From: Microcaldota archaeon
Lineage (GTDB): Archaea; Micrarchaeota; Micrarchaeia; Micrarchaeales; CABMGC01
Assembly: GCA_027334165.1 (NCBI GenBank)
Contig: DAHWXM010000007.1
Span: 1 to 42,488, forward strand
Direction: 5' to 3'
Length of the DNA stretch: 42,488 nt
Shown: piece after piece, positions 1-42,488 of the stretch
Numbering within the stretch: the first letter of the stretch is position 1
Layout: each line of letters opens with the position of its first letter
Notes under the pieces: generated by a model
Seen by the model: only the letters and a program-made list of their open reading frames with translations
Told to the model about the DNA's origin: nothing
Databases searched by the model: none
Position numbers and translations under genes: made by a program

Positions 1-88
1 TCCCGCCGAGTCCACTTCCAGTCATTGTTACACGAAAAGAGACGCAGAGTGGTGCGCCGCAGCGGCGAAATCAAATACGATTGCAACG

Positions 89-760
89 TTAGACCAGATG
101 CTTTGAGAGCCACTCGCATGCGAGCATGGACACTTCTTCAAGCTTGCCCTCTTCCTCGAATAGATGCGTGGCTCCTGAAACGATCCTCATCGATTTTTCC
201 ACATCCAACCCGGCCAATGCGCTTTCGTTTATTCGGATGACCTCGTAATCCAATCCGCCAACTATGAATAGCACAGGACATGTTACCCTTTTCAAGGCAG
301 GGCCGGCGAGATCAGGTCTTCCGCCACGGGACACCACGGTGCACACAAGTCCCCTACGTTCTGATGCGGCCACCAGAGCCGCAGCTGCTCCCGTGCTAGA
401 TCCAAAGTACCCGATCTTGAGATTTTTGGTTGGTTCGCTACTGTGCACCCAGTCTGTCGCCTGTACGAGCCTTGCTGCGAGCAGCGCTATGTCGAATCTA
501 AACTCCGCGGTTCGAATGTCTATGGCTTCCTCTTCGTAGGTAAGCAGATCGAATAGGAGCGTCGCGATGCCGGTTGCGTTCAGCTCGCCGGCAACGAATT
601 GGTTTCTTGGGCTTAGCCTACTGCTTCCACTTCCGTGTGCAAAAAGTACTATTCCTCTGGCCCCGGCTGGCACGGTAAGAATCCCGTTGAGCCTGACGCG
701 GCCTGCGACTATGCTCACGTTCCTCGCTGTTGCAACAGTGCTTTTTCCGTTTTCTCGCAT
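89..760 (-). CDS. alpha/beta hydrolase (dienelactone-hydrolase-like)
   Basis: ORF 89..841; likely start MRENGK at 760. GIVLFAHGSGSSRLSPRN, GYFGSSTGAAAAL nucleophile-elbow-like motif, C-terminal GATHLFEE histidine motif. Confidence 0.75.
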   Translation of the reverse strand: MRENGKSTVATARNVSIVAGRVRLNGILTVPAGARGIVLFAHGSGSSRLSPRNQFVAGELNATGIATLLFDLLTYEEEAIDIRTAEFRFDIALLAARLVQATDWVHSSEPTKNLKIGYFGSSTGAAAALVAASERRGLVCTVVSRGGRPDLAGPALKRVTCPVLFIVGGLDYEVIRINESALAGLDVEKSMRIVSGATHLFEEEGKLEEVSMLACEWLSKHLV

Positions 761-839
761 AACAAAACAACTTATTGAAACAATATATATACCCGGGCTT
801 GATTGCGCGCTTTTATTGCTTTGCTGCGTTGGTGTATGC

Positions 840-1532
840 ATGCACGGAGACCGTGCCTATGTGGGGAGGTACGCTGGCAGCGGCTTCAGGGATAGGAAAG
901 AGGCAGGTGTAATACTGGCTGAGGAAGCGCTTAAGATGAAATTTGACAATCCACTTGTCCTTGGAATTCCCCGCGGCGGAGTTCCGGTGGCATACGAAAT
1001 GGCTAAGATGTTGAACGCAGAGCTGGACATCGTTTCTCCAATGAAACTCCGCGATCCCAACGAACCGGAACTTGCAATAGGCGCGGTGATGCACGATGGG
1101 AGCACGTTTCTGAATTACGAAACGATAGCGATCAGGGGAGTTGACGAAGGATACATAGCGGTTGAAAGCGGAAGGAGGATGGACGAATCTGTTCGGCGTA
1201 TGCGCGAATACCGCGAAGGCAGAGAGTATCCGAGGATAGAGGAGAGGGATGTAATCCTTGTTGATGACGGGATAGCCACAGGGGCCACGGTCATCGTTGC
1301 TGCCAGATGGTTGAGAAAACAGAGACCCTGCAGACTGGTTATTGCCGTGCCGGTTATGCCCAAGGACATGGTACGCACGATATCCTCAGAAGCGGATGAT
1401 TTGATTTGCCTGTTGACTCCGGAAGTGTTCCTTGGTGTGGGAGAATTTTATACGGATTTCAAACAGGTGGACGATATGGAAGTAATGTCACTCCTGCATG
1501 AATATTGGAGATCTGGAGGCATGCGGTCATAA
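840..1532 (+). CDS. phosphoribosyltransferase-domain protein
   Basis: Start MHGDRAYVGRYAGSGFRDRKEAG (ATG at 840) inside the longer ORF; PRPP motif DVILVDDGIATGATVIVAARWLR. Confidence 0.8.
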   Translation: MHGDRAYVGRYAGSGFRDRKEAGVILAEEALKMKFDNPLVLGIPRGGVPVAYEMAKMLNAELDIVSPMKLRDPNEPELAIGAVMHDGSTFLNYETIAIRGVDEGYIAVESGRRMDESVRRMREYREGREYPRIEERDVILVDDGIATGATVIVAARWLRKQRPCRLVIAVPVMPKDMVRTISSEADDLICLLTPEVFLGVGEFYTDFKQVDDMEVMSLLHEYWRSGGMRS

Positions 1533-1610
1533 ATCCGGTGCGGAGGAATGGATACGCGCACTTGCAAAAGACTTAATAGCGTCGCTTACCCTCTCCAATA
1601 AGGAATACGG

Positions 1611-2510
1611 ATGTTCGTGGATGGAAAGGTAGTGGCGCACAGATTCGTTGCGACAATAATACTTTTTGCGATCATAACGGCAGCGGTAGCGATGGTGCTT
1701 TACTATCTGGACAATGGTGTTATGGGTAATTGGACTTATGCATCGTACCTGAGAGAGACCGCAGATATACTCCTTGTCTTGGTTGGCACTTACCTGGCAT
1801 ACAGAATAGCGATGTATTTTGCCGCTCTGTCGCTTGGGAGGAAACTTGATTCGGGAAGCATGGAGACAGTGTATGCATTGTTCCGCGTGATCTTTTATGC
1901 GATCGCCATAATTGCCGTGCTGCTGTCTTTGGGGGTTAACCTCTCAGCAGCATTGGCAGGAGGTGCGATTGGCGGCATAGTGCTCGGGCTTGCCGTGCAG
2001 ACAATCGCGACAAACATCCTGTCAGGCATATTCGTAGCGTCCTCCAGGGTTCTCAGGCCAGGGGATCTGGTTACCATAAATACAGGTGCGTGGGGCGCGA
2101 TAAACCCGATGGTGTGGGGCGAGATCACGTGCTCGATAGTCAGGATAGGCATGTTGTGGACCACGGCGGAGAACCAGTATGGAAACACCATGGTTATACC
2201 GAATTCCATATTGCTTGGAAACATACTGTTTACAAAGTTGTTTTATTCTGATGGTCTCAGGTATGTTAAACTCGTCACGGTTAACGCAGATGTTCCCGCA
2301 ACAGAAATCAAGAGGCTTGTTGGAAGGGAGCTTGGTGCCACGTTCGCAAGACGAGGACTCAAGGCCCCCGAAATACACCTCCTGTCAAAAAATGGAGGCA
2401 CTAACGCGTTTTCTGCAACAATAAAATTTAAGAAGCACAGGGAACTCAATACGCTGATTGACATTGTTAATGCGGCTTTTGATAGGGCATACTGGAAGGC
2501 CAGAAAATGA
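1611..2510 (+). CDS. small-conductance mechanosensitive channel (MscS family)
   Basis: Transmembrane helices followed by ALAGGAIGGIVLGLAVQTIATNILSGIFVASSRVLRPGDLV, typical MscS pore/beta domain. Confidence 0.85.
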   Translation: MFVDGKVVAHRFVATIILFAIITAAVAMVLYYLDNGVMGNWTYASYLRETADILLVLVGTYLAYRIAMYFAALSLGRKLDSGSMETVYALFRVIFYAIAIIAVLLSLGVNLSAALAGGAIGGIVLGLAVQTIATNILSGIFVASSRVLRPGDLVTINTGAWGAINPMVWGEITCSIVRIGMLWTTAENQYGNTMVIPNSILLGNILFTKLFYSDGLRYVKLVTVNADVPATEIKRLVGRELGATFARRGLKAPEIHLLSKNGGTNAFSATIKFKKHRELNTLIDIVNAAFDRAYWKARK

Positions 2511-2517
2511 TTTGGCA

Positions 2518-3315
2518 CTATGCGCTTGTGTCTTGATCCCTGTCAAGGGTCTTTGTCAGCGTTTCTGCGGCTATGGTCATCGGATTTATTATAGAATCTA
2601 CATCTAGGTCTGCCAAGTGCGTTTCCGCCTCTGCGTTCTGGACAACAACGGATATTTTTGTGTCCTTGGCGAGTTTCTTCACGACAAGAACTGCGTAAAC
2701 GGTCTTCGAACTATCTCGCAGGTCTATGACCACGTCCGTGGCTTTGTCAAGATTGAATTTTTCAAGGTCGGCCCTAGAGGTATAATCCTCAAGGAATGCC
2801 GGGTATCCTTTCTTGCGGAGCGCTTCGGTTGTAGGCTTGTCGCCGGTTATTATTACGAAGTTTCTCTTCTGTGTCTTCAGTTTCTGGGCTACCAGCGCGT
2901 TGGTGGCGTCATAGCCTATAAGAACGATGTGACCCGATAGCTTCTTTCGATCGGGAATGTCAGAACCGGAGTACAGTTTTTCTACTCGCGCACTCAAAAA
3001 CTCACCAGAAAGCACCGTGACGGCACTAAGGAATATACTGAGACCCGAGATTATTAAAACTATGACAAATGCGCGGGCAACGTCGGTTACAGGAACTATG
3101 TCACCGTAGCCCACGGTGGAGATGGTAACTATTGTAAAGTAAAGGGCTTCCGGTACTGACGCCACCTTTACGTTAAAGTTGCCGGAGCTGCCAAGCATAT
3201 ATGTGCCAATGGTTCCATACGCAAGTACGAGAGCTATTGCCGTAACGTAAAAGGCTCCCCTGCGATTGATGTCCATGATAGCACTATGCCGCGCAAGATT
3301 AATGAAATCATACAT
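2518..3315 (-). CDS. potassium channel with C-terminal RCK/TrkA-N domain
   Basis: Selectivity filter TISTVGYGDIVP; Rossmann HIVLIGYDATNALVAQKL. Likely start MYDFINLAR at 3315. Confidence 0.85.
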   Translation of the reverse strand: MYDFINLARHSAIMDINRRGAFYVTAIALVLAYGTIGTYMLGSSGNFNVKVASVPEALYFTIVTISTVGYGDIVPVTDVARAFVIVLIISGLSIFLSAVTVLSGEFLSARVEKLYSGSDIPDRKKLSGHIVLIGYDATNALVAQKLKTQKRNFVIITGDKPTTEALRKKGYPAFLEDYTSRADLEKFNLDKATDVVIDLRDSSKTVYAVLVVKKLAKDTKISVVVQNAEAETHLADLDVDSIINPMTIAAETLTKTLDRDQDTSA

Positions 3316-3333
3316 CCGATTGATTTTGATTAG

Positions 3334-3798
3334 ATGCGTGTCGTTGTAGGGGGCACATTTGGAGTGCTGCACAGGGGGCATAGGGCCCTGCTTTCGCGTG
3401 CTTTCGGGATAGGGGATTACGTGTGCATAGGACTCACTACGGACGCTTATGTGCATAGGGTGAAGGGCACTTATGGGATCCCGAGCTATGACGAGAGAAG
3501 AGACGCCCTGGAGGGGTTCGCTACGGGATTAGGCAAGAGCTTTGAGATAGTTCCAATAGATGACAGGTTTGGCCCAGCGACTCGAGAGAACTTTGATGCC
3601 ATAGTAGTCAGCGAGGAAACCCAAGCGGCCGCGCTCGAAATAAATGCCGTAAGGCAGAGCGTGGGGTTGAATCCTTTACGGATAGACGTTGTCGCATTCG
3701 TCCTTGCTGACGACGCGGTTCCGATCTCCACCACCAGGATACTTGTCGGGGAGATAGACCCCGAAGGGCATCTGCTGCATGGCAAGGATCATGCATAG
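3334..3798 (+). CDS. coaD: archaeal-type phosphopantetheine adenylyltransferase
   Basis: MRVVVGGTFGVLHRGHRALLSRAF nucleotidyltransferase motif (GTFxxLHxGH); ISTTRI near the C-terminus. Confidence 0.8.
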   Translation: MRVVVGGTFGVLHRGHRALLSRAFGIGDYVCIGLTTDAYVHRVKGTYGIPSYDERRDALEGFATGLGKSFEIVPIDDRFGPATRENFDAIVVSEETQAAALEINAVRQSVGLNPLRIDVVAFVLADDAVPISTTRILVGEIDPEGHLLHGKDHA

Positions 3799-4634
3799 GG
3801 GGACACGGGCGTCGTGGCATTGCCGCCATACGGCCCACTGCCCACGGTTATCAGTACGGGTGCTACTCCGCCCCCGCATGGGCCGTCTATTCTCAGCCAA
3901 TACGTTCCGCTGGCAGTGCTATTCGCGGATATTGTGGTTGCTATTGACAGAGTTTCGTTTTCCAGTACGGTGTAGTTCTTTGGGCTTATGGAAATGCTTA
4001 TGCCGGAGACCGGCGTTCCAATTCCTGGGACTGCGTTGCTAAGATGTGCATAGTGAGAACGCACGGTGGAAAAGCCTGATGGCTCATTTAAGACACTGCC
4101 TATGGTCTCGTTTATGAACAGTACACCAGATGTGCCGCTCCCGAGCACGAAATCGCTTACCTGGCCGTAGTTCGATTTTCCGGTGTATTCCGTCAGGCCA
4201 GATATCGCAACGACGTTGCCGCTAATTCCGTAGAACATCATCGGACAGGAGGTAACTGTGTTTGGATTTATGACGGACACGTTGCCCATAGACTTAACGG
4301 GATTTGACTGCAGTGGTGCGGCGTTTGTTGCGACTCCGGTAGAAAAAACCCCCGAATACAGATAAATTGCAGATGCTATGATCACTATGGCCCCGATGGC
4401 TGCGGCATACTTCGCAATGTCAGAAGCCACTTCGCCCTTGGCTCGATAATACTTCAATTTCCTGAAGTGCTCATTCTCCAGCTTTTCCACCGCTCCGGCG
4501 GATTGCAATTCTGACAGGTGCTGGCTGACAGTTGCGTTGGACAGGTCGAGTTCGTCGCTGAGTTCTGTCATGGTCATCTCCCGCTTCCTGAGCAGTGAAA
4601 GTATCCTCTTCTTGGTTTCGAGCGTCTTTCCCAT
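3789..4634 (-). CDS. membrane-anchored winged-helix (ArsR-like) transcriptional regulator
   Basis: N-terminal HTH (KKRILSLLRKREMTMTELSDELDLSNATVSQHLSELQSAGAVEK), one TM helix (AAAIGAIVIIASAIYLYSGVF), then an N-glycosylation-sequon-rich presumably extracellular domain. Confidence 0.7.
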   Translation of the reverse strand: MGKTLETKKRILSLLRKREMTMTELSDELDLSNATVSQHLSELQSAGAVEKLENEHFRKLKYYRAKGEVASDIAKYAAAIGAIVIIASAIYLYSGVFSTGVATNAAPLQSNPVKSMGNVSVINPNTVTSCPMMFYGISGNVVAISGLTEYTGKSNYGQVSDFVLGSGTSGVLFINETIGSVLNEPSGFSTVRSHYAHLSNAVPGIGTPVSGISISISPKNYTVLENETLSIATTISANSTASGTYWLRIDGPCGGGVAPVLITVGSGPYGGNATTPVSPYA

Positions 4635-4821
4635 AAATACACAGTGATAGATACTTTGGGAAGATATAAAGGCGTTTTTGGAAATTTAGGTTTTCCATCG
4701 GTTTTTACGTCGTAGCGGCAGGATGGCATGGATTCGACTGCGCGTTTGCTGTGGTCGTGGCGGAACTGGCGGTTGAGGAGACGGAGCTGCTGTTGCCATT
4801 CTGTGCCTCTCGTGTTGACCG

Positions 4822-4835
4822 ATGCGCTAGCGCAT
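4822..4835. promoter_or_regulatory. perfect 14-bp palindrome adjoining a TATA-like element upstream of the APC permease
   Basis: ATGCGCTAGCGCAT followed by ttattaaac. Confidence 0.45.
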
Positions 4836-4886
4836 TTATTAAACTGTTTGCTGGCATGTTAAGCATGTGATGCGGCTGATGTTTCT

Positions 4887-6218
4887 ATGGCAAACGACAA
4901 GGAATCAAAAAAGATAAGTGTGCCTGTTGCGGCCGCGGTTGGGCTTGGTGCGATAATAGGCGCGGGGATATTCGTGCTCAGCGGTACCGCCATAGCACTT
5001 GCAGGGTATGACGCATTAATAGCTTTTGTATTGGTCGGCATAGTGGCGATAATAATAGCGCTAGAGCTGGGAGAGCTTGGGTCCCTAATGCCAAACCTGA
5101 AGGGTGCGTCTTACTCTTACACATACAAAGCATTTGGCAGCGAGCTCGGATTCATAACCGGCATGTTGCGTTACATAGCACTTGCAACGTCGATATCCGC
5201 AATATCGCTGGGTTTCGGATCCTATCTCGCCAGCACGTTCGGCCTTCCAATAAACACGTATGGCATCCCGTTCGCAATCGCGCTCATCGGCGTCCTTTCG
5301 GCAGTCAACATGTTCGGAGTAAAGAAGGCGGCAGAAGCGGACTTTTGGCTTGTCATCGTGAAACTGGGAGTGCTATTCGTGTTCATAGCCTTTGCGATGG
5401 CAATGGCGCTTACTGGAGCGAACCGCTCGGTTGGTGCGTTTACCTTCAGCACGTCAGGGGGTGCGATAAGTGGGATCTTTGCGGCGAGTATAGTGGTGTT
5501 CTTTGCATACTCCGGTTTCCAGACGATCTCGAGCATAACAGACAGGATACGTGGAGGATCGATGGGATATGTAAAGGCGATAATGGCCGCTGTACTGATA
5601 AGCATGATAGTTTATGTGCTAGTGGTGTACGCGCTCCTGCTCCTGCTCCCAGCGGCCGCGTACAAGATATCCGCGGATCCGCTAGCATTTGCGTTGAAGA
5701 GCAGCAACGCGCCAGGCTGGTTAACGTTGCTCACTGATATAGGCGCTTTGGTGGCAACCGCATCGGCGACCATAGCCATGATACTGAGCTCCTCGAGAGC
5801 CCTGTACCAGATGAGCCTGGATCACCTTCTGCCAAAATCGCTTAGGAAATACGACAAGCACCGCGACACCGCGGGGAATGGTATCCTGGTTTCTGCGGTC
5901 ATTGGGGTAATCATGCTTTTTGCAGGCAACATATACGTGATAGCGTCCATAGCCAATTTTGGCATGATATTCAACTACTTGATGATAGGTTTTGCGCTCG
6001 TACATTTCAGAAGGAGCAGGAGCAACCCTGGATTCTCCATGCCGTTGTACCCGTACCTTACCATAGTTGGCGAGGTGATGCTTTTTGCCTTCCTCGTAGG
6101 GATGCCGAAGGAGGCACTGGTGTTTGGAACCATAGCCATAATGTCACTATTGATAGTGTACTACGCCCTACGGGAGCTTCAGGGCAAAAAAGTGATTCGC
6201 ATAAAGCTTTTCAGATGA
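4887..6218 (+). CDS. APC-superfamily amino acid permease
   Basis: VGLGAIIGAGIFVLSG N-terminal motif; about 12 hydrophobic segments. Confidence 0.85.
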   Translation: MANDKESKKISVPVAAAVGLGAIIGAGIFVLSGTAIALAGYDALIAFVLVGIVAIIIALELGELGSLMPNLKGASYSYTYKAFGSELGFITGMLRYIALATSISAISLGFGSYLASTFGLPINTYGIPFAIALIGVLSAVNMFGVKKAAEADFWLVIVKLGVLFVFIAFAMAMALTGANRSVGAFTFSTSGGAISGIFAASIVVFFAYSGFQTISSITDRIRGGSMGYVKAIMAAVLISMIVYVLVVYALLLLLPAAAYKISADPLAFALKSSNAPGWLTLLTDIGALVATASATIAMILSSSRALYQMSLDHLLPKSLRKYDKHRDTAGNGILVSAVIGVIMLFAGNIYVIASIANFGMIFNYLMIGFALVHFRRSRSNPGFSMPLYPYLTIVGEVMLFAFLVGMPKEALVFGTIAIMSLLIVYYALRELQGKKVIRIKLFR

Positions 6219-6269
6219 GGTGCGCGGACGGCAAGGCGCTTCACACATTTGAACAGGTGGTGGTTGGTC

Positions 6270-6887
6270 ATGCCAGAAGGATTTCATACGTGTGTGGTCA
6301 TTAAGGAGGACACCATAGATATTGTTTCTAGAACTCCGCACGCGGTAGTTGCCTACCCTACCGACACCGTGATGGGTTTGGGTTGTTCAGTTTATGATGA
6401 TACTGCAGTGCGGAGATTGCTGGATGTTAAGGAAAGGCCGGCAAGCAAGAAGGGCCTGCCGGTGCTGGTGTCTGAGATTGGTGCTGCAAGGCGGATAGCC
6501 AAGATGGGGAGTGCTGCAGAACGGCTCGCGTCGCGTTTTTGGCCGGGAGCCTTGACGCTGGTGTTGCCCGTTCTTGATACAGAAATATCTGAACTAGTTA
6601 CCGATGAAGGGACTGTAGGGATAAGAGTCCCTGATAGTGACATAGCAAGAAGGGTTGCCAGCGCTTTTAGCGGCGTTGTAGTAGGAACAAGTGCGAACCG
6701 CAGTGGGCATGCCCCGGTTCTCAGTGCTGAGGAAGTGGTGAATACGCTTCGAGGGATAGACTTCGCGGTTGAATCCGGTGCGGCGATGAATGGGCTTTCT
6801 TCTACAATATTCGATGTGGAAAAGGAAGAGGTTCTCAGAGAGGGCGCCATACCGGCTGCGCTTATTCGCAAAGCATTACTTGGTTGA
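6270..6887 (+). CDS. threonylcarbamoyl-AMP synthase (Sua5/YrdC family)
   Basis: YPTDTVMGLGC, KERPASKKGLPVLV, FWPGALTLVL, GTSANRSG motifs. Confidence 0.85.
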   Translation: MPEGFHTCVVIKEDTIDIVSRTPHAVVAYPTDTVMGLGCSVYDDTAVRRLLDVKERPASKKGLPVLVSEIGAARRIAKMGSAAERLASRFWPGALTLVLPVLDTEISELVTDEGTVGIRVPDSDIARRVASAFSGVVVGTSANRSGHAPVLSAEEVVNTLRGIDFAVESGAAMNGLSSTIFDVEKEEVLREGAIPAALIRKALLG

Positions 6888-8384
6888 TTCTGAGACACTT
6901 TTTACCGATGCGGTGTGCTGCTCGTGTATCCTGGTCCTGTCCTCTTTGCCCCGTATGAGGGACATCAGGGCTGCGATCGCCAGTAGGACTATGGAAACGA
7001 AGAAGGTCGTGTGTATGCCGTGCATGAATTCTGTTGATATGTTTCCGATGAGTGCCGATGACCCAAGAAATATCTGGAACGCCACGTTGCGCGGTATCGC
7101 AAGTGATGCGACAGTTATGCTCAGAACGAAGCTGCTGAGCGTGCCTATGTTACCGGTAAGCCGTGACAGGCCGGATATGCTGCCGTAGTGCGCGGGATCG
7201 GCATTTGACATTATTGCACTGCTGTTTGCGGGCCAGAACATCGACGCGCCTATTCCCGATATCACAGATGCAAGCACTATCAGGTACAGATTTGTAGTCG
7301 GGGTAAGCGTCGTGTATATCACTATTGTGCATATCATTAATAGTATGCCTAGCGTTGCTATGATCCGCGCGCCGTACTTGTCTGACAATCGGCCCATGAA
7401 AGGGCTGGTCATGCTGCTTATTATGTATCCAGGTATGAGAAGCAGCGAAGCGGAGAAAGGATTCATTCCCCTGACCCCCTGAAGGTACATTATGAGTATG
7501 AATGCGACTGCAAGATACCCAACGCTCTGGAAGAAAGACGCAAATATGGAAAACGTGAGTACCCTGTTCTTGAACGCGGAAAGCACCAGCATCGGATGCG
7601 CCACCTTCTTCTCCACAAGCAGGAATACCACGCCGAGCATCAGGCCTGTTGCTATCAACGAAAGGTTGAACGCGTCGAAGCCCGTGCCGGTTATGTCTAT
7701 TGCCCCGTAGGATACCAGGATCAGGGCAGAGGTAAGGAACAGCATCCCTATCAGATCCATCTTTGCATTTGTCTTCTTCTCGTCACGCACGTACTTTAGC
7801 CCGAATGCAGTGGCGACTATACCTATGGGTATGTTGATGTAGAATATGTACCGCCACCCTATGAACGTTGTTATGAATCCACCGAGCACTATACCGAGCA
7901 TGGAACCCATGTTCCAGCCTATGCTGGAGAAGCCGAACGCCTTGCCGCGTCGGTGCGCCTCGAACGTATCTGCGATTATTGCACCGCTATTTGCCTGCAT
8001 GAGCGACCCGCCGATGGCCTGCAGTGCCCTGAAGCCGATAAGATACCCTATCGAGGGGGAGAAACCGCACAGTGCCGATCCGATGGTGAACACCACGAAG
8101 CCGGTGTTGAATATCTTGCCCCTGCCGAACATGTCCCCTATCCTGCCGAACTGCGTGGTGGTAACGGCCGTGACCAGCAGGTACATCAGTATTACCCAGA
8201 GCGATATAGAGAGATTTGCGTGGAGCTCGGATGTAAGCGTTGGGAGGGCGAGCAGCACTATCGTAGTGTCCAATGCTCCCATCAGGGTTCCGAGAATTAT
8301 GATTATCAGTATCTTGTTTTCATTTCCTGATGCCACTTCATCACTTGGCTGGCCATTTGCCGTAGATTTAGTCTTGGACAGCAA
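6876..8384 (-). CDS. MFS drug-efflux transporter (DHA2/EmrB-like)
   Basis: LGTLMGALDTTIVLLALPTL, GRIGDMFGRGKIFNTGFVVFTIGSALCGFS; 14-TM-sized protein. Confidence 0.85.
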   Translation of the reverse strand: MLSKTKSTANGQPSDEVASGNENKILIIIILGTLMGALDTTIVLLALPTLTSELHANLSISLWVILMYLLVTAVTTTQFGRIGDMFGRGKIFNTGFVVFTIGSALCGFSPSIGYLIGFRALQAIGGSLMQANSGAIIADTFEAHRRGKAFGFSSIGWNMGSMLGIVLGGFITTFIGWRYIFYINIPIGIVATAFGLKYVRDEKKTNAKMDLIGMLFLTSALILVSYGAIDITGTGFDAFNLSLIATGLMLGVVFLLVEKKVAHPMLVLSAFKNRVLTFSIFASFFQSVGYLAVAFILIMYLQGVRGMNPFSASLLLIPGYIISSMTSPFMGRLSDKYGARIIATLGILLMICTIVIYTTLTPTTNLYLIVLASVISGIGASMFWPANSSAIMSNADPAHYGSISGLSRLTGNIGTLSSFVLSITVASLAIPRNVAFQIFLGSSALIGNISTEFMHGIHTTFFVSIVLLAIAALMSLIRGKEDRTRIHEQHTASVKSVSESTK

Positions 8385-8413
8385 AGGTCATTTATCTAAA
8401 AACTATTTAAAGA

Positions 8414-8429
8414 TATAGGTCGTCCTATA
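8414..8429. promoter_or_regulatory. candidate PadR operator between divergent padR-like and MFS genes
   Basis: TATAGG-tcgt-CCTATA dyad in the 60-bp intergenic region. Confidence 0.5.
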
Positions 8430-8444
8430 ATATGGTGCGGTATC

Positions 8445-8774
8445 ATGAAGACAAGCCAGGGTTGTGACATGCGCGGACTGCTGTGCTTCCAGATACTGTG
8501 GCTCGTATCAAAGAGAGAAATGTGCGGAAAGGAGCTTTCTTCGGAGATAGGCAAGCGCAAAGGGCAGTGTCCGAAGGCGGGTACGATATACCCTGCACTC
8601 AGAAACCTCGTTGATGATAGGCTTCTTTCCAGAGAAAGGAGCGGAAAGACGGTCAGATATCGCATAACGAGAAGGGGGAGATCCGCCGTTGCTGAGGCGG
8701 AGGATTACATGTACAGGACCTTTGGAGACATGTTTGAGGAGATTTATCTGGCCAGGAAGTCGCCCGCACGCTAG
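8445..8774 (+). CDS. PadR-family transcriptional regulator
   Basis: MCGKELSSEIGKRKGQCPKAGTIYPALRNLVDDRLLSRERSGKTVRYRITRRGR; divergent from the MFS gene. Confidence 0.75.
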   Translation: MKTSQGCDMRGLLCFQILWLVSKREMCGKELSSEIGKRKGQCPKAGTIYPALRNLVDDRLLSRERSGKTVRYRITRRGRSAVAEAEDYMYRTFGDMFEEIYLARKSPAR

Positions 8775-9253
8775 GAGAAGACGAAAGTGACATTCTCGTA
8801 CTGTGTCACGTTGTGAGCCCTGAGGAAACCGGCGGGGGCTTCTACCACATAGTTGGCTTCTGCTGGAGGAGTGTACTGCAGACAGGAAGACTGTGACGGG
8901 TCGTAGGACACGCAGGGGGCCGCCTCTACCTCATAAACTATCCGCCCGTGGATGCCGGATTGGGAGTAAATCCAGAAAATATCCAAAGGATAATAGGTAT
9001 CCTTCATCCAGAAGGGATACACTCCCGGAGCGCCGAATCCGAACAGCATGAGCGTCGAATTTGTTACGGTGGTATTCATTAGGCCGTGCAGTTGTGAGGA
9101 GGAGTTGAAAGCGTAAGCGGTAAAGTCGAATGTCGAATTCCCTATGGTAAATGAGGAGGGGTGCGATTGCGGTCTGATTCCGCCATAAGCCAGGAATACC
9201 ATTACCGCAACTAATGCAACGGTGGCAAGTGTCACGTGTAACCGGTATCGCAT
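8771..9253 (-). CDS. DUF192-family secreted/membrane-anchored protein
   Basis: LMLFGFGAPGVYPFWMKDTYYPLDIFWI and CLQYTPPAEANYVVEAPAGFLRAHNV match DUF192. Confidence 0.75.
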   Translation of the reverse strand: MRYRLHVTLATVALVAVMVFLAYGGIRPQSHPSSFTIGNSTFDFTAYAFNSSSQLHGLMNTTVTNSTLMLFGFGAPGVYPFWMKDTYYPLDIFWIYSQSGIHGRIVYEVEAAPCVSYDPSQSSCLQYTPPAEANYVVEAPAGFLRAHNVTQYENVTFVFS

Positions 9254-9332
9254 GGCATCTACTCGCGTCGTAGCCTGGGCGATTAGTATTTGGCATCGCC
9301 GTTTATAAATTGGGGGGTGTAATTATTCCAGC

Positions 9333-10049
9333 GTGTCTCGGATGACAAGGATAAGCATAATCATACCTTCATACAACGAGGAAAAGTACATTGGCAGGAC
9401 CCTTAGGAGCATACGAAAGCAAGGCTACAGGGACATAGAAGTTATACTTGCGGATGGAAACAGCAGTGACCACACCAGGGACATAGCCCGGCGCGAGTAT
9501 GGGACCATACGGATAGTTGTGGAGAAAGAACGCAACGCACCGAAGGCCTACAACAAGGCGGCCAGAATAGCACGGGGAGACGTGCTTCTCTTTATAGATG
9601 CTGACACGTCGGTGTCGTCCGGGCTCCTAAAGGCTTATGACCGCTCGTTCGACGGCAGCATCGTTGCGGCGACAGGGCCGATACTGCCGCTGGAGAGATG
9701 CACGGCAAGCATGAGGCTGGGATTCCAGATAACCTCCGTTTACATAGTCAGATTGCTGATGGCCTTGGGCAGGCCCGCCATAATAGGCTCCAACTTTGCC
9801 GCGGCAAGGAGCGCATTCGTGAGCAGCGGCGGATTCAATGAGAGCCTGCTCACGTACTATGATTGGGATCTGTCGCACAGGCTGGGCAAACTCGGAAAGA
9901 TAGTGTTTGTAGTTGATGCTATCGCTTACACGAGCATCAGGAGGGTTCGGAAGTGGGGGTCCCTCAGATACTTCGCGTACCATGCGAGCAACGCACTGCT
10001 CTACGCGGTAAAGCACAAGGCCAGAGATGATTACGAAGCCATCAGATAG
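9333..10049 (+). CDS. glycosyltransferase family 2
   Basis: ISIIIPSYNEEKYIGRTLRSI, DVLLFIDADT; C-terminal YTSIRRVRKWGSLRYFAYH. Confidence 0.85.
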   Translation: MSRMTRISIIIPSYNEEKYIGRTLRSIRKQGYRDIEVILADGNSSDHTRDIARREYGTIRIVVEKERNAPKAYNKAARIARGDVLLFIDADTSVSSGLLKAYDRSFDGSIVAATGPILPLERCTASMRLGFQITSVYIVRLLMALGRPAIIGSNFAAARSAFVSSGGFNESLLTYYDWDLSHRLGKLGKIVFVVDAIAYTSIRRVRKWGSLRYFAYHASNALLYAVKHKARDDYEAIR

Positions 10050-10104
10050 CGGCACGGCGCGCGGGGTTACAGATTTTAAACCTGTTCCTGCAAATAGAGA
10101 GTTG

Positions 10105-10818
10105 ATGATAGGGAAGAGCGCACGGATCAGCGTAATAGTACCGGCACTGAATGAGCAGAAATACATACGCATAGTGCTCTTTGGACTTGGGAGGCAGGCG
10201 TACAGAAATTTCGAGGTCGTTGTTGTGGACGGTAATAGCCGCGACAGGACCAGAGAGATAGCGAAACCTTATGGTAGGGTGATTGTGGAGAAGGGAAAGG
10301 GTGTCGGAAGGGCGAGGAATTCCGGGGCTAGGATAGCAAAGGGCAGCTTGCTGGTGTTCCTCGATGCGGATACCAAACCCTCTGAGGGCCTGCTTAGCGC
10401 ATACGCAAGAGAATTCATGGATCCAGGGGTAGTTGCCGCTACCGGGCCAATACTGCCGCTGGAAGAAACGACGGGAAGAGTGCGCTTTGGTTACAGGTTT
10501 GTGTCAGTATTCTTCGTTAAGCTCAGCATTGCACTCCACAGACCAACATTCATAGGTTCGAACTTCGCGGTGAGGAAGGGCGCTTTTGAAATGGTCGGGG
10601 GATTCAATGAAAGGTTCATCACGTATGAGGATTGGGACCTGTCCGCAAGACTGCAGAGGTATGGAAGGATGATCTTCGCAAACGATGCCGTAGCGTACAC
10701 CAGCGTCAGGAGGGTTCGGAAGTGGGGCATGGCCAGGTACTTCTTCTATTACATGGTGAACATGTTCAGGCACAGGCTTTTCAAGAGCACGAACAGGACA
10801 TACGCACCGGTCAGATAG
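10105..10818 (+). CDS. glycosyltransferase family 2 (tandem paralog)
   Basis: ISVIVPALNEQKYIRIVL, LVFLDADTKPS, YTSVRRVRKWGMARYFFYY; likely start MIGKSARISV at 10105. Confidence 0.85.
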   Translation: MIGKSARISVIVPALNEQKYIRIVLFGLGRQAYRNFEVVVVDGNSRDRTREIAKPYGRVIVEKGKGVGRARNSGARIAKGSLLVFLDADTKPSEGLLSAYAREFMDPGVVAATGPILPLEETTGRVRFGYRFVSVFFVKLSIALHRPTFIGSNFAVRKGAFEMVGGFNERFITYEDWDLSARLQRYGRMIFANDAVAYTSVRRVRKWGMARYFFYYMVNMFRHRLFKSTNRTYAPVR

Positions 10819-10871
10819 AGCCTGGCGAAGCGTTTGCAAATTCTTATATTGATTTCGTGAGGAGTTGTTCC

Positions 10872-12326
10872 ATGGCTGCTGAAAGACCAAATGTCGTGTT
10901 CGTGATGCTGGACACTGCAAGGGCGGACTACTTCTGGGCGTATGGTGGGAGTGTGCATCTGCCTAGCATCGACGCGATGAGCGCGCGTGGAACGGTCTTC
11001 GAGAACGCAGTGGCCCCCGCAACATACACCGCCCCGTCTCACGTGTCCATATTCCTTGGGAGGAGGGTCGGCTTGGTGAGACGGCTTATGGAGGACAAAA
11101 TGAAGAACTATGACAAGAATATAGACCCATTCCTAGTAAAATCAAGGCTTATACAGAAGGGAGAGCTGACTCTGGCGAGGAAGCTGTCGTATCTCGGGTA
11201 CGGCACGTCTCTGTTCTCGAACAACCCGTTGGTTACGGAGTACACAGGAGTGGCTGAGGGATTCTCCTTCCTTTCGTACACCAACAACATAGCCATAATG
11301 TCGAAGCACAAGATGAACAGGAACGTGGTGCGCACGCCGCTTAGGATGGTAGGGAATGACATGCTGCGAAACAGACTCATCGAACTCGCAACGGTTATAA
11401 GCAGAGCGATGCCGGAGAAGAGCCTTGACTCGCTTTACCTTAGGCTGAGGGGCAAACTTAATAGGGCATACGCAGAAGAATCTGACTTCTACAGCATAGA
11501 TCTCGGGGCGAGAGACACAAATAGGCTCATAGGCAGGCGTGTGAAGGGGACAGACGTACCGCAATTCATATTCATAAATTACATGGAAGCGCACGAGGGA
11601 TATCCAACAAACATGGTGACCAGCAGGTACGTAGAACAGGATAAGTGGCTCTACCTTAGCGGCATAATTAATCCCGAGAGAGAAATGGATGTGATAAAGG
11701 ATGCGTGCAGGCTGCGCTTGGAGTATCTGGACACGCAAGTGGGCAAGCTAATTGGAACACTAAAGGATAGAGGCATGCTTGATAATGCGATAGTCATATT
11801 TGCAGGGGATCATGGCCAGGGCTTCATGGAGCATGGGCAGATGTACCACAGCGCCTTCCCGTACGAGGAGATAGTAAAGGTGCCGCTGATTTTCGCGCGA
11901 TTTGAAGATGGCAAACAGGTGCGCTATGGCAATAGGATAGAGAAGCCGGTGAGCCTGACCTCTCTCCACGGGGCAATAGAGGAAATTGCATATGGGAAGA
12001 GGTATGAAGAGGTGCTCTCTAGGGTATCCGCACCCAGGTATGCAATTGCTGAGCACACCGGGATAACTGAGGTGTGGGATACCCACCTGCTGAGATTGAT
12101 AAGGGGCAGGTCGAGGCACGCCGACAGCATATACAGGGCAAAGGTCAGGCTAAACACTTTCGCGACGGCTGTTTTCGATGGGAAATACAAACTGATCCAC
12201 TACCGCAATGGCAGGGAAAGGGATGCGCTCTTCGATCTTGAAAGGGATAGTGGGGAGAGGGAGAACATAATTGGCCAGCGGAGGGACATTGCCCTGAACA
12301 TGCTGCGGGCCGGGATGGTCGCCTAG
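10872..12326 (+). CDS. alkaline-phosphatase-superfamily (sulfatase-like) hydrolase
   Basis: Start MAAERPNVVFVMLDTARADYF at 10872; IVIFAGDHGQGFMEHGQMYHS; APATYTAPSHVSIFLG nucleophile region. Confidence 0.8.
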   Translation: MAAERPNVVFVMLDTARADYFWAYGGSVHLPSIDAMSARGTVFENAVAPATYTAPSHVSIFLGRRVGLVRRLMEDKMKNYDKNIDPFLVKSRLIQKGELTLARKLSYLGYGTSLFSNNPLVTEYTGVAEGFSFLSYTNNIAIMSKHKMNRNVVRTPLRMVGNDMLRNRLIELATVISRAMPEKSLDSLYLRLRGKLNRAYAEESDFYSIDLGARDTNRLIGRRVKGTDVPQFIFINYMEAHEGYPTNMVTSRYVEQDKWLYLSGIINPEREMDVIKDACRLRLEYLDTQVGKLIGTLKDRGMLDNAIVIFAGDHGQGFMEHGQMYHSAFPYEEIVKVPLIFARFEDGKQVRYGNRIEKPVSLTSLHGAIEEIAYGKRYEEVLSRVSAPRYAIAEHTGITEVWDTHLLRLIRGRSRHADSIYRAKVRLNTFATAVFDGKYKLIHYRNGRERDALFDLERDSGERENIIGQRRDIALNMLRAGMVA

Positions 12327-12412
12327 GCGGGCCAATAAGGTTTAAAATTGTATCTATGCCAAATAGTATCTGCTTATTGTACACTGTTAATGGACGCTAA
12401 TTCCGTGTTTTC

Positions 12413-12586
12413 ATGGAGTACACAAGATTTGAAAAATCCAGGATTATAGGGGCGCGAGCGCTCCAGCTGGCATACGGAGCACCTCCGCTTATAAAGGTGC
12501 CTAAAGAGGTGTATGACCCGTTGGTGCTTGCCGAGATGGAGTTTGAGGCTGACGCGATACCGATAATGGTCATAAGAAGCGCGTGA
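12413..12586 (+). CDS. rpoK: DNA-directed RNA polymerase subunit K (Rpo6/omega homolog), 57 aa
   Basis: Not in the ORF track. Manual translation MEYTRFEKSRIIGARALQLAYGAPPLIKVPKEVYDPLVLAEMEFEADAIPIMVIRSA; YTRFEKxRIxGARALQ is the RpoK signature. Confidence 0.9.
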   Translation: MEYTRFEKSRIIGARALQLAYGAPPLIKVPKEVYDPLVLAEMEFEADAIPIMVIRSA

Positions 12587-12595
12587 TTTACGCTA

Positions 12596-14038
12596 GTGGT
12601 TTTCTTGGAGGAATTTGACATTGTAGTTGCGGGCGGAGGCATTGCCGGTTCGCTGGCGGCAGCTGCAGCTGCGGGCAGGGGCGCGAGAGTGCTACTCCTT
12701 GACAGGAATGACAGCAGCGAGGCAGGCAAAAAGACCAACTGGGGTTGGGTCTGCGGCGATGCAGTAGCAAAGACACACCTTGATTTTGTTGAACAGGAAC
12801 TTAAGATCAAGTTCTCGGAACCGGTGCTAAACGTCAAGGTTGACGGCGTTCAGGTTCTCAGCCCTGACATGAAAAATAGATTTCCATTTGAGGGGGAGGG
12901 CTACAGTCTGGACAGGCCGAAGGCGGCCCGCTTCCTAGTGGAGTTGGCTGCCCGGGCAGGGGCGGAGTACAGGCCCCATTATGAGGTAGAAGGGCCAATA
13001 ATAGAAGAGGACAGGGTAGTGGGAGTATACGGACGGGATGAGAAGGGAGAGCAGATAAAGATACGGGCCAAACTAGTGATAGATGCGTTGGGTATAGCCA
13101 GCACCGTGAGGAGGAAACTTCCGAAGAATAATTACATTGAGAACACCGTAAGCACCGATGACATTGAATCCACGGGGAGGTACATAGCAGAGTTCGAGGC
13201 CGATGGGGAGGACCTTAACTACTATGACCCAAAGAATGCATTGATACATCTGAATCAGGTTCTTGCGCCTGGAGGGTATGGGTGGGTGTTCCCAAAGGGA
13301 GATGGCAAGATAAACATAGGTTTGGGGGTGGAGAAGAAGAGTCTCGAGATACGGAACCAGAGGCTCGGCAAGAAGGACACCCTTCACTCTCTGATAGATG
13401 AATACGTAAAGTGGAATCCGATCATCAAGAGCATAAAGATAGACGAAACGGACAAGAATGGCAAGGGATACTGGTCTGTGACCGTGAAGAGGCAGTTTGA
13501 CAGCCTTGTATTCCCAGGATACCTTGGGGCCGGAGACAGTATGGCCATGCCGAATCCGATAAGTGCCGGGGGCATAGGGCCTGCCATGGTGGCAGGGGTG
13601 CTTGCAGGACAGGTCGCAGGCGATGCGGTATCGGAAGGGGATACGAGCCTCGAATACATATGGAGATACAACGTCAAATACAACAGCCTCTACGGAAACA
13701 AGACCGCGGCGCTTGAGGCATTCAGGATCTATTTGCAGTCGCTGAACAACGACTTGATAAACTATGGCATGAGCCACTTCCTCACCAAGAAAGAGGCCGA
13801 GGACATCAGCTATGGACGGATCCCGGAGATAGGCCTGGCGAGCACGTTCGGAAAGGTACTTAGCGGAATAGCCAACATAAACGCCTTCAAGAACCTCCTG
13901 TTCACCGTCAACAAGATGAAGAGGATGAACGAGGTTTATGGTAAGTATCCAGATATCAAGGGCTTCGCGGCGTGGAAGGAAATCGTCAATAGGGAGATGC
14001 ACGAAGTGAAGGAGAGGTTCCCTCCAAATCCGGTTTGA
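12596..14038 (+). CDS. geranylgeranyl reductase family FAD-dependent oxidoreductase
   Basis: FDIVVAGGGIAGSLAAAAAAGRGARVLLLDRN; PGGYGWVFPKGDGKINIGLGV; GAGDSMAMPNPISAGGIGPAM. GTG start at 12596 or TTG at 12605. Confidence 0.85.
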   Translation: MVFLEEFDIVVAGGGIAGSLAAAAAAGRGARVLLLDRNDSSEAGKKTNWGWVCGDAVAKTHLDFVEQELKIKFSEPVLNVKVDGVQVLSPDMKNRFPFEGEGYSLDRPKAARFLVELAARAGAEYRPHYEVEGPIIEEDRVVGVYGRDEKGEQIKIRAKLVIDALGIASTVRRKLPKNNYIENTVSTDDIESTGRYIAEFEADGEDLNYYDPKNALIHLNQVLAPGGYGWVFPKGDGKINIGLGVEKKSLEIRNQRLGKKDTLHSLIDEYVKWNPIIKSIKIDETDKNGKGYWSVTVKRQFDSLVFPGYLGAGDSMAMPNPISAGGIGPAMVAGVLAGQVAGDAVSEGDTSLEYIWRYNVKYNSLYGNKTAALEAFRIYLQSLNNDLINYGMSHFLTKKEAEDISYGRIPEIGLASTFGKVLSGIANINAFKNLLFTVNKMKRMNEVYGKYPDIKGFAAWKEIVNREMHEVKERFPPNPV

Positions 14039-14079
14039 TTTTGAAAGTTCTGGATGTTAATTGTTTGATTAGCGGCGCG

Positions 14080-14649
14080 TCAATCACTACGAAGTTCGTC
14101 CTTAAGGCATGTTTTGAGCACCGATGAAGCGTACCACAGAAGCCCCTGCACTGTCGGCCCGTGGATAATCTCGCCGGTGCTTATTGCCGATATGGCTTCT
14201 TGAATCGCCAGCGCGGCCGCAGGAACGCGTTGGACGTGTTTTTCTGGGGCCTCGGCGCGGAGGAGCTTCACCAGATAAAAGAAATGGATCTCAGTAGAAA
14301 CAGAAGGCAGAGGCCTCGTGAAGAACGCGGGAACTGTTTCGGCAACCTCGCCGAATTCTGCAATCCTGTGCTCCGCCGCGGACTTGGGATCGCTGCCGTG
14401 GCGCAGGTTTGCCCGAGGAAGCTCAAGCATCCTTTCCCCGGCAAATTCGCCTTCGGTAGGGAGAAGGATCACGCGATTTGATTCGTCTACAGGTATCGTG
14501 ATCACCATGGGAGGGTGTGTGATGACCATAAGGCCGGCCTCCCGCAAATGTGTGGAGTGTGACATCCAGCTGTCCATGCCTTTCCTGTACAGTTGCCGGC
14601 CTTCGCGCTCTATGATGCCATTCTGAGCCTCTGTAAACCGTGCTTTCAT
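14080..14649 (-). CDS. Nudix-fold (ADP-ribose pyrophosphatase-like) protein with degenerate Nudix box
   Basis: MVITHPPMVITIPVDESNRVILLP...MLELPRANLRHGSDPKSAAEHRIAEFGEV resembles ADPRase organisation; likely start MKARFTEAQ at 14649. Confidence 0.5.
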   Translation of the reverse strand: MKARFTEAQNGIIEREGRQLYRKGMDSWMSHSTHLREAGLMVITHPPMVITIPVDESNRVILLPTEGEFAGERMLELPRANLRHGSDPKSAAEHRIAEFGEVAETVPAFFTRPLPSVSTEIHFFYLVKLLRAEAPEKHVQRVPAAALAIQEAISAISTGEIIHGPTVQGLLWYASSVLKTCLKDELRSD

Positions 14650-14742
14650 GGCAAATCTCCTGTTCAGCGCTTCGGGATCGCTGCCGCGCATGCCGTGCAT
14701 AGAATGGGTCTGAAATTGCAACTCCCGGTATTTAAACCTGTC

Positions 14743-15474
14743 CTAGGAAAGGGCGCCGCGGCTTGCGCTTATTGCGTGGCCGTCGAGCCCGTACATCTTT
14801 GCTGTCAGAGGATTGAACACCTTGTTCCGCAACAGGGGCATGATTCTTGCGCTTGTCGGGTCAAAATCCATTCCGGTTATGAGGCCGCTGAATGCTGGGG
14901 CTATTACAAGGTGGCAATCCTTGTTGTACGATCCGTAACGCGCCTTTGCCCCGCGGCCTGGGCGTGCAACTAACCACGCCTTCTCGGACACTGCACCGCG
15001 CCGGACCGCTATGTGTGAATGCCCTGCAAATATTGCTTCCTTACGCAGCACTTCGCGCGACGGCATTGCGTTGCCGTGCACCATGGCAACGTCTTTTAGG
15101 AGCAACTCGTCTGTTATCTGTACGCGATATCCGAGCCTATGGAGCACCTCCGAAAGGTGCGCGTCGTGATTCCCCTTTGTTATTGTTATGTCGGTTCCGT
15201 CAAGCACGTTAAAGAATGAAGCTATGGCCTCGATCTCCTTCCTTGGCGGATAGCCTATGCTCTCTTTCACGTCGCCCAAGATGACAAGCCCCTTGGCTCT
15301 CTCCGCGCACAGTGTCGATAGTAGATCCTGGGCCATTTTCCTCGAGGCGTCGGTGAAATGGATGCCACCGCGTGCAAGAAAGAACTCCTTGCCTATGTGC
15401 GTATCTCCAACCACGAGCAAGCGCTCCCTCCTAATCATGGCGGCGGGTTTTCCACTCACGAACGAGAATAGCAT
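14743..15474 (-). CDS. metallophosphoesterase (COG1407-like)
   Basis: LLVVGDTHIGKE, LVILGDVKES, ITKGNHDAH, MVHGNAMPS, FAGHSHIAV motifs. Confidence 0.85.
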   Translation of the reverse strand: MLFSFVSGKPAAMIRRERLLVVGDTHIGKEFFLARGGIHFTDASRKMAQDLLSTLCAERAKGLVILGDVKESIGYPPRKEIEAIASFFNVLDGTDITITKGNHDAHLSEVLHRLGYRVQITDELLLKDVAMVHGNAMPSREVLRKEAIFAGHSHIAVRRGAVSEKAWLVARPGRGAKARYGSYNKDCHLVIAPAFSGLITGMDFDPTSARIMPLLRNKVFNPLTAKMYGLDGHAISASRGALS

Positions 15475-15507
15475 ATGGATTTATCTGCGTTGTCCAGTTA
15501 TTTATAA

Positions 15508-16617
15508 TTGCGTGCTGATCAGGCAAGCGAACGGGGTGGGAACATAGCGGGAAGTGGAGGGCTCAGGGTAGGCAGTCTGTTTGGCATAGGGATAGAGGTA
15601 AACTGGTTTACCGTACTCATGATACTGTTCTTCGGCATCATCAGCCCGTACCTTGGTTTCATATGGTTCCTTTTGTTTGCGTGTGTTTTGATGCACGAGC
15701 TTGCGCATTCTATAGCTGCAAAAAGAAACGGAGTTAGGGTCAGCCGCATAGTGCTCCTTCCGTTTGGCGGCGTGTCGGTAATTGAAAACCTTAGAATAGA
15801 TCCGCGGGTTGAATTCAACATATCGATTGTCGGGCCGCTCATGAGTCTGTTTCTTGGGGGAGCGTTCGGATTGGTTGACCTGATTATGCCGATGGGGTTC
15901 TTCAGGGCCCTGTTCCAGGAGCTCTTCGTGCTGAATGTTTTTCTGGGCGTATTCAATATAGTGCCGGCTTTCCCGATGGATGGAGGACGGATATTCAGGA
16001 GCTACCTGCAGAGAAAGATGGACCTATACAGCGCAACTATGGCGACAGCGAAACTCACGCGGGCAATCCTGGCATTGATAGTGATAGGGACGCTTTACTT
16101 CGTCCTGTTCTGGACCGGATACTCGTTACTGTACCGCGAATACGTACTTCTGATAGACTTCGTGGTAGTCCTCTTCATATACGATGGACTCAGGGCTGAG
16201 GAAGGAGCTGTGACTCTGAGAAGAAATACTAGGGGCCTTGCGGCAGGGGATGCTGTGAGTGCGCATTTTGTTTACGTTGAGCCGGAAACAGGAGTGGGAA
16301 AACTTTATGACATGGTGAGAAGGAGTGGGGAACACGTAGTCATAACAAGGAGGGGCAAGGAATACGCCATAGTAAACCTCGCTGGGAGAAAGGGTGGTGC
16401 GGATGCGACTGCCGCGAGCCTTGCCGAATACATACCGCGCGTAGACACGTCAGCGTCATTGGCGGATACAATGGGTGCCATAAGCTCTGGTGCGCATGGC
16501 GTTGCAGCAGTGGAATCGCACGGCAAGCTGAAGGGCATAGTAACTATGGCGCAACTGCAAACCCTGATAACACTTCATCTTATGAAAGGAGAGCACAGAA
16601 AGGAATTTAAGGGTTAA
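15508..16617 (+). CDS. site-2-type zinc metalloprotease (M50)
   Basis: FACVLMHELAHSIAAKRNG (HExxH) and NIVPAFPMDGGRIFRSYL; C-terminal CBS-like region. TTG start. Confidence 0.85.
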   Translation: MRADQASERGGNIAGSGGLRVGSLFGIGIEVNWFTVLMILFFGIISPYLGFIWFLLFACVLMHELAHSIAAKRNGVRVSRIVLLPFGGVSVIENLRIDPRVEFNISIVGPLMSLFLGGAFGLVDLIMPMGFFRALFQELFVLNVFLGVFNIVPAFPMDGGRIFRSYLQRKMDLYSATMATAKLTRAILALIVIGTLYFVLFWTGYSLLYREYVLLIDFVVVLFIYDGLRAEEGAVTLRRNTRGLAAGDAVSAHFVYVEPETGVGKLYDMVRRSGEHVVITRRGKEYAIVNLAGRKGGADATAASLAEYIPRVDTSASLADTMGAISSGAHGVAAVESHGKLKGIVTMAQLQTLITLHLMKGEHRKEFKG

Positions 16618-16655
16618 TTGAGAGCTCTAATCACACTTGCGACCGGTGGGTTTAG

Positions 16656-19600
16656 TTGCTGTACCTTAAAAGCCTGACCATAGACAGATTCAAGTCCTTC
16701 AAGCACGCGGCGATAGAGATAGGCAAGGGGTTTACGTGCGTGGTCGGGCCAAATGGCAGCGGGAAGAGCAACGTGTGCGACGCGCTGCTCTTTGGGCTGG
16801 GCGAGAGCTCGCTTGGCAGATTCAGGGTGTCAAGGCTTGAGGAGCTCATACCCGACGGGGTGAAGAAAAAGAAGGGGGAGGTTTCGAAAAGCAGGGTGGC
16901 GCTGGAATTTGCCGGGGAAAGTGGCCTGTCAATTTCAAGGATAGCGAGGTCTGATGGAAAAACAGAATATTTGATGAACGGCAAACGCACCACGAGACAG
17001 GAAATGATAGAGGTGCTTAACAGCAACGGCATACGCGCAGACGAGACAAGCACAATAACTCAGGGTGAGATAAACAGGATAATATCGCTAAACCCGAAGG
17101 AAAGGCGCGAGCTAATAGACATAGCCTCTGGGATAAAGGAGTTCGAGGCGAAGAAGGCAGACGCACTGCGGGAATTGGAGAAGGTCGGTCAGCGGCTTGT
17201 TGAGGCGCAAGCGGCGCTGGGCGAAAAGTCAGGGTTCCTTAAGGAACTTGAAAGAGAGAAAGAGGCGGCAGAGCGATATGCGGTGCTGACAAAAAAACTC
17301 AAGTCGTTGAAGTACAGCGTGCTGGTCGCCAGGAAGAAGGCGCTTTCTGCCGCGGTGGATGCGTACACCAAGGAGATGGCCGTAGAGGACTTCAAACGTA
17401 ACGACACAGAGATGAGAAGAAGCGAGATTGCCAAGAGGCTAGGGGATTTTGATGCGGAGCGACAGACGATAACGCACGAACTTAGCACGGGAAGCAGTGC
17501 GATGAGCGAGACCAGCACGAAGCTAGAGGAAATAAACCGGGAGTTGGTTATGCTGAGCGGCGAAATAAGCAGCCAGAAAAATATGCTTGTTGAGATAGGC
17601 ACTTTCACCTCGGATTCGGAAGGGGAAATCGCGAATATCAGGACGCGCATATCCGAGAACCTTGGAAAGATCACAGAGCTCGAAAGGAGGGCGCCGGCCC
17701 TTGAGAACGATGCGTCAGCTTATACTCCTTCACGGGAGATGGATGCCGGAACTGGGAATATGGAAGCGCTCGAGAGGGACATATCCGCACTAGAAAGGGA
17801 GGTGGAATCCAAGAGCAGGGAACTTGACCGCCTCAGGGCTGACGCCACTGCCGCAGGAAGAGATGCGGAGAGGGCAGCAGTAGCGGCACTTGCCTTGCGC
17901 AAGAAACTTGACGAGATATCGGGCAGCATAGCAGGCATCGCAAAGGATGTCGCGACCCTCGAGAAGGACATGAAATCCGCACGGGAGGGCATACGCGGAC
18001 ACGAATCTAGGCTTTCCGCGCTTTTGTCTGAGATATCGGAAAACGATGAAAAGGTCATAATGGCTAAGGAGGAACGTGCCGGAGTTTCCGCAAGAAATGG
18101 AAATATGGCGGTACGGGTTCGCACCGCATTCGGAAAGGACAAACGTTTCTATGGCACCGCCGGGGAGCTGTGCACTTATGATTCGGAACGCGCAGTGGCG
18201 ATTGAGACGGCAGCAGGAGGGAGGCTGGATTACTTCGTGGTAGAGGACATGGCCATGGCAGACAGGATAATATCATTCCTGAAGGCAGAACGGCTCGGGC
18301 GTGCCACGTTCATACCACTTAACGAACTACGCGTTGGCAGGCGAGATGGACCAGAGAAGGATGCGGAGCCAGCCATAGATGCCGTCGGATTTGATAAGGC
18401 GCTTGAGAAGGCCTTCGTTTACATCTTTGGGAATACGTACATAGTGGACAGCGTAGAACACGCGAGGAGCATAGGCATAGGCAAGCACAGGTACGTTTCG
18501 ATTGATGGCGAACTCATAGAGCAATCAGGTACTGTTTCCGGGGGATATTCCAAGGGGAGGCCCACGCTGGCCGTAGTGGAGAAACGGATTAAAGAACTTG
18601 AAGCGAAGAGGCAGGAGCTTCAGGTCGAGAGGAAGAGCGTTGAGGATAAGCTGTTTTTGGCAAGGAAGGAACTTGCGCGTGTGGAACTGCAGCTTGGGGC
18701 GCGGGAGCAGGAGAGGCGGGCGTTATCATCTTCTGCAGCTTCGGCCGAACAGTCATTGAAAAATGAAATGTCCAGAAAGGAGGCACTTGAGAAGCAGATT
18801 TCTAAGGCAGGAGAGCTTGAGCGTACCATGAGCGAAGCTCTAGGAAAGGCGTCGTCAAAGCTCGAGGCATTGAGGGAGGAGCAGAGACGCACGTACAATG
18901 AGGCCGTTGCCACGGCAAGGAACGCGGCAAGGGGGGGATTGAGCAAGACGGAACGGGAAAGGATAGAGAAGGCGCACCGCGAACTCGGTGAGATAAAAGC
19001 CGAGATAGCTAGCACTAAGAAAGAGTCAGAGATGCTAAATGCACGGCTGGATGAGATAAACAAGGCCATAGAAGACAGAAAGGAATCTGGCAAGCACATG
19101 CAGAAGATGATAGCGGATAGGGAAAAGCGTATCTCGATGCTGGAGAAAGGAAAGAGAGAGCTGGAGCTGAAGATAAAGAGCAGCGGCGACGCAAATAAGA
19201 AGTCATACGACAGGCTGTCTGCGATAAATGAGGAAGTTGAGAAACTCCGTGAGGAGAACGGTAGGATAAATGCGCAGCTCAACGAGGTTGACAGACGGCT
19301 CGGGGAGGTGAAAATGAAGAGAAATCAGGCGGAAACCAGGCTCAACGACATAAGCGCAGAACTATCCGCCTACGGAGCAGGAATAGAGACAGTTGATGGA
19401 GATGCTGACATACTTGATAGGGAGGCGGGTGTGATAAATGCCAGGCTTAACGAACTGGGCAACGTTAATCTGAAGGCGCCTGAACTGTACGAGGAGAAGA
19501 GAAAATCGGTGGACGAGACGCTCTCAAAAATCGACACGTTGGAGGCAGAGCGGCAGGCCGTGTTGCGCATGATAGAGGAGATAGACTCGAGGAAGCTCCA

Positions 19601-20063
19601 GGTGTTCATGAGCACGTTCAACGAGGTGAACAAGAACTTCCTCAGACTGTACAATTACCTGTTTACTGGAAAGGCAGGCATAGAACTTGAAAACATGAAG
19701 GATCCGTTCAGCGGTGGCGTGGACATCAAGGTGACTGAGGATGGGGTTAACAAAGTCTTTAGGTCTATGTCCGGAGGGCAGAAGTCGCTGATACTCCTGA
19801 TGATGCTATTCGCGATACACCTGTGCAAGCCCTCTCTGCTGTACGTGTTCGACGAGGTTGACTCTGCGTTAGATAAGGAAAATTCCGCAAAGCTTTCAAA
19901 GTTGATAAAGGAGATGAGTAAGCAAGCGCAGTTCTTTGTGGTAAGCCACAACGACTCGTTAATAGTAAATGCCGACACGGCTATAGGGGTTACCAAGTCG
20001 GGCGGAGAATCGAAAGTTGTTGGAATAGAGGTATCTAAGATAATCAAGTCTACTGTAAAATAG
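16656..20063 (+). CDS. smc: chromosome segregation ATPase SMC
   Basis: [41 protein letters not shown]; coiled coils with central hinge; C-terminal [19 protein letters not shown] and FDEVDSALD. Confidence 0.95.
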   Translation: [1135 protein letters not shown]

Positions 20064-20070
20064 TGGGTTG

Positions 20071-21102
20071 ATGCAAAACAAAACAGAAAAAATGGCGGCC
20101 AGACAGAAAAAAGGCGGCAGCAGGCTTATCTGGATATTGTACACTGTTCTGGCGGTGCTGGTCATCGCTTACGCTATACGCAATTCGCCGATAATAGGCG
20201 CAGCTGCGCTAATAGCCATAGTTGCGGTGCTCATTGCGGAGTTTAAGTACAGTGTCAGGTCCGAAGGGATGAAGAAGAGCATAATAGACATACTGGTGGC
20301 GCTCGGGGCAGTAGCCGCGCTCTGGATAGTGCTCATGGTGGTGCTTGACACAGGGGCGCCGATAGACGTCGTATCTAGCTGCAGCATGCTTCCTGTGCTA
20401 CAGCGTGGAGATCTCGTAGCACTGCACGGCATCGGTAACGTATCACAATTTGTCTCAAGCAACCATATACCAGTCGTGAATGTGAGTGCGACAGAAATGT
20501 CAAAATTCCTTGCAAATATAGAAAACGAATTCGTGTCTTTCTATGCATACAATCCTTCAAATATGTCGGAGATATCGACCACGGTGATAGGAAACAGCAC
20601 ATACAAGGTTGGCTTGTACAACAACAAGTGCCTGGACACGTACTCGTATCTCGGGGAGTATTACAATTACTATAAGTGCCGCGTTATCCAAAACTCCCAG
20701 GCAGGCAACCTGATAACATACCGGTATGGTGTGGGCAGGATCGACATACGCAGCCAACAGTACGGGGTCGTATACACTTCGGCAATAACAATAGCCAACA
20801 CCACAATTGTTGAGAACTACTCGAATCCCATAATAGTGTATAGGACTACGGCCAACGACTCGTTCACCGGAGACATAATACATAGAATTTACGCTGTGAT
20901 GCGCTCTGGGGAAAATTACTATTTCCTGACGAAAGGGGACAATAATCCGGGACTCGATATCCAGTTTGTAAATTATCCTGCTACACAGAACGGAGTGGTG
21001 GGCTATTATGTTGGCGGGATACCTGTGCTGGGTTACCTGAAGCTTATAATAAGTGGTGAACTCCAGGGACAGGCACAGTGCGGACAGGTAATAGTGCACT
21101 GA
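20071..21102 (+). CDS. signal peptidase I (archaeal/ER type) with large insertion
   Basis: SCSMLPVLQRGDLV catalytic Ser box, DIIHRI box with His, FLTKGDNNPGLD box. ORF track starts at 20068; 20071 is the second Met. Confidence 0.75.
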   Translation: MQNKTEKMAARQKKGGSRLIWILYTVLAVLVIAYAIRNSPIIGAAALIAIVAVLIAEFKYSVRSEGMKKSIIDILVALGAVAALWIVLMVVLDTGAPIDVVSSCSMLPVLQRGDLVALHGIGNVSQFVSSNHIPVVNVSATEMSKFLANIENEFVSFYAYNPSNMSEISTTVIGNSTYKVGLYNNKCLDTYSYLGEYYNYYKCRVIQNSQAGNLITYRYGVGRIDIRSQQYGVVYTSAITIANTTIVENYSNPIIVYRTTANDSFTGDIIHRIYAVMRSGENYYFLTKGDNNPGLDIQFVNYPATQNGVVGYYVGGIPVLGYLKLIISGELQGQAQCGQVIVH

Positions 21103-21133
21103 GGCCGGTTTGCGTGCCGGGAGGGGTTTTGGT

Positions 21134-21397
21134 TCACAGATTTACGCGCTGGAGAGTTATGGCGCAGTTCGGGCAGTCCCAGACCATGTCACCGCTCGCA
21201 ACGCCGCAGGAATAACAATAGTATTGACCGCAGCCATCGCAATAAAGGGCTGGTTGACCCTTCAGCGGCGTGGCACAGGATGCACACTTGTATGTCGAAT
21301 ACGATTGATCTTCTTCGGCTTCTTGTTCCTCATCCTTCTTTGGTTCTGTGGTCTTATCTCTGAATTTATTGCGTATCCTATCAAACACGTGGATCAC
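21134..21397 (-). CDS. small double zinc-ribbon protein
   Basis: YKCASCATPLKGQPALYCDGCGQYYCYSCGVASGDMVWDCPNCA with paired CxxC motifs. Confidence 0.6.
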   Translation of the reverse strand: MIHVFDRIRNKFRDKTTEPKKDEEQEAEEDQSYSTYKCASCATPLKGQPALYCDGCGQYYCYSCGVASGDMVWDCPNCAITLQRVNL

Positions 21398-21472
21398 CGT
21401 TTGCCGTAAGCACGATAGAGGTATGGCCCGCGGAACGCGGACTTTGCCAACGTGAGCCTAAAATCAGGAAGC

Positions 21473-21910
21473 TTAGCTGCTCCTGTCGGCATAGAAGCGC
21501 TTGTGCTTCTTTGGCTTGAGCACAGAAACAATGTAGTCGAATGCGGCGTCAGGATCGCTGCTCTTGCCACAGGTGTAGATATCGAGAGTGGCGTACTTAT
21601 ATTCGTTCCATGTGTGTAGCGCTATATGACTCTCGGTGACTAAGGCGATTACAGACACGCCGCCCTTCTTGCCGCCGAAGCCCCATGCCTTGTGTTCTAC
21701 GAGCGTCATCTTTGCAATGTTTACGGCTTTTAGGACAGTCTGCCTAAGCAGTTCTTTGTCGGTAGCTATCTTTGGATCTAGATCGTAAAGGTTGCCGAAG
21801 ATGTGCATGCCTATGATTCGCTCTTCGGTCTTTGTCGCATTAAAAGGAGCAGGCCGTGTTGCGCAGCTCATCTGCTGGACTATACTATTTTGTTTGGAAA
21901 GAGTTCCCAT
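21473..21910 (-). CDS. S-adenosylmethionine decarboxylase proenzyme-like (possibly arginine decarboxylase)
   Basis: [25 protein letters not shown] matches the self-cleavage/pyruvoyl motif ESHxxxHTWPE...DxxTCG. Confidence 0.85.
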
Positions 21911-22080
21911 TTCCTAGTCGCGCCATCGTTGGTTTACTGAAAACCATCAACTTCAAATTATGATGCGAACAATTAGTATTTAAATATATGTTTTGAAATC
22001 TTATAAAATAATATCTGATTGTCTGCGCGTGTGTTTGCTTGCGTGGATCTTGCGTTTTTTCAGACGTCAACGGTGTGTAT

Positions 22081-22344
22081 ATGCTTTCGGAAATAGCGAG
22101 AAATATAATAGCAGAAGGTTCGATAAAGAAGAGAGTGACCAGGAGTGGGATGCTGCAGCAGATGACATTCAGGGTGAGGAAAGTGATTGCTGGGGACGTG
22201 CAGTATGTTGAGCTGTTCTGCGACAGGACGATAGACATGTCGGAGCTCGTGAGACTCGCCAACGAAACCGGATTGCCAGTGGAGGCGCAAAACGGCAAAG
22301 CGTTCCCCAACGGCACGTCAGCCATAGATTTCCAGATGGACTGA
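22081..22344 (+). CDS. conserved hypothetical small protein
   Basis: ORF MLSEIARNIIAEGSIKKRVTRSGMLQQMTFRVRKVIAGDVQYVELFCDRTIDMSELVRLANETGLPVEAQNGKAFP; coding-like composition. Confidence 0.5.
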   Translation: MLSEIARNIIAEGSIKKRVTRSGMLQQMTFRVRKVIAGDVQYVELFCDRTIDMSELVRLANETGLPVEAQNGKAFPNGTSAIDFQMD

Positions 22345-22518
22345 TCAGTGCGTGCGTTTCTCCGCCGCACCAGCCTTCTGGCCGCGGTGTGGGGTGTGAT
22401 GGGGACACGTGCCGGTATCGGCAGAGTAATGCTCATCGCACAGCATCATGCCGCACACTTTGCATGTATGGTTAGCAACCTTTCCGCACACATGGCACAG
22501 ACCGTGCAATTCTGACAT
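22345..22518 (-). CDS. small zinc-finger protein (57 aa)
   Basis: Not in the ORF track. Manual translation MSELHGLCHVCGKVANHTCKMCGMMLCDEHYSADTGTCPHHTPHRGQKAGAAEKRTH with CxxC...CxxC...C..H zinc-binding pattern. Confidence 0.7.
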   Translation of the reverse strand: MSELHGLCHVCGKVANHTCKVCGMMLCDEHYSADTGTCPHHTPHRGQKAGAAEKRTH

Positions 22519-22540
22519 GAGATGCTATGTTTGCGCAGGT

Positions 22541-23461
22541 TTAAAAATTCAGCAGATTTCCAAGCAGCTCTTTTGCCTTGGCAAGGGACAGCGGGCGCGA
22601 TCCCTTGGACTTTGCATAGTGGCACTGGTAGCGAACGTAGCTCTCATTGACGTTCGTGTTCGGATCTATTTCCTTGCACCGTTGTATGTACGCCATTATC
22701 ATCTTGACTGCGTCTTCCTCCCCCATTCCCTTTACGTTTATTAGGTATGGAGCCAGGATGAGATTTACTGTTCTGTGCCTGACATCGGGGATAGGGTGCT
22801 CCAGCAATAGTGCTATCCACGAGTGCCTGCCTTCGTCGCTCACGTGTCTGGCGGGACGCTCGGGGAGCGTTACTTTCTTCGCATATTCTACAACTTCTCG
22901 TGGTAGATCCTTGAGTGGTATTGGCAGCGTCTTCATAATCTCCCTGATCATAGATGCACGCACTACGCCTATTGCCTTGTACTTGTCAAGATAAACGAAC
23001 CCCCCGTCCAGTTCCTGATGCACCAGGGCAAATTCCGTGGATGAGGGCTTATTTGACAGGAAGTCAGCAAACGGCACTCCGAACTCTTGTCCGGGACGAA
23101 GGTCTATACCAAGCTCCTTCGCTATTTCTGCGGAGTTTCTGTCATTGTCTTCTCCAAGCGCTTCCGTGCTGCGTCTTGATTCTGCATCGGCGTATTTTTG
23201 GAGCGCTTCCCTATTCTTAAGCGCACTGACAAGCATCCTGGAGTAGAGGTAACTTACCACGTGCTCTATCTTCACTGAGCGCATGTTGGTTTTTCGATAG
23301 GCGAGCGCGCGGCGTGACAGCGCCTCTTCAAGGCGAATGCGGCCTCGCTCGAGCATTTCCATGGAAAATCCAGGATTTATGCTTGCCACAACGGCACGTG
23401 CGGCCGAGGAGAACGGATATTTGTACGCCATGTCAACGTCTTCGTCACTCGGTTCTGCCAT
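22541..23461 (-). CDS. DNA primase large subunit (PriL)-like
   Basis: N-terminal AYKYPFSSAARAVV; C-terminal RHRTVNLILAPYLINVKGMGEEDAVKMIMAYIQRC...YVRYQCHYAKSKGSRPLS. Confidence 0.6.
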   Translation of the reverse strand: MAEPSDEDVDMAYKYPFSSAARAVVASINPGFSMEMLERGRIRLEEALSRRALAYRKTNMRSVKIEHVVSYLYSRMLVSALKNREALQKYADAESRRSTEALGEDNDRNSAEIAKELGIDLRPGQEFGVPFADFLSNKPSSTEFALVHQELDGGFVYLDKYKAIGVVRASMIREIMKTLPIPLKDLPREVVEYAKKVTLPERPARHVSDEGRHSWIALLLEHPIPDVRHRTVNLILAPYLINVKGMGEEDAVKMIMAYIQRCKEIDPNTNVNESYVRYQCHYAKSKGSRPLSLAKAKELLGNLLNF

Positions 23462-23579
23462 GGTTATCTTGCTCGTGTAGGGTTTTTATCTATGCTTGCG
23501 AGTTTGTGGTAATAGCACAATAAACGGACGGGGGAGAGCGGCTTATAGACCTTTATTGACCTTTCATACAGGTGCTGGA

Positions 23580-24923
23580 ATGGTGTGGTTCGATAGGATA
23601 AGGGAGGCAGATCCGGAGCTGTTTGGAATGCTTGTTGAAGAGCTCAAGAGGCAGAGAGAGGGCCTGGAGATGATACCTTCGGAAAACTTCACTAGCATGG
23701 CGGTGATGCAGGCTGTTGGTTCCGTATTGACGAACAAATACTCCGAAGGTTACTCCGGGAAGAGGTACTACGGGGGGAATCAGTTCATAGATAAGATCGA
23801 AAGGCTGGCAATAGCACGGGCCAAAGCCCTTTTCGTAGTTCCGCATGCCAACGTACAACCATACTCCGGTTCTCCTGCTAATTTTGCCGTGTACATGGCG
23901 CTGTGCAAACCCGGTGATACCATAATGGGGCAGAACCTCACAGACGGGGGGCACCTTACCCACGGATGGAAAACTAGCGTTACTGGGAAGTTATTCAACA
24001 GCGTGCCTTACCACGTCAGACCCGATGGTTACATAGACATCGATGAGGCGCGTAGACTTGCAAAGGAAAACCGCCCGGTGCTCATATGGGTTGGGTCCAC
24101 GGCGTACACGCGTCGGTTTCCTTTTGAGGAATTCGGCGAGATAGCCGACGAAACTGGAGCATACCTTGCTGCGGACATATCACACATATCGGGCCTTGTT
24201 GCTGGAGGCGTACACCAGAGCCCGGCAAAGTTTGTACACATAATAACCACCACAACACACAAGACCCTTAGGGGCCCGAGAGGTGCAATGATAATGGTCA
24301 CAGAAAAGGGACTCGAAAAAGACCCCGGATTGGACGATAAGATAGATAAGGCGGTGTTTCCTGGATTGCAAGGGGGGCCGCATGACCATGTTACTGCGGG
24401 TATCGCTGCCGCGCTGCTGGAAGCGTCGAAACCCGAATTTTCAGAGTACGCGAAGCAGATAGTGAGGAATGCGAGAGCGCTGGCCTCCTCGCTTGATTCA
24501 AATGGGATACGGCTCGTTACCGGGGGCACCGACAACCACATGGTGCTCATAGATCTGACGCCGATGGGCAGAGGCACAGGGATATTTGTACAGGAGGCAT
24601 TGGATTACGTTGGTATAACCACAAACAAGAACACCATACCGAATGATCCGTCTTCTGCATTCTACCCTAGCGGAATACGGCTCGGAACGCCGGCTCTTAC
24701 CACAAGAGGCATGAAGGAAAAGGAGATGGACATTATAGGAGCAATGATAGCGAGGTCGATTTTCGCGGTGAAGGGATACGAGATGCCTGAGGCAAAAGAG
24801 GATAGGCAAGGGTACATAATGACATTCAGGGAGAGCATTTCTAAGAATGCGGAACTTGCCAAGGTAAGGGAAGAGGTTGCCGCCTTGTGCAGTAGCTTCC
24901 CGCTGTACCCCGAAATAAGGTAG
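23580..24923 (+). CDS. glyA: serine hydroxymethyltransferase
   Basis: LEMIPSENFTS, NKYSEGYSGKRYYGG, TTTTHKTLRGPRGAMI PLP-lysine motif. Confidence 0.95.
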   Translation: MVWFDRIREADPELFGMLVEELKRQREGLEMIPSENFTSMAVMQAVGSVLTNKYSEGYSGKRYYGGNQFIDKIERLAIARAKALFVVPHANVQPYSGSPANFAVYMALCKPGDTIMGQNLTDGGHLTHGWKTSVTGKLFNSVPYHVRPDGYIDIDEARRLAKENRPVLIWVGSTAYTRRFPFEEFGEIADETGAYLAADISHISGLVAGGVHQSPAKFVHIITTTTHKTLRGPRGAMIMVTEKGLEKDPGLDDKIDKAVFPGLQGGPHDHVTAGIAAALLEASKPEFSEYAKQIVRNARALASSLDSNGIRLVTGGTDNHMVLIDLTPMGRGTGIFVQEALDYVGITTNKNTIPNDPSSAFYPSGIRLGTPALTTRGMKEKEMDIIGAMIARSIFAVKGYEMPEAKEDRQGYIMTFRESISKNAELAKVREEVAALCSSFPLYPEIR

Positions 24924-24978
24924 GACGGCTTAAAGAAACCCTTATTAAAATAATCGGGCTAATCTGTATTGCGAATAG

Positions 24979-25051
24979 GCGAGTGTAGTCTAGCCTGGTA
25001 GGACTTTGCCTTGCCAAGGCAAGAACCCGGGTTCAAATCCCGGCACTCGCA
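24979..25051 (+). tRNA. tRNA-Gly(GCC)
   Basis: GCGAGTG...CACTCGC acceptor, TTGCC TTGCCAA GGCAA anticodon arm (anticodon GCC), CGGGTTCAAATCCCG T arm. Confidence 0.95.
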
Positions 25052-25120
25052 CTTCACGATCTCGGCGCGTATGCCCCCGCCATTTTTACGAAATGACGGC
25101 CTTGTTTTACACCGTCATTG

Positions 25121-26014
25121 TCACGCGCAAGAAGAATTTTTGGCAGGTGCTGCGCATTCATTTATCATTTGTTGTGTGGTCACGTACGTGGCATCCTGTT
25201 GGCGCAGCCAGCTCAGTATCTGTGTGAAATTGTCCCACCACACAGTGTTGGAAACAAGAAAACCAGGATGAAACTCTGTGACGAATGGCACGCCTTTGGC
25301 CTGGTCCGTCCTGAAGTAGTTCTCGACGAGATTGCGCCATTGCGCTGGAGTTTTACCGGAACCCTGGCACGCCCGATCGCACAGCACGAACACACTGTGG
25401 TTTTCTATGATCCCCTGGATTGATACAACATAAAAGCCAAGGCTATTTGAATAGTAAGGAATGGCTGATGCTTCTGGGTCAAAGTTTGTGACGAAGCTCG
25501 AATCCCACCCAAAGCCGAGGTCCTTGAGTATCTTGTTTGTGGTGTTGTCCTTGCTGAATCCCTGCGATCTAAAACCTTCTGGGCCTTGGCCCGTGCACCT
25601 TTCGATTGCGGTTTTTGTGCTGTTTATCATTGATTCTTGTGCCGCGAAAGGCATGTTTGTTATTGGGACCAGGGAACCCGTTGGGCTTACGTTGTATCCG
25701 AATGCCGCTATTTCATAGCCGTTATCGTATAGGTTTCTTATTAGGGAGCAGTTCTGTTCCACGACGCCCTCGCTTACAAATATGGTGTACGGCTTTATTC
25801 CGTACGAGGCCATGGTACCGACCACCTTAGCAAGAGCGCTTGAGTTTTGGTACTCTGTGAGTTGGAGATTTACGATGGCGGGTTTGTTATAATCCGCGCA
25901 GTGAAGAATCGCAAGGCACACGATGACCAGCGTGGTTACGAGCAAAACTGCGAGCAACAACAGCTTGATGGCGGGCTTCCCTGAGCCGCGGCGGTGTCTG
26001 TTGAGAACGTGCAT
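25121..26014 (-). CDS. membrane-anchored polysaccharide-deacetylase (NodB-like) domain protein
   Basis: N-terminal TM; GYEIAAFGYN, GPEGFRSQGFS, FVTEFHPGF reminiscent of NodB-fold motifs. Confidence 0.55.
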   Translation of the reverse strand: MHVLNRHRRGSGKPAIKLLLLAVLLVTTLVIVCLAILHCADYNKPAIVNLQLTEYQNSSALAKVVGTMASYGIKPYTIFVSEGVVEQNCSLIRNLYDNGYEIAAFGYNVSPTGSLVPITNMPFAAQESMINSTKTAIERCTGQGPEGFRSQGFSKDNTTNKILKDLGFGWDSSFVTNFDPEASAIPYYSNSLGFYVVSIQGIIENHSVFVLCDRACQGSGKTPAQWRNLVENYFRTDQAKGVPFVTEFHPGFLVSNTVWWDNFTQILSWLRQQDATYVTTQQMINECAAPAKNSSCA

Positions 26015-26154
26015 ACACACAACTAACTGATACCATACTTATATTTGTTTTGGCGGATCATTGCACGACATTCTGGATGGGGGCTTTTACGTGTGGTTTC
26101 CAGAATTATGTGGGAGGATTATGATACTTGATGTGAATTATTTTTGGTTTTCAT

Positions 26155-26732
26155 ATGAACGGATTAAAGTTTGATACAAAAAGGACTGCGCTTGTGGTCA
26201 TAGACCTGCAGAAAGGGATCGCGTCAAGGAACACTGCGCCTTATGATGCAAAGACAGTGATTGCTAATGCGGCGGTGTTAGCCGATGCGTTCCGCAAAAA
26301 TAACATGCCTGTGTTCCTTGTGCACGTTGCGCCGGATGGCCCAGATAGGCTCACACCAGTTTCTGATGAAAAGATAATGACAGGCGGGCAGATGCCGGGC
26401 GACTGGTCCGATTTCGTAGAGGAGCTGAACGCCGGCGGCTCGGATATAATAATCACAAAAAACAGTGGGGAGCATTTTACGGGACTGATCTGGAGCTCAG
26501 GCTCAGAAGGCGCGGAATTGGTACGCTTGTACTTTGCGGTATCGCCACAAATTACGGAGTTGAAAGCACAGCAAGATTTGCCTACGAGTATGGGTTTGAA
26601 CAGGTATTTGCTGAGGATGCCATGACTTCTATGTCAAAAGAAATGCACGATGCTTCAGTGAATTATGCACTGAAAAGGATGGGCAGGGTGCGGAGCACAA
26701 GGGAAATAATGGAAGCGGTGGCTGGTGCCTAG
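26155..26732 (+). CDS. isochorismatase-family hydrolase split across two frames (0 frame to 26463, then -1 frame to TAG at 26730-26732)
   Basis: Frame 0: [12 protein letters not shown]...SDIIITKN. -1 frame from 26463: [89 protein letters not shown]. Confidence 0.8.
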
Positions 26733-26739
26733 TGTTTGG

Positions 26740-27048
26740 CTACCTTATGTTGCAGGATTCCCCGGAGGGCGTATTGCTCGTGACAGTTTGTGATTTTAGT
26801 TCCGGGTGCTTCTCAACAAAATAGGGTATGTATGGGCAGTCTGGACGCACTTTGTAACCTTTCTCCCTTGCAAACTTAAAAGCCTCGGATGCGAGCTTGG
26901 CCGCGAGGCCCTTGCCTCTGGCAAGTTCGGGCACGAACGTGTGATATATGCTCATTATGTTTCCATCGAGAACCTTGTAAAGTAGCTCGGCTTCTCCGTA
27001 CACTGTTCTGGTATAGAACCTGCCTGCGGTGTGCAATATGCCTCCCAC
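26740..27048 (-). CDS. GNAT-family N-acetyltransferase (short)
   Basis: YHTFVPELARGKGLAAKLASEAFKFAREKGYKVRPDCPYIPYFVEKHPE. Confidence 0.75.
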   Translation of the reverse strand: MGGILHTAGRFYTRTVYGEAELLYKVLDGNIMSIYHTFVPELARGKGLAAKLASEAFKFAREKGYKVRPDCPYIPYFVEKHPELKSQTVTSNTPSGESCNIR

Positions 27049-27052
27049 TTAT

Positions 27053-27742
27053 TCATCCTTTGCTTTTCTCCTGTGCTTCTCCTTCGTTGTATATCTCTGC
27101 TGACAGCTTGAGTCGCGAAACGGTGTGAGTCACCAGCTGTCCTTTGCCCTTGAAACTCGCTAGGAATATGCCCACCCCACCAAACAGGGCCGACCTGACG
27201 TTGTCTACAAGCCGTATGTTGTAGTCGAGCGTGGAGTCAAATCCGGCAATGTGCCCCGGATCCACCTCTATCACCCTAGATCCATCCAATTCGTGCGTTA
27301 CAATATCGCCCTCAACGTGGAGAAACAGCTTGCCTGGACCGGTGAACTCCTGCAGCACGAGACCGGCACCACCGAACAGAGCGCTGCCTATCTTTACCGG
27401 GTGCATGGTGAAATCCACCGTGGACTCAGCTGCCAAGAACGCATAATGCTCCGCAACGTACTTCTGTCCCTTCTCTAGGCTTATCTGAAGTATCTTTCCA
27501 GGAAATATGCCACCAACCTGCACATGGCCCGGATTCCCTTCTGCCTTGAACACGGTGAGCATGCCTGTCGCACCTGTTGCTTTCCTCTCGAGCATATTTA
27601 TTATTCCGCCTACCACGCGCGGGGTCATGGATATAGACGCGTCTTTGCTTATCAACTTTCCAGAATCGGTGTATATCGATTCCCCTGGCCCAAGGTCCGC
27701 CTTTAACGACTGCATGTCGTCTCCGATTATTGTGATGTTCAT
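27053..27742 (-). CDS. AIM24/TIGR00266-family protein
   Basis: GESIYTDSGKLISKDASISMTP, FGGAGLVLQEFTGPGKLFLHVEGDIVTHEL, RSALFGGVGIFLASFKGKG. Confidence 0.75.
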   Translation of the reverse strand: MNITIIGDDMQSLKADLGPGESIYTDSGKLISKDASISMTPRVVGGIINMLERKATGATGMLTVFKAEGNPGHVQVGGIFPGKILQISLEKGQKYVAEHYAFLAAESTVDFTMHPVKIGSALFGGAGLVLQEFTGPGKLFLHVEGDIVTHELDGSRVIEVDPGHIAGFDSTLDYNIRLVDNVRSALFGGVGIFLASFKGKGQLVTHTVSRLKLSAEIYNEGEAQEKSKG

Positions 27743-29619
27743 TTAGACAACCTCTTAAGCATGAGATGCAGCTCTTCGCCGTCGACATTAAGTCTGTGCT
27801 TGCTCATTATTGCCTTTGCCAGTAATTCCGGAGATGCGTCTTGAAGTTCTGCGGAGACCTTTTCGACAAGTCTTTCCAGATCCTTTCCGGAGATCCTGCC
27901 TGCTCCGAGTTCCTTGATTGCCGCATCAACGCTGGCATCTTTTTTGGACAGGAGCTTTATTATCTCCTCAACGCCCTGTTTGGTTATCTTTGCGGACGAA
28001 TAACGTGAGAACACGTCAACTATGCGTTGCTCCCCAATCACATCGACGCTGTACCCCGCGCGGCGTAATTCTGTGAATTTCTGTAATAGCACATTGGCAA
28101 CGAAGCGCCTGTCCGCAGTGGTTTTCGAGGCGATGTTGTGGTAGAGCTGCAGGTACGATGACAGGAGAAGTTGCTGTGTTGTGGCTGCGTTTCCTATGTC
28201 TTTCATCAACTGCTCTTCCTCCAACGCCGGGTTAGGGGCGTCGGTCATCGCTCGTGCCAGCATGTCCCCGGTGACGTTTATCGGAGTCAGGTCTGTTTCG
28301 GGGTACATCCTTGAGCCCCCTGGAAGCGGCCTGAGGAAGCGCGTTGTGCACGTGTCGGTATTAAGCACGCCTCGCGTTTCCAGCGGGACGCCTTGGCGCA
28401 CCATGCTTACGCGCTGCAGTGCAAAATCCATAGCAACGTATACCTTTGCTTTGCTTCCGGCTATTAGTATAAACGCGTCGCCTGGTTTGACAGACAATGC
28501 TGCGCGCACTTCCTTAAGCTCGGATTCTGAAAAGCCGTAGGCAGCGAGATCTTCATCGCTGTGTATTATGCCATTCACACCGCCCATTTTTGCATAGTCA
28601 CTTATCTCACTGCCAAGTCGTCTGTCGGGATTTATCTCACGACCCAGTAGGCCTCCGCCAAAAGGAATTCTTACACCTAGAACCACACCACCGGCCCGCA
28701 ACTCGTTTGCTACGATCCTTACTGAAGTGGAGTGTAGCCTCGCCGTAATGTCTATCACTCGGTCGGGATCCCCAAGACCCCTGCTCTCGGCTTCTTCTTT
28801 CAGTGCGAGCAGTGCTTGTTGTCTCTTTACTTCGTTCTCTATGAAGCCGTCAATGGTATTTACCTCCTGGAGGCCCTTTATCTCCGTCCTTGCGCCGCCG
28901 GATATAGAAACATTCACGTCTTGACGTATGGAGCCTATGCCGCGCTGCACTTTTCCGGTGAGCCGCAGTAGCAGACCTATACGTAGGGCAACGTTCTTCG
29001 CCTCAGAAGGGGACCGCAGATAGGGATACGTGTCTATCTCTACAAGCGGGATGCCTATTCTACTGGTATCGTAAACGGTGCTATCCTCACCCTTTTCAAT
29101 TATGCCTGCCGATTCCTCCTCTAACATCATCCCGGTTATGAGCACTTCGTGGTCGTTGATAGTAATCCTGCCATTCATGCCAACCTTTGTGGTTCTTTGG
29201 AAGGCGCTGGGGTTGCTTCCGTCTACGACTTCCTTTCTCATGGGTTCGAGTTCATCCGGTATGGTCATGCCAAGGCTTTTTGCAATACTCAATGCCACCG
29301 CAAGGGCATCGTTGTTCATGCCGTGCGGCGGTTCCTCATCCAAATCAACTATACAGGAGGCTTCGTTGTTAACCCTGTACACGAATCTTGTGCGCTTTTT
29401 TTCTTCAAAAAGTGCAGACCTGTCGACATCGCCGAGCTCGCCGGCTACCGCACGCTGATAGCGTGATATTTCTGGATCTAATCTGGTAGTTTCCTTTGCT
29501 CCGTGCGTTGGGCAGGAGCAGAAGAGTTTTTCGGCGGTTGCAAGACGCTGGTGTATCTCTAGTCCGCACATGAAGCCCAGGTCTGAATAGTTTTTAATGT
29601 CATTTTTGTTTTCGGTCAT
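27739..29619 (-). CDS. gatE: glutamyl-tRNA(Gln) amidotransferase subunit E
   Basis: MCGLEIHQRLATAEKLFCSCP; GatB/E-like body and C-terminal GatB-domain-like region; next to gatD. Confidence 0.95.
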   Translation of the reverse strand: MTENKNDIKNYSDLGFMCGLEIHQRLATAEKLFCSCPTHGAKETTRLDPEISRYQRAVAGELGDVDRSALFEEKKRTRFVYRVNNEASCIVDLDEEPPHGMNNDALAVALSIAKSLGMTIPDELEPMRKEVVDGSNPSAFQRTTKVGMNGRITINDHEVLITGMMLEEESAGIIEKGEDSTVYDTSRIGIPLVEIDTYPYLRSPSEAKNVALRIGLLLRLTGKVQRGIGSIRQDVNVSISGGARTEIKGLQEVNTIDGFIENEVKRQQALLALKEEAESRGLGDPDRVIDITARLHSTSVRIVANELRAGGVVLGVRIPFGGGLLGREINPDRRLGSEISDYAKMGGVNGIIHSDEDLAAYGFSESELKEVRAALSVKPGDAFILIAGSKAKVYVAMDFALQRVSMVRQGVPLETRGVLNTDTCTTRFLRPLPGGSRMYPETDLTPINVTGDMLARAMTDAPNPALEEEQLMKDIGNAATTQQLLLSSYLQLYHNIASKTTADRRFVANVLLQKFTELRRAGYSVDVIGEQRIVDVFSRYSSAKITKQGVEEIIKLLSKKDASVDAAIKELGAGRISGKDLERLVEKVSAELQDASPELLAKAIMSKHRLNVDGEELHLMLKRLSK

Positions 29620-29631
29620 TTGAAACGCCGT

Positions 29632-30951
29632 TCAGTCCTCCGTGTAGGTTATTCTATTGCTTATCTCGCCAACCATGTTCTTGTTCAGCAGGCGCCTTGC
29701 GTCTTCGACACCATAGTTGCCTAAGAGCCAGCCAAGCTTTATGTAAGCGACTTCGGGCATCATGTCCTCGCAGTAGATAACTCCCAGCGATGCCAGTGTG
29801 CGGGCCGTGCTGTACACGTTTTTGTTGACCCGCCCGTTTATGCACTGAGAGGTCATGCCCACCAGAACGCCCTTCTTAACAGCCTTGCGTATCGCCTCTG
29901 CCCACGAGTATTCTTCGTGCTGCGTGAAGACAGGGACGTGGCCGAGACCGGTACCCTCTATTATGATGCCCTTGTAACCGTCATCAGTATAGTAGTCCAA
30001 TATCTTTGGGTCAGCGTTGGGGTGCACTTTGACTAGTGCCGTTTTGGACTCGAATCCCGTTTTTGCAGATATGTGATGTGTGTCTTGGGGAGGGAGGGCG
30101 CTGTAGGTTATTTCTTTGGTTAACACGTTTATCGTTGCGGCTGGAAGGGAGTTTATCGGCCTGAAGGCATCCCTGCGTGAAGTGTGCATCTTCCTGGACC
30201 GTGTTCCTTTTATAAACACACAGGTTTCGTCGGAAGAACCGGCGTGCATGCACGTGCCTACCCCTATCGGTTTCCCTTCTGCTGCAAGGGCCACGGCGCA
30301 TGCCAGATTGGTGAACGCATCGCTGGATCCCCTATCGCTGCTTCGTTGTGCCCCAGTTATCACAACGGGCCCGGGGGGATCCTGAAGCATGAAACTTATT
30401 GCTGCGGAAGTGTAATGCATAGTGTCGGTCCCCATCGCCACAACAACACCCCTGCTCCCGGAAGAAAACGCGTTCTCTATTGCCTCCGCTATTGCGCCCC
30501 ATTCAAAATGTGTTATGTCCTCGCTGAACGTGTGCATGAGGTCTACCACGTGCACCTCGGCTATGTCCCCTAGTTCCGGCACTTCGCCGATGAGTTCTTC
30601 TGGGGTGGTCAGCACCTTCACTCCACCAGTTAGGTAGTCCACCTTGCTGCCTATTGTTCCTCCAGTATACAGGAGCGTTACTCTGGGCAGACCGCTTGCC
30701 GTTGCGTGCTTTGGTTTGTTTGGCGCGGTCTTTCTTTCCATTGATGGAAGCTTTGATATCTTCTCTCCAGAGTACCGCAGCCCGATATTGTACCCGTCAT
30801 CCTGTTTTATGATAAGAATCTCGTGGTCTCCGGATTCGGGACGTGGCATCAGTATGCCTTCGTATTCTGTGCCACCTTTTACGATGTGCAGCCTGCCCCC
30901 TATTTTAACATCTTCTTTATTTATCGCTTCGAGGATCTTTTTGCTGTACAT
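29632..30951 (-). CDS. gatD: glutamyl-tRNA(Gln) amidotransferase subunit D (asparaginase-like)
   Basis: VTLLYTGGTIGSKVDYLTGGV and VVAMGTDTMHYTSAAISFML asparaginase motifs. Confidence 0.95.
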   Translation of the reverse strand: MYSKKILEAINKEDVKIGGRLHIVKGGTEYEGILMPRPESGDHEILIIKQDDGYNIGLRYSGEKISKLPSMERKTAPNKPKHATASGLPRVTLLYTGGTIGSKVDYLTGGVKVLTTPEELIGEVPELGDIAEVHVVDLMHTFSEDITHFEWGAIAEAIENAFSSGSRGVVVAMGTDTMHYTSAAISFMLQDPPGPVVITGAQRSSDRGSSDAFTNLACAVALAAEGKPIGVGTCMHAGSSDETCVFIKGTRSRKMHTSRRDAFRPINSLPAATINVLTKEITYSALPPQDTHHISAKTGFESKTALVKVHPNADPKILDYYTDDGYKGIIIEGTGLGHVPVFTQHEEYSWAEAIRKAVKKGVLVGMTSQCINGRVNKNVYSTARTLASLGVIYCEDMMPEVAYIKLGWLLGNYGVEDARRLLNKNMVGEISNRITYTED

Positions 30952-31022
30952 GTGTGCCGCCGCGGATAGATATTAATTCTGGCTCACACATATTTATTGA
31001 TTTGCAGAAGGGGCTTTGAAGA

Positions 31023-31106
31023 TGCGCCAGCCGGGGATCGAACCCGGGTATTCAGCTTTTTCCTTGATAATGGGAAGCTGAGATCCTACCACTAGATTAC
31101 TGGCGC
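31023..31106 (-). tRNA. tRNA-Gly(CCC) with a 13-nt intron at 37/38
   Basis: Minus strand GCGCCAG TA ATCT AGTGGTA GGAT C TCAGC TTCCCA[TTATCAAGGAAAA]A GCTGA ATA CCCGG GTTCGATC CCCGG CTGGCGC A; intron = 31058..31070. Confidence 0.9.
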
Positions 31107-31112
31107 ACTTTG

Positions 31113-31880
31113 TTATCTTATGTACGAGAGGGGTTGCTTTGGTCCTGGCGCGGCCTCCTGTTGCGCCCCTGACGCCTTTTCCAATTCCTTGAGTAGGTTT
31201 TCTGTCTCAGTCTTTATCTTATCCATGCTAGAGAGATCTACGTCGATGCCCAGCATCTTTACGAGTTTTTCCATTACCGCTTTGGCGGCATTGGCGTCTA
31301 TCTCCAACATGCCGGTCTCGCCCATAAGGCATGCAGCTGGTATGCCTTGCTTCTTCGCAAACGCCAGTATAAGGCCTGCGGACCCCCATATAGCACCATT
31401 TGCCTGGCCGATCAGTATGCCCTGCTTCGACAGTGCCTTGCGCTCCTTGTCTTCGGTTGCAACCCCGAATACGCGTGGGTTCTGTGTGTATTGGCTGCTT
31501 ATATTGTAGCCCCCGATGGTGTAAATCTTCTTGCCGCCGAGAGACTTGAAGAATCGCACTATCTTGTCATTGACCTCGTACTGGCCCTCGGGGGTGCCGG
31601 CCTGAATGTCGCCAACAAGAACAACGACGCTCTGTTTTGTTTTCTTGTTGTTAAAATAATAGAAACGGTTGTTTACAAGCCTTATACCGCCATTCTTAAG
31701 CATCAGCACCTGGTGCAGGAAGTGTGGAGACTGCAGCGTGGCAAACTTCTTTGCGTTGAGAGATGTTTTTAGGTGTTCCCCTACGAGGCTTCCGACAGTT
31801 CCTATGCCGGGCAGACCGACCACAAGTATGGGGTTGTGGAGCTTCACCTTCTTGTCGTAATATATCGTCGTCTTTTCCAT
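31113..31880 (-). CDS. PAC2-family (proteasome assembly chaperone-like) protein
   Basis: NPILVVGLPGIGTVGSLVGEHL...KIYTIGGYNI...GLILAFAKKQGIPAACLMGET. Confidence 0.85.
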   Translation of the reverse strand: MEKTTIYYDKKVKLHNPILVVGLPGIGTVGSLVGEHLKTSLNAKKFATLQSPHFLHQVLMLKNGGIRLVNNRFYYFNNKKTKQSVVVLVGDIQAGTPEGQYEVNDKIVRFFKSLGGKKIYTIGGYNISSQYTQNPRVFGVATEDKERKALSKQGILIGQANGAIWGSAGLILAFAKKQGIPAACLMGETGMLEIDANAAKAVMEKLVKMLGIDVDLSSMDKIKTETENLLKELEKASGAQQEAAPGPKQPLSYIR

Positions 31881-32645
31881 TCACTGCGCCTTGTTTTCTG
31901 ATCTCATTGAGAAGGTTATCTTCTTTCCGTACTTTTTCAATATGTTTTCCGCAGCGCGTATCTTATCCTCGGCCTTAGGGTAGCTAGCGTCTTCCGAAAC
32001 AAGCCGGTAGTGTGGAGCACCCAGGTACAGCACATTGACACCCGTGCTTTCTATTGCTGCCAGGGCTTCGCGTATTACAGAAACCCCCGCTCCTGGATCT
32101 ATAATGTTAAGTTCGAGCGTGTATGATACCTCGAACCGCTTTGGTTTTATGTTCTTGAACACGATGTCGTACAGGGCGTCCTTGAAGTTCTTGTCCTTGA
32201 ATCCCGAAAGCGGGTCGCGCTTTTCGAATATATCATTGACAAGGTCAGCGTATGTGTGCTCTTTCTCCGCCACGGCCTTTATGATATCTTCCTTGCTATC
32301 CGCCGATTTTGATAGTTCTACGGCCTTCATGAACAGGTCTTCGGCGCGCTTTTCTAGGTTGTATTCCTCAAGCTTGTTTTTCTTCTCTGCCGTGCTGACT
32401 TTCTTGAACGATATGTCTACGGCTCTTTTTTGTTTGTCTACGAATATTACTTTCGCGACTTCCTTCTGCCCTTCTTTTATTATCCCGTGTATGTTCTTTA
32501 TCCATCCGGACGCTATTTCTGATATTGGAAGGAACGCATCGACGCCGTACTCTTGTAGAGTACAGTATGCCCCGTACGGCATTATCTTGCTAACCCTTGC
32601 AATAACTAATTCGTTTGTTTCTGGCAGCTCCTTTCGGATAATCAT
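31881..32645 (-). CDS. translation initiation factor aIF2 subunit alpha
   Basis: N-terminal S1 domain PETNELVIARVSKIMPYGAYCTLQEYGVDAFLPISEIASGWIKNIH; aIF2-alpha organisation. Confidence 0.9.
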   Translation of the reverse strand: MIIRKELPETNELVIARVSKIMPYGAYCTLQEYGVDAFLPISEIASGWIKNIHGIIKEGQKEVAKVIFVDKQKRAVDISFKKVSTAEKKNKLEEYNLEKRAEDLFMKAVELSKSADSKEDIIKAVAEKEHTYADLVNDIFEKRDPLSGFKDKNFKDALYDIVFKNIKPKRFEVSYTLELNIIDPGAGVSVIREALAAIESTGVNVLYLGAPHYRLVSEDASYPKAEDKIRAAENILKKYGKKITFSMRSENKAQ

Positions 32646-32650
32646 TCACA

Positions 32651-32941
32651 TCAGCGCTTGATCTCGATTTTTTTCTTTGTTCTCATGCCGAATACGCGCT
32701 CGCTGGCTTTCTTGCATACCGAGCAGGTAAGCATGGTCTTCTGTTTCTTCCCAAGCTTCTTTGGATGTATCTTAGGTTCTACGCTCCCAACGTAACCGCG
32801 TATTGCCCTTTCGTGCCTTCTGGTGCCGATGCTGAGCCCCGATTGCTGTTTCTTTGTGTACGGCTTTACCGTGTGTTTTGTGTGTTTGTTGCAGTATTTG
32901 CAGTATGCCATTATTTCCTTTTCTATTTTCATAAAGCTCAT
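32651..32941 (-). CDS. rpl44e: 50S ribosomal protein L44e
   Basis: YCKYCNKHTKHTVKPYTKKQQSGLSIGTRRHERAIRGYVGSVEPKIHPKKLGKKQKTMLTCSVCKK. Confidence 0.9.
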   Translation of the reverse strand: MSFMKIEKEIMAYCKYCNKHTKHTVKPYTKKQQSGLSIGTRRHERAIRGYVGSVEPKIHPKKLGKKQKTMLTCSVCKKASERVFGMRTKKKIEIKR

Positions 32942-33411
32942 TCCTCTATTCTCTCGCCGATTTTGTTGTTTATTATGAATTCTGCGTCTGAGGGGTTGGT
33001 TATTGCCACCGTCTCCCCCTCCTGGTAAGGACCGATAGTGCTGCCAGTAGTAGTTATGACTTCTGGTATTTTTATAACTATCCTTATATGCACGGGTTTT
33101 TGCTGTTTCTCCCCCCCGTTTAAAAACGAAAGGATCCGCTCGTATGTTCTTCTTTCTTCTTCCGGGATGGGATCCGGGAGCGGTTTTCCATACGCCAAAT
33201 ATATCAATATCTTTTGCCTTCTCTTTTGCTTAAGTGCGGAAAGGGTGGATTTGTGATTCTGTGCCTCCGCGGCCGATGATGTGCCGGTCTCGCCACTAAG
33301 CTCCGATTCTGCCGTTTTATAAAAATCGCTGGGGAGCTGCAGCAGCTCGCCAGTTTTCTTTTCTTCGTTGAACTTGTTGAATAAGGAATCTAAAACTTTT
33401 TCAGAATTCAT
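32938..33411 (-). CDS. archaeal GINS complex subunit (Gins51-like)
   Basis: LQLPSDFYKTAESEL..., KRRQKILIYLAYGKPLPDPIPEEERRTYERILSFL, C-terminal IPEVITTTGSTIGPYQEGETVAITNPSDAEFIINNKIGERIE; next to L44e. Confidence 0.7.
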   Translation of the reverse strand: MNSEKVLDSLFNKFNEEKKTGELLQLPSDFYKTAESELSGETGTSSAAEAQNHKSTLSALKQKRRQKILIYLAYGKPLPDPIPEEERRTYERILSFLNGGEKQQKPVHIRIVIKIPEVITTTGSTIGPYQEGETVAITNPSDAEFIINNKIGERIEE

Positions 33412-33435
33412 TCAAAATCACATCCCATGAGAGTG

Positions 33436-33535
33436 CAGTTCCACTATTATTTTTAGAGTTTCTGTGTTTTTATATAATAATGAATGGCATATTCTTATTA
33501 TATATTATACAAAGAAAACACGAATAGTGGAACTG
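33436..33535. repeat. 100-bp imperfect inverted repeat with 13-bp perfect termini (MITE-like or structured leader)
   Basis: CAGTTCCACTATT (33436-33448) / AATAGTGGAACTG (33523-33535), with inner TATATAATAA (33471-33480) / TTATTATATA (33495-33504). Confidence 0.75.
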
Positions 33536-33543
33536 TGGGGTGA

Positions 33544-33618
33544 TAGCGAGGGGTGGATTTGAACCACCGATCTCCGGGTTATGAGCCCGGCGGGCACTCC
33601 ATGCTACCCTACCTCGCT
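33544..33618 (-). tRNA. initiator tRNA-Met(CAT)
   Basis: AGCGAGGTAGGGTAGCATGGAGTGCCCGCCGGGCTCATAACCCGGAGATCGGTGGTTCAAATCCACCCCTCGCT; A1-U72 pair and GGG/CCC at the base of the anticodon stem are initiator features. Confidence 0.95.
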
Positions 33619-33669
33619 TTACTCGTATTAGATGAACAGCATTGTATTTAATACAATCTCCCAGAACAC

Positions 33670-34395
33670 TTACACCGGTGTTGTTTTGGGCTGTATTATC
33701 TTGCTGTTTGCCTGTTCTTTGTCCAACACTTCCAGCAGTTTGCCGCACTCACACCTGAAATTTACTTCAAACGCAGAATCGAACGGCAAGATAACCTTCT
33801 GATCCTCATAACATGCTGGGCAGAAGAAGAAGTCATTGCAGTTTTCCTGCAGCGCGGGTCCGTGCTCCTGTTGTTTTTCCATGAGCGTGCCGTGGAACAC
33901 CGTGAGCTTCTGTCTGTCGAGGTACCACTTAAATGTGAGCCACCCCTTACTGTCCTTGTTTATCTCATACTTCGTTATTCCGTACCCATTAAGCACGTTA
34001 AGCATCCTTCTCACCTCGTTGACCTTGATGTTCATCTTGGTAGCCAGTTTGTCGTCAGTCAATTGACCAGAATTCAGGTGGTCGACCAGTGTCAGTGCCT
34101 GCCTGCCTACGTTCTTGGACACAAAATCGGAAAAAACAACGGAGCTTATTATTCCGTGCGCCTCCTTCACTTTTTCAACATCCTCCACCACCTCGACAAC
34201 CGACGGTTTCTGTAGCCTACCGGTGCCAGCGGCCTTGGGGTTTCCTACCTTCTTAACGGTGTGTTTTTGGGTCACCATCTTTGAGACCACGCGCCGAGAC
34301 GGTCTCGTCACTGCTTTTTTATTCACCATCCTGCGTGCAGTGACCTTAGAAACGGACGCATTTACCCTACCCTTTATTTTTTTAGAGGATTTCAT
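33670..34395 (-). CDS. tfe: transcription factor E (TFE/TFIIE-alpha homolog) with basic N-terminal extension
   Basis: Winged helix ALTLVDHLNSGQLTDDKLATKMNIKVNEVRRMLNVLNGYGITKY; zinc ribbon FFFCPACYEDQKVILPFDSAFEVNFRCECG. Likely start MKSSKKIKG at 34395. Confidence 0.85.
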   Translation of the reverse strand: MKSSKKIKGRVNASVSKVTARRMVNKKAVTRPSRRVVSKMVTQKHTVKKVGNPKAAGTGRLQKPSVVEVVEDVEKVKEAHGIISSVVFSDFVSKNVGRQALTLVDHLNSGQLTDDKLATKMNIKVNEVRRMLNVLNGYGITKYEINKDSKGWLTFKWYLDRQKLTVFHGTLMEKQQEHGPALQENCNDFFFCPACYEDQKVILPFDSAFEVNFRCECGKLLEVLDKEQANSKIIQPKTTPV

Positions 34396-34557
34396 GACAA
34401 TCACCAGGCCTTTTGATAAGGACGGCTTCGGAACGACAATATAATTGTGCACGTTCACATATTTATATTATCCCTTCGTTTTCTGTCCCTGTACTCGTAA
34501 ATTAACGGCCTGAGGCACACAGCGCTGACATGCCCCACTCATTCCGTTAAGCATCAG

Positions 34558-34632
34558 CGGGCCCGGGGGGATTTGAACCCTCGACTTGCTGGTTAAGAGC
34601 CAGCCACTCTGACCAAGCTGAGTTACGGACCC
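34558..34632 (-). tRNA. tRNA-Lys(CTT)
   Basis: GGGTCCGTAACTCAGCTTGGTCAGAGTGGCTGGCTCTTAACCAGCAAGTCGAGGGTTCAAATCCCCCCGGGCCC; anticodon CTT. Confidence 0.92.
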
Positions 34633-34668
34633 AAGATGAAGGATGCGACAGCAATATATGTAATAATA

Positions 34669-36013
34669 CTATTTTAACTCTTTCTTCAGGAACCTCTCCA
34701 AAGCCGCATCAAGGGTCTTGCCCCTTGGTTTCAGCTCGTACGTGACCCTAACTATCAGCTTGTTTACTACTATCACCTTTCGTAGGTCTATGGGGGTTGC
34801 AGAGATAACGGAATCACAATCCGCGCTGTTTATCGTGTCCTGCAGGTCTCTTATCTGCTTTGGACTGTATCCCACAGCAGGCAGTTCGTCCGACAGCCTC
34901 GGATATTTCATGAACGTATCTTTTATCGAACCTACAGCATATTTCTTGGCGTTGACTATTTCCTTTGCGCCATACTCCTTCGCCGCTACGGTCCCAGCCC
35001 CAAACTTCATTCCGCCGTGTGTTATCGTCGGTCCGTCTTCCACCACAAGAACCCGCTTGCCCTTTATGTTTCCAGCATTGTCAACACGTATGATCGAATC
35101 CGCCATAACTATTCTTGCCGATTTATTTATCCCCTCCAGATTTCTGGCAACACGATCTATGTCGGACCTTTGTGCCGAGTTGGCCTTGTTTATTATGATC
35201 ACGTCCGCCAACCTCGCGACCGTTTCTCCAGGATAATAGTTTAATTCGTCGCCGGCCCGCAGCGGATCCGCCACTACAATGCTCATGTCGGGCTTCACAA
35301 ACGACGCATCGTTATTACCACCATCCCAAAGTATTACATCGGCGTCCTTCTCTGCACGCCTGAGCACCTCTCCATAATCCACCCCTGCGTATACCCAGAA
35401 CCCATTAACTATGTGGGGCTCATAATCTTCGCGCTCCTCTACGGTGGTCTTATACCTGTCAAGGTCTTTCAAGTCTTTAAAAACCTCCACCGACTGTTCC
35501 TTCAGGATCCCATATGGCATGGGGTGCCTTATTATTGCAGCCTTTACCCCATGTTCTCTGAGCCAAAGCGATATGTATCTCGAAGTCTGACTCTTACCAA
35601 CCCCCGTTCTCACGCCACAAACAGAAATGACGGGTTTAGAGGATTTTATCATCGTGCGCTCCGGGGCAACAAGCCAGAAGTCGGAGCCATTTGCATTTGC
35701 TATGCTAGCCTTCTCCATCACATCGACGTACCGGAGGTCGCTATACGACATGACGCACACCCCAACATTCATGCTTTTCACGAGCCGCGGCAGTTCGCTT
35801 TCATCATATATCCGTATGCCCTTCGGATAAAGGCTACCGCTGAGCTCTTTTGGATACATCCTCCCGGAAATGAACGGTATTTGCGCAGCGGTAAATCCAA
35901 CCACGTTGTAGCTGGGATCGGAGCGGAACAAGACGTTGAAGTTGTGGAATACGCGGGCCCTAGAGCCTATCGCGACCAGCCGCCCCTATTATGATAACAT
36001 TTTTTGTATCCAT
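34669..36013 (-). CDS. cpgS: cyclic 2,3-diphosphoglycerate synthetase-like (COG2403); two exons: 36013..35969 and 35949..34669
   Basis: Exon 1 MDTKNVIIIGAAGRD, exon 2 FHNFNVLFRSDPSYNVVGFTAAQIP...; CGVRTGVGKSQTSRYIS P-loop. Spliced length 1326 nt = 441 aa + stop. Confidence 0.8.
35950..35968 (-). other. candidate 19-nt bulge-helix-bulge intron in a protein-coding gene
   Basis: Minus strand 5'-GGTCGCGAT[AGGCTCTAGGGCCCGCGTA]TTCCACAAC-3'. CGCG/CGCG 4-bp helix, 3-nt bulges AUA and UAU, inner hairpin GGCU-CUAG-GGCC. Removal restores the frame. Confidence 0.8.
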
Positions 36014-36033
36014 CGAATTACCAATTTTAACAC

Positions 36034-36060
36034 ACACAAAGAACTTTTATCTCTTTGTGT
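36034..36060. promoter_or_regulatory. 9-bp inverted repeat flanking the cpgS TATA-like element
   Basis: ACACAAAGA-acttttatc-TCTTTGTGT; minus-strand spacer gataaaagt resembles an archaeal TATA box about 30 nt upstream of the ATG at 36013. Confidence 0.6.
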
Positions 36061-36168
36061 CGGGTCACGGTTAACGCATCCCGACACCGTGTGCATTCCA
36101 CCGAAAGTGCCTCGTCATTTCTGACACACAACAAGCTTTATAATTCTTTAAATGCCTTTACTAAACGT

Positions 36169-36195
36169 CGTTATTTTCTAGCAGAAAATACAACG
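36169..36195 (+). promoter_or_regulatory. hairpin in the gyrB leader
   Basis: CGTT-ATTTTCT-agc-AGAAAAT-ac-AACG, 11-bp stem with a 2-nt bulge, 13 nt before the gyrB ATG and downstream of a TATA-like tttataattctttaaat. Confidence 0.55.
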
Positions 36196-36208
36196 AGCGC
36201 AGATAACA

Positions 36209-38119
36209 ATGCCCAGCGAAGATAATGAGTATAATGCATCAAAAATCATCGTTCTTGAGGGTCCACAAGGCATACGCAAAAGGCCAGCAATGTACATCGG
36301 GTCCACTAGCCAGTCCGGTGTCCTACACCTGCTGTACGAAATAATAGACAACGCCGTTGACGAAGCCATGTCCGGATACAGCAAGAACATACGCATACGT
36401 TTGTTCATGGACAACGATGTCAATGCCGCGGAGGTTACTGATGACGGTAGAGGCATCCCGGTAGACATGATGCCGAAATTCAACAAGAGCGCGCTGGAAG
36501 TTATAATGACCACCCTACACAAAGGGGGAAAGTTCACAAGCGACGCATACAAGGTGTCCGGCGGCCTGCACGGGGTCGGCCTTACGGTAGTAAACGCGCT
36601 CTCCGAGTACACGCGCGTGACTGTGCGCAAGGATGGACACACGTATCGCATGGACTTCAGCAAAGGGGTGCCAACATCAGGTCTTCAGGTACTCGGAGAC
36701 ACCACAGAAACCGGCACCACAATAGCGTTCAAGCCGGACAGAGAGATATTTCCTACCACAACGTTCGATTCCACAACACTGAAGGACAGGCTACGGTACA
36801 CCAGTTTCCTGAATCCCGGGGTTACCATAACACTCCTCGATGAGAGATACGAGACCCCAGAGGAGGATATATATACCTCCAAGGAAGGCATAACGGATTT
36901 CATACGGTACATGAACAGCGACAAAACGCAACTCACCAGCATAATACATTCATCCATACAGGAAGGGCAGGTAAACATAGCATACGCGCTGCAGTACAAC
37001 AATACGTATGACGAAAAGATAGAATCTTTCGTGAACAACATACGCACCATCGAGGGAGGAACCCACGTGATGGGCTTTCACACCGGCCTTACCCGTGCAA
37101 TCCAGAACTACCTTTCTAAGAACCGCCAAGGCAAGGGCGAAAGCAAGATAACTGGCGAGGACATAAGGGAGGGTCTTACCGCTGTGCTGAGTGTGCTGAT
37201 GCAGAACCCCGAATTCGAAGGACAAACCAAAGGAAAACTAGGAAACGCGCAAATAAAGACACTCGTGGAAACCGAAGTTTATTCCTACATGTCTAGATAT
37301 CTCGAAGAGCATCCTATGGATGCCAAGGCGATAATAGAGAAGGCTGAGACCGCGGCAAACGCGCGCGAGAGTTCTAGAAAGGCGAGGGAACTCGCGCGCA
37401 AGAAGAGCCTGTTCGAAGGCACCGTTCTTCCCGGGAAGCTCGCTGACTGCATATCCAACAATCCCGACGAAACCGAGCTGTTCATAGTCGAGGGGCAGAG
37501 TGCAGGCGGATCCGGCAAGGACGGCCGCGACAAGAATATACAAGCAATCCTCCCCCTCCGCGGGAAGATACTCAACGTGGAGAAGGCAAATCCAGAACGG
37601 ATATTCGACAATGCTGAGATAAAGGCAATGATAACTGCTTTTGGCACCGGGATCAACGAATCCTTCAACGCCGACAACATCCGCTACAAGAAGATAATAC
37701 TCATGACGGATGCCGACGTTGACGGAAGCCACATCCGTACGCTTCTCCTCACTTTCATATACCGGTACATGCGCAAGATAATCGAGGACGGGTATGTGTA
37801 TATGGCGCAGCCCCCGCTGTACAAGATAAGCAAAGGCAAGGACGTGGTGTACTGCTACAGCGATCAAGAGCTCGATGCCAAAATGCGCGAATTCGATGGA
37901 AAGGCAGACCTGCAGAGGTACAAGGGCCTTGGCGAGATGAATCCAGAACAGCTATGGGAAACCACCATGGATCCTCAGCGCAGGGTGCTGAAGAAAGTAT
38001 CCATAACGGACGCAATGCACACGGAGGAACTATTCAAAATACTTATGGGAATGGACGTCCAGAAGAGAAGGAAATTCCTACAGGAGCACGCCGAAGAGGT
38101 AAAGTCCCTTGACATATGA
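36209..38119 (+). CDS. gyrB: DNA gyrase subunit B
   Basis: EGPQGIRKRPAMYIGST, SGGLHGVGLTVVNALS, ELFIVEGQSAGGSGKDGRD, MTDADVDGSHIRTLLLTF. Confidence 0.97.
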   Translation: MPSEDNEYNASKIIVLEGPQGIRKRPAMYIGSTSQSGVLHLLYEIIDNAVDEAMSGYSKNIRIRLFMDNDVNAAEVTDDGRGIPVDMMPKFNKSALEVIMTTLHKGGKFTSDAYKVSGGLHGVGLTVVNALSEYTRVTVRKDGHTYRMDFSKGVPTSGLQVLGDTTETGTTIAFKPDREIFPTTTFDSTTLKDRLRYTSFLNPGVTITLLDERYETPEEDIYTSKEGITDFIRYMNSDKTQLTSIIHSSIQEGQVNIAYALQYNNTYDEKIESFVNNIRTIEGGTHVMGFHTGLTRAIQNYLSKNRQGKGESKITGEDIREGLTAVLSVLMQNPEFEGQTKGKLGNAQIKTLVETEVYSYMSRYLEEHPMDAKAIIEKAETAANARESSRKARELARKKSLFEGTVLPGKLADCISNNPDETELFIVEGQSAGGSGKDGRDKNIQAILPLRGKILNVEKANPERIFDNAEIKAMITAFGTGINESFNADNIRYKKIILMTDADVDGSHIRTLLLTFIYRYMRKIIEDGYVYMAQPPLYKISKGKDVVYCYSDQELDAKMREFDGKADLQRYKGLGEMNPEQLWETTMDPQRRVLKKVSITDAMHTEELFKILMGMDVQKRRKFLQEHAEEVKSLDI

Positions 38120-38128
38120 GCTGATTCT

Positions 38129-40558
38129 ATGAACGAACCCATCTCCACACCACTCGACCAGGAGCTGCAGACCAGTTATGTGGACTATGCGATGAGCGTG
38201 ATCATAGGCAGAGCGATACCTGAGGCCAGGGACGGCCTCAAGCCGGTACAACGACGCATACTGTATGCTATGTACGGTCTCAAGAACACGCACGCCCAGC
38301 CGACAAAGAAGAGCGCAAGGATAGTTGGAGAGGTCATAGGCAAGTTCCATCCCCACGGGGATACCGCAGTTTACGACGCCATGGTGCGGCTGGCACAGGG
38401 GTTTTCAATGCACCACGCGCTCATAGAGGGCCAGGGGAATTTCGGCTCTATAGACGGCGATCCACCGGCGGCGATGCGATACACCGAAGTGCGGCTTACA
38501 AGGCTGGCTGAGGAGATACTTGCTGACCTCGATAAAGGTACCGTAGACTTCATTCCAAACTTCGACAACACCGAGGAAGAGCCGGTGATACTGCCGTCAA
38601 AGATACCAAATCTCCTAGTCAATGGGTCATCTGGCATCGCGGTTGGTGTAGCAACAAGCATGCCTCCGCACAATCTTTCAGAAGTGTGTGATGCCATAGT
38701 GCACCGCATAGACAATCCCACCGCAACCACCGAAGACATGCTTAACATAATAAAAGGCCCTGATTTTCCGACCGGCGGCACTGCGATAATGTCACAGGCA
38801 GCATACAATGGGTACAGGGTCGGACGGGGGCAGCTTAGAATTAGAGCAAAAATCTCTTCAGAACAGAAGCGTATAGTGGTCACAGAAGTACCATACAACA
38901 CAAATAAGGCTTCGTTAGTGCAATCCATAGCGGAACTGGTCCGCGACAAACGCATTGTCGGCATACGTGACCTACGTGACGAGAGCGACAAAAGCGGAAT
39001 ACGAATAGTAATGGACTTGAAGGAAGGCGCTGAGCAGGAGCAAGTGCTTAACCAGCTGTACAAACACACGCAGCTCGAGAGCACATTCCCTATAATAAAC
39101 CTGGCCGTTGTCGGAAAAAGCTTGAGGAATCTGAATGTGCTGCAGCTGATAAACACGTTCATAGAGCACAGGAAGGAGATAGTAAACAGGAGGAGCAGGT
39201 ACGAGCTGTCTATTGCCTCAGACAGGCTGCACATAGTAGATGGGATGCTCATAGCCATAGACCGGATAGAGGACATAATAAGGGACATAAAAGCCAGCAG
39301 CGAGGTCCCGGCAGCCAGGGAAAAGCTCATCGCAACGTATGGTCTCACGGCAAAGCAGGCCGATGCGATACTCGAAATGAAACTGTCCCGACTGACACAC
39401 CTGGAGAGCGACACTCTTAAGAAAGAAAAAGAGGAACTCGAGGCAAAGGTTTCATACTACAATTCAGTGCTGTCCGACCCGCAGAAGGTCATGTCCATAA
39501 TAAAGGATGAAACCCTTCAGGTGAAGAAACAATACGGCAAACCAAGAAAAACAGAGATACTCGTGTCAGACGAACCATCCTATGTACAGGAGGAGGACCT
39601 GATAAGCAACGAGAGGGTGGCGATAATAATGACCAAGAGCGGCTACATAAAGCGCCAGAGCCTCGCATCATTCAAGGAACAGGCCCGTGGAGGAAAAGGT
39701 GTTATAGCCATAAACCTAAAGGGCGGAGACTACGTTAAAGAGATAATCACCTGCAACAACAAAGACTACCTGCTGTGCATATCGAATGCCGGGCGTGCGT
39801 ATTGGATAAAGGCGTACAATATACCGGAGAGCAGCAGATATGGAGAGGGCAAGGCGATAGTGAACCTACTAAACATAAAAGAGGAGAAAATAGTTGTACT
39901 GCTCAACGTAAGCAACTTCGCAAATTCCAGGATGGTTTTCCTCACAAAGAATGGCACAGTGAAGAAGGTCAACGCAGCACTGTTCTCAAGACCGCGCTCC
40001 AACGGGGTGCGCGCAATAACCCTGCGCGAAGGCGACGAAATACACGATGTCATACTCTACTCGAGCGACAGCACACTCACAATAGTCACAAGGAACGGCA
40101 AGGCGATCCGATTCAACGAATCAGACCTTCGTCCTATTGGAAGGTCGGGGGCCGGAGTGCGCGGAATGCGCTTAAAACAAGGAGATAGCGCCACAAACAT
40201 AATATCTGCTGGCGAGGCCGGAAGCATACTTACAATAACCGAAAACGGCTACGGGAAACTCACCGACATATCGAAGTATCGCGTCCAGTCCCGCGGAGGG
40301 GGAGGAGTGAGGAACATTAATCTATCGGACAAGACCGGTCCAGTAGCAAAGGCGATATTTGTAAGCGGCGAGCAGAGTGTGATGCTGATCAGCTCTGCTG
40401 GAATAAGCATAACGATACCGCTAGACTCGATAAGGGTAACCGGAAGGGCAGCCAGCGGCGTGAGGCTAATGCGGCTCGATAGTGGATCCACCATAGTAGA
40501 CGCGCGTGTCCTGAAGGAGAACGAGCAGGAACAGGGGGTTAGCCCCAGAACTTCTTAG
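38129..40558 (+). CDS. gyrA: DNA gyrase subunit A
   Basis: YAMSVIIGRAIPEARDGLKPVQRRILYAM, KSARIVGEVIGKFHPHGD, active-site AAMRYTE; C-terminal beta-pinwheel repeats. Confidence 0.97.
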   Translation: MNEPISTPLDQELQTSYVDYAMSVIIGRAIPEARDGLKPVQRRILYAMYGLKNTHAQPTKKSARIVGEVIGKFHPHGDTAVYDAMVRLAQGFSMHHALIEGQGNFGSIDGDPPAAMRYTEVRLTRLAEEILADLDKGTVDFIPNFDNTEEEPVILPSKIPNLLVNGSSGIAVGVATSMPPHNLSEVCDAIVHRIDNPTATTEDMLNIIKGPDFPTGGTAIMSQAAYNGYRVGRGQLRIRAKISSEQKRIVVTEVPYNTNKASLVQSIAELVRDKRIVGIRDLRDESDKSGIRIVMDLKEGAEQEQVLNQLYKHTQLESTFPIINLAVVGKSLRNLNVLQLINTFIEHRKEIVNRRSRYELSIASDRLHIVDGMLIAIDRIEDIIRDIKASSEVPAAREKLIATYGLTAKQADAILEMKLSRLTHLESDTLKKEKEELEAKVSYYNSVLSDPQKVMSIIKDETLQVKKQYGKPRKTEILVSDEPSYVQEEDLISNERVAIIMTKSGYIKRQSLASFKEQARGGKGVIAINLKGGDYVKEIITCNNKDYLLCISNAGRAYWIKAYNIPESSRYGEGKAIVNLLNIKEEKIVVLLNVSNFANSRMVFLTKNGTVKKVNAALFSRPRSNGVRAITLREGDEIHDVILYSSDSTLTIVTRNGKAIRFNESDLRPIGRSGAGVRGMRLKQGDSATNIISAGEAGSILTITENGYGKLTDISKYRVQSRGGGGVRNINLSDKTGPVAKAIFVSGEQSVMLISSAGISITIPLDSIRVTGRAASGVRLMRLDSGSTIVDARVLKENEQEQGVSPRTS

Positions 40559-42482
40559 TTCTTATGAACGTCTTTTGTGCAAGTATTACGTCGGACAGGA
40601 ACAACCTCATACTTTTTCGTGAGTATCTCAATATTCTTGCAGCAGTCACTGACCCGATCCCATACGTAGAGAGTGCTATGACCGCTCTATTACCGTGCGC
40701 GCTTATGAGCCCGGCTTCGCGCACCGCCTCCTCATAGTCTCCGGCCATCTTACCCGACAGCCTTTTCCCATCAAGTTTCTTCCTGACTGCTCCCTCTAGC
40801 GCTTCACTGTAAATACACAACATCGGGCTTCTGCACGAATGACATAGAAACTCCTGTTCCTTCTTCACAGATACGTTTTCGCTGCCCACGAAACCGCAGA
40901 ACGTGCAAAGCAAGGTGACTGGCGAGCCATCGAGTTTTTCCTCCAGCTCGTCCAATTCCGTACCAGAAGCACCGCCAGGCTGCAGCAGCTCTGCGTGCCT
41001 GAACACCACCCCCAGCACCGCGTCAGAAAGCGGCGATCCGGCGGATCTGAAACGTTTCAGTCCCATGCCTCCAGAGTGGATACTGGAAAGGAGCCGCGCC
41101 ACAGTGCCGGCATCGAAGTTGTTCTTGTACAAATCGCGCACGGTTTCCTCAAATACGGGCGTGTTTTTGTAGAATTCGACCAGACGTATCGCTGCCGCCC
41201 TGGTAAGCGTCGCCTTCTTATCTATGACGCCGAAGAGTTTGGCAACCTGCACGAATTTGTATCTAAATATGTCAGAAGAAGTTATTATGTCCCCGGCCCC
41301 CCGCTGCACCGTATGCAGTCCTGCCATAACCGACGCCATGTCTGGGCGCCTAGTGGCATTTCCAAACCACACGGCAACAGCGTACGTGGACGCCCTCACT
41401 TCTATGTCTCTGAACGATTGTGCAAGCACTGCCTTGAGCATCAGCGCAAGGAATTCATTTGCGTGTTTTCCTATTCCCGTATAAATTATGGTGTAATCGT
41501 CGAGTTCCTCAATCACGACGTTCCCATCCCCCACCGTGAAGTGTGCAAGCTGTTTCTCCCTAAACGCGTTTGCTCTACCCGCGGTCTCGGGGTCCATGCT
41601 GGCCGTCAGATCCCTCGGGCCTCCACCCAAAAATTCAAACACGGCAGAAGCGATGGTCTTTGATACCGGTATGTCCTCTCCCTCCCAGTCTGGAACCGCC
41701 GCCCCAACGTCCCCACCATGCTCAACGTATATTACACCTTCCTCAACGTTGACAACCCTCCATGGCATGCCCTTAGTGATGAACGAACTTCCTTCGTCAA
41801 GGTCGTTGTACACGAATCTCTCATCCAGAGACGAGATAGTCCTGTTACTAACCGCCTCCTTCACTAGGAAGCGCTGGCTGTCCGGTATGACGCTTATGTT
41901 GCTGAAGAAGTATGACATGCCCCTGCTCCCGAGGCTCAATATCCCGCCCCTTACATTGAAAAGTCGTAACTCGCTCCCCAGCGCAACCAGTCTATCAACG
42001 GCATCGCGCGAAAGGTTTGAGTAAGGAGCCGCGGAGGTTATTATGGAAAACACCTCATCGACGCTCACGCTGCGCCTCTCCATCACCATTGCGCACAGTT
42101 GGTTCATCGCCACATCTAGCGCCCCCTCCTCCATCCCTTCCGATTCTATCTTCCCTATGAGCGCATCGCCAATTATAGCAGAAGATTCTAGGGCCTCTAC
42201 CTCGTCCGAAACTATGACCTGCCCTACAGACACTCTGTTCTCCCCATGCCCTGATCTCCCGATCCGCTGTAGGAACCTCGAGGTCTGTTTTGGCGATCCG
42301 TACTGTATGACAAGATCCACCTTGCCTATGTCTATACCTAGTTCAAGAGAGCTCGTGGCTATTATTGCCTTTATCCTGCCCTCCTTGAATTCATTCTCTA
42401 CGCGTATCCTCTCGTCTCTGTCCAGGGAGCCATGATGCACGGCGACCCCGCCGAACCCGCTCTGCCGGTCCAGGTATAACAA
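40539..42482 (-). CDS. Lhr-type superfamily 2 helicase, C-terminal part (5' end outside the window)
   Basis: HHGSLDRDERIRVENEFKEGRIKAIIATSSLELGIDIGKVDLVIQYGSPKQTSRFLQRIGRSGH; C-terminal CTFCGF...CHSC zinc-binding motif. Confidence 0.9.
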   Translation of the reverse strand: MLYLDRQSGFGGVAVHHGSLDRDERIRVENEFKEGRIKAIIATSSLELGIDIGKVDLVIQYGSPKQTSRFLQRIGRSGHGENRVSVGQVIVSDEVEALESSAIIGDALIGKIESEGMEEGALDVAMNQLCAMVMERRSVSVDEVFSIITSAAPYSNLSRDAVDRLVALGSELRLFNVRGGILSLGSRGMSYFFSNISVIPDSQRFLVKEAVSNRTISSLDERFVYNDLDEGSSFITKGMPWRVVNVEEGVIYVEHGGDVGAAVPDWEGEDIPVSKTIASAVFEFLGGGPRDLTASMDPETAGRANAFREKQLAHFTVGDGNVVIEELDDYTIIYTGIGKHANEFLALMLKAVLAQSFRDIEVRASTYAVAVWFGNATRRPDMASVMAGLHTVQRGAGDIITSSDIFRYKFVQVAKLFGVIDKKATLTRAAAIRLVEFYKNTPVFEETVRDLYKNNFDAGTVARLLSSIHSGGMGLKRFRSAGSPLSDAVLGVVFRHAELLQPGGASGTELDELEEKLDGSPVTLLCTFCGFVGSENVSVKKEQEFLCHSCRSPMLCIYSEALEGAVRKKLDGKRLSGKMAGDYEEAVREAGLISAHGNRAVIALSTYGIGSVTAARILRYSRKSMRLFLSDVILAQKTFIRTKKFWG

Positions 42483-42488
42483 CCTGCT

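Follow-up and report, generated by a model that had tools for sequence, protein, structure and literature searches.

A candidate bulge-helix-bulge intron in the pre-mRNA of a Micrarchaeota protein-coding gene, with inserts at the same nucleotide in four further species

Introduction

A 19-nt insert in a protein-coding gene of a Micrarchaeota archaeon is very probably an archaeal bulge-helix-bulge (BHB) intron, carried in the pre-mRNA of a gene that we call COG2403-like, a family name that may fit and serves here as a label only. The insert itself, boundaries set by homology, a paired structure with covariation, a filled site in five species (the carriers) and the genes for the enzymes are observed directly. 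By all available sequence tests the insert is a BHB pre-mRNA intron, and from these tests we infer its splicing. BHB introns in archaeal tRNA and rRNA genes are standard. The window analysed here, a stretch of 42,488 nt, is contig C1 of a Micrarchaeota genome of 816 kb in 21 contigs, a metagenome bin that is 82.9% complete.

A 19-nt Insert in a Conserved Reading Frame

The gene lies on the minus strand and runs from an ATG at window position 36013 to a GAT, continues behind the 19-nt insert (AGGCTCTAGGGCCCGCGTA, 35950-35968) with TTC and ends with a stop at 34669. Read through the insert, the frame stops after 17 residues (MDTKNVIIIGAAGRDRL-stop), and with the 19 nt removed the ORF has 441 aa. 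The parts of the gene are:

35969-36013, minus strand: exon 1, ATG to GAT (MDTKNVIIIGAAGRD); matches the conserved N-terminus of relatives
35950-35968, minus strand: putative 19-nt intron (AGGCUCUAGGGCCCGCGUA) with in-frame UAG; homologous site filled in G082, G107, G257 and G192
34669-35949, minus strand: exon 2, FHNFNVLFR... onwards, with 426 codons followed by the stop codon; no internal stop, 72% protein identity to the nearest relative
35929-35931, minus strand: internal TTG, start of the mechanical ORF; starting here drops 21 residues including the conserved GAAGRDFHNFN

The boundary of the insert is set by the protein alone: single deletions of every length from 1 to 39 nt were tried around it, and GRDFHNF was restored by none but the exact 19-nt deletion. 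A preliminary description of this DNA had placed the start codon, the insert, the early stop and the spliced length at these same values, and it had located the expected N-terminus in another frame upstream of TTG 35931, which agrees with the match of exon 1 to the conserved N-terminus of relatives. The alignment of homologues that it had proposed as a check on GRDFHNFN gave GAAGRDF(H/Q)xFN without interruption. Within its own genome the 19-mer occurs once. The name cyclic-2,3-diphosphoglycerate synthetase-like, which the product had been given earlier, is no more than approximate: partial matches were obtained to structures of that enzyme in the PDB (9sxb, E=1.6e-7; 8oru/8ork, E=1.8e-5), but the Pfam and NCBIfam profiles returned no family match to the gene product.

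Predicted Structure at the Insert and Proposed Splicing

The transcript is predicted to fold at the insert into a BHB with a central helix CGCG/CGCG, two 3-nt bulges (AUA and UAU), an inner hairpin GGCU/GGCC and a weak outer helix UGG/CCA (3 bp), whose U-U mismatch adjoins the BHB core. The elements, from 5' to 3' on the transcript, are:

35975-35978, minus strand: outer helix, 5' strand UGGU; forms 3 bp and a U-U mismatch with 35945-35948
35971-35974, minus strand: central helix, 5' strand CGCG, in exon 1; pairs with 35952-35955, paired in 5/5 carriers
35968-35970, minus strand: 5' bulge AU^A, cut predicted at 35969/35968; a cut after the second bulge base falls on the homology-set boundary
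35964-35967, minus strand: inner helix, 5' strand GGCU; pairs with 35956-35959, covaries among carriers
35956-35959, minus strand: inner helix, 3' strand GGCC; pairs with 35964-35967
35952-35955, minus strand: central helix, 3' strand CGCG, in the putative intron; CGCG retained in 5/5 introns despite lengths of 19-31 nt
35949-35951, minus strand: 3' bulge UA^U, cut predicted at 35950/35949; placed by the single-deletion test
35945-35948, minus strand: outer helix, 3' strand UCCA; across carriers, the outer helix is paired in 75% of its cells

Splicing would begin with the organism's tRNA-splicing endonuclease (ARMAN epsilon2 type), which would cut each bulge behind its second base. RtcB would then ligate GAU to UUC in frame to yield the 441-aa protein, whereas translation of an unspliced message would end at the in-frame UAG, after 17 residues. 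Transcription through the insert, cleavage and ligation are the steps that we infer here. Helices, bulges and the weak, mismatched outer helix are those of the preliminary description, whose point that protein frame and RNA structure agree to the nucleotide is borne out, as the cuts in the bulges coincide with the boundaries from the unique deletion that gives GRDFHNF. When random 19-mers are placed at the site, a 4-bp central helix together with an inner helix of 4 bp or more forms in 3e-4 of draws, and in 8e-5 of draws if the central helix is restricted to Watson-Crick pairs. A blind BHB scan of 635 kb had zero specificity (381 matches for the 3-3 bulge geometry vs 380-439 for control geometries), so the weight of the evidence lies on the homology-set boundary and not on the motif alone. 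The fold energy of the window's own copy is unremarkable (z=+0.39).

Inserts at the Same Nucleotide in Other Micrarchaeota

At exactly this nucleotide, four further Micrarchaeota species have inserts of 21, 21, 31 and 19 nt, and the carriers span four families, including that of the window:

G082 (= L044/L224, MAS3.bin65): 21-nt insert AGGCCACTTTAGGCCCGCGGA
G107, a family other than the window's own: 21-nt insert AGGTCTGAATAGACCCGCGGG
G257, third family: 31-nt insert TGATCAAAAGCTTTTGTTTTTGGTCCGCGAA
G192, fourth family: 19-nt insert TAGCCAGAAGGTTCGCGAA

All five inserts contain an in-frame stop, and two of the lengths are multiples of three while three are not. Stop read-through or a single frameshift can therefore not account for all five, whereas precise removal does. 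The earlier claim that the in-frame UAG would make the full-length protein dependent on splicing gains four species whose inserts, also at this nucleotide, contain a stop and can form a BHB. The carrier assemblies are independent; most assemblies are metagenome bins, some of them with low coverage. That the window comes from a bin of 82.9% completeness might speak for an assembly or sequencing artefact, but this explanation is close to negligible in view of five different sequences of 19-31 nt at one nucleotide position in five species, some of them on contigs of 100-244 kb, and of the lack of any other gene-scale frame disruption in 433 kb of the window's own genome.

The inner helices of the five carriers (GGCU/GGCC, GGCC/GGCC, GGUC/GACC, GAUC/GGUC and AGCC/GGUU) are paired in 20/20 cells, with double compensatory changes in 3/4 pairs across carriers, which is the covariation in relatives that the preliminary description had asked after. 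The 4-bp central helix, between two 3-nt bulges on opposite strands, is likewise paired in 20/20 cells. Pairing in the outer helix reaches 75% of cells; this helix is weak (2-4 bp), as in the window's own copy and in G257. Overall, 91.7% of cells in the five carriers are paired vs 20-51% with the partners slid, a control that favours the BHB since the structure was named by the analyst, in an alignment that omits loops to line up the arms. Shuffled inserts form the central and inner helix at frequencies of 0.0007-0.0019 per carrier. In G257 and G192 the BHB cut fits one of two equivalent registers of the exon boundary. The CGY arginine codon that supplies the exon strand of the central helix is found in 5/5 carriers vs 45/137 genes overall (p=0.003). 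Folding in short context gave the BHB core as the optimum in 4/5 carriers and a competing fold in G107; in longer context G082 favours another fold, with a central-helix probability of ~0.1.

A ribosome could also hop over the stop and the hairpin by translational bypassing, as in T4 gene 60, and a stop at or soon after the take-off codon plus a hairpin would suit this. Translational bypassing generally uses matched take-off and landing codons, but here the take-off codons GAU/GAC do not match the landing triplets GUA, GGA, GGG, GAA and GAA. Moreover, what is conserved is the set of BHB features, among them the pairing between exon 1 and the insert, and the cut geometry fits the endonuclease, so that bypassing seems highly improbable.

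The codon positions of the gene bear on another alternative, in which the insert is retained and translation begins at an internal codon (TTG 35931 in the window, TTG in G082, ATG in G107), the short form being functional or the gene being on its way to loss. Exon 2 diverges from that of the nearest relative by 0.25 at first, 0.17 at second and 0.59 at third codon positions. Exon 1 of the window and that of G107 differ at 0/11, 0/11 and 9/11 (0, 0 and 0.82) of these positions, and between carriers in general the differences in exon 1 are almost confined to third positions. These patterns indicate purifying selection on the gene, and on exon 1 as well. The third-position bias in exon 1 speaks against decay and against a start at TTG 35931, although some of the divergence may have arisen before the intron did. 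Candidate start codons are present downstream and the unspliced message stops early, as an internal start would have it. Still, the conserved GAAGRDFHNFN would be lost, exon 1 is intact in 5/5 carriers, exon 2 has no other stop, and there would be no reason for five inserts each to form a BHB exactly at the exon boundary. We therefore consider an internal start very unlikely and retain the BHB intron as the preferred reading.

Splicing Machinery and Search for Further Introns

The genome of the window encodes one RtcB and a 385-aa splicing endonuclease built from two PF01974-like halves, a layout that we assign to the ARMAN epsilon2 type. A splicing endonuclease is also encoded in both carriers tested (G082 and G107). 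The ARMAN epsilon2 endonuclease has relaxed BHB/BHL specificity (PMC12397907). In several relatives the COG2403-like and endonuclease genes lie at most about 4 kb apart, an arrangement that is not found in the window genome:

G107 C33:2798-5921 and G059 C1:70423-74136: neighbourhood of the COG2403-like and endonuclease genes

A separate observation in G059 is that of tandem arrays in which a gene family of roughly 500 aa is present in many copies (C1, about 680-740 kb; L210-L212).

Several tRNA introns are present in the genome of the window, one of them within the window:

31023-31106, minus strand: intron-containing tRNA; Rfam tRNA 54.4 bits, missed by ARAGORN in default mode

The most fitting assignment of this gene is tRNA-Gly(CCC), interrupted at the canonical position by a 13-nt intron (31058-31070) whose BHB is TTCC / CA^T / GGAA / AA^A. 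Very small introns would thus be normal in this genome.

A second intron-bearing protein gene was not found when 433 kb of the genome (about half) were compared with 800 kb of a relative, a search that misses short first exons; the scan for frame or stop disruptions against the ORFs of the relative yielded just shadow ORFs and likely rRNA. Two candidates were rejected. Firstly, paralogues of a large surface-protein-like family in the same genome (L170:4664-5593 and L166:11565-12428) have internal stops but look like genes in decay, which they probably are. Secondly, an aIF2beta gene (L169:16700-17109 / L339; C8 of the window genome near 16759-17088) lacks an in-frame ATG, GTG or TTG; in this genus its start codon seems to be CTG, or TTG in a single species, preceded by a conserved GGTG motif. 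A conserved CUG start of an initiation-factor gene may merit attention.

Distribution and Origin

The COG2403-like gene occurs in 153 genomes of the class, that of the window included. Five of the 137 distinct aligned genes have the intron and the site is empty in the other 132. Genes that had been flagged with an internal stop (G012, G048, G264, G186 and others) were discarded as further cases, the site being without insertion; the stops in G264, G186, G189 and G195 are at the C-terminus and that in G272 is at alignment column 324. Carriers do not form a clade but lie dispersed over the gene tree, with at least five changes. Empty genes are sisters of carriers, namely L036 of G082 (support 99) and L052 of G107 (support 98); L299, another sister gene, is also empty. 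Bacterial bins (Eisenbacteria and planctomycetes; L101, L103-L111) encode intronless homologues with 51-57% identity to the COG2403-like protein, and the gene has likely moved between domains.

The genes of G257 and G258 share 93% identity from about nt 195 onwards, but in the 120 nt that surround the site identity falls to 74% (p=2e-8). This drop of 0.19 compares with 0.06 for the next most extreme of 25 close pairs, and it likely reflects local replacement by recombination around the intron site, which may have brought or removed the intron. Since the two genes differ in the intron yet are 93% identical outside the tract, the gain or loss would be recent. The window gene and that of G082 share 35/36 nt just after the junction, with 66% identity overall; this flank is suggestive of co-conversion but no proof of it, as another pair of similar divergence also reaches 35.

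The inserts of the five carriers, 19-31 nt without an ORF, hold no homing endonuclease. The pattern CGCGAYAGGN{4,24}CCCGCG gave 26 matches in 303 genomes, a number close to that of the reversed control, and only three of them are at this gene; there are thus no recognisable intron copies elsewhere. The intron could have been gained repeatedly, could be ancestral and have been lost many times, or could have moved horizontally. Our preference is for movement into a preadapted site, that is, repeated arrival at one favourable exon site through local recombination or insertion, over a single ancestral intron. Going further, and as a tentative suggestion that may well prove wrong, the intron could be a minimal mobile element of 19-31 nt without a gene of its own, which would repeatedly have entered one proto-splice site in different Micrarchaeota. 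At this site, GG N CGYGAY^TTYCA, the exons would already provide one central-helix strand and a portion of the outer helix, and entry would occur by reversed BHB splicing or by recombination with intron-bearing relatives.

Comparison with Known Archaeal Introns

Introns in archaeal protein-coding sequences belong, in the literature searched, to a single gene family, cbf5 of Crenarchaeota (PMC2738675; PMC7714728), where they occur in the pre-mRNA of Sulfolobales and Desulfurococcales; unconfirmed predictions for other protein genes are also mentioned (PMC2738675). Like the present inserts, the cbf5 introns are small (16-44 bp), free of ORFs, located inside the protein-coding sequence and dependent on BHB-like recognition; they are cut by the tRNA-splicing endonuclease, as is proposed here, and their presence among relatives is patchy in both cases (PMC2738675). 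The cbf5 gene encodes a pseudouridine synthase and not a COG2403-like protein, and phylum and endonuclease type differ (PMC2738675). Most cbf5 structures are described as unconventional, whereas the central and inner helices are canonical here, and splicing was established by cDNA for cbf5 (PMC2738675) and is predicted from sequence in our case. A further difference from cbf5 is that the present carriers are isolated species with intronless congeners and that a tract of local exchange surrounds the site.

HVO_1309 of Haloferax volcanii has a BHB intron in the 5' UTR, and according to that study just one other example had been reported (PMC7714728). It is likewise an mRNA substrate of the splicing endonuclease, but its intron lies in the 5' UTR and leaves the reading frame uninterrupted (PMC7714728). 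BHB introns in tRNAs of ARMAN/Micrarchaeota share the motif, the epsilon2 enzyme type and a similar size with the present inserts, but the substrate is tRNA and not mRNA (PMC12397907). Putative 12-bp introns in protein genes of an archaeal virus (Peng et al., as cited in PMC2738675) are also very short inserts in archaeal protein genes that were proposed to be BHB introns; their length is a multiple of three and their splicing putative, whereas the present inserts carry stops or shift the frame (PMC2738675). The preliminary description knew of no such intron in this gene, and in line with this no BHB mRNA intron of Micrarchaeota or of a COG2403-like gene was found in the literature searched, a body of work that subscription papers mostly fall outside, so that priority is uncertain.

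Within that literature, the gene would be the second archaeal protein-coding sequence with BHB introns, in a new gene and a new phylum, and the BHB pre-mRNA intron is possibly mobile. It offers five natural intron versions at one nucleotide, in a phylum with the relaxed ARMAN endonuclease. Gene callers overlook such introns, because the mechanical start shifts to an internal TTG, as it does here. With a gene pair that differs by the intron and is 93% identical outside the tract, the origin of archaeal mRNA introns becomes testable.
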